A stretch of DNA of 64,000 nucleotides from an uncultured Rhodospirillales bacterium (lineage in GTDB: Bacteria; Pseudomonadota; Alphaproteobacteria; ATCC43930; CGMCC-115725). The notes under the pieces were generated by a model. That model had not been told where the DNA came from. It was given only the letters and a program-made list of their open reading frames with translations, and ran no database searches. The stretch spans positions 1 through 64,000 of the forward strand of contig CAIJOA010000039.1 of NCBI GenBank assembly GCA_903822185.1. The letters are read 5' to 3'. The position numbers and the translations under genes were made by a program. Positions 1 to 64,000 of the stretch are shown here, piece by piece; positions within the stretch are counted from its first letter, which is position 1, and every line of letters begins with the position of its first letter.

Positions 1-1919
<1,919 letters not shown>

Positions 1920-1943
1920 GTTTAATGCTCCTGCCTTATCGGG

Positions 1944-3368
1944 TCACGCGGAATCCCGCTTGCGCGAGATCACATAGGATTCGTCCCAGAACCACAATCC
2001 GCCGTGTTTCTGCAACACTTCCTTGGTTGCTTCAAGATAGCTGTTGTCGCTGATGACTTTGGACAGCCGCTGATCTTCGATTTGAGCCACGTAGATCGCC
2101 GCATTCCAGGCAGCAAAAAGCGTGGAGGTGCCAATCGTTTCACTGACTTCGCTTGGCAGGGTGTGCATAGCATATCGGAACAGCGAACGGGCATCCGAAT
2201 ATGCGTTAAAATTGAGATCCCGCCCTGCACTGCCCAATTCAGCCTTAACCGCCCGCAATAAGCGATGCCTATCGGTCATAAACGGGTTTTCGCCGGGCCA
2301 AACCTTCTGGATAATCTCGAGTCCCGGGTCCTGGCCATGGGAATGGATACCGATCAGACGCCCGCCCGGCGCCAGGGCGCGGGACAGCGGCGCGATAACC
2401 TTCGAGGCTTTGAAGTCCACCGAGGCGCGTGCGCGGTAGGGCTGCGAGGCGATGACCAGGTCGTAGTCGGCTCGGGTCGCGCCGCGGCGGGGGCGAAGTT
2501 GATCCAAGAGGAACTTGTAGTCCTCGCGGTACAGCACAAGAACAACCGGCTTTTCGTAGATCGGATTGCCAGTCTTGGGGCTCGATTTGGCCTTCCAATT
2601 CTGGGACAGGAAGCCCTGGAGCTCGGTGATCTGGGACTCGAATTCATGCGCCGTGTTGCCCAGCAGGCTCTGCTCGTGCCAGACGAGGCTGGTCGCTGCA
2701 GTGACGGAGTTCGGCGTCAGCCAGGGCGCCTCGGCGTAATACATGTTGGTTAGGACCAGCACGGTCGAGGGATGCTCGAAGAACCGGTCGGGCATCTTTT
2801 CGAGCGTCAGGCGAACGTCTTCGAGACTGATTTCCTTACCGACAATATATGAGGGTACCGTCGGAAACCGTTGGTGCATCGAACGCATGACACGGGTCAG
2901 AACCGTGCCGTCGCCGACGCCGGCATCGAAAATCCGCAGGCCCGGCGGATGTGGATGAAGGTTTGCCAGCTCCATCGAGACCCGGTCGGCTACCACCCAC
3001 TTCTCGCTGCAGGTGTTGACGAACAGAAGGTATTTCTGCCGGTTGTCGAAGAAACGGAAATTCTTATCCGCCTCCTGTCCTTCGGGAACCGGCCCCTCCG
3101 GAACCGCGTCAGCCGGTGGCGGCGTCAGCGCCGGCATCGTTTCCGCGAAAGTCTGGGGCGGGGTTCGCCGGTTTGCGGGATCGGTGTCGGCCTGGCGGGT
3201 CATGAACGACCGCACGCGTTCGACGGTCTTGCCGCGGACGCGGCCACCGAACCGAAGGCGGCTTACCAGCTTGCCGTCATTGACGGCCAGGCGGCCAAAC
3301 GTTGATTCGGCCATGCCGACACGGCGGCAATAACCGGAAATTTCTTGCAGGAGCGCTTCGCTCTCCAC
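1944..3368 (-). CDS. Putative HTH-like/SAM-binding Rossmann fusion protein upstream of metK
   Basis: A 474-residue protein with three visible parts. Residues 1-60 are basic and resemble a small helix-turn-helix module (GMAESTFGRLAVNDGKLVSRL, then TVERVRSFM). Residues about 65-100 are a proline/glutamate-rich linker. Residues about 105-470 are a class I methyltransferase-like Rossmann domain with motif I FDAGVGDGTVL at 147-157. The likely start is GTG, with GGGAGA and AAGG upstream; ATG at residue 19 is possible. It is first in the unit with metK and ahcY. Family knowledge supports SAM binding; I infer either an RNA/protein/small-molecule methyltransferase or a SAM-responsive regulator. The enzyme substrate cannot be told from sequence. 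Confidence 0.72.
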   Translation of the reverse strand: MESEALLQEISGYCRRVGMAESTFGRLAVNDGKLVSRLRFGGRVRGKTVERVRSFMTRQADTDPANRRTPPQTFAETMPALTPPPADAVPEGPVPEGQEADKNFRFFDNRQKYLLFVNTCSEKWVVADRVSMELANLHPHPPGLRIFDAGVGDGTVLTRVMRSMHQRFPTVPSYIVGKEISLEDVRLTLEKMPDRFFEHPSTVLVLTNMYYAEAPWLTPNSVTAATSLVWHEQSLLGNTAHEFESQITELQGFLSQNWKAKSSPKTGNPIYEKPVVLVLYREDYKFLLDQLRPRRGATRADYDLVIASQPYRARASVDFKASKVIAPLSRALAPGGRLIGIHSHGQDPGLEIIQKVWPGENPFMTDRHRLLRAVKAELGSAGRDLNFNAYSDARSLFRYAMHTLPSEVSETIGTSTLFAAWNAAIYVAQIEDQRLSKVISDNSYLEATKEVLQKHGGLWFWDESYVISRKRDSA

Positions 3369-3450
3369 GGCCTTTCTCTCCCTTCGAGCGGCTTATTTGC
3401 CGCGCAGGCCGTAAGCAAGCCGTAACCGAAGCGAGCAATCAACCTCAATT

Positions 3451-3541
3451 TCGCCCACTCTGAAAGTGGGAAATTGAAGTGGGCGATAATTTGCTCATAA
3501 CGCTGAATTATCAACAATTTTGGGCAAATTTTCGCCCACTT
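3451..3541. promoter_or_regulatory. Repeated AGTGGGCGA boxes forming an 18-bp inverted repeat
   Basis: TCGCCCACT occurs at 3451-3459 and 3532-3540, and its complement AGTGGGCGA at 3478-3486. The outer pair forms arms AAGTGGGCGATAATTTGC (3477-3494) and GCAAATTTTCGCCCACTT (3524-3541), 17 of 18 positions complementary. A further hairpin CCCACT/AGTGGG lies at 3454-3470. On the minus strand a candidate promoter (TTGATA, 17 nt, AATTAT) sits between and over the arms, upstream of the SAM-binding fusion gene. The layout suits an operator for autoregulation, but a structured RNA leader is also possible. Confidence 0.5.
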
Positions 3542-3546
3542 TTAGG

Positions 3547-4662
3547 TCAGCCCCAGACTTCCTTGGCCACTTCGACGACCAATTTGAGCTTTTCGATCTC
3601 CTCGCCCACCGTGATGTCGTTGCCTTCGATGGTGCTGGAGAAGCCGCATTGCGGGCTCAGCGCCAGCCGATCGAGCGGGCAATATTTCGCCGCAGCTTCG
3701 ATTCGGCGCTTCAGGCTGTCCTTGGTTTCGAGTTTCGACAGCTTGGTCGTGACCAGTCCGAGGATCACGGTCTTGCCGGCGGGCACAAAACGCAGCGGCG
3801 CGAAATCGCCCGATCGCTCATCGTCATATTCGAGGAAATAGCCGGTGACATTCACCTGGTTGAACAGCACGTCGGCGACCGGCTCGTACCCGCCCTCAGC
3901 GACCCAGGCGCTTTTGAAATTGCCGCGGCAGAGATGCATCGCGACCGCCATGTCGTCGGGTTTCCCCGCGAGCGAATCATTGATCAGCTTGGCATAGGTC
4001 TGCGGCAGGCTGTTCGGGTCGCTGCCGATATTCTGGACCTGCTCGCGCAGCTTCGGATCGCAGAGATAGGCGAAGTTCACTTCGTCGATCTGGAGATAGC
4101 GGCAGCCGGCGTCGGCAAGGTCTTTGACCTCTTCGCTATAGACGCGGCCCAGATCGGCATAAAACTCGCCGAGGTCGGGATAGGCCTTCTCGTCGATCGC
4201 TTTGCGGCCGCCGCGGAAGTGCATGTTGCTGGGTGCCGGGATGGTGATCTTCGGCGTGACCTTGGTCACCGATTTCAGAAACTTGAAATGCTCGACGAAG
4301 ATCGGATGCGGCCGCGCCAGCTTGCCTTCGACACGGATGCCCGGCGGCGCGAACTCGATGTCGCCTTCATGGGTATGGAACTTCGCCTTGATGCTGGGCG
4401 GAATGACTTTGACGTTCGAGAACTGCTCGAGGAAATCGAGATGCCAATAGGTCCGGCGGAATTCGCCATCCGTCGTGACCTGAAGGCCGATATTTTCCTG
4501 CAGCTTCACCACCTCCCGGATCGCTTGATCCTCGACCTTGCGCAGATCGTCGGCGGAAATCTCGTTGCGCTTACGCTGATCGCGCGCGTCGAGCAGAAAC
4601 TGCGGGCGCAACAAGCTGCCGACATGGTCGGCGCGGAAAGGCGGGGTCGTGCGGGGTGCCAT
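3547..4662 (-). CDS. Core MetE-like zinc methyltransferase (YxjG/YxjH type)
   Basis: A 371-residue protein equal to the C-terminal catalytic half of cobalamin-independent methionine synthase, without the N-terminal half. N-terminal signature FRADHVGSLLRP; zinc ligands visible as H243 and C245 (MHLCRGN), E278 (GYFLEYD) and C339 (SPQCGF). Family members move a methyl or alkyl group onto a thiol such as homocysteine; some short forms are folate-independent methionine synthases. Its place next to metK and ahcY supports a methionine role. Start chosen at ATG 4662, with GGAG 6 nt upstream, rather than the TTG one codon earlier. A paralogue lies at 56417-57547. Confidence 0.86.
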   Translation of the reverse strand: MAPRTTPPFRADHVGSLLRPQFLLDARDQRKRNEISADDLRKVEDQAIREVVKLQENIGLQVTTDGEFRRTYWHLDFLEQFSNVKVIPPSIKAKFHTHEGDIEFAPPGIRVEGKLARPHPIFVEHFKFLKSVTKVTPKITIPAPSNMHFRGGRKAIDEKAYPDLGEFYADLGRVYSEEVKDLADAGCRYLQIDEVNFAYLCDPKLREQVQNIGSDPNSLPQTYAKLINDSLAGKPDDMAVAMHLCRGNFKSAWVAEGGYEPVADVLFNQVNVTGYFLEYDDERSGDFAPLRFVPAGKTVILGLVTTKLSKLETKDSLKRRIEAAAKYCPLDRLALSPQCGFSSTIEGNDITVGEEIEKLKLVVEVAKEVWG

Positions 4663-4680
4663 CAAATGCTCCGTTGTTCG

Positions 4681-4719
4681 TCAATCAGCGAAATAAACGC
4701 GGAGGATCGCCTTGGTCAT
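4681..4719 (-). CDS. Possible 12-codon leader peptide before the MetE-like gene
   Basis: ATG at 4719 has a strong ribosome site (GGGGAGG about 8 nt upstream) and encodes MTKAILRVYFAD, then TGA, ending 18 nt before the MetE-like ATG. Upstream lies a small hairpin (GCGCGG/CCGCGC around 4780-4800). The peptide has no run of a single regulatory amino acid, so classical attenuation is not evident. It may be a translated leader, or chance. Confidence 0.3.
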   Translation of the reverse strand: MTKAILRVYFAD

Positions 4720-4822
4720 GCTGCGCCCTCCCCTGTCGCGCTCGGCTTTATGCCGGTCGCCAGCCCGTATTAAGTCGCGCGGAAAACCACCGCGCAAGTT
4801 TTTTGCTGCCCACGCCGCGCCT

Positions 4823-6310
4823 CTAGGGCGCGGCGGGTGACTCCGGCGTATCGTCGATCTGATCCTTGCTCGGGAGCGCCTTCGCATCCCAGCCGCCGCC
4901 TAGCGCCTGGACGAGATTGACGCTCGCCACCAAGCGGCTCCGGCGGATATTGACCGCCGTTTCCTGATTCGACAGCGAGGTTCCTTGCGCGGTCACCACG
5001 GTGGTGAAATCGACCGTACCGGCGCGATACTGGTTGAGCGCCAGTTGCTCGGCTTCGCGTGCGGCCGCGACGGCGGCGCCCTGTACGGCTGCTTGCTGCT
5101 CGAGAATACGCACAGCGGCGAGCTGATCCTCGACCTGCTGGAACCCGGTCAATACGGCCTGGCGATATTGTGCAACCGCTTGATCGTAGGTCGCGCGTGC
5201 TTCTGCCACCTGCGCGGCGGTCAGCCCGCCATTAAAGATCGGCAGATTGATGCTGGTGAGACCGAACGACCAGAGGCTGCTGCCTGCGCTCAAAAGCTTG
5301 TTCAGCATCGAGCTTTGCTGACCGTAAGATGCGCCGAGCGTGATCGTCGGATAATAACCGGCAACGGCGACGCCGATCCGCGCATTAGCGGCGGCCATCG
5401 AACGTTCGGCAGCGGCAATCGTCGGATTGCGTTCGAGCAAGACGGACGGCAAATCCGGCGGTGTGACGGGGATGTCATCCGCGATCTTCGACGGCGTAAT
5501 GGTGAGGTCCGCCGGCGCCTTGCCGATCAGCACGGCGATCGCATGTTCGAACTGAGCGCGCTGCACACCGGCGGCAATCGATTGCGCCCGTGCATTCTCA
5601 AGCTGCGCTGTCGCCGAGGCGAGATCGGTACGCGCGGCGACACCGGCGTTATAACGATTGCGCGTGATCTGCATCGAGCGGTCGAAACCCGCGACCTCGG
5701 CATCGAGCAACTGTTTCAGCTCGTCATTGACGCGAAGCTGGAAATAATCGGCGGCGAGCGTCGCCTGCGCCGAGAGCCGCGCCGCCGCGAGATCGGCTGC
5801 GCTGGCCTGGGCATTCGCAACGTCGCTTTCGACCGTGCGGCGGATCGAGCCCCAGATATCGGGCGTCCAGCTTGCCTGCAAACCAACCGCGAATGAATTC
5901 GACGCCGTACCACCGCGGTTCGCGCTTGTGCTGCTCGAACTGCTGTTTGATGAACTGGTCGCGCCCCGCCCGCTGCGCGTCGCGCCGCCGGTCCCGCCCA
6001 GCGTCGGGAAAAAGCCGGCGCGCGCCTCGCCGACGATCGCTTCGGAGGCGCGGTAAGCGGCTTCGGAGGCCTTGAGCGTCTGATTGGAAATATCGATCTG
6101 GCGTTCGAGCCCATCGAGGATCGGATCGTTATAGATCGACCACCAGGCATCGTTGCTCGCCACCAGTTGCGGCGAAGCCGGTTTCCAGCCGTCGGCTTCC
6201 TTGTAATGCGTCGGCACGACCGCTTGCGGACGTTGGTAATCCGGACCGACGGAGCAACCCGCTACGGCGATGGCGATCAAGCCAATCGATATCGACGATA
6301 CGCGCCTCAT
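4823..6310 (-). CDS. RND efflux outer-membrane lipoprotein, NodT family
   Basis: Outer-membrane channel (TolC-like) that completes the tripartite pump encoded upstream. Begins [19 protein letters not shown], a lipoprotein signal peptide with lipobox AVAG-C, then SVGPDYQRP, the usual NodT start. About 495 residues; two coiled-coil/OEP repeats. A serine-rich low-complexity insertion sits near residues 110-140. The chosen ATG at 6310 overlaps the upstream permease stop as ATGA and has GAGGAG upstream; an in-frame earlier start would add a 19-residue tail before the signal peptide. Last gene of the mdt-like operon. A 8-bp hairpin (GCCGCGCC/GGCGCGGC, about 4814-4834) covers the stop codon. Confidence 0.93.
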
Positions 6311-9300
6311 ATATTCTCCTCGATCGGCCCGCGCGGCACCGTGCGGCCGAAGCGGGTCGTCGTCCAAATCCGAAAACGGTCGAGATACAGATAAACCACC
6401 GGTGTGGTGTAGAGCGTCAGCATCTGGCTGACGATCAAGCCGCCGATGATGGAAATACCGAGCGGGTGACGGATCTCGCTACCCTCGCCCTGCCCCAACG
6501 CCAAAGGTAAGGCGCCGAGCAACGCAGCCAGGGTCGTCATCATGATCGGCCGGAAGCGCAACATGCACGCCTCGAAGATCGCGTCATGCGCCGAAAAGTT
6601 GCGCGATCGCTGCGCATCGATAGCGAAGTCGATCATCATGATCGCGTTCTTCTTGACGATGCCGATCAACAGAAACACGCCGATCAAGGCAATGATGTCG
6701 AATTGCGTATTGAAGATCAGCAAGGCAAGAACCGCGCCGACACCCGCCGAGGGCAAAGTGGACAAAATCGTCAGCGGGTGGACATAGCTTTCATACAGCA
6801 CGCCCAGCACGATGTAGATGGCGAGGATCGCCGTCAGGATGAGTAAAGGCTCGCTCGACAGAGATTGCTGGAAGACACGGGCCGTTCCTTGGAAAGTGCC
6901 GTGGATGCTGTTCGGCACGCCAATCTTCAGCATCGCCTGCTGGATCGCATCGGTGGCATCGCTCAGCGATTTATCGAGGGCAAGATTGAACGAGATGGTC
7001 GAGGCGACGAAGAGGCCTTGATGATTGACAGCGAGCGGCGTCGTCCCCGGCCCAAACGAAGCCAGCGCCGAAAGCGGCACCATCGTCTCTTTACTGGTGC
7101 TGACCGCGGCCCCGGCCGAACCGCTGGCGCGGCCCGTCGAGCCGATCGAGTTCTGCAACTGATTGCGCACCGCGTCCTGACCCGGTGCGGGCGTCACCGC
7201 CACGCCCGACTTCGCCGACGATACCGTCGTACCCGACAGCGCATTGGTGGATTGCACGCTGCTGACCGCACCGGCCGTGCTGATGTAAATCTGGTTCAGC
7301 ATCGCCGGGTCTTGCCAATAGCGCGGCGCGACTTCCATGACGACGTGATACTGGTAACGCGGATTATAGATCGTCGAGACCTGGCGCTGACCGAAAGCGT
7401 CATAGAGCGTGTTGTCGATTTGCGAGATCGTGATCCCCAACCGCGCCGCCGCATCGCGATTGATGTTCAGGTCCATCTCAAGACCCTTTTGCTGCAAATC
7501 CGAATTGACGTCGGTGATTTCGGTGACCGATTGCAAAGCCGCAGCGATCTTGGGCGTCCAATTATACAGCTCGGTGATATCGTCACCCTGGAGGGTGAAC
7601 TGATATTGCGCGTTACTTTGTCGGCCGCCGACGCGGAAATCCTGTGCTGCCTGAAGGAACATGGACGCGCCCGGCACCACAGCGAGATCCTTCCGCAAGC
7701 GCGCGATCACCTGATCCGCCGTCATGTTGCGTTCCGACCTCGGCTTCAATTCGACGAAGGTAAAGCCGCCATTCGTCTGCCCGCCGCCGGTGAACCCGAC
7801 GACCGATTTGATCGCCGGATCTTTCTGCACGATCGACATGAACTGGGTCAGCTTTTCGCGCATCAACTGGAACGAGATGCTTTGATCGGCCTGGATGCCG
7901 CCCATCAGCCGGCCGGTATCCTGCTGCGGAAAGAACCCTTTCGGCACGATCGAGAAGAGAAAGACGTTAAGGCACAGCGTCGCGCCGAGAATGATGATCA
8001 GCAACAGCGGCCGGTCGAGCGACCAGGCGAGACTGCGCCGGTAGGTATTCAGCACGGCTTGGAATGCCCGATCGCTCTTGCGGCCAAACCATCCCGGTTC
8101 ACGATCTTTGATTGGGCTGAGTAAGCGCGAACACATCATCGGCGTCGTCGTCAGCGACACGACCAGCGACACCATGATCGCAATCGAGAGAGTCACGGCG
8201 AATTCGCGGAACAGCCGGCCGATGATCCCGCTCATCAACAGGATGGGAATGAAGACGGCGACCAGGGATAGGCTCATCGACAGAACGGTAAAGCCGACTT
8301 CTTTCGCGCCCAATAAGGCGGCCTGGCGACGCGGCATCCCCGCCTCGACATGGCGGGTGATGTTCTCCAACACGACAATGGCGTCATCGACGACGAAGCC
8401 GGTCGAAATCGTCAGCGCCATCAACGACAGGTTATCGAGGCTGAACCCCAACAGATACATGATGCCAAGCGTGCCGAGCAGCGACACCGGCACCGCGACC
8501 GTCGGCACCAGCCCTGCCCGCCAATCGCGCAGGAAGACGAAGACGACCATGATGACAAGGCCGATCGAGATCGTCAGCGTCCGCTCGATATCGTGGAGAG
8601 ATGCGCGGATCGTGGTCGAGCGATCCATCGCGACGCTGACATTGATGTCGCTGGGGATCGAGGCTTCGACCAGTGGCAGCTCGGCTTTCACCCGGTCGAT
8701 GGTCTCGATGATGTTTGCGCCCGGCGACGCGATCAATTCGACCAGGATGGCCTGCTCGCCATTGGCCAAGCCGAAGTTGCGCAAATTTTCCACCGAGTCA
8801 TTGACCTCGGCAACGTCGGTTAGCCTCACCGCGGCATTGTTCCGATACGCGACGATCAGCGAGCTGTAATCCGATGCGTGGGTTGCCTGATCGTTCGTAT
8901 AAATTTGAAAATGCTGCTCTCCCTGCTCGATCACGCCTTTCGGCGCATGGGCATTGGCTGACGACAAAGCCGCACGAACGTCTTCGAGGCCTATGCCATA
9001 TTTGAACAGCGCCTCGGGAATGAGTTCGACGCGCACCGCCGGCAACGAGCCGCCGCCGATATCGACTTCACCGATACCTTCAAGCTGCGAGAGATTTTGC
9101 TGCATGATCGTGCTGGCCGCATCGTAGATCTGGCCACGCGTCAGGGTCGTCGAAGTCAGCGCCAGGATCATGATCGGCGCGTCGGCCGGGTTGACCTTGC
9201 GATAGGTCGGATTGCTGCGCAGGCTGGTCGGCAGATCGGCGCGGGCCGCGTTGATGGCGGCCTGCACGTCGCGCGCCGCCCCGTCGATATCGCGGTTGAG

Positions 9301-9588
9301 CCCGAATTGCAGCGTCACGCGGGTCGAACCGACCGAACTGGATGAGGTAATCTCGCTGACATCGGCGATCTGGCCGAGATGGCGTTCGAGCGGCGTCGCG
9401 ACGGTCGATGACATGACCTGCGGGCTTGCGCCCGCCATCGAGGCGCGCACCGAGATGGTCGGAAAATCAACCTGCGGCAGCGGCGATACCGGCAGATGCA
9501 AAAACGCGACGATGCCTGCGAGCGCAATGCCGACGGTCAGGAGCGTCGTGGCAATCGGGCGCTCGACGAAGACCGTGGAAAAATTCAT
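6307..9588 (-). CDS. mdtC: RND multidrug efflux permease, MdtC-like
   Basis: Inner-membrane proton-driven drug exporter; 1093 residues with the typical 12 membrane segments and two large periplasmic loops. Starts [20 protein letters not shown]; the proton-relay aspartate pair is seen in [15 protein letters not shown]. Best match by pattern is the MdtB/MdtC subgroup, in which two different permeases work together. Compared with its neighbour it carries an extra Ser/Gly/Ala-rich stretch of roughly 50 residues in the second periplasmic half (around residues 775-840). Overlaps the upstream permease by 4 nt (ATGA) and the outer-membrane gene downstream likewise, showing translational coupling. Confidence 0.95.
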
Positions 9589-12500
9589 TCCGCCGGCCTT
9601 TCGCTCTCATCCGGCTCGTCGCTCTCGGGCATGAAGCGCGCGAGACGGCGGCCGACGCGATCGAAGGCGAGATAGATCACCGGGGTCGTGAACAGGGTCA
9701 GAACCTGGCTGACGATCAAGCCACCGACGATGGCGATGCCAAGCGGATGGCGCAATTCGGAACCCGTTCCGGTGCCGAGCATCAACGGCAAAGCGCCCAG
9801 GATCGCCGCCATCGTCGTCATTAGGATCGGGCGCAGACGCAACAGACACGCCTGATGGATCGCATCGCGCGGCGACTTGCCTTCGGTGCGTTCCGCATCG
9901 AGGGCGAAATCGATCATCATGATCGCGTTCTTTTTGACGATGCCGATCAACAAGACGATGCCGATGATAGCAACGACGCTGAGATCGTCGCCGAACAGCA
10001 TCAGGCCTAGCAACGCGCCGATACCGGCGGATGGCAGGGTCGATAAAATCGTAATCGGGTGAACGAAGCTCTCATAGAGAACACCGAGGATGATATAGAC
10101 GATGATGATCGCAGCAAGGATCAGGAACAGCTCGTTACTGAGCGCCCCCTGAAAGGCCGACGCGGTTCCTTGAAAAGCGGTGATGAGACTGACCGGCACG
10201 CCGATCTCGTTCTGCACCCGCTGCACCGCCGTAACGGCCTCGCCCAACGAGACACCAGATGAAAGATTGAAAGAGACGGTGTTGGCCGGGAATTGGCCAA
10301 GATGATTGATCTGCAACGGCGCGGTCTGGACAATGACCTTGGCAATTGCCGATAGCGGCACCTGGCCGCCGCCGCCCGAGGACGGCAGATAGATCGTGCC
10401 CAGGGAATCCAGATTCGACTGAAGGCTCGGATCGGCCTCGAGGATGACGCGATACTGGTTCGACTGGGTGAAGATCGTCGAAACGATGCGCTGGCCGAAA
10501 GAATCATAAAGCGCGTTATCGATCGTCGCCGGGGTGATGCCGAAACGGCCGGCGGTATCGCGATCGATCTGGACATAGGCCGAGAGGCCGTTCTGCTGTA
10601 AGTCGCTGCCGACATCCTCGAATTCCGGCGCCGCTTCCAACGCGGCAACGACCTTCGGCACCCATTGCGCCAGTTCGTCGGGATTGGCGTCCTCGAGAAC
10701 GAAGCGGTATTGCGCGCGGCTGACCGTCGCATCGATGGTCAGATCCTGCACCGGCTGCATATAAAGCGAGATGCCGGAAACACCCGAGACGGAATGGGTG
10801 ATCCGCCGGATGATCGCACTGACCGTCGATGACCGATCCTCGACTGGCTTAAGATTGATCTGCACCCGTCCGCTATTCAGTGTCAGATTGGTGCCATCGA
10901 CGCCGATGAACGACGACAAGCTGACAACGTCGGGGTCTTTCAGAATGACGCCCGATAGTTCGCGCTGGCGATCGGCCATCGCGGTGAAAGAGATCGATTC
11001 CGACGCCTGGGTCACGCCTTGGATAAGGCCCGTGTCCTGAACCGGAAAAAACCCCTTCGGAATGACGACGTAGAGGAATCCGGTCAGGGCGATCGTGATC
11101 ACGGCGACAATCAAAGTCGCGACCTGACGGTCGAGCACCCAGGTCAATGCCGTGTCGTAGCGACCGATCAGCCAATCGAAGGTTTCGCGATTATACCGCT
11201 CGAACGCGTTTTCCTTGGCTTCGTCCGTCCGGCGCAGCAACCGGGCGCAGAGCATCGGCACGACCGTCAGCGAGACACCCGCCGAAATCAAGATCGTAAC
11301 CGCCAGCGTGACAGCGAACTCCTGGAACAACCGGCCGACCACGTCGCCCATGAACAGCAGCGGAATGAGGACGGCGATCAGCGAGATTGTCAGCGACACG
11401 ATGGTGAAGCCGATCTGATCGGCGCCTTTCAGCGCCGCGCGCATTGGTGATTCACCCTCTTCGATATATCGCGTGATGTTTTCGATCATCACGATCGCAT
11501 CATCGACGACGAAGCCCGTCGCAACCGTCAGCGCCATCAACGACAGATTGTTGAGGCTGAAACCGAAGAGATACATCGCCCCGAAGGTGCCGACGAGCGA
11601 CAGCGGTACCGAGAGGCTGGGGATAATCGTCGCGCGCCAGGTGCGTAGAAACAGGAAGATCACGAGCACGACCAGCCCGACCGCGAGGGCCAGCTCGAAT
11701 TCGACATCGTTGACCGACGCGCGGATGGTGTTGGTGCGATCGGTCAGGATTTGCAGATCAATCGACGCCGGCAGCGCCGCCTGCAGTTGCGGCAATAAGG
11801 CCTTGATGCCATCGACGACCTGAATGACGTTCGCGCCCGGCTGCCGCCGGATGTTGAGAATGATCGCCGGGGTGTCATTCATCCAAGCCGCGAGCTTGGT
11901 GTTCTCGGCCCCATCGATGATCTGGGCGACGTCGGAAAGCCTGACCGGATTTCCGTCCTTATAAGCGATCACCAGACTGCGATAGGCGTCGGCGTTCTGC
12001 AGTTGGTCATTGGCATTGACGGTATAAGCCCGCGTCGGACCGTCGAAATTTCCTTTCGGCGTGTTGACGTTGGCATTGCTGATCGAGCTGCGCAGATCGT
12101 CGATATTGAGCCCATAGGCGGCAAGCGCGCGGATATTGGCCTGCACACGCACGGCGGGCCGCTGTCCGCCATTGATGCTGACCAAGCCGACGCCGGGAAG
12201 TTGCGAAATTTTCTGCGCCAACCGGGTATCGGCCATGTCCTCGACCTGCGGCAGCGGCAGGATCGTCGAGCTGAGCGCCAGAGTTAGAATCGGCGCGTCA
12301 GCGGGATTGACCTTGGCATAGATCGGCGGCGCCGGAAGATCGGATGGCAGAAGATTGCCCGCGGCATTGATCGCGGCCTGCACCTCTTGCTCGGCAATAT
12401 CGAGGCTGATGTTAAGGCTGAATTGCAGCGTGATGACCGACGCGCCCGCCGAACTCGACGAGGTCATTTGGTTGAGGTTCGGCATCTGGCCGAACTGCAC

Positions 12501-12704
12501 TTCGAGCGGCGACGTCACCGACGAGGTCATCACGTCTGGGCTCGCACCCGGATAGAAGGTCTGCACCTGAATGGTCGGATAATCGACTTCGGGCAAAGCC
12601 GCCAGCGGCAGAAACTGGAAGGCGACAATGCCGATCAGCAGCACCGCCAGCATCAACAGCGACGTCGCCACAGGACGAAGAATAAAAGGCCGTGAAATGT
12701 TCAT
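9585..12704 (-). CDS. mdtB: RND multidrug efflux permease, MdtB-like
   Basis: Second inner-membrane RND exporter of the operon, 1039 residues, starting [19 protein letters not shown]. The stretch [20 protein letters not shown] and [15 protein letters not shown] (proton-relay aspartates in TM4) are characteristic. With the adjacent MdtC-like protein it probably forms a mixed trimer, as known for E. coli MdtBC. It starts 33 nt after the adaptor gene and ends overlapping the next permease by 4 nt. Confidence 0.95.
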
Positions 12705-12737
12705 CGGCTCAACCGCCCGCTTCGCACGGCGATGATA

Positions 12738-13976
12738 TCACTGCTCCCCTCGTTTCCGCCGCGACTGGTTCGGCGTAGCCGTCACGGGTGCGGCAGGGGC
12801 ATTGGGATCGCGCAAAGCGACTTTCGATTTATCGCGCAATTTATCGGCACCGTCGGTCACGACTTTGTCGCCGACCGAAATGCCTGACTGGATCGAAACC
12901 TTCTCGCCCTCGCTGGGGCCGATCTTCACCGGCTTAACCGAAACCGTCTCGTCTTCATTCACGACATAGACGAACGTTCCGGGCGCGCCGCGCTGGATCG
13001 CCGAGGTCGGCACCACCGTCGCGTCCTTCAACACGTCAGCAAGCACCCGCACATTGACGAATTGATTGGGGAACAGCGCGCCGTCCTTATTGTCGAACTG
13101 TGCCCGCATCTTCACCGTGCCGGTAGTCGTATCGATCTGGCTATCGACCGCGACCAGATTACCGGCAGCGATCTGTTTGACGTTGCCACGATCGAACGCT
13201 GTCACCGGCAGGGTCGAACCGGTGGTGAGCTGCTTCATGATCGAGGGAAGATCGTCTTCGGGCAGACTGAACAATGTCGTGATCGGTTGAATTTCGGTAA
13301 TCACGACAATGCCGTTGGCATCGCCGGACGTAACGTAATTACCCTGATCGACCTGACGCAAGCCGACGCGCCCGCTGAGCGGCGCGACGATATGACAATA
13401 AGCGATGTTCAGCTTGGCGTTATCGACCGTGCCCTGATCGGTCTTCACCACGCCGATATATTGCTGAACGAGTTGCGCTTGATCGGCGACCGTCTGTGCG
13501 GCGATCGAGTCCTGCTTCAGCAAGGTTTGATAGCGGCCCAGATCGGTTTGCGATTGTTTCAGCAGGGCCTGATCCTTCGCAAGCTGGCCTTCGGCCTGTT
13601 GCAGAGCCAGCTCGTAAGGCCGTGGATCGATGATCGCGAGCAGATCGCCCTTGCTGACCATCTGGCCTTCTTGGAAAGCGATTTGTGTCAGTTGGCCGCT
13701 GAGTTGTGTCTTCACCGTCACCGACGCCATCGGCGTGACCGTGCCGAGCGCGTTGTAAATAATATTGATGTCGCCCTTGGCCGCCGGTTGCGCGACCACC
13801 GGGAACGGCAGATTGGCGTTGCCGCCGCGCCCACCGGTCGCCGCCGGCTGCGCCGTGGCTTTATGGTAAAGCCACCATCCCGCCCCCAACACCAGAAGGA
13901 TCGCAAGCGCGATCCAAGCGATCCGACGCCACGAAGGCGTACGGGTCGGCCACGAGGTGATGCGGGCATCTCTCAT
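12738..13976 (-). CDS. mdtA: RND efflux periplasmic adaptor, MdtA-like
   Basis: Membrane-fusion protein linking the RND permeases to the outer-membrane channel. 412 residues: short cytoplasmic start, one membrane anchor (IAWIALAILLVLGAGWWLY, about 18-36), then biotinyl-lipoyl-like and hairpin regions (GTVTPMASVTVKTQLSGQL; a coiled-coil rich in Q/K around 120-180) and a beta-barrel domain. First gene of the efflux operon. The ribosome site is weak. The C-terminal tail is basic (QSRRKRGEQ). The gene order adaptor-MdtB-MdtC-channel is as in known mdt operons except that the channel is included. Confidence 0.93.
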   Translation of the reverse strand: MRDARITSWPTRTPSWRRIAWIALAILLVLGAGWWLYHKATAQPAATGGRGGNANLPFPVVAQPAAKGDINIIYNALGTVTPMASVTVKTQLSGQLTQIAFQEGQMVSKGDLLAIIDPRPYELALQQAEGQLAKDQALLKQSQTDLGRYQTLLKQDSIAAQTVADQAQLVQQYIGVVKTDQGTVDNAKLNIAYCHIVAPLSGRVGLRQVDQGNYVTSGDANGIVVITEIQPITTLFSLPEDDLPSIMKQLTTGSTLPVTAFDRGNVKQIAAGNLVAVDSQIDTTTGTVKMRAQFDNKDGALFPNQFVNVRVLADVLKDATVVPTSAIQRGAPGTFVYVVNEDETVSVKPVKIGPSEGEKVSIQSGISVGDKVVTDGADKLRDKSKVALRDPNAPAAPVTATPNQSRRKRGEQ

Positions 13977-14014
13977 TCAGCAGACCATTCAGGGAGTTAA
14001 GGACAGTGATGGGA

Positions 14015-14080
14015 TGTATCATACAACGACATTATAGGCGCGAGTGAGGCAGGTCGTCCCCACTTGGCAACCGTTGCTAA
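14015..14080. promoter_or_regulatory. Candidate promoter and operators of the efflux operon
   Basis: Between the adaptor gene and the divergent small gene there are two palindromes: TGTATCATACA (14015-14025) and TTGGCAACCGTTGCTAA (14064-14080; one mismatch in 8-bp arms). A perfect minus-strand -10 box TATAAT lies at 14031-14036; no good -35 was found at the right distance. The palindromes flank the -10 and would suit a TetR- or LacI-type repressor, but no regulator gene is adjacent. Confidence 0.38.
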
Positions 14081-14207
14081 ACTTTACAATTCGCTCCGAC
14101 CCGAATGTCAAAAATGCTTCTAAGTATTTGAAATAACGACATATCGGTCACGTGGCCCCGCTCTTGCTCTTATCGCTGCAGCTTGTCTGTTGTGTTGGAG
14201 AGTAAAA

Positions 14208-14558
14208 ATGAGCAGAGGCCCTGGCCGTATCGAACGTGCGATTAAGGCGGCATTCGATGCCGAGCCCACGAGAGTCTTCACCACCGAGCATTTGTGCTCG
14301 CATGTCTATGCCGGCATCACCGAGATCGAGAAGAAGCATCGTGTTTCTCTCATCCGTGCCGCCAAACGTGTGATCCAACGGGAACACAATTGGCGCATGA
14401 CACGAACACATATGCCGGGCGCTCCGTTCCTTTTCTTCAACGGGGCGATGGAACATGCCGAGATCGCAGGGCCGCACGGCCTCAATCGCGAACTGGAACA
14501 AATGCATCGGGACCCGATCGCATCGGCGATGGTGCATGCGGATCACGCGAAGCTTTAA
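14208..14558 (+). CDS. Small protein of unknown function (winged-helix-like?)
   Basis: A 116-residue soluble basic protein starting MSRGPGRIERAIKAAF, with GGAG about 9 nt upstream of the chosen ATG. It contains FTTEHLCSHVYAGITEIEKK followed by RVSLIRAAKRVIQRE, a pattern that could be a winged-helix DNA-binding unit, then a hydrophobic patch (GAPFLFFNGAM). I do not recognise the family. It is divergent from the efflux operon and could be its regulator, which is inference from position only. Its stop and the stop of the convergent outer-membrane gene share the palindrome TTAA (14555-14558). Confidence 0.72.
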   Translation: MSRGPGRIERAIKAAFDAEPTRVFTTEHLCSHVYAGITEIEKKHRVSLIRAAKRVIQREHNWRMTRTHMPGAPFLFFNGAMEHAEIAGPHGLNRELEQMHRDPIASAMVHADHAKL

Positions 14559-16024
14559 GACTTCGGCGGAGGAGAGTCCGATTGGACCGGCGGGTGGTTC
14601 CACCACCCGCCGCCCATCGCGACGAATAGCTGTGCGCTATCGAGATAACGTTGGGACTGTGCCCGCGCGAGCCCGAGCCGCGCCTGCTGCGCCAAGCGCT
14701 GGGTATCCAGCACTTGGAGAAGATTGGTATTGCCGAGTTGATAGCTCGTGCGCGAGAGCTTGAGCGCAGCCTCGGCCGACTGCGATGCGGCCTGCTGCGC
14801 GGCCAGCATCTCGGAATCATGCGCCAGCGCGTCGAGCAGATCGGCGACCTGGGCGAATGACGTCAACACGGTTTGCTGATAACTCGCCAGCACCGCTTCA
14901 TACGTGTTCATCGCTGCGCTCTTTTGCGCTTCGAGCGAACCGCCGTGGAAAATCGGCGCGGCGACATTGACGCCGAAGCTCCAGATATTGCTGGCCTCGT
15001 CGAAAATCGCCGTCGGGGATAAGAATTGCTGTCCGATATTCGCCGACAAGGTGATGTTCGGATAAAGCTGCGCGTTGGCGACGCCAATCGCCGCCGACGC
15101 CGCATGAAGCTGGCCTTCCGCGCCGAGAATGTCGGGGCGTTGGTGGACCAACGATGTCGGCAGGCTGACCGGCAGTTCCACGGGCAGGACAAAACTATCG
15201 AGATTGAAATCGGGCGGCGTCCAAGCGGCCGGCGCCCTGCCGAGCAATACCGCCATAGCATGCTGCGCCACGTTCAACTGCTGGCGCAGCGGCGGCAATT
15301 GCGTCCGGTCGCCGGCAAGCTGGCTGGTCGCGGTCTGAACGTCGATCTCGGTCCCGGCCCCCGCCGTCAATTCGTTGCGCACGAGCTGCAGCGTGTTCTG
15401 ATCGTCGGCGATGATGTCTTCGATCGCTTTGATCTGGGCGCGAATCGAAGCGATGGTGATCGCCTCGGTGACGACGCTGCCAGTCAGCGTGAGATACGCG
15501 CCTTCGACTTCGGACTTCTGCACCGCTTCGAGTGCTTCGAGTCGCTCCACTTCTTTCGGCACCAGGCCAGCGAAGCTGAAGGTGTAAGAGACGCTGGGTC
15601 CGAGCGAGAAGACGTTGAACTCTTTCGGCGGGAAGCCCGTGAAGCCGACAGCTTGATAGTTGTTACGCTGACGCAGCGCACTCGCGGCGAAATCGATATG
15701 CGGATAGAGCCCACCCGCCGCGACAGCCACGGCGTCATGCGCTGCGGCGAGCGTTGCCTTGGCCGAAGCGAGATTGCGGTTTCCCGCAACCGCATGATCA
15801 AGAATTTCGTTTAAGGCCGTGGACTGAAAGAGAGTCCACCACTCGCCGGAAATTTCCTTACCGACGGCGAAATGCTGCGACTCGGCTCCTGCGACAGCGA
15901 GAATCGATGGCGTGCCATTGGCGGTGTAGCCCGTTTCACTGGGAGATGACGGCGGTTCATAGGGCGATGAGGTGCAAGCCGTCACCAGGACGACGAGGCT
16001 ACCGCCGAGAATTCTGCGCAGCAT
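14555..16024 (-). CDS. Second NodT-family outer-membrane efflux lipoprotein
   Basis: TolC-like outer-membrane factor of 489 residues. The signal peptide MLRRILGGSLVVLVTAC ends in a lipobox (VTA-C). Two outer-membrane efflux repeats with long coiled-coil stretches and the usual GGGW near the C-terminus (MGGGWWNHPP). It stands alone, in the same direction as the RND operon but separated from it by the small divergent gene, and has no adaptor or permease of its own. It may serve another pump or be an alternative channel for the MdtABC-like pump. Confidence 0.92.
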   Translation of the reverse strand: MLRRILGGSLVVLVTACTSSPYEPPSSPSETGYTANGTPSILAVAGAESQHFAVGKEISGEWWTLFQSTALNEILDHAVAGNRNLASAKATLAAAHDAVAVAAGGLYPHIDFAASALRQRNNYQAVGFTGFPPKEFNVFSLGPSVSYTFSFAGLVPKEVERLEALEAVQKSEVEGAYLTLTGSVVTEAITIASIRAQIKAIEDIIADDQNTLQLVRNELTAGAGTEIDVQTATSQLAGDRTQLPPLRQQLNVAQHAMAVLLGRAPAAWTPPDFNLDSFVLPVELPVSLPTSLVHQRPDILGAEGQLHAASAAIGVANAQLYPNITLSANIGQQFLSPTAIFDEASNIWSFGVNVAAPIFHGGSLEAQKSAAMNTYEAVLASYQQTVLTSFAQVADLLDALAHDSEMLAAQQAASQSAEAALKLSRTSYQLGNTNLLQVLDTQRLAQQARLGLARAQSQRYLDSAQLFVAMGGGWWNHPPVQSDSPPPKS

Positions 16025-16094
16025 AGTCGTGATCTAAGACGTCGTCCTGGGCAGTGCAAGCCATGGCTGCCTTGCGGAATGTCGCGCCCTCGCC

Positions 16095-17534
16095 TCAGCG
16101 CGGCAGGTCGGAACTTCCCATCAGGAACTCATCGACCCCACGCGCGCATTGGCGCCCTTCGCGAATCGCCCAGACGACCAGCGACTGACCGCGGCGCGCA
16201 TCGCCACAGCAGAACACCTTATCGACCGAACCGCGATAGCTTTGCGTGTCGGCCTTGAGATTACCGCGCGGGTCGAGCGCCAGGCCGATTTCCTCGGCTG
16301 CGCCCTTGGTCACCGGATGCACGAAGCCCATAGCCAGCAGAACGAGATCGGCTTTGATCTCGAAGGTGCTGTTCGGCACTTCTTCCATCACCGGCCGACC
16401 GTCATTGCTGGTCCGCCAATCGACTCGAACCGAGGTCAGGCCGGTTACGTGGCCGTCCTTGCCGGTGAATTCCTTTGTCGATACCGCGAAGTCGCGCGTG
16501 ACGCCTTCATCCTGTGAGCTGGAAGTCCGCATCTTGAGCGGCCAGTTCGGCCAGGTCATCAGCTTGTCTTCGTGTTCGGGCGGCATCGACAGAATTTCGA
16601 TCTGCGTCACCGACTTGGCACCCTGACGGTTCGAGGTACCGATACAGTCGGAGCCCGTATCGCCGCCGCCGATCACCAGCACGTCCTTGCCGGTCGCGAG
16701 GATGTCTTCGACGGCAACCTTCTCACCACCGACACGACGGTTCTGCTGACCCAGGAACTCCATCGCGTAATGGATGCCTTTGAGCTCGCGGCCCGGCGCC
16801 GGCAGATCGCGCGGTTCTTCCGAACCGATCGCAAACACCACCGCATCATATTTCGACATCAAGGTTTCAATCTTGACGTTCTTACCGACATGGCTGTTCG
16901 GATGGAACTCGACGCCTTCGGCGCGCATCTGTGCGATGCGGCGATCGATGACGGTCTTTTCCAATTTGAAATCGGGAATGCCGTATCGCAGCAGGCCGCC
17001 GATCTTGGCGCCCTTCTCATAGACGGCAACATCGTGACCGGCGCGCGCGAGTTGCTGCGCGCAAGCAAGACCCGCCGGGCCCGAACCAATCACGGCGACG
17101 CGCTTGCCGCTGCGGCGCGCGGCGACGACCGGCTCGATCCAGCCTTCGGCCCAGCCGCGTTCGGCGATCGAATGTTCGATCGTCTTGATCGTCACGGGTT
17201 GTTCGATGAGATTGAGCGTACAGCCCGCCTCGCACGGCGCAGGGCAGATGCGGCCCGTCACTTCGGGGAAATTATTCGTCCGCTGCAGCACCGCCAGCGC
17301 CGCGCGCGGATCGTTGCGATAGGTCAGGTCGTTGAAGTCCGGGATGACGTTATTGACCGGACAGGCGTGGTGGCAGAACGGAGTGCCGCAATCCATGCAG
17401 CGGCCGCCCTGGCGACGCAGTTCGTCTTCGGCGAGCGGCCGAACGAACTCACGATAATTCTTAAGCCGATCCTCGGCCGGTTCGTAAGAACGGTCGCGGC
17501 GTTGATAGTCCAGAAACCCTGTCGGCTTTCCCAT
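16095..17534 (-). CDS. gltD: Glutamate synthase (NADPH) small subunit
   Basis: The 479-residue electron-input subunit of glutamate synthase; it takes electrons from NADPH to the large subunit through FAD and iron-sulfur clusters. Visible: cysteine clusters ([27 protein letters not shown]) near the N-terminus, FAD loop [17 protein letters not shown] (about 145-160) and NADPH loop [15 protein letters not shown] (about 285-300). It follows gltB with a 2-nt gap. Length is normal. Confidence 0.96.
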
Positions 17535-17536
17535 GT

Positions 17537-20500
17537 TTACTCGGCGGCCCCCACCGCGACCGTAACACCAGGCCGTTCGGCCGCTCGGGTACGTGATTGC
17601 ATTTGTTCAAGCGCGCGCCGGTATTCGATCGGCATGACTTTCACGAACCGCGAGCGATAACGATCCCACGATGCCAGAATCTCTTTGGCCTTCGGGCTTT
17701 GGGTCAGCGCCGCATGACGCGAGATCAAGCCATAGAGCAGCTTTGAATCGCCTTGCGTCAGGCTGTGCATGACATCGACCATGCCGTGCGTCTCAAGGTC
17801 GCCGCCGCGATGATCCAATTGCTCGATATTGTCATCTTCGTCCGCAATCGGCTCGAGATCGACCATCGCTAGGTTGCAACGCTGCTGGAACTTGCCGCTC
17901 TCGTCGAGCACGAAGGCGACGCCGCCGCTCATACCCGCCGCGAAGTTCGTACCGGTTTCACCCAACACGACGACGATCCCGCCGGTCATATATTCGCAGC
18001 AATGCGCGCCGGCGCCTTCGACGACAGCAACAGCGCCGGAGTTACGCACGGCAAAACGTTCGCCCGCAACGCCGCTGAAATAACATTCGCCGGCGGTCGC
18101 ACCATAGAGAACCGTGTTGCCGACGATGATGGACTTGTCGCGCTCAACCTTACTCAGCTTCGACGGATAGATGACGATCCGTCCGCCGGAGAGGCCTTTG
18201 CCAACATAGTCGTTGCCGGTGCCTTCAAGTTCGAAGGTAACGCCGCGCGCCAGGAACGCGCCGAAGCTTTGGCCAGCTGTGCCGTCGAAATGCACTTTGA
18301 TCGTCCCGTCGGCGAGGCCGCTATCGCCATAACGGCGTGCGATTTCACCCGACAGCATCGTGCCGACCGTGCGGTTGACGTTGCAGATCGACGACTGGAT
18401 GGAGACTTTCTCGCCTTTCTCGATCGCAGCTTGCGCCTGCGCGATGAGCTTATGATCGAGGGCGTGTTCGAGACGATGATTCTGCTTTTCCGACTGGAAC
18501 ATCTTCGTGCCTTCCGGCACATCCGGGCGATGAAGGACACGCGAAAGATCGACTAGCCGCGCCTTGGGATGATTGATTCCTTCGCGCTTCATCAGCATAT
18601 CGGTGCGGCCGATGATGTCGTCGAACTTGCGGAAGCCGAGCTTGGCCATCAGTTCGCGCACTTCTTCGGCCAGGAACATGAAGAAGTTGACGACGTCCTC
18701 GGGCGCGCCGACAAAGCGGCGGCGCAGTTCAGGGTCTTGCGTCGCAACACCAACCGGGCAGGTGTTGAGATGGCACTTGCGCATCATCACGCAGCCCTCG
18801 GCGACAAGCGCCGCGGTCGCCACGCCGAACTCATCCGCGCCCAGCATGGCGCCGATCATCACGTCGCGGGCGGAACGGATACCGCCATCGACTTGCACCG
18901 CAATGCGGCCACGCAGATTGTTGAGCACGAGCGTCTGATGCGTTTCGGCCAAGCCGACTTCCCACGGCTCGCCGGCATGATGGATCGACGAGAGCGGCGA
19001 TGCGCCTGTGCCGCCATCGAAACCCGAGATCGTGACGTGATCGGCATAGGCCTTACAGACACCGGCGGCGATGGTGCCGACACCGAGTTCGGAAACCAGC
19101 TTCACACTGACGCGCGCCTGCGGGTTGGCGTTCTTCAGATCGTGAATGAGCTGCGCCAGATCTTCGATCGAATAGATGTCGTGATGCGGCGGCGGCGAGA
19201 TGAGGCCCACGCCCGGCACCGAATAGCGCGTGCGTGCGATCCAATCATCGACCTTGTGACCGGGAAGCTGACCGCCCTCGCCGGGCTTTGCGCCTTGCGC
19301 CATCTTGATCTGAAGATCGGTGGCGTTGACGAGATAATCGATATTGACGCCGAACCGGCCCGACGCGACCTGCTTGATCGCCGAGCGCATGGAATCGCCG
19401 TTCGGCATCGGCTTGTAGCGCTGCGGGTCTTCGCCGCCTTCGCCCGTGTTCGAGCGCGCGCCGAGACGATTCATCGCGATGGCGAGCGTCGTGTGCGCTT
19501 CCCAGGAGATCGAGCCGAACGACATCGCACCTGTGGCGAAGCGTTTGACGATCTCGCCGACAGGCTCCACTTCATCGAGCGGCACAGGCTGTTCGGGATA
19601 TTTGAAATCCATCAAACCGCGCAGCGAGATCAGGCCGTCTTCCTGCTCGCCGACGATGCGGGTGAATTCCTTGAACTTGCGATAGTTGTTGCCGCGCACC
19701 GCGTGCTGCAGCAACGAGATCGTGTCCGAAGTCCAGACATGCGTTTCGCCACTGACGCGGAACGCCAGTTCGCCGCCCGGATCGAGCGCGTCGCGATAAT
19801 TCGGCGCATCGCCGAAAGCGAGCGTGTGACGCCGCACGGTTTCTTCGGCGATCTCAGCAAGCCCTGCCCCACCGACGGCTGAAACCGTCCCGGAGAAGTA
19901 TTTGTCGAGGAATTCGCTGTTGAGGCCGATCGCGTCAAAAATCTGCGCGCCGCAATAGGATTGGAAGGTGCAGATGCCCATCTTGGACATCACCTTGAGC
20001 AAGCCCTTGGCCATCGCCTTGATGAAAGCTTCGTTCGCTTCGTGTTCGGTCAGGTCCTTGTCGAACTCGTGACGCATCGCCGACAGCGTATCGAACGCGA
20101 GATAGGGATTGATCGCTTCCGCGCCGAAGCCGGCAAGGAGACAGAAGTCATGCAGTTGGCGCGCCTCGCCCGTCTCGACGACGAGGCCGGATTCGGTGCG
20201 CAAGCCGCCACGAATCAAATGATGATGCACCGCCGCAACCGCGAGCAGCGACGGCACCGCGATCTGATCGCGGGCGACGAGGCGATCCGACAGCACGATG
20301 ATGTTGTGCCCGGTTTTCACCGCTTGTTCGGCATTGGTGCAGATGTTCTCGAGCGCCGACTGCATGCCGCGCGCGCCTTCGCTCGCCGGATAACAGATCG
20401 AAATCGTCGAGGTACGAAACGTGCCCCCGGTATTGTCTTCGATGCGGCGGATCTTCTCCAGATCGACATTGGTGAGGATCGGCTTGTGCAATTCGAGGCG

Positions 20501-22177
20501 GATATGTTTGCCGCCGGTTTCGAGATCGAGCAGGTTCGGTCGCGGCCCCACCAGCGACACCAGCGACATCACCAAAGCTTCGCGGATCGAATCGATCGGC
20601 GGATTCGTAACCTGCGCAAAACGCTGCTGGAAGTAGTCGAACAGCATCTTCGGGCGCGTCGATAGGACGGCGAGCGGCGTGTCGCGGCCCATCGCGCCGA
20701 CGGTGTCTTCACCGGAAAGCGCAACCGGCTTCAAGAAGAAAGACAGATCTTCCTGGGTATAACCAAAGGCCTGTTGGCGATCGAGCAAGACACTGCGCGG
20801 CGCAGCCATCGGCGCGATCTCGTCGGGCAGAGTTTCGAGCTTCAGTTGCGTTTCATCGAGCCAGCGCTGATACGGCTTCGCCGTCGCGATGCTGGACTTC
20901 AATTCTTCGTCGTCGATGATCCGGCCGCGTTCGAGATCGACCAGCAGCATCTTGCCGGGCTCGAGACGCCATTTGCGGATGATGCGCTCTTCCGGAATGT
21001 CGAGCACGCCGGCTTCGGACGCCATCACCAGATGATCGTCGTCAGTGACGAGGAAGCGCGCCGGGCGTAGGCCGTTACGATCGAGCGTAGCGCCGATTTG
21101 ACGGCCGTCGGTAAAGGCAAGCGCCGCCGGGCCGTCCCACGGCTCCATCAAAGCTGCATGATATTCGTAGAAAGCGCGCCGATCCGGGTCCATCAGCGGG
21201 TTCTCGGACCACGCCTCGGGGATCAGCATCATCAGCGCGTGCGGCAGCGAATAGCCGCCGGCCACAAGCAGTTCGAGACAGTTATCGAGCGTCGCCGAAT
21301 CCGAATTGCCGTCGCCGATCAAAGGCCACAGCTTATCCAGATCGTTGCCGAGCAGCTTCGACGTCATCGAATGACGCCGCGCCATCATCCAATTGATGTT
21401 GCCGCGCAGCGTGTTGATTTCGCCGTTATGGGCGAGATAGCGGAACGGATGCGCCAGCTCCCACGACGGGAACGTGTTCGTCGAAAAACGCGCATGCACC
21501 AACGCCAAGGCTGATTCCGCGCGCTTGTCTTCGAGATCACGATAGAAGCGCGCGAGATTCTCGCAGATCACCATGCCCTTGTAGATGATGGTCCGGGTCG
21601 AGAGGCTGGCGATGTAGAAGTTCGTGCTGTCCGGCAGGTTGCGCGAACGTAGTTCCTTATGCGACTGCTTGCGAATGACGAAGAGCTTGCGTTCCAACGC
21701 ATCGGCATCGGCGCAGTTGGCGCCGCGTCCGACGAAGAATTGACGGATGACAGGCGCGTTCGGACGGATCGTTTCGCCGAGCACCGAGGGATCGACCGGC
21801 ACGTCGCGCCAGCCCAAGAGTGTCTGGCCTTCGGCGGTGACGAAATGGGTGATGACTTCTTCGCAGGCCTGACGAGTCGCATCGGTGCGCGGCAGGAAAA
21901 CCATGCCGACGCCATAAGCGCCTTCCGCAGGCAGCGTGAATTTGAGCGCGGTGGCTTCCGCGCGGAACAGACCATCCGGAATCTGAATCAGAATTCCGGC
22001 GCCATCGCCGGCACACGGATCAGCGCTGACCGCGCCGCGATGGGCGAGGTTGTGCAGGATGGTGACACCCTGCGCGATGATCTCATGGCTCTTGCGATTT
22101 TTGATATTCGCGATGAACCCGACGCCGCAGGCGTCATGCTCGTAGCGAGGATCGTAAAGTCCCTGCCTCGCTTGCAT
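17537..22177 (-). CDS. gltB: Glutamate synthase (NADPH) large subunit
   Basis: Makes two glutamates from glutamine and 2-oxoglutarate; the assimilatory partner of glutamine synthetase. From ATG 22177 the protein has 1546 residues, begins [17 protein letters not shown], and C17 is the expected nucleophile after removal of a short propeptide (CGVGF). The 3Fe-4S cysteines are in [17 protein letters not shown], and the FMN/synthase region around [12 protein letters not shown] and [12 protein letters not shown]. An in-frame start 34 codons earlier is less likely because the extra segment is not family-like. AAGGGG lies about 11 nt upstream of the chosen start. C-terminal GXGXG-like beta-helix domain present. 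Confidence 0.97.
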
Positions 22178-22334
22178 ACCTTCGTGACCCCTTTCTCGCC
22201 CCTCGATCGTCGGCGCAGCTATACGGCCGCTGCGCGCGACTCCCCAACACAGCATCGTGACCTGACGGGAACGAGTCAAGAAGTACGTCAGCCTAGCTGA
22301 CCGAAAATTTCACTTTCCAGGGAAAAATTTACCG

Positions 22335-22499
22335 TCAGCCCAGCAGGGCGGCTGCTTGACTCCAAGCCAAAATCAGCAAGCTCCGCAGCAGTGGCAGGCA
22401 ACTGACGGCCAAAACGCCCAAAACCCCGAGCAGCAGCCCGTCGCCGACGGCACCGGCACGGTCGAGATCGGTCTGGAGGATGGCGATAAACCGCTTCAT
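22335..22499 (-). CDS. Possible 54-residue membrane peptide
   Basis: An open frame starting MKRFIAILQTDLDRAG, followed by about 30 mostly hydrophobic residues (GLLLGVLGVLAVSCLPLL, then LLILAWSQAAALLG), consistent with one or two membrane segments. It fills the gap between the PLP decarboxylase and gltB, same strand as both. No convincing ribosome site precedes the ATG. Not a recognised family; may be a real small membrane protein or chance. Confidence 0.35.
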   Translation of the reverse strand: MKRFIAILQTDLDRAGAVGDGLLLGVLGVLAVSCLPLLRSLLILAWSQAAALLG

Positions 22500-22542
22500 G
22501 GCCAGGGATCATGAACTTAAACGGTAAAAAACTGGTGGGCGT

Positions 22543-24000
22543 CTAACGCTGCTGCGTAACTTCGGCGCCGATCGACAAAACCCCGCTGACGAGGGCGTCG
22601 ATATCCTGTTGCTGCGTGCGATGGTTGATCAGGCAGGCACGGATGGCCAGAGCACCATTTATTGTTGTGGTCGAAGGTGCGGACATCCCGCGTTCCTGCA
22701 ATTCCGCAACGATCGTGCCGTTGACCTCGTTCGGGTCGGCCGCACGGTAGCGGAAACAGACGATATTCAGCCCGAGCGGCGCCAGCAATTCGAGCCGCGG
22801 TTCCGCTTCGATCTTCGCTTTGAGATATTCTGCTAGGGCGCAGCTTTTGGCGATGGCGGCGCCGATCCGGTCGGCACCGTGGACCTTGAGGGTGAACCAG
22901 GTCTTGAGGGCGCGAAAGCTGCGCGACAGATCGGGCCCGAAATCGCACGGCCAGGGCGACCCACCAGCAAGGCCCCGCGTCTCCCGTTTCAAATACGAGG
23001 TCGGCGCGGCGAAGGTGGCGCGATGGACGTCGCCATCGCGAACCAGAATGAAACCAGCGTCGTAAGGCACCTGCCCCCATTTATGAAAATCGAAGGCGAT
23101 CGAATCCGCGGCCTCGATACCCTTGAAGCGCGGCTTGAGTTCGGGCGACAGCACCGCCAACGCGCCCAACGCGCCGTCGATATGAAACCAAAGCCCTTCG
23201 GCCTTCGCGATCGCCGATAGCGCCGCTAGGTCGTCAATCGCGCCGACATCGACAGTTCCGGCACTGCCGACCAAGAAGAATGGCCGTGCGCCTTCCTTGC
23301 GGTCGGCCGCAATCGCAACGCGTAGTGCGTCGAGATCGATGCGATGATCGGCATCCGTCGGAATGAGCCGCAGCGCGTCGCTGCCGAGCCCGGCGAGTTC
23401 CATCGCTTGCTGCACGCATCCATGTGCCGCGCGAGACGCATAAGCCGTCAGCTTTTGATTATTTGCCGCAATACCGGCACGGCGCGATTCAACGCCCAGC
23501 GCTGCGGTGCGCGCCACGACCAGCGCGATGAAATTCGCAATCGAGGTTCCCGTAACGAAGATACCGGTCGCGGTCGCCGGGAAATCGAATATCTGCCGTG
23601 TCCAATGGGTGATCTGGCGCTCGACATCGAGAGCGACATGATCGCGGCCACCGCAATTCGAATTGATCGTCGAGGCCAGCATCTCGGCCAACATGCCGGC
23701 GGCATTACCGCCGCCCTGCACGTAACCCATGAAGGCCGGATGCGCGTTGCCGCTCGAATAAGGCAGGATGCGGTCGGTGAAATCATCATAGACCGTCGCC
23801 AACGCCGTCGGTTGCGTCGGCAGATCTTCGCGGAAGCTTTCGCGGATCACTTCGGGCGTCGATTGCCACACGGGCTGATCGCGCAACTGAGCCATATAAT
23901 CGACCATGTCGTCGATCATGCGATGCGCGTCACGGCGCAGCTCGTTCCAGTCGGCAGGATCGAGGGTCGGCCCGTTCAGGGCCGGGCCCTCTTTGGTCAT
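22543..24000 (-). CDS. PLP-dependent group II decarboxylase (aromatic/glutamate decarboxylase family)
   Basis: A 485-residue cytosolic enzyme of the AADC/GAD fold. PLP lysine K307 in DFHKWGQ, ring-stacking histidine H193 in AAHGCVQQAM, and D275 in WFHIDGALGA, the aspartate that binds the pyridine nitrogen. Members remove CO2 from aromatic amino acids, glutamate, 2,4-diaminobutyrate and others; specificity cannot be read here. ATGA overlap with the ATP-grasp gene upstream shows tight coupling, so its substrate may be an amino acid or ligated product made by the neighbouring enzymes. Last gene of a four-gene operon. Confidence 0.9.
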   Translation of the reverse strand: MTKEGPALNGPTLDPADWNELRRDAHRMIDDMVDYMAQLRDQPVWQSTPEVIRESFREDLPTQPTALATVYDDFTDRILPYSSGNAHPAFMGYVQGGGNAAGMLAEMLASTINSNCGGRDHVALDVERQITHWTRQIFDFPATATGIFVTGTSIANFIALVVARTAALGVESRRAGIAANNQKLTAYASRAAHGCVQQAMELAGLGSDALRLIPTDADHRIDLDALRVAIAADRKEGARPFFLVGSAGTVDVGAIDDLAALSAIAKAEGLWFHIDGALGALAVLSPELKPRFKGIEAADSIAFDFHKWGQVPYDAGFILVRDGDVHRATFAAPTSYLKRETRGLAGGSPWPCDFGPDLSRSFRALKTWFTLKVHGADRIGAAIAKSCALAEYLKAKIEAEPRLELLAPLGLNIVCFRYRAADPNEVNGTIVAELQERGMSAPSTTTINGALAIRACLINHRTQQQDIDALVSGVLSIGAEVTQQR

Positions 24001-25241
24001 GCGACGGAGCCCATCGTCTCCGCAAATTGATGAGCCGCCTGGTCTTTGAGCATGGCGCCGAAAGCGGCGAAGAGTTTACGCATCTGCGGGACTTTGTACG
24101 GATAGATCGAGGGTGAATCCATGAGATGCACGATCATTGCGATGTCCGCCTCGAAGAGCAAGAGCTTGCCATCAGAACTTTGCGCGCAGTCGATCCCGAA
24201 ATAGTCGAGACCGATCTTTTCGGCAAGCCCTGCCAGCGCCTTTCGGTGACGATGCGCGAATTCGGTATCGAACCCGGTCATGAAGCGTTCTTCTTCCGCC
24301 TTCTTGGCCCCGCTCTCGCCCATACCGGCGTTCAGGTAATAGATCATCCATTGATCGGCGATCGCCATGTGGCAGGCGAATGGCTGACCGGCGATGAAGA
24401 CGATGCGGTATTTGCGGAACAGACCATCCGGGCTGCGATAGTCGATGAAGCGCGAGATCGAAAAGCCGCGTTCCGGCCGTTCTTCGAGATACGCCGCAAC
24501 AGCGGCTTCGTCGTCGAGCTTCTTCAAACCATGACCGGCATGCGAGCCAATCGGACGGGCGATCAGCGGGAATGCGCCGTCGGCCAAATGCGTCTTCAAC
24601 GGTACTTTGCCGGAACCGATCGCGGCGAAGCTGGTCCGGTCGATGCGCACCGTCATCGGCATGATGAGGCCGCTGACAGGTTTGACGACGCGATGCAGGT
24701 TTTCGCGGGAGAGCTTGGCAATCTGGTCGGGATGATTGAGCACCGGCTTCGGCCAGCGTTTGATCAGGCCGGCGATGATGTCGAGCGAAGCCCGGTTCTC
24801 ATCGCTTTCGCACGCGGTCACGATCGCAAGATCATGTTCGGGAATTTCATCGGGAAGGGTGGCACCAGGTACGACATAAAGTGTCGTGAGCGAAATGTCG
24901 GATTCCTCGAGAAGAAATTCGAGCGGCGTGTTGTTGCCGATATCGCCAGGCGCGGCGAAAGCGAGAAGCCGCAAAGAGGGGGTAGGTGCGACGCACGGCG
25001 CATGAAAAATCGTGCGCAAGCGCAACGCTTCGGATTGCCGGGCGAGGCCATCGGGAACATTGCCGAAAAGCTGCTCGATGGTCGAAAGATCCATCAAGGC
25101 GGCGGCATTCTCCGGCTCGAAGATATATTTATCGAGCAGCTGACTATGAAGCGGTCCGAGATCGACGCCTTCGAAAGCGAGCTTCGACAGTTTCGCGACG
25201 CCAAGCGGCGTATCGGACGGCTGTTGCCAGGTAATGTTCAT
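23997..25241 (-). CDS. ATP-grasp ligase-like protein with TPR-like N-terminus
   Basis: A 414-residue protein. The N-terminal 80 residues look like a single tetratricopeptide-type helix pair (ENAAALMDLSTIEQLFGN, DGLARQSEALRLRTIF). A pre-ATP-grasp domain follows, then an ATP-grasp domain: glycine-rich loop LIARPIGSHAGHGL (about 227-239), KYRIVFIAGQPFACHMAI (about 277-294), and metal ligands D351 and E364 in YFGIDCAQSSDGKLLLFEAD. Such enzymes join a carboxylate to an amine or thiol through an acyl phosphate. Overlaps both neighbours by ATGA. I recognise the fold but no named function. Confidence 0.8.
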   Translation of the reverse strand: MNITWQQPSDTPLGVAKLSKLAFEGVDLGPLHSQLLDKYIFEPENAAALMDLSTIEQLFGNVPDGLARQSEALRLRTIFHAPCVAPTPSLRLLAFAAPGDIGNNTPLEFLLEESDISLTTLYVVPGATLPDEIPEHDLAIVTACESDENRASLDIIAGLIKRWPKPVLNHPDQIAKLSRENLHRVVKPVSGLIMPMTVRIDRTSFAAIGSGKVPLKTHLADGAFPLIARPIGSHAGHGLKKLDDEAAVAAYLEERPERGFSISRFIDYRSPDGLFRKYRIVFIAGQPFACHMAIADQWMIYYLNAGMGESGAKKAEEERFMTGFDTEFAHRHRKALAGLAEKIGLDYFGIDCAQSSDGKLLLFEADIAMIVHLMDSPSIYPYKVPQMRKLFAAFGAMLKDQAAHQFAETMGSVA

Positions 25242-26857
25242 GCGGCGCTCACTTGATAGGAAGGTGCGAAGGTTGGTTGGGTGTATGCGGATTCGACGAT
25301 GTCGAAGTAACGAACAAGGAGGCTGATCTTTTCGATGATGGCGCGGACCTGATCGAACTCGGCACGCAGTTTCTCGCGGCTCTCGACGAAATCACCAGAC
25401 CAGCTTTCCGAGACGAAGCGCGCGCCAGCGCTGATGCGTAAGGCGCCGAAGGAGCCACCGTGTCCATCGGCGACGGCAACCGGCTGTCCGATATGGCAAC
25501 GGCGCGCGGCCAAGATGCGCAACGTCGGCGGGAGGATCGAGGGCAATATTCCGGATACGTCGTCATTGAGCGCGCGGTATATCAAACCAGCATTGCGGTT
25601 CGACATCCGCACGCCTTTATGCACGAGAAAGAACGGGAAGATCGTGCGGGCGGAAAATTCTTCGTCATTCGACAGATGAAGCGGCAAAGGCAGTGCTTTG
25701 AGGCAAGGCTCGGCCTCGATAAGACAGGGCAGCGTCTCGGCGAATTGTTCGAGCGCCAAGGTGCGAAAACTCGCCGGCGCTTCGTAATAAGCGCGCATTT
25801 CTTCGAGCGCGGACACCCAGCGCAGCCAGCTGCCGATATTGCCGCCGAACGGCAATCCGGCGCGGACACCGGCGAAAGAACGCGGCCAGTCGGCGCGGCA
25901 GGTGTAAGCATGTAGCCCTTCCGGCACCCGGTCCAGCGACGCGCAACGCGCCGCCAGTTCCCTTGGCACCAGCAGCGCACCGCTGAACGGCGCGCCGGTG
26001 AAGAATTTCGAACCGGTGATCAGCACCATGAAGCCTTGGGCGAGATAGTTCTTCAGCCGCGTGCGGCTCAAGCGCGCCTGGCAGGCGTCGATGACGATCT
26101 GGACCTTGCCGTCGGCGGATGCCGCAATTTTTTGCAGACATTCGTCGCTGGGCGAACGTAGGCCGAATTTTGAACTATCCATCGCAAAGAGAACGACATG
26201 CTTGCCGTCGGCGACAGCGCGGCCGACCGTATAGCGGATGTCGTCATCGACTTGGCTGACCGGGCGTAGCGCGCCAAAATCATCGCGCATCGACACCGAC
26301 GCCATATGGAGGCGGTCGGCGAGACCGAGCATCGGTTCGCCGCGGCTGACGACAGCGCCTTGCGCGGTGGCGTTATTGAAATGACGGCCGCTGGTCGCGA
26401 AGGCCGCGCCGCTGCCGGTTTCGTCGGCGGCCGCGATCATGCTCATCAATGGCGTGCCGAGCAGCGCGCGGCTGAGATAAAGCGCATGAAGTTGTGAATC
26501 GGTACCCGATGGCGAGAACACGATCTCGCAGCCGGTATCTTCGATATCGAGGACGGCTTTGATGCCGTCGCGCAACGCTTCGACCTGGGCATCAAAAGCG
26601 CTGTCGAAATTCGTCTCCGACGCCTCGCGCAACAAGGTACGGCGCGCGGCAGATGCGGCGGCATAAGCACGGCTGGAAATCGAGGTTGCCGTCGATGAGG
26701 CGAAGGTGAAAGCTTCAAGCCTTGGAAAAGGCCGACAGCCATAACCGTTGAGCTGCGTCTGCGGATCGAGATTGAGCCGCGTATCGCCGCCGCCGGCAAG
26801 CAACTGCTCCAGCGGCACGGACAGCGCATGAAGAGGGTCGAAGGCACGGAGATTCAT
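25238..26857 (-). CDS. Uncharacterised fold-type I PLP enzyme (aminotransferase class V-like)
   Basis: 539 residues. The probable PLP lysine is K284 in ITGSKFFTGAPFSGALL, with D257 in IVIDACQARLS as the pyridine-nitrogen aspartate and a glycine/serine phosphate loop at SPSGTDSQLHALYLS (about 115-129). This matches the class V aminotransferase/lyase fold, but the length and flanks are unlike named members. The family may carry out transamination, elimination or condensation; not determinable here. Start ATG 26857; its stop overlaps the ATP-grasp start (ATGA). It is 59 nt behind the MFS transporter gene. Confidence 0.8.
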   Translation of the reverse strand: MNLRAFDPLHALSVPLEQLLAGGGDTRLNLDPQTQLNGYGCRPFPRLEAFTFASSTATSISSRAYAAASAARRTLLREASETNFDSAFDAQVEALRDGIKAVLDIEDTGCEIVFSPSGTDSQLHALYLSRALLGTPLMSMIAAADETGSGAAFATSGRHFNNATAQGAVVSRGEPMLGLADRLHMASVSMRDDFGALRPVSQVDDDIRYTVGRAVADGKHVVLFAMDSSKFGLRSPSDECLQKIAASADGKVQIVIDACQARLSRTRLKNYLAQGFMVLITGSKFFTGAPFSGALLVPRELAARCASLDRVPEGLHAYTCRADWPRSFAGVRAGLPFGGNIGSWLRWVSALEEMRAYYEAPASFRTLALEQFAETLPCLIEAEPCLKALPLPLHLSNDEEFSARTIFPFFLVHKGVRMSNRNAGLIYRALNDDVSGILPSILPPTLRILAARRCHIGQPVAVADGHGGSFGALRISAGARFVSESWSGDFVESREKLRAEFDQVRAIIEKISLLVRYFDIVESAYTQPTFAPSYQVSAA

Positions 26858-26916
26858 CGGGACGGACCATGCTGAAATACAGCCTGTATGGTCGCGCCAT
26901 TATGGTTAAGCGGGAG

Positions 26917-28089
26917 TTAAACCCGCCGCCGTAACAGCGCCGCCGCCGCAAATCCCAATGTCCCGACCAGCACGCCAACGAGAACAAATAGGGTCTGAAA
27001 CCCAAAAGAGTGCGAAACCGCCCCGGCAAAGACCGGCCCGACCCCCTGCCCCAGGAACATCGCTGCCGAAAAAAGCGCGAAGGTCGAGCCGCGCGCGGCC
27101 GGGGCCAATTCGGTCGCCCGCGCCTGGAAGGTGTTGTGCATCATGTAAAAGCCGAAGCCGGCGAAGATGAAAAAGAACGCCACACCGGCCGGGCCCATCG
27201 GAATGGCAATGACGAGATAGGACAAACCCGCCATCAGCCCGCCGACCCGCAGCATGTTCCATTGGCCGAGATATTTGATCATCTTGCGAACGACAGAGCC
27301 GTAGATGACACCGCCGACGGCGAAGCCCGCCAATGCGATACCGGCGGCGACCGGCCCATCCGATCCACGCTCGATCAGCATCGCGCCGACGAACGGAAAG
27401 ACGCAGAAGAAAAACATGCCTTCGGCAAAGACCGCGCTGAAGACGATGTAGGTGCTGTTGTTCGAGAGCACGAGGCGATAGCCGTCGATCGCGCCGCCCA
27501 GCGTCAGCGGCAACGTCTTATCGGATTTGCTGTCGAGATACCGAAACAGAATGAAGCAGGTGATCACCGTGATCACCGTGACCACGTCGAAAACGACACG
27601 CCAGCCGAAATAGGCGGCGATCAGCCCCGACACCGTCGCGCCGAACATCTGGCCGAAGATCGAGGCGACGAGAAAGCGGCTGGCCGCGACCTGGCGTTCG
27701 GCCAGCGGCGTGCGGTCGCCGATCAACGCGAGCCCGACCGGAAAGATGCCGCCCGAGACGATACCGGCGATGATGCGCGACACCATCATCGTCCAGTAAT
27801 TCGGCGCGACCGACGCCAGGGCGACCGAGAAAGCCAGCACGGCGAGGCAAATCTTGATGATGCGCGCCTTGCTGTAGGCATCGCCGATCGGCCCGAGGAT
27901 CGGCTGCATCGCTGCATAAGGCAGGCCATAGGCCGACACCAGCAGTGCGGCCTGCCGCACCGTGATATCGAAATCACCCGCCACCATCGTCAATATCGGA
28001 TCGAACGACCGATACGAGATCGAGCCGGCGAAGGCCGCAAAGCAGAGAACGAGGATCAGTCCCACAGGGGGCTCCGCATCAGGAGCCAT
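26917..28089 (-). CDS. MFS transporter, probable exporter
   Basis: About 390 residues with 12 predicted membrane segments; the MFS loop 2-3 motif appears in modified form (GPIGDAYSKARIIK). Located first in the operon with the PLP/ATP-grasp/decarboxylase genes, so export of their product is the likely role (inference). The open frame extends about 77 codons upstream into non-hydrophobic, unconserved-looking sequence; I chose ATG 28089 (MAPDAEPPVGLILVLC). A GTG eight codons further in, with GGAG 6 nt upstream, is an alternative start. Confidence 0.85.
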   Translation of the reverse strand: MAPDAEPPVGLILVLCFAAFAGSISYRSFDPILTMVAGDFDITVRQAALLVSAYGLPYAAMQPILGPIGDAYSKARIIKICLAVLAFSVALASVAPNYWTMMVSRIIAGIVSGGIFPVGLALIGDRTPLAERQVAASRFLVASIFGQMFGATVSGLIAAYFGWRVVFDVVTVITVITCFILFRYLDSKSDKTLPLTLGGAIDGYRLVLSNNSTYIVFSAVFAEGMFFFCVFPFVGAMLIERGSDGPVAAGIALAGFAVGGVIYGSVVRKMIKYLGQWNMLRVGGLMAGLSYLVIAIPMGPAGVAFFFIFAGFGFYMMHNTFQARATELAPAARGSTFALFSAAMFLGQGVGPVFAGAVSHSFGFQTLFVLVGVLVGTLGFAAAALLRRRV

Positions 28090-28147
28090 CCTCTTCGGCG
28101 GATTTCCGCCCTCGGTCAAGCCACAAACCCGCACACCGCCTTTGACC

Positions 28148-28176
28148 TTGGCGCGGGTCGCGGACCCCCATATGAT
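28148..28176 (+). promoter_or_regulatory. Sigma-70-type promoter for the tandem binding-protein genes
   Basis: TTGGCG (28148-28153), 17-nt spacer, TATGAT (28171-28176), ending 40 nt before the first binding-protein ATG, which has a strong GGGGAGG ribosome site. Spacing is ideal; -35 matches 4 of 6. Confidence 0.42.
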
Positions 28177-28216
28177 TTGCCCCAAGACAAATGAAAAAGC
28201 GTCCGGGGAGGAAATT

Positions 28217-29233
28217 ATGAAACATCGCGCCTGCGCTGTAATCGGTCTCGCTTTGTTGGCTGGGATCACGGCCGCCGCACCGTTACGGGCGGAAGACGCC
28301 AAGCTCGAAGACGTCACCATGTCGGTGCCGACCTTCAGCCTCGCCTATACGCTCGAATTCCTCAATCAGGACATGGGCTTTTACGCCAAGCACGGCGTAA
28401 GAGTGAAAACGGTTCAGATCGAGGGCCTGGGCACGATCAACGCCGTCATCTCGGGCAGCGTCGATTTCGGCCAGCCTTCGGGTGCGTCCCTCACCCGCGC
28501 GGCGGCGCGCGGACAGCGGCTCCTCGCCATTGTCGAGATATTGGGCCATCCAAGCGCTCAGGTCGTGCTACGCAAAGAGATTGCCGAAAAGGCGGGGTTC
28601 GACCCGAAGGCGCCGCTCGAAAAGCGTGCGCAGGTCCTGAAAGGCCGAACCATGGGCGTCGATGGCGTCAATTCGGTGCTGCATGCCATGATGATGATCG
28701 CGGCGAAGCGCGGCGGTTTCAGTCCCGACGACATCCATCTCGGCATCATGGTTGCTCCGAGCATGAACCCGGCCTTCGAGACCAAGCAGATCGACGGTTT
28801 CGTCGGCGCCCTGCCCTGGACGCTGCAGCCGGTTCTCAATGGTTCGGCCGTGCTGGTGGTCAGCGGCCCCGATGGCGATCCCGGCGACCTGACGAATCTC
28901 GCCAACACGATCGTTCTGACCAAGCCCGAGACCTGCGAAAAGCGTAAGTCCGTCTGCATGGGCATCGGTCATGCCTTCGCCGAAGCCTCCGCTTTTCTTC
29001 ACGCGCATCCCGACGAAGCGGCGGCGATCGTGAAAAAACGCTTTCCTACCCTCGACGACAAGCTCTACGCGGCAGCCTTTGCGACGACGATGAAGATCAC
29101 GCCGAACCCGCCCGTCCCGACGAAAGAATCCATCGAGAATACCGACGTCTATAACGTCGCCGCCGGGTTGATGAAGCCTGAGGAAAAACTGTCCTCTTAC
29201 GACGGACTTTATACCGACCAATACGTCAAATAA
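28217..29233 (+). CDS. ABC transporter substrate-binding protein (NitT/TauT type), tandem copy 1
   Basis: A 338-residue periplasmic binding protein with a cleavable signal peptide (MKHRACAVIGLALLAGITAAA...LRAED). The fold is that of the NMT1/SsuA/TauA group: VSFG-like segment SVDFGQPSGASLTRAAARGQ and LKGRTMGVDGVNS. A cysteine pair (ETCEKRKSVC) probably forms a disulfide. Followed by two close paralogues in the same direction (gaps of 11 and 18 nt). The earlier in-frame start is rejected because the signal peptide and GGGGAGG ribosome site fix ATG 28217. Confidence 0.9.
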   Translation: MKHRACAVIGLALLAGITAAAPLRAEDAKLEDVTMSVPTFSLAYTLEFLNQDMGFYAKHGVRVKTVQIEGLGTINAVISGSVDFGQPSGASLTRAAARGQRLLAIVEILGHPSAQVVLRKEIAEKAGFDPKAPLEKRAQVLKGRTMGVDGVNSVLHAMMMIAAKRGGFSPDDIHLGIMVAPSMNPAFETKQIDGFVGALPWTLQPVLNGSAVLVVSGPDGDPGDLTNLANTIVLTKPETCEKRKSVCMGIGHAFAEASAFLHAHPDEAAAIVKKRFPTLDDKLYAAAFATTMKITPNPPVPTKESIENTDVYNVAAGLMKPEEKLSSYDGLYTDQYVK

Positions 29234-29244
29234 GGGGACAGGCG

Positions 29245-30255
29245 ATGCCTTTCATCCGAAAGAGTGTCGGCATCGTCATCCTCGTCATGTCCATGATCGG
29301 CATGGCCTGTGCCGAGGAAGCCAAGCTCGACGACGTCACAATGGCGATCCCGACCTTCAGCCTCGCTTTCGCGCATGAATATCTCAACCAGGACGCCGGC
29401 TTTTATAAAAAGCACGGACTGAACGTGAAGACGGTTCAGCTCGATGGGCTGACGACGATCAATGCGGTGATTTCCGGCAGCATCGATTTCGGCCAGGCGT
29501 CGGGTTCTTCACTGACGCGCGCGGCGGCGAAAGGTCAAAAGCTGCTGGCGCTCGCCTTGCTCAACGATCACCCCAGCACACAGGTGGTGTTGCGCAGCGA
29601 ACTTCTCGACAAAGCCGGCTTCGATCCGAAAGCGCCGCTGGCGCAACGCGCCTTGACCCTGAAGGGCCGGACGCTCGGCATGGCCGGGGTCAATTCGGTG
29701 CTCTACACCTATGTTTTGCTGATCGCGAAGCGGGCCGGCTTCGGTCCGGACGATATGCATCTCGGCGTCATTCCGCCACCCGACATGAATGCAGCGTTTC
29801 AGCGAAAGCAGATCGACGGTTTCGCCAATGCCGTGCCTTGGACGCTGATGCCAGTCGTCAGCGGCGACGCCAGGATCGTCTCGGCCGGCGATGACGGCGA
29901 TCTACCAGATCTTCTGCCCTTCGGGAGTTCGGTGGTGCTGACCCGGCCCGAAACATGCGTAAAGCGACGGCCGGTGTGCGCCGCCATCGGCAAGGCCTTT
30001 GTCGAGGCTGCCGCCTTCATGCACGACCGTCCCGACGAAGCCATGGCAGTGTTGAAAAAGCGTTTCCCGACGCTCGACGACAAGCTCTTCGCGGCGTCGT
30101 TCCAGATGGCGCGCAAGACGTTTCCGTCACCACCGACACCGAGCGCTAAAGCCTTCGAGAATGCAGACCGTTACAATGTCGAGGCCGGGCTGATGAAGTC
30201 GGAAGAGATGCTGGCTTCCTACAAAGATCTCTTCACCACCGAATTCTTGAAATAA
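29245..30255 (+). CDS. ABC transporter substrate-binding protein, tandem copy 2
   Basis: A 336-residue paralogue of the preceding protein, with its own signal peptide (SVGIVILVMSMIGMACAEE). Shared landmarks: DDVTMAIPTFSLAFAHEYLNQD, INAVISGSIDFGQASGSSL, KQIDGFANAVPWTL and the cysteine pair ETCVKRRPVC. Differences concentrate in the binding-loop regions (PDMNAAFQRK; DDGDLPDLLPF), suggesting a different but related ligand. Ribosome site AAGGGGAC. Confidence 0.9.
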   Translation: MPFIRKSVGIVILVMSMIGMACAEEAKLDDVTMAIPTFSLAFAHEYLNQDAGFYKKHGLNVKTVQLDGLTTINAVISGSIDFGQASGSSLTRAAAKGQKLLALALLNDHPSTQVVLRSELLDKAGFDPKAPLAQRALTLKGRTLGMAGVNSVLYTYVLLIAKRAGFGPDDMHLGVIPPPDMNAAFQRKQIDGFANAVPWTLMPVVSGDARIVSAGDDGDLPDLLPFGSSVVLTRPETCVKRRPVCAAIGKAFVEAAAFMHDRPDEAMAVLKKRFPTLDDKLFAASFQMARKTFPSPPTPSAKAFENADRYNVEAGLMKSEEMLASYKDLFTTEFLK

Positions 30256-30273
30256 TAAGAGGAGGATACCGCC

Positions 30274-31278
30274 ATGAAGTTCTGCACCCTCGCGACTGCC
30301 ACCGTCGCGCTTATGCTGGGCACGGCACAATCGCACGCACAGCCGATGCAAGATTCGACCATGGCTATTCCGGTCTATAGCCTCGGCTTCATGCTCGAGA
30401 TGTATGCCCAGGACATGCAGCTTTATCAAAAGCATGGCGTGAACATGAAGCTCAATGAGATCGCCGGGTTGGGCACGATCAACGCGTTGATCGCCGGCAG
30501 CGTCGATTTCGGTCAGCCGTCAGGCGTGTCGTTGGTCCGCGCAGCGTCGAAAGGCCAACCGCTGCTCGCCATTGTCGAATTGACCAGCCGCATCGTCGTT
30601 CAAGTCGTCATCCGCAAGGACGTCGCCGAAAAGGCCGGCTTCGATCCCAAGGCGCCCTTGGAAAAACGCGTACAGGTATTGAAAGGCCACGCCATCGCCG
30701 TCGAATCCGTCAATTCGATCATCGACGCTTATCTCGGCCTGCTCGCCAAGAAAGGCGGCTTCAGTCATGACGACATCAATGTACCAGTGATGCAGCCGCC
30801 GAACATGATCGCTGCCTTCAACGCGAAGCAGATCGACGGTTACGCTATGTCATTGCCCTGGACGCAAATCCCGGTGGTCAGTGGCGAGGCGGTCATGGTG
30901 GCGAGCGGTCCCGACGGCGACACGATCGGACTCGATCCTTTCACCAACACGGTCGTTGCGACGAAACCCGAAACCTGCGCGAAAAAGCCCGGTCTTTGCG
31001 AAGCGGTCGGCGCGACATTCGTCGAAGCGGCGGCGATGATGCACGCGCACCCCGACGAAGCCGAGGCGCTTTTGAAGAAACGTTTCCCACAGCTCGACGA
31101 AAAGGTCTTTCACGCCGCGTTCCAGACGGAGCTGAAAATGACCCCGACTTTCCCCGCGCCCACAGCAAAGGGGATAGAGAACACCGACAATTACAATGTG
31201 GCGGCGGGCCTGATGAAGCCGGAAGACAAGCTGCCTTCCTACGACAAGCTGTTCACCGACAAATATCTGAAGCCTTAA
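30274..31278 (+). CDS. ABC transporter substrate-binding protein, tandem copy 3
   Basis: A 334-residue third paralogue with signal peptide (MKFCTLATATVALMLGTAQSHA). Same landmarks: DSTMAIPVYSLGFMLEMYAQD, NALIAGSVDFGQPSGVSL, KQIDGYAMSLPWTQ and ETCAKKPGLC. GGAGG ribosome site. No permease or ATPase gene follows on this strand; the nearest transporter genes are on the opposite strand at 31827-34232 and are the natural partners. Confidence 0.9.
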   Translation: MKFCTLATATVALMLGTAQSHAQPMQDSTMAIPVYSLGFMLEMYAQDMQLYQKHGVNMKLNEIAGLGTINALIAGSVDFGQPSGVSLVRAASKGQPLLAIVELTSRIVVQVVIRKDVAEKAGFDPKAPLEKRVQVLKGHAIAVESVNSIIDAYLGLLAKKGGFSHDDINVPVMQPPNMIAAFNAKQIDGYAMSLPWTQIPVVSGEAVMVASGPDGDTIGLDPFTNTVVATKPETCAKKPGLCEAVGATFVEAAAMMHAHPDEAEALLKKRFPQLDEKVFHAAFQTELKMTPTFPAPTAKGIENTDNYNVAAGLMKPEDKLPSYDKLFTDKYLKP

Positions 31279-31293
31279 CGACGAAACCGCATG

Positions 31294-31322
31294 AGCCACG
31301 AAGGCAACACGCCTTCGTGGCT
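31294..31322. terminator. Strong hairpin between convergent genes
   Basis: Arms AGCCACGAAGGC and GCCTTCGTGGCT (12 perfect pairs) around AACAC, 15 nt after the third binding-protein stop and touching the stop of the convergent small gene. No T-run follows on either strand, so it is either a bidirectional weak terminator or an mRNA 3'-end stabiliser. Confidence 0.45.
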
Positions 31323-31515
31323 AACGGTGATGGCGGGACTGCGGCAGCCTGCCGGCGTGGCGGATTTCGATGAGGCCCGCCTCGAGATCTTCGGCGATAT
31401 CGTCGTAATCCTCGGCCAACCGCTTCAGCAACTCGATCAAATCGGTCTGATGAACGACCGCACATAGTCTGCGCGCATGGGCGGCCTCGCGACGGTAATA
31501 TTCTGAATTTTGCAT
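31321..31515 (-). CDS. Small conserved alphaproteobacterial protein (EYYRREAA type)
   Basis: A 64-residue soluble protein MQNSEYYRREAAHARRLC, then ELLKRLAEDYDDIAEDLEAG and a basic end. The pattern of N-terminal EYYR-A and central DYxDIAEDLE is common among short uncharacterised alphaproteobacterial proteins. ATG 31515 was chosen because the family begins there; an in-frame earlier start adds 16 unrelated residues. Predicted all-helical; function unknown. Confidence 0.75.
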   Translation of the reverse strand: MQNSEYYRREAAHARRLCAVVHQTDLIELLKRLAEDYDDIAEDLEAGLIEIRHAGRLPQSRHHR

Positions 31516-31562
31516 GAGGATAGAACAGCCCGCGCCAATGGCTGGTTCCGCTCCGCCGCGCA

Positions 31563-31727
31563 TTAAGGGTGTTCTTTTATTGCAGGGCTCTTCTTACCCA
31601 GCCCTTTGGGCGACAATTCCGCCGTGGGGTCTTTGTTGTCGTCATCGTGCATGGGCTCGCCCTGCGGGTTGATCAGCCCGCCGCCCGGCTTTTTGAAATC
31701 CTGGGCTTCGTCATGGTCTTCGCGCAT
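31563..31727 (-). CDS. 54-residue acidic hydrophilic protein of unknown function
   Basis: Starts MREDHDEAQDFKKPGGG with GGAGG 6-7 nt before ATG 31727; contains NPQGEPMHDDDNKDPTAEL and ends KSPAIKEHP. Very hydrophilic, rich in D/E/K/P/G, likely disordered. Codon use resembles the neighbours. It lies between the small EYYRREAA gene and the ABC permease, same strand. The good ribosome site and composition favour a real gene. Confidence 0.6.
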   Translation of the reverse strand: MREDHDEAQDFKKPGGGLINPQGEPMHDDDNKDPTAELSPKGLGKKSPAIKEHP

Positions 31728-31826
31728 ATAGGGCCTCCGTTTGCTGACACGGGTTCTACGCGGCAGCAGGCAGAAGGTTCCGGGCGGAAAGAATGATGGG
31801 TCGCGGGCGTTACCGTCCGCGACCTT

Positions 31827-32642
31827 TTAGTGGGACATTTCGCGGTCTTGAGGCCGCCATGCGAGCGCGATGCGCTCCATTTTCTCGACGATGCCGTTGA
31901 TGACCAGCACCAACCCCGTCGCGAGGACAATGCCGGCAAAGACGCCGACCGTGTCCGACAATTCACGCGCATGTTCGATGTAGTAGCCGACGCCCTGTGT
32001 CGAGACGAGGAACTCGCCGACGATGGTCGCGCCGACGGCGCGCGGCAAGGCGACCTTGAGGCCGGAATAGAAGAAGGGCTGCATCGACTTCCAGATGACC
32101 TCACGCGAGATCACCGTTTCATTGGCGCCGAGGATGCGCGCCATGTTGATCAAGCGGCGATCGACGGCGCGGATGCCGGCAAAAGTCGTGATGAAGATGA
32201 CGTAGAACACCATCAGCACGACGATGACGATCTTCGGCGTATCGCCGATGCCGAACCAGAGAATCAGCCAGGGCGCGAGGGCGTATTTCGGGATGCCTTG
32301 CGACCAGAGGACGTAAGGCTCGACCGCTTCGGTCAGGCGATGGGAAAGACGCAGAGCGAAAGGCAGCGCGAGCCCGGCAACGAGGGCGATGACGAAACCG
32401 ATCGCCGAGACGCGCAGCGTCGCCCAAACATGTTGCAGCATCTCGCCGCTGATCGCCATTTCGTAAAGGCGCTGCAGCACCGCCAGCGGCGGGGCGAAAA
32501 AGATCATGCCGAATTCGTCGGCGGACCATTGCCATGCCCACAGCAAGAGCACGGCGAAGAAACACCGGCCCAGGATGATCAGCATGCGCTTGGACAAGAA
32601 CGGTCCTGCCGGCGCGACAACGACTTCCTGGATCGCCGTCAT
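31827..32642 (-). CDS. ABC transporter permease (SsuC/TauC type)
   Basis: A 271-residue inner-membrane permease with about six membrane segments and the BPD-transport EAA loop (ARILGANETVISREVIWKSM followed by PFFYSGLKVALPRAVGA). It belongs to the nitrate/sulfonate/taurine importer group. The start overlaps the ATPase stop by ATGA, so the pair is coupled. Last gene of the transporter block. Confidence 0.93.
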   Translation of the reverse strand: MTAIQEVVVAPAGPFLSKRMLIILGRCFFAVLLLWAWQWSADEFGMIFFAPPLAVLQRLYEMAISGEMLQHVWATLRVSAIGFVIALVAGLALPFALRLSHRLTEAVEPYVLWSQGIPKYALAPWLILWFGIGDTPKIVIVVLMVFYVIFITTFAGIRAVDRRLINMARILGANETVISREVIWKSMQPFFYSGLKVALPRAVGATIVGEFLVSTQGVGYYIEHARELSDTVGVFAGIVLATGLVLVINGIVEKMERIALAWRPQDREMSH

Positions 32643-33445
32643 TGGATCTCTTTCCGGATGGTTTCATAGACAGTCGCGAAACCTTCCAGTGCGAAGATGT
32701 CCTTCACGTTGCGCGGCCGCTTGAACGGAATTTTATGGTCCGACGCGATCCGGGTCGGCTGTTTGGTCAGGACCAGCGTCCGGTCGCCGAGCGCAATCGC
32801 CTCGGCGATGTCGTGGGTGACGAAGATGATCGTCTTGCGGCCCATTTCCCAAAGCCGCAGAAGATCTTCCTGCAGCTGGATACGGGTCTGCGCATCGACG
32901 GCGGCGAAGGGTTCATCCATCAGGATGACCGGCGGATCATAGACCAGCGTGCGGATCAGCGAGGTGCGCTTGCGCATGCCGCCCGACAACTCATGCGGAT
33001 AATATTTCTCGTAGCCCGACAGGCCGACGGCCTTGATCAGCGTTTCGGCGTGAGCACGGCTTTTCTCGTCGAGGCGGCCCTGCACTTCCAAGGGGAAGAG
33101 CACGTTGTCCAGCGTTGTCCGCCACGGCAGAAGATTGTCGTCCTGCGTCACATAGCCGATGCGGCGATCGAGGCCGGGGCGCAGCGATTTCGAATCGCTG
33201 ACGCCGATCACATCGCCGCCGAAGACGATCTCGCCGCTGTTGGCCACATCGACTTGGGCAATCATGTTCAGCAAGGTCGATTTGCCCGAGCCTGACGGCC
33301 CGATCAGCGTGAGGAATTCGCCCTCATTGACGGTGAAGGACAGATCGCGAATGACCCACGGCGAGGGCTCCCGCCCCTGGCGTGTGGCAAAACGCTTGGC
33401 GAGATTGCGGACTTCGAGAAAAGGCGGTGTCGTCTGCTCGGTCAT
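32639..33445 (-). CDS. ABC transporter ATP-binding protein (SsuB/TauB type)
   Basis: A 268-residue ATPase. Walker A GPSGSGKST, Q-loop TQDDNLLPWRT, signature LSGGM, Walker B VILMDEPFAAVD and switch histidine in FVTHDIAEA are all present. It energises the two flanking permeases, which belong to the same family. Ten nucleotides or fewer separate it from both. Confidence 0.95.
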   Translation of the reverse strand: MTEQTTPPFLEVRNLAKRFATRQGREPSPWVIRDLSFTVNEGEFLTLIGPSGSGKSTLLNMIAQVDVANSGEIVFGGDVIGVSDSKSLRPGLDRRIGYVTQDDNLLPWRTTLDNVLFPLEVQGRLDEKSRAHAETLIKAVGLSGYEKYYPHELSGGMRKRTSLIRTLVYDPPVILMDEPFAAVDAQTRIQLQEDLLRLWEMGRKTIIFVTHDIAEAIALGDRTLVLTKQPTRIASDHKIPFKRPRNVKDIFALEGFATVYETIRKEIQ

Positions 33446-33452
33446 GATTGGC

Positions 33453-34232
33453 TCAAGCGTTTACTTGTTGAAGGGCATTGTCCGCAGGCGGGCGCCAGCG
33501 AAGCAAAAGTTTTTCAGTCTCATCGACGACCCAGCCCACGGCAAGGACGACGACCGTCGCACCAAGAATTGCGGCGAAGACCTGGGTGATGTCGAAATTC
33601 ATCGCGCCGATCTGCACGAGATACCCAAGGCCGCGATTTGACGAGATCAGTTCGGCGATGACGGCGGCGCCGATGCCATACGGCAGCGCGATGCGCAGAC
33701 CGGAGAAGATGTGCGGCACGGCGCCGGGGAACACGATGTGACGCGCTACTTGGCTTTCGCTGGCACCGACGAGTTGCGCCATCTGCACCAGCTTGGCGTC
33801 GAGCGAGCGAACACCCGAGAGCGTGCTGAAATATTCGATGAAGAAGACGACGCTGGCGACCAGCGCGATCTTCGATTCAATGCCGATGCCGAACCACAGG
33901 ATGAAGAGCGGTGCGAGCGCCAGCTTCGGCGCGCCGTAGCCGCCGACCATGAAAGGATCGAGCACCGACACCCAGGCCGGCATCCGGCGCAGCAGGAAAG
34001 GCAGAATGATCGCCGGCACCGCTCCGATGACGGCACCGACCAGCGCCTCCTCGACCGTATAGCCGGCATGGCGCAGCATTTCGCCGCTGAAGGTGGACAC
34101 GAAGAATCGGGAGATGGTGAGCCACGGCGTGCTGACCCAATAAGTGCCGAAATAGAGACTCGCGAGCTGCCACAGCCCGATCAGCACAATAAGGACGACG
34201 ATCCGGTCGGCCAGAACTCGATAGCGCTTCAT
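33453..34232 (-). CDS. ABC transporter permease (SsuC/TauC type), second
   Basis: A 259-residue permease with six membrane segments and the EAA loop (AQLVGASESQVARHIVFPGA). It differs clearly from the permease at 31827-32642, so the transporter is probably a heterodimeric channel, or two channels share one ATPase. It lies 7 nt before the ATPase gene and 104 nt after the class II aldolase gene. Confidence 0.93.
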   Translation of the reverse strand: MKRYRVLADRIVVLIVLIGLWQLASLYFGTYWVSTPWLTISRFFVSTFSGEMLRHAGYTVEEALVGAVIGAVPAIILPFLLRRMPAWVSVLDPFMVGGYGAPKLALAPLFILWFGIGIESKIALVASVVFFIEYFSTLSGVRSLDAKLVQMAQLVGASESQVARHIVFPGAVPHIFSGLRIALPYGIGAAVIAELISSNRGLGYLVQIGAMNFDITQVFAAILGATVVVLAVGWVVDETEKLLLRWRPPADNALQQVNA

Positions 34233-34336
34233 CGCTCCCCTGCATCCTTCTTATGGGATGATTTATGTCGAGGTCGTGACGCCTTGTCCAGCGTCGGATT
34301 CGATCGCCCATCCCACGCTGGTCCGGTTTCCGGGTG

Positions 34337-35074
34337 TTAGGGCACCTCGCCCAGGAGGTCGCTGACGCCGGCGCGGCGTGCCCAATACTCCCAAGCACGC
34401 CAGGACTCCGGTGCTTTGGGATTGAAGGTATTGCGTCCCTCCATCTCGCCGGGAGCCAAAGCCTTGAAATTAGGGCTCAATCGCATCGCCGCGGTCATCA
34501 CCCGCGCATTGACCGGCAGATAGACGGCGAGACGAACCACGTCCTGAACCGTCTGGCCGGCAGCGGCGAAGCCATGGCCCCGCATCAAGGTCACTTTCCC
34601 GTTGCCCAATCTTTTAGCAAGGTCGCGGCCGTGATCGGTATTGGTCACGAGCAGGTTGGTCTCATGGCCGAACTTCTCGGCGATGTCCCAAACCGGCACC
34701 GGGCCGCCAATCGCGCTGGCGACGTGAATGACCGGCTTCAGCGGAACATCGGTCAGGCCGAAAGGCAGCGTTTCTTCGGCATGGCTGTGTACGACCGCCA
34801 TTACTTCCGGGCGCGCCTCGAAGATGCCGCCATGAATGAAGCGTTCGAGATAAGGCGGGCGGCGATCGTCGCCGACGACCTTGCCGTCGAGGGTGAATTC
34901 CATGATGTCACGCGCCTCGACCAGTTCGGGGCTGCGCGAACGCGACAACAGGAACCGTTCCGGGTTGTCGGGGTGACGGATGCTGACATGGCCATAAGCA
35001 TCCACCACGCCCTGATGAGCGAGAATGCGATTGGCGATAACGATGTCGGCGATAGCGCGTTCCAGATTGCTCAT
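34337..35074 (-). CDS. Class II aldolase/adducin family protein
   Basis: A 245-residue cytosolic zinc enzyme. Metal histidines in VHSHAEETLPFG (HxH) and a later H in MRGHGFAAAG; the start LERAIADIVIANRILAHQGVVDAYGHVSIRHP is the family hallmark. Relatives cleave sugar phosphates, act as decarboxylases, or in aromatic pathways process hydroxylated carboxylates. Context (dihydroxyphthalate-decarboxylase-like gene 21 nt upstream) favours an aromatic-acid decarboxylase or aldolase role; inference only. Confidence 0.88.
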   Translation of the reverse strand: MSNLERAIADIVIANRILAHQGVVDAYGHVSIRHPDNPERFLLSRSRSPELVEARDIMEFTLDGKVVGDDRRPPYLERFIHGGIFEARPEVMAVVHSHAEETLPFGLTDVPLKPVIHVASAIGGPVPVWDIAEKFGHETNLLVTNTDHGRDLAKRLGNGKVTLMRGHGFAAAGQTVQDVVRLAVYLPVNARVMTAAMRLSPNFKALAPGEMEGRNTFNPKAPESWRAWEYWARRAGVSDLLGEVP

Positions 35075-35095
35075 GAATTTTTCCCTCTTATTCGA

Positions 35096-36073
35096 TCAAT
35101 AGGTTTTAACGAACAGGTCTTCGATCGGCATCTTTTTCGCGATCAGACCTTGTTCATGCAGATAGGTGACAAGCGCCTCGAGCGTCTTGCGGTTGGCCTC
35201 GATGCCGTCGGGCCACGGATCACCGCCGAACACCTCGTCGATCTCGTCCATGTCCGCCGTCATCCAAGGCAGCATGTACCGCAGCGCGCCGGTTTCGCGC
35301 ATCATCGCGAAAGCACGCTGGCGAGAAGCTTTGAGGGCTTCGTAAAGGCTCGTTGCAGCGTAAGGATATTTCTCATAGACGTCGCGGCGAATCACGACCA
35401 AGTGCATGATCGGGAAGATGCCGGTGCGCTTGTAGTAGTCTTTCTCGACCTCGCGGAAGTTCGGGAACAGCCGGACGACGTCCGGGTTGGTTTTCATCGA
35501 GGTCGGCAGATTGGTCGCCGCAATGGCGTCGATCTCGCCATTGTCGATCAGGTCGCTGAGCGAACGGCCGTCCTTAGCAATCTCGATATCGACTTTCTTC
35601 AACAGCGGCGGCGCGCTGGGATTGCCGTGCGAGCCGACATGATTGAGCGCGCCCTGCACCCAATGGATCTTCGAAACATCGACACCGTAGTCGTGTTCCA
35701 GCATGCCGCGATGGAAGATCGCCGCCGTCTGGGTATAGAGCGGTACGCCGACGCGTTTGCCTTCCAGATCCTTCGGCGTCTTGATGCCGGACTTCTTATT
35801 GATCGTGATCATGCTGTGCCGGAACGTCCGCGACGGGAAGAACGGCAGTGCGACGAACGGCGTCGTTCCAGCAGCAAAGCCCGAGATGAATTCCGAGCTG
35901 GAAAATTCCGCCGCATCGAATTCCTGGCCGCCGCCCATGCGATCGAAGATGTCGCGCGGGTTGTTCAGCACGACGAAATTGATATCGATCCCGTTCGGGC
36001 GAACCTCGCCGCTGTAAAGCGGCAGGACGCGATCATAGAGGCCGCAGGCAAAACTCAAAGTTGGCTTCGACAT
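35096..36073 (-). CDS. 4,5-dihydroxyphthalate decarboxylase-like protein
   Basis: A 325-residue protein starting MSKPTLSFACGLYDRVLPL with no signal peptide. It has the periplasmic-binding-protein-like fold shared by NMT1 proteins and the Pht5 decarboxylase: GIKTPKDLEGKRVGVPLYTQT and GMLEHDYGVDVSKIHWVQGALN are typical of the Pht5 group. Being cytosolic, it is more likely an enzyme than a transport protein. Named family members convert 4,5-dihydroxyphthalate to protocatechuate. It stands between a gentisate-dioxygenase-like cupin and a class II aldolase in one transcription unit. Confidence 0.78.
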   Translation of the reverse strand: MSKPTLSFACGLYDRVLPLYSGEVRPNGIDINFVVLNNPRDIFDRMGGGQEFDAAEFSSSEFISGFAAGTTPFVALPFFPSRTFRHSMITINKKSGIKTPKDLEGKRVGVPLYTQTAAIFHRGMLEHDYGVDVSKIHWVQGALNHVGSHGNPSAPPLLKKVDIEIAKDGRSLSDLIDNGEIDAIAATNLPTSMKTNPDVVRLFPNFREVEKDYYKRTGIFPIMHLVVIRRDVYEKYPYAATSLYEALKASRQRAFAMMRETGALRYMLPWMTADMDEIDEVFGGDPWPDGIEANRKTLEALVTYLHEQGLIAKKMPIEDLFVKTY

Positions 36074-36086
36074 GGCTCGATCTTTC

Positions 36087-37055
36087 TTAGAGTTGTTCGT
36101 CGCGAAGGAAGCCGAGCTTCGACATCACCGGCTCGTCCGTGACGCGGAAGAGCACGCCGCCCTTCGCGCTTTTGTGATAATGCGCCTGCCAGGACGGTAC
36201 GGCGAAGACATCGCCGCGCTGCCAGGGGAAGCTCTTGCCCTCGACGATCGTCTCACCCTCGCCCTCGACCGGCGAGAAGATCAGATTGGCCGTTGTGCGA
36301 TAGGGCTTGGTGTCCTGGCCCGGTGCCAACTTCACCATATGCAGCGCGATCGTGTTCATCGCCGGATCGCCAAGCTGGACTTCGGCGGCGCCCGTCGGGC
36401 CGGAAGCAGCGGCAGCGAGTTTCGCCTGCGTCTCGGCCCAAGGGAAATGCATCGCCGACGGCACGGCGGGCGCAACGCCCTTGGCATATTCGTCGGGATT
36501 CGGTTCGAAGAACATCGGCTCCAGCAGATGCACCAAAGGCACGTCGAGGAAATCGATCCAATAGCCGTTGGCCTTGCTGTCGTTGCCATGGCCGTGCCAG
36601 CACCAGTTCGGCGTCAGCAACACGTCGCCCGGCATCATTTCGAGCCGCACGCCATCGACCACCGTGTAAGTACCGGGTTCGGCATCGACAACAAGACGCA
36701 GAGCGTTGGGCGAATGACGGTGCGAACGCGCATGTTCGCCCGGCATGATCATCTGATAGGCCGACACCAGGGTCGTCACGGTGGCGTAGTCGCTACCGGC
36801 CTTGGTGTTGGTAAGGATGAGATTGCGGCGCTCGGCGAGATCGGTGTTGATCAAACGGCCGGCGGCGTCGAGCGCGGGTTTCGCCTGGGCATAGTGCCAG
36901 ATAGCCGGCGGAAATTTCTGTTTCGGCGTCGGATAGAGCGACGGCGTTTTCTTGTTCCAGCCCGGCCCCATATCGACGGTCGCGAGGTGACCGTAGAGCT
37001 CTTCGAGCGAACCGGCATTGCGAAGTTGCTGCGGTGTCGCGCCCGTCATGCTCAT
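36087..37055 (-). CDS. Gentisate 1,2-dioxygenase-like bicupin
   Basis: A 322-residue double cupin. First cupin: HARSHRHSPNALRLVVD and MMPGDVLLTPNWCWHGHGN, giving the Fe(II) histidines; second cupin FPWQRGDVFAVPSWQAHYHK, probably structural. Related enzymes open gentisate or salicylate rings with O2. Start ATG 37055 has GGAGGAG 7-8 nt upstream; the longer frame adds 30 Arg-rich residues that overlap the upstream gene and are not family-like. Adjacent hydroxylase makes an aromatic substrate plausible. Confidence 0.85.
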   Translation of the reverse strand: MSMTGATPQQLRNAGSLEELYGHLATVDMGPGWNKKTPSLYPTPKQKFPPAIWHYAQAKPALDAAGRLINTDLAERRNLILTNTKAGSDYATVTTLVSAYQMIMPGEHARSHRHSPNALRLVVDAEPGTYTVVDGVRLEMMPGDVLLTPNWCWHGHGNDSKANGYWIDFLDVPLVHLLEPMFFEPNPDEYAKGVAPAVPSAMHFPWAETQAKLAAAASGPTGAAEVQLGDPAMNTIALHMVKLAPGQDTKPYRTTANLIFSPVEGEGETIVEGKSFPWQRGDVFAVPSWQAHYHKSAKGGVLFRVTDEPVMSKLGFLRDEQL

Positions 37056-37075
37056 CGTGTCTCTCCTCCGCGTTC

Positions 37076-38698
37076 TTAGTGAGATGCGCCGCGAACGGTA
37101 TCGATCAGCCGAAGCGGATCTTGCGGCAATTGATCGTCGCGCCAAGCAACATGCCCGTCGGGACGCACTAGAACCAGTTTGCGTTGATAGGCGCTCGCCA
37201 CTGCAGGCTCGTCAAGCGCCACCTCGGTCAGCGGCACACCGCGTTGCTTCGCTGCCGCTAACAAAGCGTCCGCCTTGGGCGCATCACCGCCGATGCGGAG
37301 CAGCACGAAACCTTTGCCGAAAAGATCGAGCGTTGACCTTCCGTCCTTCAACCAGGCATGCGGCGCCCGCGCGCCCGGCCGCGCCGTCTGGGTATAGGTC
37401 ATCTCTTCATCGAACGGGACCGGCGTTCCGTCCGGCACGACGATCGGCGAATCGTCATAGCGATAGCCGAGATGAATCCCCAGCGTGTGCCATTCATGCG
37501 TCATCGCCGCGGCGAATTCCTTACCGAGCTTAACGCGCAAAGCAGCGCCCTCCGGCGTCGGATCGAGCAGCGCCGCGTTCTCGCCCGGTGAACGCATCCG
37601 GCCTAGATTGCGGCTAGCCTCGGCGACGTTGCGCTGCCCCACCGGGCGGCGTTCCGGCTCGTAGCTTTCCATCAAATGTGGCCCGCCCCATCCGGCGAGG
37701 CACGCATCCAGTTTCCACGACAGATCGACAGCGTCCTGAATGCCGGTGTTCATGCCGAAGCCCCCGGTCGGCGACATCAGATGCACCGCGTCGCCTGCAA
37801 TGAAGACACGGCCCTTGCCGAAATGCTCGGCCACCATTTCGCGCCGGACCCAGGGCAGCACGGTCAAAATCTCGTAATCGAAATCGAACCCAGCGGCACG
37901 GCGGATCGCGGAGCGAATTTCGGTTTCAGTCGGGATGCGTTTTTCCTCGCTCCCGATAATCGACATACGCCACCAGTCACGACCGTTGATCGCGACGATG
38001 GTGCCCCAGGTGCCCTCGGGACCGACGAAGATATGGCGATAGCCTTTGCCCTTGTCGTGCATCTTCACAAGGTCGGGGCAGCGGAAGATGATGTTGGTCG
38101 TATAGGTCAGGGCCGGCTTGCCCTGCAGCACGATGCCAAGGCCTTCGCGCACCTTGCTGGCCGCGCCATCGCAGCCGACCATATATTGCGCGCGCAGCGT
38201 CTCGCGCTGGTTGGTGTCGATATTTTCGACTTCGGCGGTGACGCCGTCCGAGTCCTGGGTGAAGCCCAGGAACTTGGTTTTGTAGCGCAGCGTGACGCTC
38301 GGGAGCGTACGGCAATATTGCTGCAGGATCGGATCGAACATGTGTTGCGGGCAACGTTCGCGATGCTGCGGGCTTTGCTCGGGCAGCACTTCGTCCTGCA
38401 TCGCCGGAAAGGATTCACGCCCCAGCTCGTAACCGTTGAGCGCGGTCAGATACATATTGTCTTGCGGATAATCGCGCGGATACGGCGAATGCTCGACCGC
38501 ATCGACCAGCCCCCAGCGGCGGCAGAACTCCATCGTCCGGACGCCGACGAAATCCATGCGTGGCTGGTAGATCGATCCGTCCGACTGCTCGATCACCACC
38601 ACTTGCCGGCCGCGCCAACCGAGATCGCCGGCCAGAGCCAGACCAACCGGCCCGGCGCCGATCACCAAGACCGGCAGGCTGTCGCGTGAATCATTCAT
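37076..38698 (-). CDS. FAD-dependent aromatic hydroxylase (PheA/TfdB/MhpA type)
   Basis: A 540-residue class A flavoprotein monooxygenase. FAD loop VLVIGAGPVGLALAGDL near residue 10-26, DG motif VGCDGAASKVREGLG (about 175), and GD motif RVFIAGDAVHLMSPTGGFGMN (about 297-316). C-terminal thioredoxin-like tail (about 420-540) typical of phenol hydroxylases. It adds a hydroxyl group to a phenolic substrate using NAD(P)H and O2. First gene of a possible unit running down to the ABC transporter. Confidence 0.92.
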   Translation of the reverse strand: MNDSRDSLPVLVIGAGPVGLALAGDLGWRGRQVVVIEQSDGSIYQPRMDFVGVRTMEFCRRWGLVDAVEHSPYPRDYPQDNMYLTALNGYELGRESFPAMQDEVLPEQSPQHRERCPQHMFDPILQQYCRTLPSVTLRYKTKFLGFTQDSDGVTAEVENIDTNQRETLRAQYMVGCDGAASKVREGLGIVLQGKPALTYTTNIIFRCPDLVKMHDKGKGYRHIFVGPEGTWGTIVAINGRDWWRMSIIGSEEKRIPTETEIRSAIRRAAGFDFDYEILTVLPWVRREMVAEHFGKGRVFIAGDAVHLMSPTGGFGMNTGIQDAVDLSWKLDACLAGWGGPHLMESYEPERRPVGQRNVAEASRNLGRMRSPGENAALLDPTPEGAALRVKLGKEFAAAMTHEWHTLGIHLGYRYDDSPIVVPDGTPVPFDEEMTYTQTARPGARAPHAWLKDGRSTLDLFGKGFVLLRIGGDAPKADALLAAAKQRGVPLTEVALDEPAVASAYQRKLVLVRPDGHVAWRDDQLPQDPLRLIDTVRGASH

Positions 38699-38758
38699 GA
38701 GCCGTGTCCTCGCCCGTGCGTCTATCGTTGCGACCGGAAAATAAGACGCCGGAAGGCT

Positions 38759-39475
38759 TCACGCCAGCGCGGCCGCGCAATGATCTGCGAAGCCGTTGAG
38801 CGTGCCCACCGCATCGCCCGCGTAGGACGAGCCGTGCATCAGCGCGAGCTTCTTCGGCTGCAACGCGGCGAGGCGGCGCAACGTGGGCGCGGCGGTTGGG
38901 GTGAGGCTCATCGCGTGCGAATGACTTTCGCTGGCGATGCCGAGACTCAGCACATCCGTTTCGACCAGCGCCGGCCCGTCGCCGCCATGGCCGAAGAGGT
39001 CGCTACAAAACAGCGTGCCCGTCGTTTCCTCGAAACAAAGCTGCGCGTCCCAGCCATGCGGCAGATGCGGCGTCGCGAGAAACCGGACGCGTTTGCCGCC
39101 CAGATCGACAGCCTCGTTATCCGCCACCTTGCGCGGCGGACGGATCGCCTGGTCGCCCAGCCAGATAGCACAGCCGACCGGTGTATGAACGACCTCGGCA
39201 TGCGGGGCGGCGGCGAGCCATTCGTTGAGCGCGCCGCTTTCGTCAGCCTCGACATGGCTATAGGCGATGAAGCGCAACGTCTCGACCGGAACGATCTTCG
39301 CGATCGCCGCCGCGATCGACGCAAACATGCGGCGATGACCGAGATGAAACAGCATCGGCTGTTCGCCGCGAATGAGAAACTGATTGAAGGTGAACCCCGC
39401 CGGCGCATTAACCTCGGGCACGAAGGTCGAAAGCCGATAAATCCCGTCGGCAATCTCGGCAATACGTGTTTCCAT
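38759..39475 (-). CDS. Beta-lactamase-fold protein with flavodiiron-type metal site
   Basis: A 238-residue protein of the metallo-beta-lactamase fold. Its metal motif is SHVEADESG, that is H-x-E-x-D, as in the di-iron (ODP) domain of flavodiiron proteins rather than the HxHxDH of zinc hydrolases; later ligands likely are H in ATPHLPHGWD, D in CSDLFGHGG and H in LMHGSSYAGD. No flavodoxin domain is attached. Probable role: binding or sensing O2/NO, or a diiron oxidoreductase. It sits beside oxygen-using ring-modifying enzymes and is divergent from the royal-jelly-family gene. Confidence 0.8.
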   Translation of the reverse strand: METRIAEIADGIYRLSTFVPEVNAPAGFTFNQFLIRGEQPMLFHLGHRRMFASIAAAIAKIVPVETLRFIAYSHVEADESGALNEWLAAAPHAEVVHTPVGCAIWLGDQAIRPPRKVADNEAVDLGGKRVRFLATPHLPHGWDAQLCFEETTGTLFCSDLFGHGGDGPALVETDVLSLGIASESHSHAMSLTPTAAPTLRRLAALQPKKLALMHGSSYAGDAVGTLNGFADHCAAALA

Positions 39476-39497
39476 CCGCTCCTCCTATCCGCACACG

Positions 39498-39519
39498 AAC
39501 CATGGTTGGGTTTCAACCA
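39498..39519. promoter_or_regulatory. Overlapping palindromes in a divergent promoter region
   Basis: AACCATGGTT (39498-39507) is a perfect palindrome and TGGTTG/CAACCA (39503-39519) a perfect inverted repeat. They lie in the 85-nt gap between two divergent genes, just upstream of a plausible plus-strand -10 (GATACT, about 39533). Candidate operator. Confidence 0.35.
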
Positions 39520-39560
39520 GGCTGTCAAACCTGATACTGTCCCCTTCGGGAGGGGACACC

Positions 39561-40589
39561 ATGGACGATAATGCAGGGCTGATTCGCGTCGCCGCATCGG
39601 AAAGCGCAATCCTCAACGGCGTTGCGGTATCGCCCGAGGGTCGGGTCTTTTCCAGCTTTCCGCGCTGGATGCACGGACCGACGCCCTGCATCGGCGAAGC
39701 GATGCCGGACGGCAGCTTCCGGACCTTTGCCATTGGTGACTGGAACGACTGGCACGAGGGCATGTCGGTGACGGACCATTTCGTCAACGTGCACTCACTC
39801 CATACCGACGCCGATAATTTCCTCTGGGTGATCGACGATGGTGCGGCGCACCATCAGCCGTATCTGCCCGGCGCGCCGAAGGTCGTGAAGATCGATTTGC
39901 GGACCAACCAGATCGTCCGCGTCTATCCGATCGATGCGACGGTGGCGCCGCCCAAATCCGTGCTCGGCCATATGCGCGTTCTCGGCAAGCATGGCTTCAT
40001 CACCGAATCTTTCCATAACGGTATCATCGTTCTCGATACCGATACGGGTGCGACGCGGCGCATCCTCCACGGTCTGCCGCAGACGCAAGCCGATACCAGC
40101 ATCGTGCCGATGATCGACGGCCGAGAGTTCCGTCGTGCCAACGGGCAAGTGCCGCAGGTCCATATGGATTTGCTGGAATTGAGCAATGACGGACGCTGGC
40201 TTTATTTCACCAGCCTCTTCGGTCCCCTGCTCTGCCGGATCGAAACCAAACATCTGATCGACGCGAGCCTGAGCGCAGATCAGCTCGCCGCGCATGTCGA
40301 AGAAGTGGCCCGTATCCCGCCTTGTGCCGGCGTCACCATCGATAAGCGCGGCAATATCTATTTTTCGGCCTTCAGCGAGAACGCGATCCTGGTGCTGGGC
40401 GCCGACAAACAGCTCAAGACATTGGCGGCCGACCCGCGCATCAGCTTTCCCAACGAATGCGATATCGGCCCGGACGACTATCTTTATTTCCCGGCCTCGC
40501 AGATCCATCGCCTGGCTGGTTTCCATGCCGACGGAAAATCGACGGTTAAAACGCCGTGGGAAGTGTTGAAGATAAAGACGGTCGCTTAG
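39561..40589 (+). CDS. Major royal jelly protein/yellow family beta-propeller protein
   Basis: A 342-residue cytosolic protein starting MDDNAGLIRVAAS, without signal peptide, 10 nt behind a GGGAGGGG ribosome site. Typical family blocks: FLWVIDDGAAHHQPYLPG, PKVVKIDLRTNQIVRVYPID, SVLGHMRVLGKHGFITES and a late NECDIGPDDYLYFPAS. The family folds as a six-bladed propeller and is related to lactonases (SMP-30 group). In this setting a lactone or ring-product hydrolase is plausible, but activity is unproven. Followed 41 nt later by an amidohydrolase gene. Confidence 0.82.
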   Translation: MDDNAGLIRVAASESAILNGVAVSPEGRVFSSFPRWMHGPTPCIGEAMPDGSFRTFAIGDWNDWHEGMSVTDHFVNVHSLHTDADNFLWVIDDGAAHHQPYLPGAPKVVKIDLRTNQIVRVYPIDATVAPPKSVLGHMRVLGKHGFITESFHNGIIVLDTDTGATRRILHGLPQTQADTSIVPMIDGREFRRANGQVPQVHMDLLELSNDGRWLYFTSLFGPLLCRIETKHLIDASLSADQLAAHVEEVARIPPCAGVTIDKRGNIYFSAFSENAILVLGADKQLKTLAADPRISFPNECDIGPDDYLYFPASQIHRLAGFHADGKSTVKTPWEVLKIKTVA

Positions 40590-40630
40590 AAAAACGCGCT
40601 ATAAAGACGGAATCTCAGGGGGACACAGCC

Positions 40631-41611
40631 ATGCCGACACCGATCATCGATTTCCACGTTCATTTCAGCCATCCCGAATTGGCGCAAAAAGGCGCGGCAA
40701 AAAACGTGATGACCGGCTTTGGCGCGCGCCAAATGCCGCCCGCCCAGCCGAGCGACGGTTGGCGCTATCAAGTTCAAGAGAAGTGCAAAACCGCCGACCT
40801 CCAGATCGCCGACATGGACAAGTTCGGCATCGGCATGCATGTGACCTCGCTGATCGCCGTCACCTGCAACACGGACTGGGCCGAGCCCGAGGAAGCCTTC
40901 GCCCTCAACCGGCACGCCAATGAGATGAACGCGGAATGGATGCGCAAAAATCCCGACCGCTTCATCGGCAGCTTCACCCTGCCCTTGCAGGACATGAATC
41001 TGGCGATGAAGGAATTCGACTATGCCGTGAACACGCTGGGTCTCAAAGTCGCCAGCATCTCGTCCAACTGCCGCGGCGACTATATCGGTGAGACGAAATT
41101 CCGTCCGCTGTGGGAAGCGATCCATGCGCATAACGTGCCGGTGTTCCTCCATCCGCACGGCATGACGGACATGAAGCTGCAGAAATATTTCCTCTGGAAC
41201 GGCATCGGCCAGCCGATGGAAGAGACGCGGGCCATGACCTCGCTGATCTTCGACGGCACGATGGACGCTTTTCCCGGCCTCAAGATCGTCATGGCGCATG
41301 GTGGCGGCTACTTGCCCCACTATTCCGGCCGGCTCGACCGCAACATCGAGAACAATCCGGGCTTCTTTAATCTCAAGAAGAAACCGAGCGAATATCTGCG
41401 CGACTTCTATTACGACACCTGCGTCTATGGTTCGGACGTGCTCGAAGCGCTGATCAAGAAAGTCGGCATCGACCGCATCACTTTCGGCACCGACTATCCG
41501 GTCGGCGAGCGCGATCCCTTCGCGACCCTCAATAACTGCCCAGGCCTGACCGCTGCCGACCGCGAGATGATCACCCGCACGACACCGGCGAAGATTTTGG
41601 GGTTGGCATAG
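40631..41611 (+). CDS. ACMSD-type amidohydrolase (possible aromatic acid decarboxylase)
   Basis: A 326-residue metal-dependent TIM-barrel enzyme. Metal ligands: IIDFHVHF (HxH), FLHPHGM (H), VMAHGGGYLPHY (H) and FGTDYP (D). This set matches the ACMSD/gamma-resorcylate decarboxylase/LigW group, which removes CO2 from aromatic or ring-opened acids; some members are hydrolases or hydratases. Start ATG 40631 follows AGGGGG; the longer frame runs into the previous gene. Pairs with the upstream propeller protein. Confidence 0.88.
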   Translation: MPTPIIDFHVHFSHPELAQKGAAKNVMTGFGARQMPPAQPSDGWRYQVQEKCKTADLQIADMDKFGIGMHVTSLIAVTCNTDWAEPEEAFALNRHANEMNAEWMRKNPDRFIGSFTLPLQDMNLAMKEFDYAVNTLGLKVASISSNCRGDYIGETKFRPLWEAIHAHNVPVFLHPHGMTDMKLQKYFLWNGIGQPMEETRAMTSLIFDGTMDAFPGLKIVMAHGGGYLPHYSGRLDRNIENNPGFFNLKKKPSEYLRDFYYDTCVYGSDVLEALIKKVGIDRITFGTDYPVGERDPFATLNNCPGLTAADREMITRTTPAKILGLA

Positions 41612-41631
41612 AGTCAGCTTTTAAAATTGAT

Positions 41632-41711
41632 CGTCACCCCCGCGAAAGCGGGGGTCCATGCTTAACAACAGATTCGCTGCACGATGGATTCCCGCTTTCG
41701 CGGGAATGACG
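41632..41711. repeat. REP-like palindromic repeat pair (BIME-like)
   Basis: Two hairpins in opposite orientation: arms ACCCCCGC/GCGGGGGT with GAAA loop (41636-41655), and ATTCCCGC/GCGGGAAT with TTTC loop (41688-41707), flanked by GTC..TCCA and TGGA..GAC. The GTCA-TTCCCGCGAAAGCGGGAA-TCCA pattern is a very common dispersed repeat in GC-rich proteobacterial genomes. It separates two convergent genes and may also stop transcription. Confidence 0.75.
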
Positions 41712-41719
41712 GACTTGGT

Positions 41720-42685
41720 TCAGTCGCCGACGGGGGTCAGCCCGGCGATCAGCAATTTCTCGACCGGCACTTTGCTATCGGTATCGCCGACGGCGGTCAT
41801 TTCCGTCATCAGTGTTTCCATGCTCTTGCGCGACACCTTGCCGTCGTTCGGGAAGAAGCCGATCTTGCGGAGATAATCGTAACTCTTGGCGATATCGTCG
41901 CGTTTCGCGTTCTGCATTTCGGCAAAAAGAATGTCGATCGCTGCTTCGCGATTGGCGTCTGTGTTGAACCAGGCGATGCTCTTGTCTAGCGCGGCCATGA
42001 ACTTCACTAACGTAGCGTGATGCGCCTTCGCATAGGCCAGCGACACGTCCGTCGCGCTGAAGGGCAAATCCTTCGCGTATTCCATCATGTAGCCGATATT
42101 GTTGAAGCCGGAGGCTTCGGCCAGGAAATTGACCGGCGGCGACAGCATGGTCGCTTGGGCTGTACCCGAATTAATCGCGGCGAAACGGCCCGCCGTGTTG
42201 CCGACGAAAGTCATATCGATGTCGGAATCTTTCAAGCCCGCCGCCTTCAGCACGCGTTCGAGAAACACACGGTTGATATCGACCTGGCCGCCGATGACGA
42301 CAGTATGGCCTTTGAGGTCCTGGATCTTCGCAATCGGCGGCTTCGCCACCAATTCGTACGGCGGCACCGCGCCCGAGACGCGGATGATCGCGACCGGTGC
42401 GCCGTGCGCCACGGCATGCACCGGCTCGACGATGCCGATATCGACAATGTCGAGCGAGCCGGCGGTCAGTTGCTGCACCAGCCCCGACGGTGTCGGCACA
42501 TAAACCACATCCAGCTTGATGCCGGCATCGGCAAAGAAACCTTTGCTGATCCCGGCGTAAAATTCCCATTCGACGGAATTGGCCGAGCCAACCAAACCAA
42601 TTTGGATCGTTTCGACAGCGCGCGCGGCCGAGGCGTGAACGAAAGCACAGCACAAGGCCGCACCGATAAGATGCCCTAAGCGCAT
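41720..42685 (-). CDS. ABC transporter substrate-binding protein (NitT/TauT type)
   Basis: A 321-residue periplasmic protein with signal peptide MRLGHLIGAALCCAFVHASAARA. Binding-protein fold: EWEFYAGISKGFFADAGIKLDVV, LTAGSLDIVDIGIVEPVHAV, IQDLKGHTVVIGG. No cognate permease or ATPase is adjacent. It precedes no gene on its strand and lies 36 nt downstream of the cupin gene, likely in one unit with it and the HpcH-type aldolase. Confidence 0.9.
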   Translation of the reverse strand: MRLGHLIGAALCCAFVHASAARAVETIQIGLVGSANSVEWEFYAGISKGFFADAGIKLDVVYVPTPSGLVQQLTAGSLDIVDIGIVEPVHAVAHGAPVAIIRVSGAVPPYELVAKPPIAKIQDLKGHTVVIGGQVDINRVFLERVLKAAGLKDSDIDMTFVGNTAGRFAAINSGTAQATMLSPPVNFLAEASGFNNIGYMMEYAKDLPFSATDVSLAYAKAHHATLVKFMAALDKSIAWFNTDANREAAIDILFAEMQNAKRDDIAKSYDYLRKIGFFPNDGKVSRKSMETLMTEMTAVGDTDSKVPVEKLLIAGLTPVGD

Positions 42686-42721
42686 TCTTTCCTCCCTCGC
42701 GGCCGCAACAGCGGCCGTTGG

Positions 42722-43621
42722 TTACTCGGCCGCTTCTGCGGTCTCGATATCGTCCGACGCGGCAGCGCCGTTGAGCTTGCCTAGCGTCATGCCGGAAAGA
42801 TCGGGCAGACCGAACAGCAAAAGTTGTGTCTCGGTCTTTGCCGTGAACAGCGCGCGTTCGCCCTTCTTGAGATAGGTCGTTGTCAGCGAACGATAGGCTT
42901 CATCGGAAACCGTGCCCTCGCCGGAGATGGTCAGATAGAGCCCTCGTCCCTTCGCATAATAAGAAGCACCCGGCGCCAACCGCAGCACGCGGGATTCGCT
43001 GCGCCGTTCGGTAAAGACGCCGAGGAGTTTTTCCTCGACGCCGGCCGAAGCTTCGGTCGCCGTCCAAGCATAGTTCATCGGGTCCATCAGAATCGGCGCG
43101 GGATAGCGGCCTTTGGGATAAAGCATCGGCCGTTGATTGATATGTTCCCATATCGCTTGGAAGCCATCGAGATTCTTTTTGCCCGGCAGGCCTTCCTTGC
43201 GGCGAAAGACGCCGTCGTCGAAGGTGCCGGTTTCTTCCAGCGCATCCATCGCCGCCTTTACTTCGTTGCGCGAGGGATAACCGCTGCCGCTTGCCCCGCC
43301 GCATTGCAGGACGACGGTCAGGGATTCGCTGTGCTGGGTCTGAGGTCCGTAATGGACGCCCTCCGGGAAGTAACCGACCATCCCGGCGCTGAGTTTGCCG
43401 TCGCGGCCGAAGCTGAGTTCGCCGTCTATGCAATAACGGATCTGTTCGAAATTATGACGGTGTCGCGGCGAGTAGAAATCGGCGGACGACCGGCCCATGC
43501 CGAGCCGGAAATTATCGACGCTGCCTTCCTCGCCTTCCATCAGATTGCGGAAGTGAAACACGCCGCCGCGATATTCGAGGCCGCGTTTCCATTCGAGCGT
43601 GTCGCCATAGGTGATCTTCAT
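42722..43621 (-). CDS. Cupin protein of unknown substrate
   Basis: A 299-residue double cupin. First cupin motif: SPRHRHNFEQIRYCIDGELSF and GMVGYFPEGVHYGPQ, giving a likely 3-His metal site; the second half (RVLRLAPGASYYAKGRGLYLTISG) lacks obvious histidine ligands. Related proteins occur in aromatic-degradation clusters; a ring-cleaving or isomerase role is possible but not shown. Lies 80 nt after the aldolase gene, across a 12-bp inverted repeat. Confidence 0.78.
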   Translation of the reverse strand: MKITYGDTLEWKRGLEYRGGVFHFRNLMEGEEGSVDNFRLGMGRSSADFYSPRHRHNFEQIRYCIDGELSFGRDGKLSAGMVGYFPEGVHYGPQTQHSESLTVVLQCGGASGSGYPSRNEVKAAMDALEETGTFDDGVFRRKEGLPGKKNLDGFQAIWEHINQRPMLYPKGRYPAPILMDPMNYAWTATEASAGVEEKLLGVFTERRSESRVLRLAPGASYYAKGRGLYLTISGEGTVSDEAYRSLTTTYLKKGERALFTAKTETQLLLFGLPDLSGMTLGKLNGAAASDDIETAEAAE

Positions 43622-43650
43622 GACTTCCTTCTGCTCGTCGCGTTTAGGTC

Positions 43651-43690
43651 ACCACGGAGACGCGGGATTTTCCCCTGTCGTCTCCGTGGT
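43651..43690. repeat. Perfect 12-bp inverted repeat between aldolase and cupin genes
   Basis: Arms ACCACGGAGACG (43651-43662) and CGTCTCCGTGGT (43679-43690) around a 16-nt loop. It sits inside a probable operon. No T-run follows, so it is more likely a dispersed palindrome or mRNA processing/stability hairpin than a terminator. Confidence 0.5.
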
Positions 43691-43701
43691 GTCGAAATGT
43701 C

Positions 43702-44562
43702 TTAGCGTTTGGCCAGTTCGCGGCCCTTGTCGAGCGCGCCGAATGTACGCACCGGCGCGGTCATCAGATAGCTGAAGCCTTCGCTGAGCACGCGCTCGAC
43801 ATTCTTGCCATCGACATGCGGATGGCCGACCGGGACTTTGTACTTTCGGCAGGTCGCGACGACGCGAGCGATATGTTCCAGCACGACCGGATGTTCGTAC
43901 TGGCGCGGATAGCCGAGTTCCTGGCTGAGATCGCCTTCGCCGACGAGAACGAAGCCGATGCCCGGCACGTTCTTGAGCATGTCGTCGAGATTGTTCACGG
44001 CCTCGACACCTTCGATCATCAGACCGACGAGAATTTCGCCGTTCGGATCGAGCGGCCAGACGTCAGCCTTCTTGTAATATTCCTGGTTGTTGAGGCCCCA
44101 GAAGCGAGCGGCCTGGGTCGGCGAATCACCACGGATGCCGGCGGGCTCGTAACGCGCGGCCGACTTCAGGCGCGGATAGCGGCAGGCGGCGACGGCGTTG
44201 TAGGCCTGCTCGACTGTATCGACATGCGGCCAGATGATGCCGAAGGCGCCGAGATCGAGCGCTTGTTTGGCGAGCCACTGGTTCTTTTCATTGCCGTTCG
44301 CCGGAATACGCACAAGCGGCGTAACGTTCGGGGCGATCGAGCCCTTCTCGACGATCTGGCGGCGATTGAGCATGTATTGGAGACCGTCGCGCAGGGCGCG
44401 GATGTCCCAAATGTTGTGCTCCATCTCGAAGATGATGCTGTCATATTTGCTGCCGGCCATGGCCAGCACGACGTCGATGTCCGGCGTGGCGAACGAACCG
44501 AAGCAGGGCTTACCCTCCTCGAAGCAGCGGATCATGCCGTTGAGACGCGGAATATCGACCAT
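43702..44562 (-). CDS. HpcH/HpaI-family aldolase
   Basis: A 286-residue class II (metal) pyruvate-type aldolase. Metal ligands E in VGLMIEGVEAV and D in GEGDLSQELG; FEMEHNIWDIRALRDGL carries the usual early acidic residues. Members cleave 4-hydroxy-2-oxo acids to pyruvate plus an aldehyde or oxoacid. It is divergent from a LigJ-like hydratase, whose product 4-carboxy-4-hydroxy-2-oxoadipate is a 4-hydroxy-2-oxo acid, so this aldolase may take the step usually done by LigK (inference). Confidence 0.9.
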   Translation of the reverse strand: MVDIPRLNGMIRCFEEGKPCFGSFATPDIDVVLAMAGSKYDSIIFEMEHNIWDIRALRDGLQYMLNRRQIVEKGSIAPNVTPLVRIPANGNEKNQWLAKQALDLGAFGIIWPHVDTVEQAYNAVAACRYPRLKSAARYEPAGIRGDSPTQAARFWGLNNQEYYKKADVWPLDPNGEILVGLMIEGVEAVNNLDDMLKNVPGIGFVLVGEGDLSQELGYPRQYEHPVVLEHIARVVATCRKYKVPVGHPHVDGKNVERVLSEGFSYLMTAPVRTFGALDKGRELAKR

Positions 44563-44636
44563 GGTTTGTCCCTCCCAAAACTGAAATCTGCGGCCATGTT
44601 AGCAGACCGCCGCACCCACTGAAAGTTGCACACCGC

Positions 44637-44708
44637 TGCCCACATACATCGCACGATGTGGGCACAAACCGCCGTTTGTTTGACAAGGTGGAGAGCCGTC
44701 AATAGCAT
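44637..44708 (+). promoter_or_regulatory. Divergent control region with operator and sigma-70 promoter for the ligJ-like gene
   Basis: An inverted repeat with arms TGCCCACAT (44637-44645) and ATGTGGGCA (44656-44664) encloses a second palindrome CATCGCACGATG. Downstream on the plus strand TTGACA (44680-44685), 17-nt spacer, TAGCAT (44703-44708), then GGGAGG before the ATG. The operator lies just upstream of the -35, a position typical for an activator. Confidence 0.55.
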
Positions 44709-44744
44709 CGCGGCAACGATTTATCTGACCACGGGAGGGTCTTC

Positions 44745-45755
44745 ATGATCATTGACTGTCACGGCCATTACACCACGGCCCCCAAAGAACTACAGGCGTT
44801 CCGCGACGCGCAGATTGCCGGCAACGACAATCCCGGTCCGCTGAAGATCACCGACGATCAGATTCGCGAAACGATCGAAAACGGCCAGTTGAAGATGCAA
44901 AAGGATCGCGGCAGCGATCTCACCGTCTTCTCGCCGCGCGCGGCCGGTATGGGCCATCACATCGGCACGGCCAAGACCAGCGAAATCTGGACGACGAACT
45001 GCAACGACCTGATCCATCGCGTCGTGAAGTCGTTCCCCAAGAATTTCATCGGCGTCGCGCAGCTGCCGCAGACGCCCGGTGTCGCTCCCGCGAACTGCAT
45101 TCCCGAGCTGGAACGTTGCGTCAACGAGCTGGGCTTCATCGGCTGCAACCTCAACCCGGATCCGTCCGGCGGCAAGTGGAACGACCCGCCGATGACCGAC
45201 AAGGCATGGTGGTATCCCTTCTACGAAAAGATGGTCGAGCTGGACGTCCCGGCGATGGTCCATGTCAGCATGTCGTGCAACCCGAACTTCCACACGACGG
45301 GCGCGCATTACATCAATGGCGATACGACCGCCTTCATGCAGTTCATCATGTCGGACATCTTCAAGGACTTCCCGACCCTGAAGTTCATCATTCCGCATGG
45401 CGGCGGCGCGGTTCCCTATCATTGGGGCCGTTATCGCGGCATCGCCCAGGATCAGAAGCGCCCGCCCTTCAGCGAATTGGTGCTGAAGAACGTGTTCTTC
45501 GACACCTGCGTCTATCATCAGCCGGGCATCGACCTGCTGACCAAAGTCGTTCCGGTCGATAACATCTTGTTCGGCTCGGAGATGATCGGCGCGGTGCGCG
45601 GCATCGATCCGGATACCGGCTTCAATTACGACGACACCAAGCGCTACATCGATGCGGCCAAGATTTCCGACGCGGACAAAAAGAAAATCTTCGAAGGCAA
45701 TACCAAGAAGGTCTTCCCCCGCTTCGATAAGTCCTACGCGAAGAACAACGCCTAA
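44745..45755 (+). CDS. ligJ: 4-oxalomesaconate hydratase-like amidohydrolase
   Basis: A 336-residue zinc amidohydrolase-superfamily enzyme. The start MIIDCHGHYTTAPKELQ, the block FIIPHGGGAVPYHWGRYRG and FGSEMIGAVRGIDPDTG agree with LigJ, the hydratase that adds water to 4-oxalomesaconate in the protocatechuate 4,5-cleavage and gallate pathways. Metal ligands: HGH near residue 5-7, H in MVHVSMS, H in PHGGG. Ring-cleaving LigAB/GalA enzymes are not in the window. Divergent from the HpcH-type aldolase. Confidence 0.82.
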   Translation: MIIDCHGHYTTAPKELQAFRDAQIAGNDNPGPLKITDDQIRETIENGQLKMQKDRGSDLTVFSPRAAGMGHHIGTAKTSEIWTTNCNDLIHRVVKSFPKNFIGVAQLPQTPGVAPANCIPELERCVNELGFIGCNLNPDPSGGKWNDPPMTDKAWWYPFYEKMVELDVPAMVHVSMSCNPNFHTTGAHYINGDTTAFMQFIMSDIFKDFPTLKFIIPHGGGAVPYHWGRYRGIAQDQKRPPFSELVLKNVFFDTCVYHQPGIDLLTKVVPVDNILFGSEMIGAVRGIDPDTGFNYDDTKRYIDAAKISDADKKKIFEGNTKKVFPRFDKSYAKNNA

Positions 45756-45797
45756 TCGACGAGCGCCGAGTTTAATCTCGAACGATCGCCTCGCCCT

Positions 45798-45819
45798 CCC
45801 TCTCCCCTCGGGGAGAGGG
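45798..45819. repeat. GC-rich palindrome between convergent genes
   Basis: Arms CCCTCTCCC and GGGAGAGGG with CTCG loop, followed by TTGGGGTGAGGGGG. This is a widespread dispersed repeat type in GC-rich genomes. Lying between converging ligJ-like and decarboxylase-like genes, it may also limit read-through; no T-run. Confidence 0.6.
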
Positions 45820-45870
45820 TTGGGGTGAGGGGGAAACATCGTGCTGTTGCCCCCATCACCCGTCGCTAAA

Positions 45871-46761
45871 TCAGGGCTTCAGATTCCGTGTCGTGTCGTC
45901 GAACAATTCCTCGACGGTGAAACGCCGCGGAATGAGTTTCTGGCGGAACGAATAATCGATAATCAGTTCGAGTGACTCACGGCAGGCATCGAAGCCGAAG
46001 CGGATCGCCTCTGCCTGTTCAGTGCCTGGCGTTAGTCCCTTCTTCGCCGCTTCGACGGCCATGCGGAAGACTTCCTTCACGACGTCGGGCCGGCTTTCCG
46101 AAATCGATTTACGCACGACCATCATATGATTGATCGGCGTGCCGCCATGATTCGCCGCCCAGGCGCGGTTGACCGCGTCGGCATCGGGAACGAGTGTCTT
46201 CAGGCGCGGATCGGGCAGGCTGTCACCGACGATGGCAGCCTCGAATTCGCCGGCCAACAAGGCATCGGCGAGATTTTTGCCGTCAGGTCCGCGTTCAATG
46301 AAAGATGGGTCCTGGTATTCGGCGAGATGCGGGTCTTCGGTCGTCACCCATGTCACCTTGTCGAGATCGACGCCGTAATCGTCGGCGAAGATGCCACGCA
46401 CCCAGGCGCCGGTTGTCTGGGTATAGGCGCGCACGCCGACGCGCTTGCCTTCGATATCGCGCGGCCCGATCAACCCGCGCTCGGAATTATAAGCCATGGT
46501 CTGAAGCTGACCGCGTGAGACGACTACCGCCGGCATCAACACGTAAGGCTTATTATAGGCCTTGGCCTGCAGATAGGTGACGATCGCGAGTTCGCTGACA
46601 TCGAAGCGTGCCTCGCGCACCACCGGTTTGAACATGGTGTTCGCGACCTGCACCTCGACGAAATCCGGCTGAACCAACGGCGAAGTCACCTCGCCCTTCT
46701 TCAGCGGCAGAGTGTTCGCGTAGTTGCCCGTCATCCAGGTCAGCTTCATCGGATCGGCCAT
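45871..46761 (-). CDS. 4,5-dihydroxyphthalate decarboxylase-like protein, second copy
   Basis: A 296-residue distant paralogue of the protein at 35096-36073, also without signal peptide (MADPMKLTWMTGNYANTLPL). Shared blocks: RDIEGKRVGVRAYTQTTGAW, FADDYGVDLDKVTWVTTEDP, INHMMVVRKSISESRPDVV. It lacks about 30 residues compared with the other copy. Probably cytosolic; decarboxylase or related enzyme more likely than transport protein. Monocistronic, divergent from the PEP-CTERM gene. Confidence 0.75.
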   Translation of the reverse strand: MADPMKLTWMTGNYANTLPLKKGEVTSPLVQPDFVEVQVANTMFKPVVREARFDVSELAIVTYLQAKAYNKPYVLMPAVVVSRGQLQTMAYNSERGLIGPRDIEGKRVGVRAYTQTTGAWVRGIFADDYGVDLDKVTWVTTEDPHLAEYQDPSFIERGPDGKNLADALLAGEFEAAIVGDSLPDPRLKTLVPDADAVNRAWAANHGGTPINHMMVVRKSISESRPDVVKEVFRMAVEAAKKGLTPGTEQAEAIRFGFDACRESLELIIDYSFRQKLIPRRFTVEELFDDTTRNLKP

Positions 46762-46926
46762 CGTGTCTTCTCCCTTATGTCCGCGGGCGCTGGATCGAAC
46801 AAAGCGCGGCTAGACCAACATTCAATTCGTCTTACCGCGACGATACCAAACCCGAAACGACTTCGCACGTCGGCCCGCCTTACAACCCTGTCCGGTTTCT
46901 TTCCAAAACCCTAGGGATTGCGCCAA
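46762..46926. other. Upstream part of a 373-nt gene-free region
   Basis: The gap 46762-47134 has no gene that I can support. This first part holds the ribosome site of the minus-strand decarboxylase-like gene and GC-normal sequence where upstream activator sites for the following sigma-54 promoter would be expected; no clear palindrome was found. The remainder contains the promoter and the AT-rich leader listed separately. Confidence 0.5.
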
Positions 46927-46942
46927 TGGCACAACGCTTGCT
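46927..46942 (+). promoter_or_regulatory. Consensus sigma-54 (-24/-12) promoter of the PEP-CTERM gene
   Basis: TGGCACAACGCTTGCT agrees at every defined position with TGGCACRNNNNTTGCW. It is on the coding strand, about 190 nt upstream of the PEP-CTERM gene ATG. Sigma-54 sites upstream of PEP-CTERM genes, driven by the PrsK/PrsR two-component system, are established for exosortase-containing bacteria. Confidence 0.78.
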
Positions 46943-46954
46943 GTGTTTCAATAT

Positions 46955-47060
46955 TCGTTTGATGATTTACGCGTATTTATCATTAAAACATAGATTTATA
47001 TTTAAATAATACTAATTTATACTTCAATTTTCCTAAAATTTTATTTGAAAACATTTTGTA
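46955..47060 (+). other. Very AT-rich leader between sigma-54 promoter and PEP-CTERM gene
   Basis: This stretch is dominated by A and T (roughly four of five bases) in a genome that is otherwise strongly GC-rich. If transcription starts near 46953 it is an untranslated leader of about 180 nt. It includes a poor sigma-70-like TTGAAA/GGATAC pair (from 47045). Possible roles: xenogeneic-silencer binding, translation control, or easy opening. Confidence 0.55.
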
Positions 47061-47134
47061 TTTCGATTGGATACGTTTAGAACTCCTTTCACCGGCCCAC
47101 TGCTTCAGAGCCCGCCGAGAATGGAGAAAATTCG

Positions 47135-47992
47135 ATGTCCGCTTTGTTTGCCGCCGCCTCGCCCCGCCGTTCGCTCGCCAACGCCTGGATCGGCCGCCTG
47201 GCCATCGGCGTCGCCCTCGCCAGTTCCTGGACCGCGCTCGCCAGCGCCACGCCGGTCACCTACACGAACGACACGCTTGCAGTTCCCTACAGCAACGGCT
47301 CGCCGACAGGCGCCGCGCCGACGACGCCGATCGGTTCCGAATTCAGCACGCCGCAAGTGACGATCAATCAGTCGGGAAATTCGCTCGACATGCAGTTCAC
47401 CACCACCTTCCCCGGCCCCAGCGGCGTGACGGTCGGTTCGGCCACCGCCTATGCCGCCGACATCTTCTTCGCGACAGGCGCACAAGCCAGCGCCAATCCG
47501 ATCGCGCCGACCGCTTATAACTTCGCCATCGCTTTGGGCGATCAATCGGCCAATGGCGGTCTTTCCGCCGGCTTCTATTCGGTGAACAGCGTCAAGACTT
47601 CGCAAGATGTTTGGAGCAGCCGCGCCGGCTTCACCTACGGCGGTCAATATGTTCTGGCATCAAACACCGCAGACGCTCAACTCGCGCCGACCGTCCTGAC
47701 CTCGGGTAGCCTTCTCTCGGGCTGGACGGTCACGCAAAGCTGGAGTGGTGGTGTTTTGGACGTCACACTGACCGCACTCGACGCTGCAACTTTCGCTCTG
47801 CTGCTCGGCAATGACGATTTGTTCTGGGGAACCGCCGATTGCGATAACGGCCCGATCTTCGAGCAGATCAATGTTGCTTCGAACAATGTTCCCGAACCCG
47901 GCACCCTCGCGCTCTTCGGTACCGGACTCCTTGGCTTCGCCTTCCTGCGACGCCGCAACAACGGCAACGCTATCTTTGCTGCCGCCGCCTAG
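47135..47992 (+). CDS. PEP-CTERM sorting-signal exported protein
   Basis: 285 residues: signal peptide (basic start, IGRLAIGVALASSWTALASA, cut near residue 36), a threonine/serine/asparagine-rich body without recognisable enzyme motifs, and a C-terminal sorting signal NVPEPGTLALFGTG, hydrophobic stretch, then FLRRRNN. Exosortase recognises this tail; cargo proteins go to the cell surface or to exopolysaccharide-rich matrix. The tail extends ten residues beyond the arginines (NGNAIFAAAA), longer than usual. GGAG lies 8 nt before ATG. No exosortase gene in the window. Confidence 0.88.
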   Translation: MSALFAAASPRRSLANAWIGRLAIGVALASSWTALASATPVTYTNDTLAVPYSNGSPTGAAPTTPIGSEFSTPQVTINQSGNSLDMQFTTTFPGPSGVTVGSATAYAADIFFATGAQASANPIAPTAYNFAIALGDQSANGGLSAGFYSVNSVKTSQDVWSSRAGFTYGGQYVLASNTADAQLAPTVLTSGSLLSGWTVTQSWSGGVLDVTLTALDAATFALLLGNDDLFWGTADCDNGPIFEQINVASNNVPEPGTLALFGTGLLGFAFLRRRNNGNAIFAAAA

Positions 47993-48055
47993 GTTCTTTC
48001 GTCTCGTCTCTACTCTTACGACCCGTACATTGAGTTAGTATCCAAGTAACCTAGC

Positions 48056-48090
48056 GCCTCGCTGTCTTCCAACAGCGAGGCGTCTTTTCT
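48056..48090 (+). terminator. Rho-independent terminator after the PEP-CTERM gene
   Basis: Arms GCCTCGCTGT (48056-48065) and ACAGCGAGGC (48072-48081), loop CTTCCA, followed by GTCTTTTCT. Ten perfect pairs and a T-run on the plus strand; 63 nt after the stop codon. Confidence 0.88.
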
Positions 48091-49032
48091 TCACGGATAG
48101 ATGAGGCTCTTCGGATCGGGATTGTATTTGATCAATCCCTGCTCGCGCGAGACATCGATCCAGAACTTCAAAGCTTCCGGCTTCATCGGCGTTTCGAAAT
48201 TCTTCGGCAGTGCCAGCGTCGCGGCCACCGCCGGCGGCAGTTTCGTGTATTTGGCGAGGCTCGCCCGCACCGACTGATCGTTGGCCGGATCTTTGATATA
48301 AACGATAGCGTCGTCGAGCGCGGCCTGCAGCGCCTTGATCGCATCGAGATTCTTAGTCGCCCAAGCCCGCGTCGCGACGAAATTCACCGGGCTGGTACCG
48401 GCCGGAATGATCGCCGCGTAATTCCCGATATCGACGCCGATATTATCGTTGCAGATGCGGCTGTAGAACGGGTCTGTCGCGGCGGCGGCATCGACGAGAT
48501 GACTGCGCAGCGCCTCGGCCATTTGCGGAAAGCCGATCTCGACCCAATTGACCTTGTGGTAATCGAGCCCATTGGTCTGAACCCATTTGCGAGTCAGCAC
48601 GTCGATGATGCCGCCGATGCCGGGCACGCCGACACGCTTTCCTTCGAGATCCTTGGCACTTTTGATCCCGCTATCGGCCGGCGTAAGAACGCCGCTGCCG
48701 GACGAAACCGGATAGACCTCGGCATCCGCCACCGCGACCAGATCGAGTCCTTGCTCGTTCGCTTGCAGCAAGACTGTCGGCGTCGGCCCGCCGAGCTGAG
48801 CCGTATCCGCGACCAACGCCGCTGAGATCAAAGAGCCATTGGTCGTCAGCGTCATCTCGATGTCGAGGCCATGCTTTTCCAGCATGCCCTGATCCTTCGC
48901 GACATAGAGTCCGACGAACTGGCCGACCGCCGTGTACATGAAGGTAATTTTCTGCGGCGCAGCCTCGGCCGGCACCGTCGCCAGCCCTGCGAGCGTGATC
49001 GCGACGAGCGACGTTTTCGTGAGGAAGCTCAT
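48091..49032 (-). CDS. ABC transporter substrate-binding protein (NitT/TauT type)
   Basis: A 313-residue periplasmic protein with signal peptide (TSLVAITLAGLATVPAEA). Fold landmarks: MYTAVGQFVGLYVAKDQGMLEKHG, TPTVLLQANEQGLDLVAVAD and SAKDLEGKRVGVPGIGGIIDVL. Closest in layout to the binding protein at 60331-61251 (both have KDLEG/KKIGVPG plus FPQM in the hinge). Stands alone without permease or ATPase. Confidence 0.9.
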   Translation of the reverse strand: MSFLTKTSLVAITLAGLATVPAEAAPQKITFMYTAVGQFVGLYVAKDQGMLEKHGLDIEMTLTTNGSLISAALVADTAQLGGPTPTVLLQANEQGLDLVAVADAEVYPVSSGSGVLTPADSGIKSAKDLEGKRVGVPGIGGIIDVLTRKWVQTNGLDYHKVNWVEIGFPQMAEALRSHLVDAAAATDPFYSRICNDNIGVDIGNYAAIIPAGTSPVNFVATRAWATKNLDAIKALQAALDDAIVYIKDPANDQSVRASLAKYTKLPPAVAATLALPKNFETPMKPEALKFWIDVSREQGLIKYNPDPKSLIYP

Positions 49033-49167
49033 TTCCTACCCCTGTCTTCTTTTTCCCGCCGCAATCGGCGTTCAGCATAATAGCAGGGAAGACCCGCAAT
49101 CAAAGAATGGGCCGGCTCCCCAAGCCAAGGGTTATAGTAAGACTAGAACTTTAGATGGGAGAACGTC

Positions 49168-50025
49168 ATGACCATAAAGACGATTCTAGCAGCGGCGAGC
49201 GGCGGCAGCGCCAATGACGGCGCCCTCGAACTCGCCAGCCGGTTTGCCAAACGCTTCGGCGCTCATATCGAAGCGTTTCACGCCAAGGCCGATCCGCGCG
49301 ACCTCTTCACCTATTCGACGGATAACTTCGGCGGCTCGCTGTCGGGCGATTTCGTCGATCGTTTCGTGAAAGATTCCGACGCCGTGGCCGCCAAGACCAA
49401 GGCCGGTGTCGAAGCGATCTTCGCCCGCCACCAGATTCCTGGGAGCGCCACGCCCTCTGACAGTGCATCCGCAAGCTGGCATGAAGAAACCGGCTATGCC
49501 CCTACGCTGGTATCGCGCCGCGCCCGGTTTTTCGATCTGGTTATTCTTGGACGATCCGAGCGCGTCATCGATCAGCCGCACACCGATGTCGTCGAACAGA
49601 CGCTGATCAATTCGGGCCGGCCTGTGCTGTTAGCGCCCGCGGCCGCACCCGCAGCGGTTGGCGAAACGGTCGCCATCGGCTGGAATGGATCGGCCGAAGC
49701 GACGCGTGCCTTGGCCGCCGCCTTACCGTTCATGTCCGGCGCGAAAAGCGTCTCGATCATCACCATCGGCGACAAGCATCAGGAAAGCGCCGCAGCCCTC
49801 GTCGAATATCTCGCCTGGCATGGCGCCAGCGCCAAGCATCGCCATGCCCCGACTGTCGATGGCTCTAGCCTCGGCCAGCAATTGCTGTCGGTCGCACGCG
49901 AAGAGAATGCGGATATACTGGTGATGGGCGGCTACGGCCATATGCCGTGGCGCGAATTCCTGTTCGGCGGCGCGACACGCGACATCGTCAGCGCCAGTCT
50001 CCTGCCGCTGCTGATCACGCACTAA
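49168..50025 (+). CDS. Universal stress protein with two UspA domains
   Basis: A 285-residue tandem Usp protein. The first half is degenerate; the second has VAIGWNGSAEATRALAAALPF and the ATP-loop pattern VMGGYGHMPWREFLFGGAT (G-x2-G-x9-G-T/S). Such tandem Usps act under energy or oxygen stress. It neighbours FixK/FixJ-type genes and polyphosphate kinase 2, fitting a low-oxygen/stress cluster. GGAG precedes ATG. Confidence 0.9.
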   Translation: MTIKTILAAASGGSANDGALELASRFAKRFGAHIEAFHAKADPRDLFTYSTDNFGGSLSGDFVDRFVKDSDAVAAKTKAGVEAIFARHQIPGSATPSDSASASWHEETGYAPTLVSRRARFFDLVILGRSERVIDQPHTDVVEQTLINSGRPVLLAPAAAPAAVGETVAIGWNGSAEATRALAAALPFMSGAKSVSIITIGDKHQESAAALVEYLAWHGASAKHRHAPTVDGSSLGQQLLSVAREENADILVMGGYGHMPWREFLFGGATRDIVSASLLPLLITH

Positions 50026-50036
50026 GAAAAGAAAGC

Positions 50037-51860
50037 TTAGGCGGCCTGCTGCGCCGGCAGCATGCGCTCGCGCGGCAAGGAAGCGCGGATCACGGTGCCA
50101 ACGCCTTTGGCGCTGGCGATATCGAGCTTCCCGCCGTGCAATTCGATCAGCCGACGTGCGATCGGCAAACCGAGGCCCGTGCCGTCGTAGCGTTTCGTGA
50201 AGGTGTTCTCGACCTGACGGAACGGCTCCAGCGAGATGGCAATCTCGTCTTCAGTCATGCCGATGCCCGTATCGGAAACCACCAACGCCAACCCACCATC
50301 TAAGGTGCGCTCGCCGCCGACTCGAACCTCGCCGCCGCTCGCTGTGAATTTGACCGCATTCGACAACAGGTTGATCAGGATCTGGCGCATCGCCACCGGG
50401 TCGGCCTGGAAGGCCGGCAGGTTCGGCGCAAGATTGACATGTAGTGCGATATTGCTCTTTTCGGCCTGGGCCGTAACCGCGGTAATGCTGCTCTGTACGA
50501 CTTCCTGAAGATCGACCGGCTCGTCGCGCAGTTCCATCTTGCCGGCAGAGATTTTCGAGATGTCGAGGACGTTGTTGATCAGCGCCAGCAGATGCTCGCC
50601 GGAATGGAAAATATCGGCGGCATATTCGATGTATTTTTTGACGCCGACCGGACCCATCGTTTCTTCTTTGATGATCTGCGAGAAGCCGATGATCGCGTTA
50701 AGCGGGGTCCGGAGTTCGTGGCTCATATTGGCAAGGAATTGCGATTTCGCGTCATTCGCGGCTTCCGCGCGTTCCTTACTGTGCTTCAACTCGAAATTTA
50801 TCTGACGCAGACGAATGCGTTCTTCAGCCAAACGCGCGTTCGAGGTCTGCAACAGCATACGTTCATCGGCGAGCTGGATTTCGCGGGCGGCGCGATAACC
50901 GATCTCGCGCATCAAGATCAGCGAAAGACCACCAAGCAGAAGCGTGCCGATGCCGGCTAGTGTGACGAGAACCACGGCCTGTTCGTAGGTCGCGGCGAGA
51001 GCACTTTCGAGATCGAGCCCGACCGTGGTGACGAGCGGGAAGTTTTCGACACGCCGATAGGCGTAAATCCGGCTGACATCGTCGATGACGCTGTTGCTGA
51101 TATAGGTGCCGCGGCCGCCGGCCGGGATGGTCGAGGGCTTCGGATCGGTTTCAACCGTCTTGCCGACACCATCCAATGCTTGCGAATCGCCGCCATTGAA
51201 GCGTGCTAGAACGATGTCGTCAGCGCCCATCAACGCGATCATGCCACGTTGACCAATATCCACCGACTTGTTGAGGGTCGTCAGGAAATTGGGGGCAAGA
51301 GCGAAGACGATGACGCCGAGGAATTGCCCATCGGCATTCTGGACCCGCCGCGATACCTGGATGACCCACTGGTTGTTGGCGTTGTCGAGAAGCGGATGAC
51401 TTATATAAAGGCCCTGCCGCGTCGCATCGAGGTTGGCGCGGAAATCTTCGCGGTCGCTAAGATCGACCGGCGTAGCGTGCGGATTGAGCGTCGATGACAG
51501 CAGCTTGCCGTCAGGACCGATGATGCCGGCCTGAATGGTCGCACCGCGAATGAGCGGAATATCTTGCGCCCAACTATAGATATCGAAATTGCTGTTCTTG
51601 GCCTGCATCCGCGCGGCGACAAGATCCATCGACGACGCGACTTCACCGAAGGTATGCGACACTTGATCGTCGAACATACCGGCCAGATTTGCGGCGTTAT
51701 GGCGCGCACTTTCGATCGCCGATCGGCGCGAATTGATCAACGAACCTGAAACAGCGGCCCACATTGTCAGGACGACGGACGCCAGCGCGGCAATAATCCC
51801 CAGTTTGAGGGTCCGCGTACGGCGGCGGGGATTGTCTTTGGAATTCACTGCAGTCGTCAT
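50037..51860 (-). CDS. Membrane sensor histidine kinase with periplasmic Cache domain
   Basis: 607 residues: TM1 about 20-42, periplasmic double-Cache sensor about 45-285 (GIIGPDGKLLSSTLNP, DLSDREDFRANLDATRQGLYIS), TM2 about 296-318, coiled-coil linker, HisKA with FLANMSHELRTPLNAIIGFS (phospho-His in SHELRTP), and HATPase motifs N (LLSNAVKFTA), G1 (VSDTGIGM), F and G2 (GTGLGLPIARRL). Cache sensors bind small extracellular ligands such as organic acids. No HAMP or PAS. No adjacent response regulator in the same unit; the FixJ-like gene 1.4 kb away is a candidate partner. Confidence 0.93.
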   Translation of the reverse strand: MTTAVNSKDNPRRRTRTLKLGIIAALASVVLTMWAAVSGSLINSRRSAIESARHNAANLAGMFDDQVSHTFGEVASSMDLVAARMQAKNSNFDIYSWAQDIPLIRGATIQAGIIGPDGKLLSSTLNPHATPVDLSDREDFRANLDATRQGLYISHPLLDNANNQWVIQVSRRVQNADGQFLGVIVFALAPNFLTTLNKSVDIGQRGMIALMGADDIVLARFNGGDSQALDGVGKTVETDPKPSTIPAGGRGTYISNSVIDDVSRIYAYRRVENFPLVTTVGLDLESALAATYEQAVVLVTLAGIGTLLLGGLSLILMREIGYRAAREIQLADERMLLQTSNARLAEERIRLRQINFELKHSKERAEAANDAKSQFLANMSHELRTPLNAIIGFSQIIKEETMGPVGVKKYIEYAADIFHSGEHLLALINNVLDISKISAGKMELRDEPVDLQEVVQSSITAVTAQAEKSNIALHVNLAPNLPAFQADPVAMRQILINLLSNAVKFTASGGEVRVGGERTLDGGLALVVSDTGIGMTEDEIAISLEPFRQVENTFTKRYDGTGLGLPIARRLIELHGGKLDIASAKGVGTVIRASLPRERMLPAQQAA

Positions 51861-52059
51861 AACTTAAAGGAATTATCACGCCGGGGTTAATGCTTCATTT
51901 GCCCGCAGTGCTTGGCTTCGTCCTCATTCCTTAAAACCTGCGACAATGCGCCCCGATTGCAGTTAATCGGCGTAAACGATTTTTTTGTGCAGTGCGGTGT
52001 TTAATAAGCCATCACGGAACAAACGCCGATTTTGTCGGTTTACGCCATTGGAGGTTGTG

Positions 52060-52239
52060 ATGGTATCCTTTATGAAAAACGTCGATACATTTTGCGGCCG
52101 CCTCAATGCCGGTCTTGCTGCCGTCGCCCTGGTTTTATCCATCCTCGTCGCCGCTGAATTGACGGTACGGATGCCCGAGCTTTTCCAGATGGCCGTCGAA
52201 GCCGAAGCGGATTCAATCACCGCGAGCGGCGCGTTCTAA
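52060..52239 (+). CDS. Small single-span membrane protein
   Basis: 59 residues, MVSFMKNVDTFCGRLNAGL, then a membrane segment (AAVALVLSILVAAELTV) and a short acidic end. GGAGG is placed about 5 nt before ATG 52060, and a terminator-like hairpin follows. In the 5' region GGCGTAAAC (51969-51977) and GTTTACGCC (52038-52046) form a widely spaced inverted repeat. Family not recognised; position between the histidine kinase and FixK-like gene suggests a stress-linked membrane peptide. Confidence 0.65.
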   Translation: MVSFMKNVDTFCGRLNAGLAAVALVLSILVAAELTVRMPELFQMAVEAEADSITASGAF

Positions 52240-52291
52240 TTCTCGCCCCCAAAAACCTGCACGTCCCTGAAGGGCGGCAAGCATCGCGTCC

Positions 52292-52325
52292 AGCCCTGGC
52301 AATCGGCCCGGGGCTTTATTTCGTA
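52292..52325 (+). terminator. Probable terminator after the small membrane protein gene
   Basis: Arms AGCCCTGG and CCGGGGCT-like (52292-52299 with 52308-52315; one G-T pair), followed by TTATTTCG. Moderate stem, partial T-run. Confidence 0.5.
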
Positions 52326-52377
52326 AATGATTGATGAAGATCGGCGACGCGGTCAAACCGCGCTGCGCCGATTCGTA

Positions 52378-53064
52378 TCAGGCGGCTTCGCCCAGATTTT
52401 CCAACGCGGCGCGATCGACGATCGCGAGTTCGTGGACATTCTGCTGTTTGATGATGCCTTCGTTCTTCAGTTGGCTGAAAGCACGGCTGACCGTTTCCAT
52501 GGTCAGTCCCAGATAATCACCGATATCGGTACGGGTCATCGGCAGGCTGATGCGGACGTCGTCGGCGCGATTGGCGAGTTCGAGCAAAAAGCTGGCAACC
52601 CGTTCCATCGCGGTCATATGACCGAGAGCCGTCATGCGTTGCCGCGCCGAGCAGAGACCGTCGCGCATGATGCCGACCAGATAGGTCGCCACGCGCGGCT
52701 GTTCCGAAATGAGAACATCGATCTTGCGGCGGGAATAACGCATCACCGTCACCGAGGTCATGGCTTCGGCAACAAAGGGATAAATCGCGTCGGCATCGAG
52801 GCCGATGAAGTCGCCGGCAAGGAAGAACGCGCCGATATGGCGGCGGCCGTCGGCGAGCATTTTGCAGCTCCGAACCGCCCCTTTGATGACCCGAAAATAA
52901 TAGTCGGCCGCATCGCCCTCGTAGAAAAGCGAGCTGTCACGATCGAGCATAACGACGGTGCCGATACGATCCAGCGCCGCCATGCCCTCGACCGGCGGGG
53001 CGCCAAACGAGGCAAGGACGGGTTGACTTGCGCGATCGCTGGGACGGAGGGCGGCGGCAGTCAT
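52378..53064 (-). CDS. fixK: Crp/Fnr-family regulator, FixK-like
   Basis: 228 residues: cyclic-nucleotide-like beta-roll (SSLFYEGDAADYYFRVIKGAV, about 40-60), dimer helix, and C-terminal HTH (MTRTDIGDYLGLTMETVSRAFSQL) whose E-SR recognition residues match the Fnr/FixK group. The N-terminal cysteine cluster of oxygen-sensing Fnr is absent, as in FixK. Start set at MTAAALRPSDRA; an in-frame start ten codons earlier is possible. A FixJ-box-like site lies about 80 nt upstream. Probable activator of low-oxygen genes. Confidence 0.87.
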   Translation of the reverse strand: MTAAALRPSDRASQPVLASFGAPPVEGMAALDRIGTVVMLDRDSSLFYEGDAADYYFRVIKGAVRSCKMLADGRRHIGAFFLAGDFIGLDADAIYPFVAEAMTSVTVMRYSRRKIDVLISEQPRVATYLVGIMRDGLCSARQRMTALGHMTAMERVASFLLELANRADDVRISLPMTRTDIGDYLGLTMETVSRAFSQLKNEGIIKQQNVHELAIVDRAALENLGEAA

Positions 53065-53142
53065 AACGGGGCTCCATGCGGGGGTACGTGGCACAATGGA
53101 AAGTGCCGCATGGCTGCGCCTTGCGAAATTCGGAGTTGTGCG

Positions 53143-53158
53143 TAGGGGGAACCACGTA
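53143..53158 (-). promoter_or_regulatory. FixJ-box-like site upstream of the fixK-like gene
   Basis: On the minus strand the sequence reads TACGTGGTTCCCCCTA, close to the FixJ K-box known from rhizobial fixK promoters (TACGTAGTTTCC-N-TA type; about two mismatches). It is centred about 86 nt before the fixK-like ATG, in the gap to the divergent fixJ-like gene. Confidence 0.48.
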
Positions 53159-53258
53159 GGGCGGCTCTTGGCACTCTACTTTCGATAGGCAAAATCGGCG
53201 AAAAGGCTTGTTTTCCACCCTGCTTTAGGCAAAAGCTTGGGGGTGATCGGGGTGAAGA

Positions 53259-53879
53259 ATGAGCGCTGAAAACAAAGTTTATGTCATCGACGACGATGAC
53301 GCAGTTCGGGACTCGTTATCCTTCCAGTTGGAAGCCGCCGGCTATGCCGTCACGGTCTTTCCCTCCGCCGTCGCCTTTTTGGCCGTCGCTGACACCCTGC
53401 CTGCCGGCTGTATCATCTCCGACATCCAAATGCCCGAGATCGACGGCCTGGAATTGCAGCAACAGGTCGCCGAGCGGAAACTGACCTTTCCGGTGATCCT
53501 CGTCACCGGTTATGCCGATGTCGCCCTCGCAGTTCGGGCGATGAAAGCCGGTGCGGTCGATTTCATCGAGAAGCCGTTCAGCGACGAATCCATCCTGACC
53601 TGCCTCCGCCTCGCCCAGTCGCGCTTTGCCGAGCAGCTGGCGAGCGACGCCGCCGGCACCTCGGCCCGCGACCGGTTGGGGGTTCTAACCCCGCGCGAGC
53701 GGGAAGTTTTCGATCAGCTCGTCCGGGGCAAACAGAACAAGGTCATTGCCTTCGATCTCAGCATCTCGCCACGCACCGTCGAGGTTCACCGCGCCCGTGT
53801 CCTCGAAAAGCTTGAAGCGCACAGCCTTTCCGAGCTGGTCCGGCTGGCGCTCGCCGCAGGCGTTCAAATCTCGAGCTAA
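53259..53879 (+). CDS. fixJ: FixJ-family response regulator
   Basis: 206 residues: receiver domain 1-125 with acidic cluster DDDD (about 11-14), phosphorylated D in CIISDIQMPEIDG, K in FIEKPFSDE; then a LuxR/GerE HTH (LTPREREVFDQLVRGKQNKVIAF, ISPRTVEVHRARVLEKL). The second domain order and linker match FixJ. Divergent from the FixK-like gene that it probably activates. No FixL (heme-PAS) kinase gene is adjacent. Confidence 0.9.
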   Translation: MSAENKVYVIDDDDAVRDSLSFQLEAAGYAVTVFPSAVAFLAVADTLPAGCIISDIQMPEIDGLELQQQVAERKLTFPVILVTGYADVALAVRAMKAGAVDFIEKPFSDESILTCLRLAQSRFAEQLASDAAGTSARDRLGVLTPREREVFDQLVRGKQNKVIAFDLSISPRTVEVHRARVLEKLEAHSLSELVRLALAAGVQISS

Positions 53880-53900
53880 ACGGCCAAGCCGCCGCCGGGA

Positions 53901-54683
53901 TTATTCCGCCAAGCCGGTGGCGACATCGAATGGAAAGACGGTATCGCCGTTCGGGCGTTGAAGCTTCTTCTGCCGGTCCGGATAATCAAGCCGCCACAGC
54001 ATGTCGCGAATGACATTGAGGCGCGCCCGCTCTTTGTCATCGGCGCGCACGACCGTCCAGGGACAGGCGGTGCTATGGGTTCGCTCTAGCATTCGGTCAC
54101 GCGCCTTGCTGTAGGCATCCCAGAGCTTCGACGCCTTCGCGTCGATCGGGCTTAGCTTCCATTGCTTGAGCGGATCCTTCGCCCGGTCGGCTAGCCGCTG
54201 CTTCTGTTCGTGCTTCGTGATGTCGAGATAATATTTGAGAATCGACATGCCACCATGCGCAAGCATGGCTTCAAAGTGAGGCACGGCTTCGAGAAATTCC
54301 TCGGTTTGCGCCTTCGTGCAAAAACCCATCACGCGCTCGACACCGGCACGGTTGTACCAACTGCGATTGAACAGCACGATTTCGCCGTCCGCCGGTAAAT
54401 ACGGCACATAGCGCTGAAAATACCAGGAGTGCTCCTCACGCGCGCTGGGCGGCCCCAGCGCAACCACGCGGGTTTCGCGCGGGCTGAGATGCTCGACGAT
54501 GCGCTTAATTGTGCCGTCTTTACCGGCCGTATCGCGCCCTTCGAAAATGACCAGCACACGCTGCCCGCGCTCGATGACGTGACGCTGAAGCTTCACCAAT
54601 TCGACCTGAAGATGATGCAGCGTCGCTTCATACGCATCGCCGTCGCGTGACGGGACAGCTTTATAATCGGCGGTCTTAGGCAT
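53901..54683 (-). CDS. ppk2: Polyphosphate kinase 2 family protein
   Basis: 260 residues from ATG 54683 (MPKTADYKAVPSRDGD), with AAGGAG upstream; the longer frame adds 37 unrelated residues. Walker A FEGRDTAGKDGTI, catalytic EEHSWYFQRYV, lid NRSWYNRAGVERVMGF, and Walker B-like ILKYYLDITKHEQ. It uses polyphosphate to make nucleoside di- or triphosphates in the cytosol. Length fits the one-domain PPK2 class I. Convergent with fixJ, 21 nt apart. Confidence 0.94.
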   Translation of the reverse strand: MPKTADYKAVPSRDGDAYEATLHHLQVELVKLQRHVIERGQRVLVIFEGRDTAGKDGTIKRIVEHLSPRETRVVALGPPSAREEHSWYFQRYVPYLPADGEIVLFNRSWYNRAGVERVMGFCTKAQTEEFLEAVPHFEAMLAHGGMSILKYYLDITKHEQKQRLADRAKDPLKQWKLSPIDAKASKLWDAYSKARDRMLERTHSTACPWTVVRADDKERARLNVIRDMLWRLDYPDRQKKLQRPNGDTVFPFDVATGLAE

Positions 54684-54931
54684 GCTTCTCTCCTTACCGT
54701 GATTATCGCGCCGTCCTCGGGAGGCGCAAGAAGAAGACATCGGCGACTCGGACATGGTTAAATTTTCGTAAATTAAATGCCTCTCTTTTGCCAATTACCT
54801 GTCGCTGGTTCGACAAAAATGCCGGCTACGAAGAAGATCGAAAAATAAGTAGTTGCTCTTAGTTGACGGGATCGAGGGGCGGGATAATGAATTGCACGAA
54901 ACTTGTCGCCGTTGGCCAAAGGGGAATTACG

Positions 54932-55198
54932 ATGGCGCGTCTCGACCAGTCCTTGCCTGCAACAGCTGAACTAACCCGCGACCTCCGTCAGATCGACGGC
55001 TTGATCGTCGCGCTTCGTACGGCCCATGCTTACGAAGACGGCGATCTGGATGATATGCGCTGGCTGCAGGAACGCCGCCGCTTCATTGTCGGTGTGATCA
55101 CTGCACGCAATCTGCAGAAGCAGCAACCTGTCGTCGATTTGGCGGCGTGGCGCAGTGGCCGGTCGATGCAACACGAAGCGCGCTCACGCGTCGCCTAA
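54932..55198 (+). CDS. Small helical protein of unknown function
   Basis: 88 residues starting MARLDQSLPATAELTRDLRQ with AAGGGG 8 nt before ATG; in-frame ATGs at 54887 and 54863 are less well served by ribosome sites. Predicted mostly helical, mixed charge, no membrane segment. Not recognised. Lies between ppk2 (divergent) and the CoA-transferase gene (convergent). Confidence 0.65.
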   Translation: MARLDQSLPATAELTRDLRQIDGLIVALRTAHAYEDGDLDDMRWLQERRRFIVGVITARNLQKQQPVVDLAAWRSGRSMQHEARSRVA

Positions 55199-55224
55199 GC
55201 AAATCGGCTTCTAAACGGCTAGGA

Positions 55225-56409
55225 TCAGATAACACGATCCCGACGTAACGACGCGATCTCGTCGGCTGTCAGCCCGGCATCGCTCAACACGCTGTCCGTA
55301 TGCTCGCCCAATCCAGGCGGCGGCAAAGGATCGCTTTCACGCTCCCCGTCGATCCGTAACGCCCGGTGCATGCCGGTATGCTCGCCATGCTGCGGATGGC
55401 TGTAGCGATAGAACAATCCCAAATGCTCGACTTCCGGATCGGCCATGGCCTCCGGAATGGAATTGACCGGCGCGCAAGGCACGTCTTCCTCGGCCATCCG
55501 CGTCATCCATTCGGCACGTGTCTTCGCGGCGAACACCGGGGCCAGGATATCGAGCAACTGCTGAAAATTCTTGATCCGTCCCGGCCGATCGCGGAAGCGC
55601 GGATCTTCGGTGATCTCCAATCTGCCCAACGCCGCCAGCATGCCGCGCCAGAACTTCTCGGTCGATGACGGATGGAGCGCAATCAGGCCATCGGAGCAGC
55701 GGAACGAGAACGCCGCCGAAATGGCCGCCCGCGTCTGCGGCCCCAAGACGACGCCGCCTTGCGTATAGGCCGTGAACGAATCCGGCATGAAATACATGCT
55801 GGCTTCGAGCAGCGTGATGTCGATCTTCGCTCCCTTGCCGGTCCGCTCGCGCTCGAACAGCGCCGCCATGATGCCATTACAAGCCTGCATGCCGGTGATC
55901 TGGTCGGAAAGCGTCGGGCCGCGCATGCGCGGATCGTCTTCCTCGACGAACATGCTGAGAATGCCCGAGCGTGCCTGCCCGATCGTGTCGTAGGCCGGCT
56001 GATTGCCGTACGGCCCGTCCTCGGAAAAACCGGTGATCGAGCAATAGACAAGACGCGGATTGAGCGCGCGCAACACTTCGGCATGAAGTCCATGCCGCTT
56101 CATCACCCCGGCGCGGAAATTCTCGAGGACGACGTCGGCGCTTTGTGCCAGCCGTTTGAACAGTTCCTGTCCGCGCGGATCGCCGAGATTGATCGAGAGA
56201 CTGCGCTTGTTGCGGTTGAAGGCAGTGAAGTTAGAACTGTAACCCTGCGCCCCGCCGCCCGCACCGAAGATGCGGAACGGATCGCCGCCATCGGGCCGTT
56301 CGATCTTGATGACCTCGGCCCCTAGATCGGCCAACTGCAATCCAGCAAAGGGGCCGGCGATGAACTGCCCTGCTTCGAGAACGCGAATACCTTTGAGCGG
56401 GCTCGTCAT
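55225..56409 (-). CDS. CaiB/BaiF-family (type III) CoA-transferase
   Basis: 394 residues starting MTSPLKGIRVLEAGQFIAGP. Family blocks: ADLGAEVIKIERPDGGDP, FNRNKRSLSINLGDPRG, VLENFRAGVMKRHG and the region GNQPAYDTIGQARSG, containing the catalytic aspartate. It moves CoA between organic acids, here probably to activate a catabolic intermediate. ATG 56409 chosen at the family start; the longer frame runs into the upstream gene. Last gene of a five-gene operon, 7 nt after the MetE-like gene. Confidence 0.93.
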   Translation of the reverse strand: MTSPLKGIRVLEAGQFIAGPFAGLQLADLGAEVIKIERPDGGDPFRIFGAGGGAQGYSSNFTAFNRNKRSLSINLGDPRGQELFKRLAQSADVVLENFRAGVMKRHGLHAEVLRALNPRLVYCSITGFSEDGPYGNQPAYDTIGQARSGILSMFVEEDDPRMRGPTLSDQITGMQACNGIMAALFERERTGKGAKIDITLLEASMYFMPDSFTAYTQGGVVLGPQTRAAISAAFSFRCSDGLIALHPSSTEKFWRGMLAALGRLEITEDPRFRDRPGRIKNFQQLLDILAPVFAAKTRAEWMTRMAEEDVPCAPVNSIPEAMADPEVEHLGLFYRYSHPQHGEHTGMHRALRIDGERESDPLPPPGLGEHTDSVLSDAGLTADEIASLRRDRVI

Positions 56410-56416
56410 CGGCAAC

Positions 56417-57547
56417 TCATTTCCAGATAGCGCTCGCCGCGGTGACGAGATGGCCGAGCTTGCGTTCCTCATCCGAGGCCGTGAAACGATCGGTTTCGGC
56501 GGAGGAGGCAAAGCCGCATTGCGGGCTGAGGCAGAGCCGTTCCATTGCGACGAATTTGGCGGCTTCATCGACCCGGCGTTTCAGGTCATCGACCGGCTCA
56601 AGCGCCTTTTGCTTTGTGCTCATCAGCCCGAGAATTACGGTCTTGTTCTTCGGCACGTATCGCAGCGGCTGAAAATCGCCGGCCCGCTCCGTGTCATATT
56701 CGAGAAAGAAGCCGTCGAAATTCAATTGTTGAAAAAGCCGCTCCGCTACCGGGTCGTAGCCGCCGCTGGCCTGGCCGTGGCCGGCATTCCCACGGCAAAG
56801 ATGGACACACAGCGTCATGTCCTTGGGCCGGTCGCGAATTGAATCGTTGATGAGGCCGATATAATCGTCGATCAGCGCCTGCGGGTCTTCCCCGCGTTGC
56901 CGCACGACCTCCTGATTCTTCGGATCGCACAGCACGGCGAGCGGCACTTCATCGACCTGAAGATATTTGCAGCCCATCGCCGCAAGCTCGGCGATCTCTT
57001 GACGGTAGATCGCGGCGATATCGGCGAAATAAGCTTTGCGGTCGCCGGCATAAGGCGATTTTGACAGACCTGTATCGCCGGTGAAGAAGTGATTGACCGT
57101 CGGTGACGGGATCGTGGCCTTCGCCGTCTTTGTCGTCGTCTTTAGAACGAAGGCGAAATCGTCGGCGGTGATCGTCTCGCGCCGTTTCAGCTTGCCGGTC
57201 GCGTACCGCACCGGCACGCCGCGCCGCGTCTCGCCGGAAAATTCCGTGAACGTGAAAGAGCTTTGGATCTTGTCCGAACTGAAGCCATCGACACGTTCGA
57301 AGAAACGGTCGCGCCAATTGTTGCGGCGAAATTCACCATCGGTAATGGCCTGCAGCCCGACGCGTTCCTGCAGCGCAATAACCTCGCGAATTTCCTTGTC
57401 TTCGAGCGCGCGCAAGTCTTGGGCGGACAGAGTACCGGCGGCGCATGCTTTGCGCGCTTCCAACAGCGCCGATGAACGGATCAGGCTGCCGACGTGATCG
57501 GCATGAAACGGCGGATCGATTTTCGCGACGTCCGATTGAAGCGCCAT
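56417..57547 (-). CDS. Core MetE-like zinc methyltransferase, second copy
   Basis: 376 residues, paralogue of the protein at 3547-4662. FHADHVGSLIRSS start; zinc ligands H249 and C251 (VHLCRGN), E283 (FFLEYD) and C344 (SPQCGF). ATG 57547 forms a TGATG stop-start junction with the gene before; a GTG one codon earlier is an alternative. Unlike the first copy it sits inside a catabolic operon (dehydrogenases, CoA-transferase), so the acceptor or donor is probably not methionine metabolism; thiol alkyl transfer as in epoxyalkane:CoM transferase relatives is possible. Confidence 0.86.
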   Translation of the reverse strand: MALQSDVAKIDPPFHADHVGSLIRSSALLEARKACAAGTLSAQDLRALEDKEIREVIALQERVGLQAITDGEFRRNNWRDRFFERVDGFSSDKIQSSFTFTEFSGETRRGVPVRYATGKLKRRETITADDFAFVLKTTTKTAKATIPSPTVNHFFTGDTGLSKSPYAGDRKAYFADIAAIYRQEIAELAAMGCKYLQVDEVPLAVLCDPKNQEVVRQRGEDPQALIDDYIGLINDSIRDRPKDMTLCVHLCRGNAGHGQASGGYDPVAERLFQQLNFDGFFLEYDTERAGDFQPLRYVPKNKTVILGLMSTKQKALEPVDDLKRRVDEAAKFVAMERLCLSPQCGFASSAETDRFTASDEERKLGHLVTAASAIWK

Positions 57548-58521
57548 CACGTTTCTCCCTTTTTCACGACATTGATCATGTTGCCGATATCTCCAGCGAG
57601 ATACCGGGTCATGTTTTCTTTGACGAAAGGCAAAACCTGCGACGTGTAGTCGGCGTTGAAGGCGCCGATATGGGGCGACAGGATCACGTTATCCATGCCC
57701 CAGAAAGGATGATCGGCCGGCAGCGGTTCCTGCACGAACACGTCGATCGCCGCACCGCCTATCCGACGGTTATGCAATGCGTCGATCAGTGCCGGTTCAT
57801 CGACGATGCCGCCGCGCGCGAGATTGATGATAAAAGCCGTCGGCTTCATCGCCGCCAGCATCTTCGCATCGACGATGTTACGGGTTTCGGGCGTCAGCGG
57901 CGTCAGGATGACGAAATGATCGAACTGGCCGATCGCCTTGATCAGATCATCGCGCAAGACCATGCGGTCGAAGCCCGACACTTGGCGCGCCGACGAGGTG
58001 ACACCGACGACCTCCATACCGAAGGCTTTGCAGACCGGGCCCAGCACCTCGGCGATGGCGCCGATGCCGAAGATGCCCACGGTCTTACCGTGGAGCATGC
58101 GGCCGCCATACCGCTCCCAATGATGCTTTTCCTGGTTGCGCAGCATGCGTGGCATCTCGCGGGCGAAAGCCAGCATCGAGAGCAACGCCGCTTCGGTCAT
58201 CGGCACGCCGTGCATGCCGTGCATGTTCGTGACCATCGCTTGAGGCCGAAGCGCCGGAACGTCGGTGATGTGATCGACACCGGTGCCGAGCGCCAGCACC
58301 CATTTGAGCTTCTTGCCACGTCCCAGGATGCTTTCGGCATCGAGCCCAAGATGCGCGCCGAACGTCACCAGGATTTCGGCATCCGCGATATAAGGATCGA
58401 CCTCGGCAAGCTTCGCCGCGAGATCGGCTTTGACCGCCGGAAACTCCTGACGGATAAAGGCAAGACAACGCTGCCGGTCGGATTCCGGCAGCATCGGCAG
58501 ATAGATCAGGACATTTGTCAT
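57547..58521 (-). CDS. D-isomer 2-hydroxyacid dehydrogenase
   Basis: 324 residues. NAD(P) loop VGIFGIGAIAEVLG (about 147-160), catalytic R in INLARGGIVDE, E in VFVQEPLP and H in LSPHIGAF. It interconverts a 2-oxo acid and a D-2-hydroxy acid. Overlaps the alcohol dehydrogenase stop by ATGA and the MetE-like gene by TGATG, indicating strict cotranslation. Confidence 0.93.
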   Translation of the reverse strand: MTNVLIYLPMLPESDRQRCLAFIRQEFPAVKADLAAKLAEVDPYIADAEILVTFGAHLGLDAESILGRGKKLKWVLALGTGVDHITDVPALRPQAMVTNMHGMHGVPMTEAALLSMLAFAREMPRMLRNQEKHHWERYGGRMLHGKTVGIFGIGAIAEVLGPVCKAFGMEVVGVTSSARQVSGFDRMVLRDDLIKAIGQFDHFVILTPLTPETRNIVDAKMLAAMKPTAFIINLARGGIVDEPALIDALHNRRIGGAAIDVFVQEPLPADHPFWGMDNVILSPHIGAFNADYTSQVLPFVKENMTRYLAGDIGNMINVVKKGET

Positions 58522-59636
58522 CCGATGATCGTGGTCAGCATCGTCTTGAACTCCGCGACGCTCGGACGATAAGGGCTGCGGCCGAGGAAGTGGCTCTTGG
58601 CCGAATCCTGCGCCATATCGTCGATATCGCCGCCTTTGTAACCGAGCGCGCGCAGGGTCGGCTTAATGCCGAGCTTGGCATTCAGTGCCTCGACGACATC
58701 GGCCGCGCTCTGACCCGGCTTCGCGCCGAGCGCATCGGCCAAAGCCTGCACCTTGTCGGGCACATGATCGGCCATCAGGCGCAATACCGCCGGCATCGCA
58801 ATCGTCACCATCATGCCGTGATGCAATCCCTGATCGCCAGTCGCATTGGCGATGGCGTGAACCGGACCGAGGCCCATGTGAATCGCCATGCCGCCTTCGA
58901 GCGCCGCCAGCATCAAGCCTTTGCGCGCCTCGCGGTCCTGGCCGTCCTTCACCGCGCGTTCGATATTGGCGACGACGTGACGGACGCCGTCGAGCGCCAG
59001 CGCCTTGCCGATGGGATTGTCCGACGTCGTCAGATACCCTTCGACGCAATGCGACAGCGCATCCATGCCCGTCCCGGCCGTCAGATGCGGCGGCAGGCTG
59101 AGCGTCAGCTCAGGATCGCAGATCGCAACCTGGGGCACGATGTAGTGGCTGTTGAGGCCCGAGCCGCGGCTATGCGCGTCGGGATGGATGCCCGCGCCGC
59201 GCGAGGCTTCGCTGCCCGTCCCTGCCGTCGTCGGAATGGCGATCAGCGGCGCAACTTTGTGGGTGATGACATCGGGCTTGCCCATGTAATCGGTGATCGG
59301 CCCGGGATGATTGGCCAGGACCATCACCGCCTTGGCCGTATCGATGACCGAGCCGCCGCCCAGCGCCACGACGCCATCGCAACGTTCGCGGCGATAAACA
59401 TCGATGGCGCGCTCGACGCCCGCAATGGTCGGGTTTTCCGGCGTCTCGTCGAAGACGACGATGTCGTTACGGCCTTTGACCGTATCGAGCACCTTGCCCA
59501 ACACACCGCATTTCACCAGCCCCTGGTCAGTAACGATCAAAGGCCGGGTAATGCCCAGCGCGGCCAGTTCGGTGGGCAGCGCTTTGATCGCACCGAAATC
59601 CAGATGGACGCGCGGGAACTGGATCAGGAAGCTCAT
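58518..59636 (-). CDS. Iron-containing alcohol dehydrogenase (maleylacetate-reductase-like group)
   Basis: 372 residues of the group III metal alcohol dehydrogenase fold. NAD site GGGSVIDTAKAV (about 95-106), metal ligands in ICDPELTLSLPPHL (D), DALSHCVEGY (H), GPVHAIANATG (H) and GLHHGMM (H). Relatives reduce aldehydes or maleylacetate. In this operon it may oxidise or reduce a C4-C6 intermediate ahead of the hydroxyacid dehydrogenase. Confidence 0.93.
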   Translation of the reverse strand: MSFLIQFPRVHLDFGAIKALPTELAALGITRPLIVTDQGLVKCGVLGKVLDTVKGRNDIVVFDETPENPTIAGVERAIDVYRRERCDGVVALGGGSVIDTAKAVMVLANHPGPITDYMGKPDVITHKVAPLIAIPTTAGTGSEASRGAGIHPDAHSRGSGLNSHYIVPQVAICDPELTLSLPPHLTAGTGMDALSHCVEGYLTTSDNPIGKALALDGVRHVVANIERAVKDGQDREARKGLMLAALEGGMAIHMGLGPVHAIANATGDQGLHHGMMVTIAMPAVLRLMADHVPDKVQALADALGAKPGQSAADVVEALNAKLGIKPTLRALGYKGGDIDDMAQDSAKSHFLGRSPYRPSVAEFKTMLTTIIG

Positions 59637-59639
59637 GGC

Positions 59640-60179
59640 TCAGGGAACCGGCTTGGCGTCGATCAGGATGAAGGCGATGCGCGCGAGCTTGTCCGAACGA
59701 TTGGCCCAGGCATGGGCAGTGCCGCGCTGGATCAGGACCTCACCGGTCTTCATCAGCTTTTCGCCTTCGTCCATCAGCGCATAAATCTCGCCTTCGATGA
59801 CGATGGCGTAATCGATGGTGTCGGTCTTATGGAAGCCGGCATGGCGGGCATTACCCGCGTCGCGATGATAGCCCTGTTCTTTCGCATCGGCGGTCCAATC
59901 CTTGCCGCTCATCGCGGCGAAGCGCGCCTGATCGGGCGGATATTCGACGACGCGGAAGACGGTGCCGTTGACCGGTGGCGGCAGACGGAAGGGATGATCG
60001 GTCGGGTCCTTGTCGCCGGTATTGTCGGCGGGCATCTGATCGGTCTGCCACAACTCGATCACCGACGTGCCGGCCGAGGTACGCTTGTTGGCAGGCGGCG
60101 AGACGACCGTATCGGTGAGAAAAATCGATTTCCCTTCCGCATTGTGGCCGGAGACGAGACGCCGAATTTCCAAGGTCAT
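59640..60179 (-). CDS. Cupin-domain protein
   Basis: 179 residues from ATG 60179 (MTLEIRRLVSGHNAEG) with GGGAGG 6 nt upstream. A single C-terminal cupin: GFHKTDTIDYAIVIEGEIYALMDEGE and KTGEVLIQRGTAHAWANRS (metal H/D/H). N-terminal half variable. Similar proteins occur in many catabolic operons with dehydrogenases; function unknown, possibly binding or isomerising the pathway substrate. First gene of the five-gene operon; 3 nt before the alcohol dehydrogenase. Confidence 0.85.
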   Translation of the reverse strand: MTLEIRRLVSGHNAEGKSIFLTDTVVSPPANKRTSAGTSVIELWQTDQMPADNTGDKDPTDHPFRLPPPVNGTVFRVVEYPPDQARFAAMSGKDWTADAKEQGYHRDAGNARHAGFHKTDTIDYAIVIEGEIYALMDEGEKLMKTGEVLIQRGTAHAWANRSDKLARIAFILIDAKPVP

Positions 60180-60228
60180 TTTTTCCTCCCTCAAGGTCGC
60201 TTCAGAGCCGGTTCAGCGGCGGCAGAGT

Positions 60229-60254
60229 GCTTGACGCCACCCGACCCGTCAAGC
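60229..60254. promoter_or_regulatory. Inverted repeat in the divergent cupin/binding-protein promoter region
   Basis: Arms GCTTGACG (60229-60236) and CGTCAAGC (60247-60254), 8 perfect pairs, centres 18 nt apart, in the 151-nt gap between divergent genes. The spacing suits a dimeric activator or repressor (LysR, GntR or IclR type). No regulator gene is adjacent. Confidence 0.4.
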
Positions 60255-60330
60255 AAGCTTCCCGCCGAAACAACCGGGCCAACCGCCCGGAACTGCGCGG
60301 GTTTTCGGCAACGCGCCAGGGGGGCACGGC

Positions 60331-61251
60331 ATGAGACGGATGATTTTTGGAGCGCTGTGCGCGCTGCTCACCGGCACACTGGTCGCTCACGCCGATGCCG
60401 CCGAATTACAGAAAATTTCCGCAGGCTATGTCCCGGTCGGGGATTTCGTTCCCGCCTTCATCGCCAAAGACAAAGGCTATTTCGAAAAGCACGGCCTCGA
60501 CGTCACCCTCACCAAGATCCTGCTCGCCTCGAACATCCCCGGCGCGCTGCAGTCGCAAAGTCTCGATATCGGTCTCGGCACCCCGCCGATCCTTCTGGTC
60601 ACTGCCGAAAGCGGGCTCGATTTGCAGGTCGTCGCGGGCATCGCGCGGTTCACGGCCGACAATCCGTTCGTCAGCGTCATCGCCCGCCCCGCCGCCGACA
60701 TTCGCGGCGCCGCCGGCTTCAAAGGCAAGAAAATCGGCGTGCCTGGCTTCAATAGCTCGATGGATATCACCTTCCGCAAATGGCTGATGGATCAGGGCGT
60801 CGCCGTGAAGGACGTGAATCTGGTCGAGGCGAGCTTCCCGCAGATGCACGACCTGCTGGCCAACGGCACCCTCGATGCGGCCATTGTCCTCGAACCGTTC
60901 CGCTCGATCATCCTTGGTGACAAGACCGGGTTGAATGTCCGCGACTTCCTCTCGGATATCAGCCCCAACGCGCTCGCCAGTTTCTGGATGGCCCGCACGG
61001 ATTGGGCAGCGGCCCATCACGACGCCATCGTGGGCTTTCGCGCTGCACTGGCCGAGGGTATCGCCGACCTGAAGCAGAACCCGGAAGAATCCAAGGCGAT
61101 CCAAACCAAGTGGCTGGGCTTCGCGTCGCCCAAGGCGCCGACTTTTTCGCTCGATGTCAGCAAGGCCGACCTTGCCTTCTTTGCCGATATCAGCAAACAA
61201 GTGGGGCTGATCCATCAGACGCCCCAACTCGACAAGTTGATCGCACCTTAA
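60331..61251 (+). CDS. ABC transporter substrate-binding protein (NitT/TauT type)
   Basis: 306 residues with signal peptide (MRRMIFGALCALLTGTLVAHADA). Landmarks: PAFIAKDKGYFEKHGLDVTLT, GTPPILLVTAESGLDLQVV, FKGKKIGVPGFNSSMDITFRKW. Followed 3 nt later by an ATPase gene, so the two are cotranscribed. AGGGGGG precedes ATG. Confidence 0.92.
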   Translation: MRRMIFGALCALLTGTLVAHADAAELQKISAGYVPVGDFVPAFIAKDKGYFEKHGLDVTLTKILLASNIPGALQSQSLDIGLGTPPILLVTAESGLDLQVVAGIARFTADNPFVSVIARPAADIRGAAGFKGKKIGVPGFNSSMDITFRKWLMDQGVAVKDVNLVEASFPQMHDLLANGTLDAAIVLEPFRSIILGDKTGLNVRDFLSDISPNALASFWMARTDWAAAHHDAIVGFRAALAEGIADLKQNPEESKAIQTKWLGFASPKAPTFSLDVSKADLAFFADISKQVGLIHQTPQLDKLIAP

Positions 61252-61254
61252 AAA

Positions 61255-62031
61255 ATGCCAGATAGTTCGGTTATGACCCAGCCCGCCTTACAGACACGCG
61301 CCTTGAGCGTTTCCTTCGGGGACCATCTCGTGCTCGATCGCGTCGATATCGACGTTGCCGACGGCGAGTTCCTGTCCATCGTCGGTCCATCAGGCTGCGG
61401 TAAGACGACCCTCCTCCGCATCCTCGCCGGATTGATGTCGCCGACGTCGGGCCAGGCCCTGGCGCTGGGCAAGCCGATCGATGGTCCGTCGCGCGACCGC
61501 GCCATCGTCTTTCAGGATTACAGCCGCGCGCTTTTGCCCTGGCGCACGGTCTGGGCCAATGTCGCCCTCGCCTTTGAATCGCAGGGCATTCGTCGTGCCC
61601 AACGCCGCGACAAGGCCTATGCGCTGCTGGAACTGATGGGCCTGACCAAAGCGGGCGAGCAGTTTCCCGGCCAGTTGTCGGGCGGCATGCAGCAGCGCGT
61701 GCAAATCGCGCGCTGCCTCGCGCAGGAACCGAGCGTGCTGTTGATGGACGAGCCGTTCGGGGCGTTGGATGCGATGACCCGGCAAAGCCTGCAGGACGAA
61801 ATCTCGCGCTTGTCGGCCGAGCGCAAAGTCACCGTGGTCTTCATCACCCACGATCTGGAAGAAGCGATCTATCTCGGCGACCGCGTCGTCGCCCTCGCGC
61901 CCAATCCGGGCCGGGTGGCGGAACTGATCGATGTTGGGCTGAACCGTCCGCGCAACCAGCTAACGACCCGGGAAGATCCCATCTTCCTCGCCCACCGCCA
62001 CCGCTTGTTCGACCTGCTCGTCGATCATTGA
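61255..62031 (+). CDS. ABC transporter ATP-binding protein (SsuB/TauB type)
   Basis: 258 residues. Walker A GPSGCGKTT, Q-loop FQDYSRALLPWRT, signature LSGGMQQR, Walker B LLMDEPFGALD, switch H in FITHDLEEA. Second start at MTQPALQT possible. It should power a permease for the binding protein upstream, but the next gene on this strand is a monooxygenase 1 kb away and no permease gene is present nearby. Confidence 0.95.
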   Translation: MPDSSVMTQPALQTRALSVSFGDHLVLDRVDIDVADGEFLSIVGPSGCGKTTLLRILAGLMSPTSGQALALGKPIDGPSRDRAIVFQDYSRALLPWRTVWANVALAFESQGIRRAQRRDKAYALLELMGLTKAGEQFPGQLSGGMQQRVQIARCLAQEPSVLLMDEPFGALDAMTRQSLQDEISRLSAERKVTVVFITHDLEEAIYLGDRVVALAPNPGRVAELIDVGLNRPRNQLTTREDPIFLAHRHRLFDLLVDH

Positions 62032-62044
62032 GCCCCGGCCAACG

Positions 62045-62980
62045 TCAGGATGCGTCGCGGCTTGCCGCAATCGGTGCGCCCGCCAGCTTCGCGTCCTTCG
62101 GCACGTTGAACGTCCATTCCGAGAAGATTCCCGGCGTCAATTGATGAGTCCGCGCGCGCCATTTTTCAGTGACGACATCCTCGTCGGCAGCATATTCGGC
62201 GGCCCCGCCCAGTGGGCATTTGAAGTACCAGAAACAGGCCGACGAGATATAGTGTCGCCCGGGCCCCGCCTGGCTTTCCCAGCCCCGGCCCACGATGTAC
62301 TGACCGCCGCCGATGACCTCATGGACGTCGCGGACCTTGAAGGCGATGTGATTGAAATGGGTCTGGCCGTCCTGGGTGTTGAGCAGGAACAGATGATGGT
62401 GGTTGCCCGCCGGCGATCCTCGCAGGAACGCCGCACGCCCTTCATATCGGTCGGACACGCGGAAACCCAGCCGCTTCATGTAGAAACGCTCGGCCGCCTT
62501 GAGATCGGGCACGCCGATGACGACATGGCTGATCTCTTGCGGGGTCGCGCGCGTGTAATAGGTCGTCGGCTTGTCGATGCGCGCCGGCGCGCCGGGGACG
62601 TTGAACAGCAGCGGTTGCGCCTTGATCTTCTTGCGCCGGCTGATGCGGAACGCGATGGCGATGCCGAAATCGTCGGTCGTGTGCAGCGTGCCGTCGCGGT
62701 CGGTGACGATCGTGCGGTCGCGCCCCAACTCCTTGGCGATATCGGCCAGCGCGCGCTTGGTATCGACGCCCCAGAGAATTTCGCGCAAGGTCGATCCCGG
62801 CTCGAACGCCGGCGGCAAGCCAGCGTCATCGGCCGGACGAATACGCACCTCGGAATCGTTGGCACAACGATAGTCGTTGCTCTTACCGACGCGCTTCACG
62901 CCCCAATCGTCGAGGAAGCGTTTGGCGGCGTCCATATCCGTGACGCCGAACGTCACCGCATCGATTCCGGTGATGGTCAT
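62045..62980 (-). CDS. VOC-family extradiol dioxygenase-like protein
   Basis: 311 residues with two vicinal-oxygen-chelate modules. The N-terminal one (GIDAVTFGVTDMDAAKRFLDD) lacks clear metal ligands; the C-terminal one (ISHVVIGVPDLKAAERFYMKRLGF) has a 2-His-1-Glu set in EISHVV, THFNHIAF and GGAAEYAAD, as in active Fe(II) ring-cleaving enzymes. Probable catechol-type meta-cleavage enzyme. Divergent from an HsaA-like monooxygenase with only 56 nt between them. Confidence 0.85.
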   Translation of the reverse strand: MTITGIDAVTFGVTDMDAAKRFLDDWGVKRVGKSNDYRCANDSEVRIRPADDAGLPPAFEPGSTLREILWGVDTKRALADIAKELGRDRTIVTDRDGTLHTTDDFGIAIAFRISRRKKIKAQPLLFNVPGAPARIDKPTTYYTRATPQEISHVVIGVPDLKAAERFYMKRLGFRVSDRYEGRAAFLRGSPAGNHHHLFLLNTQDGQTHFNHIAFKVRDVHEVIGGGQYIVGRGWESQAGPGRHYISSACFWYFKCPLGGAAEYAADEDVVTEKWRARTHQLTPGIFSEWTFNVPKDAKLAGAPIAASRDAS

Positions 62981-63036
62981 ATCGCTTCGCTCCCAACCTC
63001 AATCATCCCGCAACCTTACCCGTCGAGCTTTTGCTG

Positions 63037-64000
63037 ATGCAACCCGCCATCCCATCCGTCGATGACCTGATCGCCCGCGCCCGTGATCTTCTGCCGACCA
63101 TCCGCCAGCGCGCCGCGCAGACCGAAGCCAACCGCCGCGTCAGCAAGGAAACCGGCGACGCCTTCGCCGAGGCTGGCTTCTTCCGCGTGTTGCAGCCCAA
63201 ACGTTTCGGCGGTTACGAGCTGCCGTTCGGCACGCATATGAAGATCGCCGCCGAGATCGGTAAGGGCTGCGCCTCGACCGCCTGGGTCGGCAGCGTCATC
63301 GCGGTTCATTCCTGGATCGTCGGCATGTTCCCGCCCGAGGCGCAGGAAGAAGTCTGGGGCACGAACAGCGCCGCGCTGATCGGCACGTCATTCTTGCCCG
63401 CCGGCGTCAAGGTCGAGCGCGTCGCCAACGGCGTCATCGTTTCAGGCCGGTGGAAATTCTCGAGCGGCATCGATCTCTGCCAATGGACGATTCCGTTGAT
63501 CGAACTGCCGGCGAAGGAACCCGGCGGTCAGAGCGAGTTGGGCCTCGCGCTGATCCCGTTGGCCGACTGCAAGATCGAAGACACCTGGTACGTCTCTGGC
63601 CTCGCCGGCACCGGCAGCAACGATTTCGTCGTCGAAAACCTGTTCGTGCCCGAACATCGCCTGATCGCGATCAGTTCGCTCAAAGGCGGCAAGACTCCGG
63701 GTTCGGCCATCAATGACGGCCCGTTCTATCAATTGCCGCTATGGACCTTCTTCCCCTACGCGCTGATCGGCGCGGCGTTGGGCGCCACCAAAGGCGCGGT
63801 CGAACAGGTCGTCGAAGGTCTGTCCAATCGCAAAGCCATCTCGCAGATCAAGATCGCCGAGCAGCAAAGCGTGCAGCTTCGTATCGCCCGCGCCTCGGCG
63901 CAGGTCAATGCCGCCGAAGCACTGCTTCTGCAGGACCTGCAAGAGGTCAATCGCTGCGCCGAGGCCGGCCGTATTCCCGACCTCACCGAGCGGCTGCGCT
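63037..64000 (+). CDS. Flavin-dependent monooxygenase of acyl-CoA-dehydrogenase fold, HsaA-like (cut by window edge)
   Basis: 321 residues visible; the C-terminal part lies beyond 64000. Starts MQPAIPSVDDLIARARDLL; blocks FRVLQPKRFGGYELPFGTH, GCASTAWVGSVIAVHSWIV, SGRWKFSSGIDLCQW and DTWYVSGLAGTGSNDFVV match the HsaA/HpaB-type two-component hydroxylases, which need a separate flavin reductase. They hydroxylate phenols ahead of extradiol cleavage, fitting the dioxygenase-like neighbour. Ribosome site weak. Confidence 0.9.
   Translation, partial: MQPAIPSVDDLIARARDLLPTIRQRAAQTEANRRVSKETGDAFAEAGFFRVLQPKRFGGYELPFGTHMKIAAEIGKGCASTAWVGSVIAVHSWIVGMFPPEAQEEVWGTNSAALIGTSFLPAGVKVERVANGVIVSGRWKFSSGIDLCQWTIPLIELPAKEPGGQSELGLALIPLADCKIEDTWYVSGLAGTGSNDFVVENLFVPEHRLIAISSLKGGKTPGSAINDGPFYQLPLWTFFPYALIGAALGATKGAVEQVVEGLSNRKAISQIKIAEQQSVQLRIARASAQVNAAEALLLQDLQEVNRCAEAGRIPDLTERLR

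Follow-up and report, generated by a model that had tools for sequence, protein, structure and literature searches.

A predicted HTH-methyltransferase fusion protein with a GTGGG/CCCAC operator array: probably a new family of methionine-cycle regulators in proteobacteria

Methionine synthesis in proteobacteria is controlled by the regulators MetJ, MetR, SahR and SamR and by riboswitches (PMC4239095). A further arrangement has been described in Brevundimonas, where ArsR-M, a fusion of an ArsR-type HTH with a methyltransferase, is coded by the first gene of metRFHH and binds its own promoter (PMC10190100). Leyn and colleagues listed several methionine genes, for example betaproteobacterial metK, to which no regulator could be assigned (PMC4239095). 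SAM, SAH and SAM-SAH riboswitches, which are elements of the leader RNA, also control metK, ahcY and related genes. MetJ, the regulator of gammaproteobacteria, is a small ribbon-helix-helix protein.

Here we analyze a gene that heads metK and ahcY in a window of 64,000 nucleotides (bases 1-64000 of contig 39) from a 4.27-Mb draft genome that holds a single copy of it, the nearest relative coming from an uncultured Rhodospirillales MAG. The protein and its neighbors are arranged as follows.

1944-3368 (-): HTH-methyltransferase fusion protein, 474 aa, GTG start (open reading frame; orthologues in more than 80 genomes)
3186-3365 (-): predicted N-terminal lambda-repressor-like HTH, residues 2-61 (AlphaFold2 pLDDT 87, PDB fold matches, conservation)
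3042-3173 (-): proline-rich linker, residues 66-109, predicted to be disordered (pLDDT <50)
1962-3059 (-): predicted class I SAM-methyltransferase-fold domain, residues 104-469 (match to 2aou)
2907-2930 (-): SAM motif I FDAGVGDG, residues 147-154 (alignment of 43 orthologues)
753-1919 (-): metK, SAM synthetase, co-directional with the fusion gene and 24 bp beyond its end, an order shared by relatives
1-750 (-): ahcY, SAH hydrolase, cut by the contig end
3547-4665 (-): MetE-like synthase of the PRK06520 subfamily (NCBIfam NF005085, E 2.6e-141)

A sequence-only reading of this locus had proposed an HTH-like N-terminus, a proline-rich linker and a SAM-type Rossmann domain, and the predicted structures bear this architecture out. 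The AlphaFold2 model built with 43 orthologues places helices at residues 3-17, 21-29, 34-39 and 46-61, followed by the linker and a Rossmann-type C-terminal domain, whose best fold match is histamine methyltransferase 2aou (Z 18.7, rmsd 3.8 over 264 residues). This predicted Rossmann-like fold together with a motif I of the form DAGxGDG assigns the domain to the class I SAM-dependent methyltransferase fold. In the alignment of the 43 orthologues the domain is very highly conserved, and residues D148, A149, G150, G152 and D153 of motif I, as well as K178 and E179, are invariant. The N-terminal domain modeled alone is a helical bundle without a wing, and its PDB matches are mostly lambda-repressor-like HTH proteins, at middling scores (Z 5-7, Foldseek E >0.2); the predicted recognition helix carries the invariant pattern VNDGK...R.R. 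Sequence matches for this domain are weak, the best being Pfam HTH_26 (E 0.013, in 6 of 40 members), and an ArsR-family Pfam match is absent from all members searched. The complete 474-aa protein matches nothing in Pfam, NCBIfam or the PDB sequences, so that the whole-length homology to a known methyltransferase that the sequence-only reading had named as refuting was not found. The models suggest that a DNA-reading domain has been coupled to a methyltransferase-like domain that would bind SAM, in a family that appears undescribed; a literature search that left most subscription journals outside its scope found no paper describing an HTH-methyltransferase fusion family of this kind.

The closest likeness is to SahR and ArsR-M, which combine an HTH with a SAM-dependent methyltransferase domain, as is predicted for the fusion family, and likewise head a methionine operon. 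Their HTH, however, is of the winged ArsR type, whereas that of the fusion family is predicted to be lambda-repressor-like; their operators are AT-rich palindromes (CTTTATATAAAG for ArsR-M), whereas the fusion family has GTGGG/CCCAC arrays; and the family has neither an ArsR nor a methyltransferase family match. The fusion family would work like ArsR-M but is an unrelated version of it and not a member, having another HTH and another operator. With MetJ it shares tandem operator repeats, methionine and SAM genes as probable targets and SAM as the proposed co-effector, and differs in its boxes and in being a fusion of an HTH with a methyltransferase fold. Cro/C1-type (XRE) regulators such as SinR, HipB and the restriction controller proteins resemble it in the predicted HTH fold of residues 2-61, but there is no significant sequence match, and here the HTH is joined to a methyltransferase fold. 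The suggestion in the sequence-only reading that a protein reading SAM and controlling metK-ahcY would be a new solution was overstated, since MetJ, SahR and SamR (PMC4239095) and an ArsR-HTH/methyltransferase fusion (PMC10190100) were already known as SAM- or SAH-reading regulators of met genes.

The linkage to metK extends to other methionine and one-carbon genes in relatives. In the Bradyrhizobium/Rhodopseudomonas group metK lies downstream of the orthologue in 48 of 48 loci. Among the other 41 loci, a divergent MTHFR gene is found downstream in 24 (followed by a MetE-like gene in 6 of these), metF in 5 (one of them also with metK and ahcY) and metK alone in 3, and none of these genes occurs within the examined stretch in 8. 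In two MAGs, one labeled gammaproteobacterial, the opposite side is occupied by metA and an O-acetylhomoserine sulfhydrylase gene. The MTHFR-like proteins coded immediately after the fusion gene in most loci outside Bradyrhizobium (for example L003:2904-3824, L033:3322-4203, L046:4402-5328 and L095:5407-6333) form a divergent family of their own, matching Pfam MTHFR at E 1e-8 to 1e-11 and falling far below the NCBIfam cut-offs.

In the window, the MetE-like synthase gene ends just short of a set of short repeats upstream of the fusion gene, in which we recognize the following elements.

3439-3485 (-): operator core CCCAC-8-CCCAC-7-GTGGG-11-TTGAT (profile match E 1.5e-8 in its own genome)
3479-3483 (-): half-site CCCAC, in gene direction
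3466-3470 (-): half-site CCCAC, in gene direction
3454-3458 (-): half-site GTGGG, in gene direction
3437-3442 (-): -35 element TTGATT of the fusion gene's promoter (TTGA invariant in 23 aligned promoters)
3521-3539 (-): distal palindrome GTGGGCGAAAATTTGCCCA, with two more half-sites

The three AGTGGGCGA boxes noticed earlier lie at 3451-3459 (-), 3478-3486 (+) and 3532-3540 (-), with no other exact copy in the 64 kb, and the 18-bp arms that contain two of them, 3477-3494 and 3524-3541, agree at 17 of 18 positions and belong to a 24-nt inverted repeat (3477-3500/3518-3541) that is 88% complementary. Copies with one mismatch number 9 in the window against 18 expected, rarer than chance, and the cluster is therefore local. 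The boxes had also been said to overlap a candidate promoter, and the promoter-side half-sites with the TTGATT -35 element do form a pattern conserved in orthologues, although the -10-like hexamer of the window promoter is weak.

The same array, CCCAC-7-GTGGG-11-TTGAC with TTGAC as the -35 element, precedes orthologues in alpha-, beta- and gammaproteobacterial genomes, so that the check proposed by the sequence-only reading, a search for box arrays upstream of orthologues, found them in place. The gaps are exactly 7 and 11 in 23 promoters, additional half-sites are usual about one turn (~12 bp) farther upstream, and a -10-like hexamer usually lies 17 bp past TTGAC. Altogether, 34 upstream regions contain 108 half-sites, against 19 expected from first-order shuffles. 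The Bradyrhizobium/Rhodopseudomonas group has a different layout in which the boxes extend to the start codon; in Bradyrhizobiaceae there are 2.4 boxes per 110 bp against 0.6 expected and 0.4 in control stretches, and a 45-bp layout is conserved in 35 loci. Conservation within the array is limited to the half-sites, their spacing and a promoter-side TGGTTGA stretch. What orthologues keep is a GTGGG/CCCAC half-site that recurs with each helical turn, and not the 9-mer AGTGGGCGA.

Two other readings fare badly against this pattern. The repeats could be an RNA element in the leader, a riboswitch or a terminator, as their 24-nt hairpin-forming repeats would allow; but the array lies upstream of the conserved -35/-10 pair and hence outside the transcript, conservation in it is confined to the half-sites, their spacing and the TGGTTGA stretch, and Rfam finds no family in the window and none credible at 3300-4850 with a relaxed threshold, in agreement with the earlier statement that no SAM or SAH riboswitch was recognizable. 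We regard an RNA element as highly improbable. Just as hard to credit is an ordinary methyltransferase whose N-terminus resembles an HTH by chance and whose boxes are coincidental: its fold does resemble small-molecule methyltransferases, but HTH and operator are conserved together across classes, and the box statistics speak against coincidence.

Whether the HTH itself reads GTGGG can be judged from its relatives. When 240 genomes sampled from the class were searched with an HTH profile, 24 proved to have relatives, as stand-alone proteins, as AMP nucleosidase fusions and as fusions with CysD (sulfate adenylyltransferase subunit 2), the last with the same N-terminal HTH in two alphaproteobacterial families; an order-level search for CysD fusions covered 2 genomes. 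CysD and methyltransferase fusions have NDGK..(S/A)RL(K/R).GG in common and little else, and the regions preceding six CysD fusions contain 9 GTGGG-N6-CCCAC palindromes against 0.09 expected, whereas diverged stand-alone HTH relatives have 0 upstream. Two orthologues of the methyltransferase lack the HTH (L014:428-1678 and L047:3863-5209), and boxes are absent from one of these, while nothing comparable to the array is seen at the other. In these observations we see the strongest argument for GTGGG being read by the HTH itself. The CysD-fusion promoters were taken from the upstream 250 bp at L276, L277, L278, L281 and L290-L295, where some palindromes abut the start codon, and HTH-CysD is a candidate self-regulating enzyme of sulfate assimilation.

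A sequence-only operator profile was searched in 55 genomes, 32 of them carriers of the gene and 23 non-carriers. It matches the gene's own promoter in nearly all carriers, mostly at E <1e-4, the three carriers without a match being G035 (a partial gene at a contig edge), G047 (an HTH-less gene) and G074. Among non-carriers, 3 of 23 gave chance-level matches (E 0.35-0.45), the remaining 20 gave none, and nothing fell below E 0.34. Since matches to the members from which the profile was built are to be expected in any case, the informative results are these clean negatives and the secondary matches, which lie at the formate-THF ligase gene in G001 (E 3.4e-6), an unlinked metK in G062 (E 0.005) and a MetE-like gene in G014 (E 0.17). 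Furthermore, unlinked metK is preceded by phased half-sites in 8 of 21 carriers but in none of 25 non-carriers (Fisher p 0.0008, ignoring relatedness); several carriers lack boxes at unlinked metK, and unlinked ahcY had no phased boxes in any carrier examined. Boxes at metK, formate-THF ligase and MetE-like genes would also be expected if a different regulator bound them and the fusion gene were one target among others. We consider this improbable, since the 23 genomes without the fusion gene lack the motif, genes sharing only the HTH, the CysD fusions, have the same motif, and the array is missing or not comparable where an orthologue lacks the HTH.

Weak profile matches at L171-L178, mostly inside or beside unrelated genes, were set down to chance. 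A box pair GCCCAC-N5-GTGGGC at G000:C30:39269-39311 (L103, L180), in the same genome as the window and between genes for an aldehyde dehydrogenase and a ModE-like regulator, was likewise rejected as a target (E 0.2, probably chance).

In many proteobacteria the fusion gene stands ahead of genes for methionine and SAM synthesis, with a GTGGG/CCCAC array in its own promoter, so that its product probably represents a new family of methionine-cycle regulators. The explanation we favor, and hold to be likely, is a transcription factor of the methionine/SAM cycle that regulates its own gene and whose DNA binding is set by SAM or SAH. The lambda-repressor-like HTH would bind GTGGG half-sites spaced roughly one helical turn apart, upstream of the -35 element and in contact with it, and the methyltransferase-fold domain, to judge from its fold and invariant motif, would bind SAM or SAH and thereby set DNA binding; fold, motif and targets together point to SAM or SAH as the natural ligand. 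Its own operon (metK-ahcY, or MTHFR-like/metF plus MetE-like genes) would then follow SAM supply, as would some unlinked metK, formate-THF ligase and MetE-like genes. We lean towards repression, in which SAM would be the co-repressor much as in the MetJ system, over activation, because the boxes overlap the core promoter in betaproteobacterial metK and adjoin the start codon in Bradyrhizobium and in CysD fusions; placement upstream of the -35 element would also suit an activator.

The methyltransferase-fold domain may also be a working methyltransferase, and an enzymatic role of its own is suggested by the two orthologues without the HTH, one of which (L014, with a lysine-rich N-terminus) is directly followed by metF. 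In its strongest form this gives a trigger enzyme (a term discussed in PMC4848566), that is, an enzyme-type domain coupled to DNA reading, its activity here being putative: an active methyltransferase of the methionine/one-carbon pathway would regulate its own operon through the HTH and sense its methyl acceptor or product rather than the SAM level. Besides the HTH-less orthologues, the very high conservation of the domain, the fusion of the same HTH type to the genuine enzymes CysD and AMP nucleosidase, and the precedent of ArsR-M, both regulator and methyltransferase (PMC10190100), speak for it. However, no family match in Pfam, NCBIfam or the PDB sequences suggests a substrate, and the target genes all set methionine/SAM flux and not one specific methylation. 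We take this reading to be unlikely, though clearly the strongest of the alternatives.

The family supplies a concrete candidate protein, with its operator and probable targets, for part of the unassigned methionine regulation in alpha- and betaproteobacteria and in some gammaproteobacteria (Bradyrhizobium and Rhodopseudomonas included). Should the ligand be SAM or SAH, methyl-cycle sensors made of an HTH and a methyltransferase would have arisen on two or more occasions, from HTHs that are not related to each other. The CysD fusions point to a module that can be carried from one metabolic enzyme to another, making each its own regulator. A broader proposal, to which we give slightly less than even chances, is that the NDGK-type HTH is a small DNA-reading module which, always with the one operator code GTGGG-N6-CCCAC, was combined with different enzyme domains of sulfur and one-carbon metabolism (methyltransferase and CysD) to give self-regulating enzymes across proteobacteria, the methyltransferase version being a SAM/SAH-sensing regulator independent of SahR/ArsR-M. 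Other proteins with this HTH type were also seen: at L264:1299-2972 it is fused to AMP nucleosidase, with no GTGGG boxes in the 260 bp upstream, and two tandem copies of the small HTH domain are found at L273:1300-1719, L286:1018-1746 and L288:3-719.
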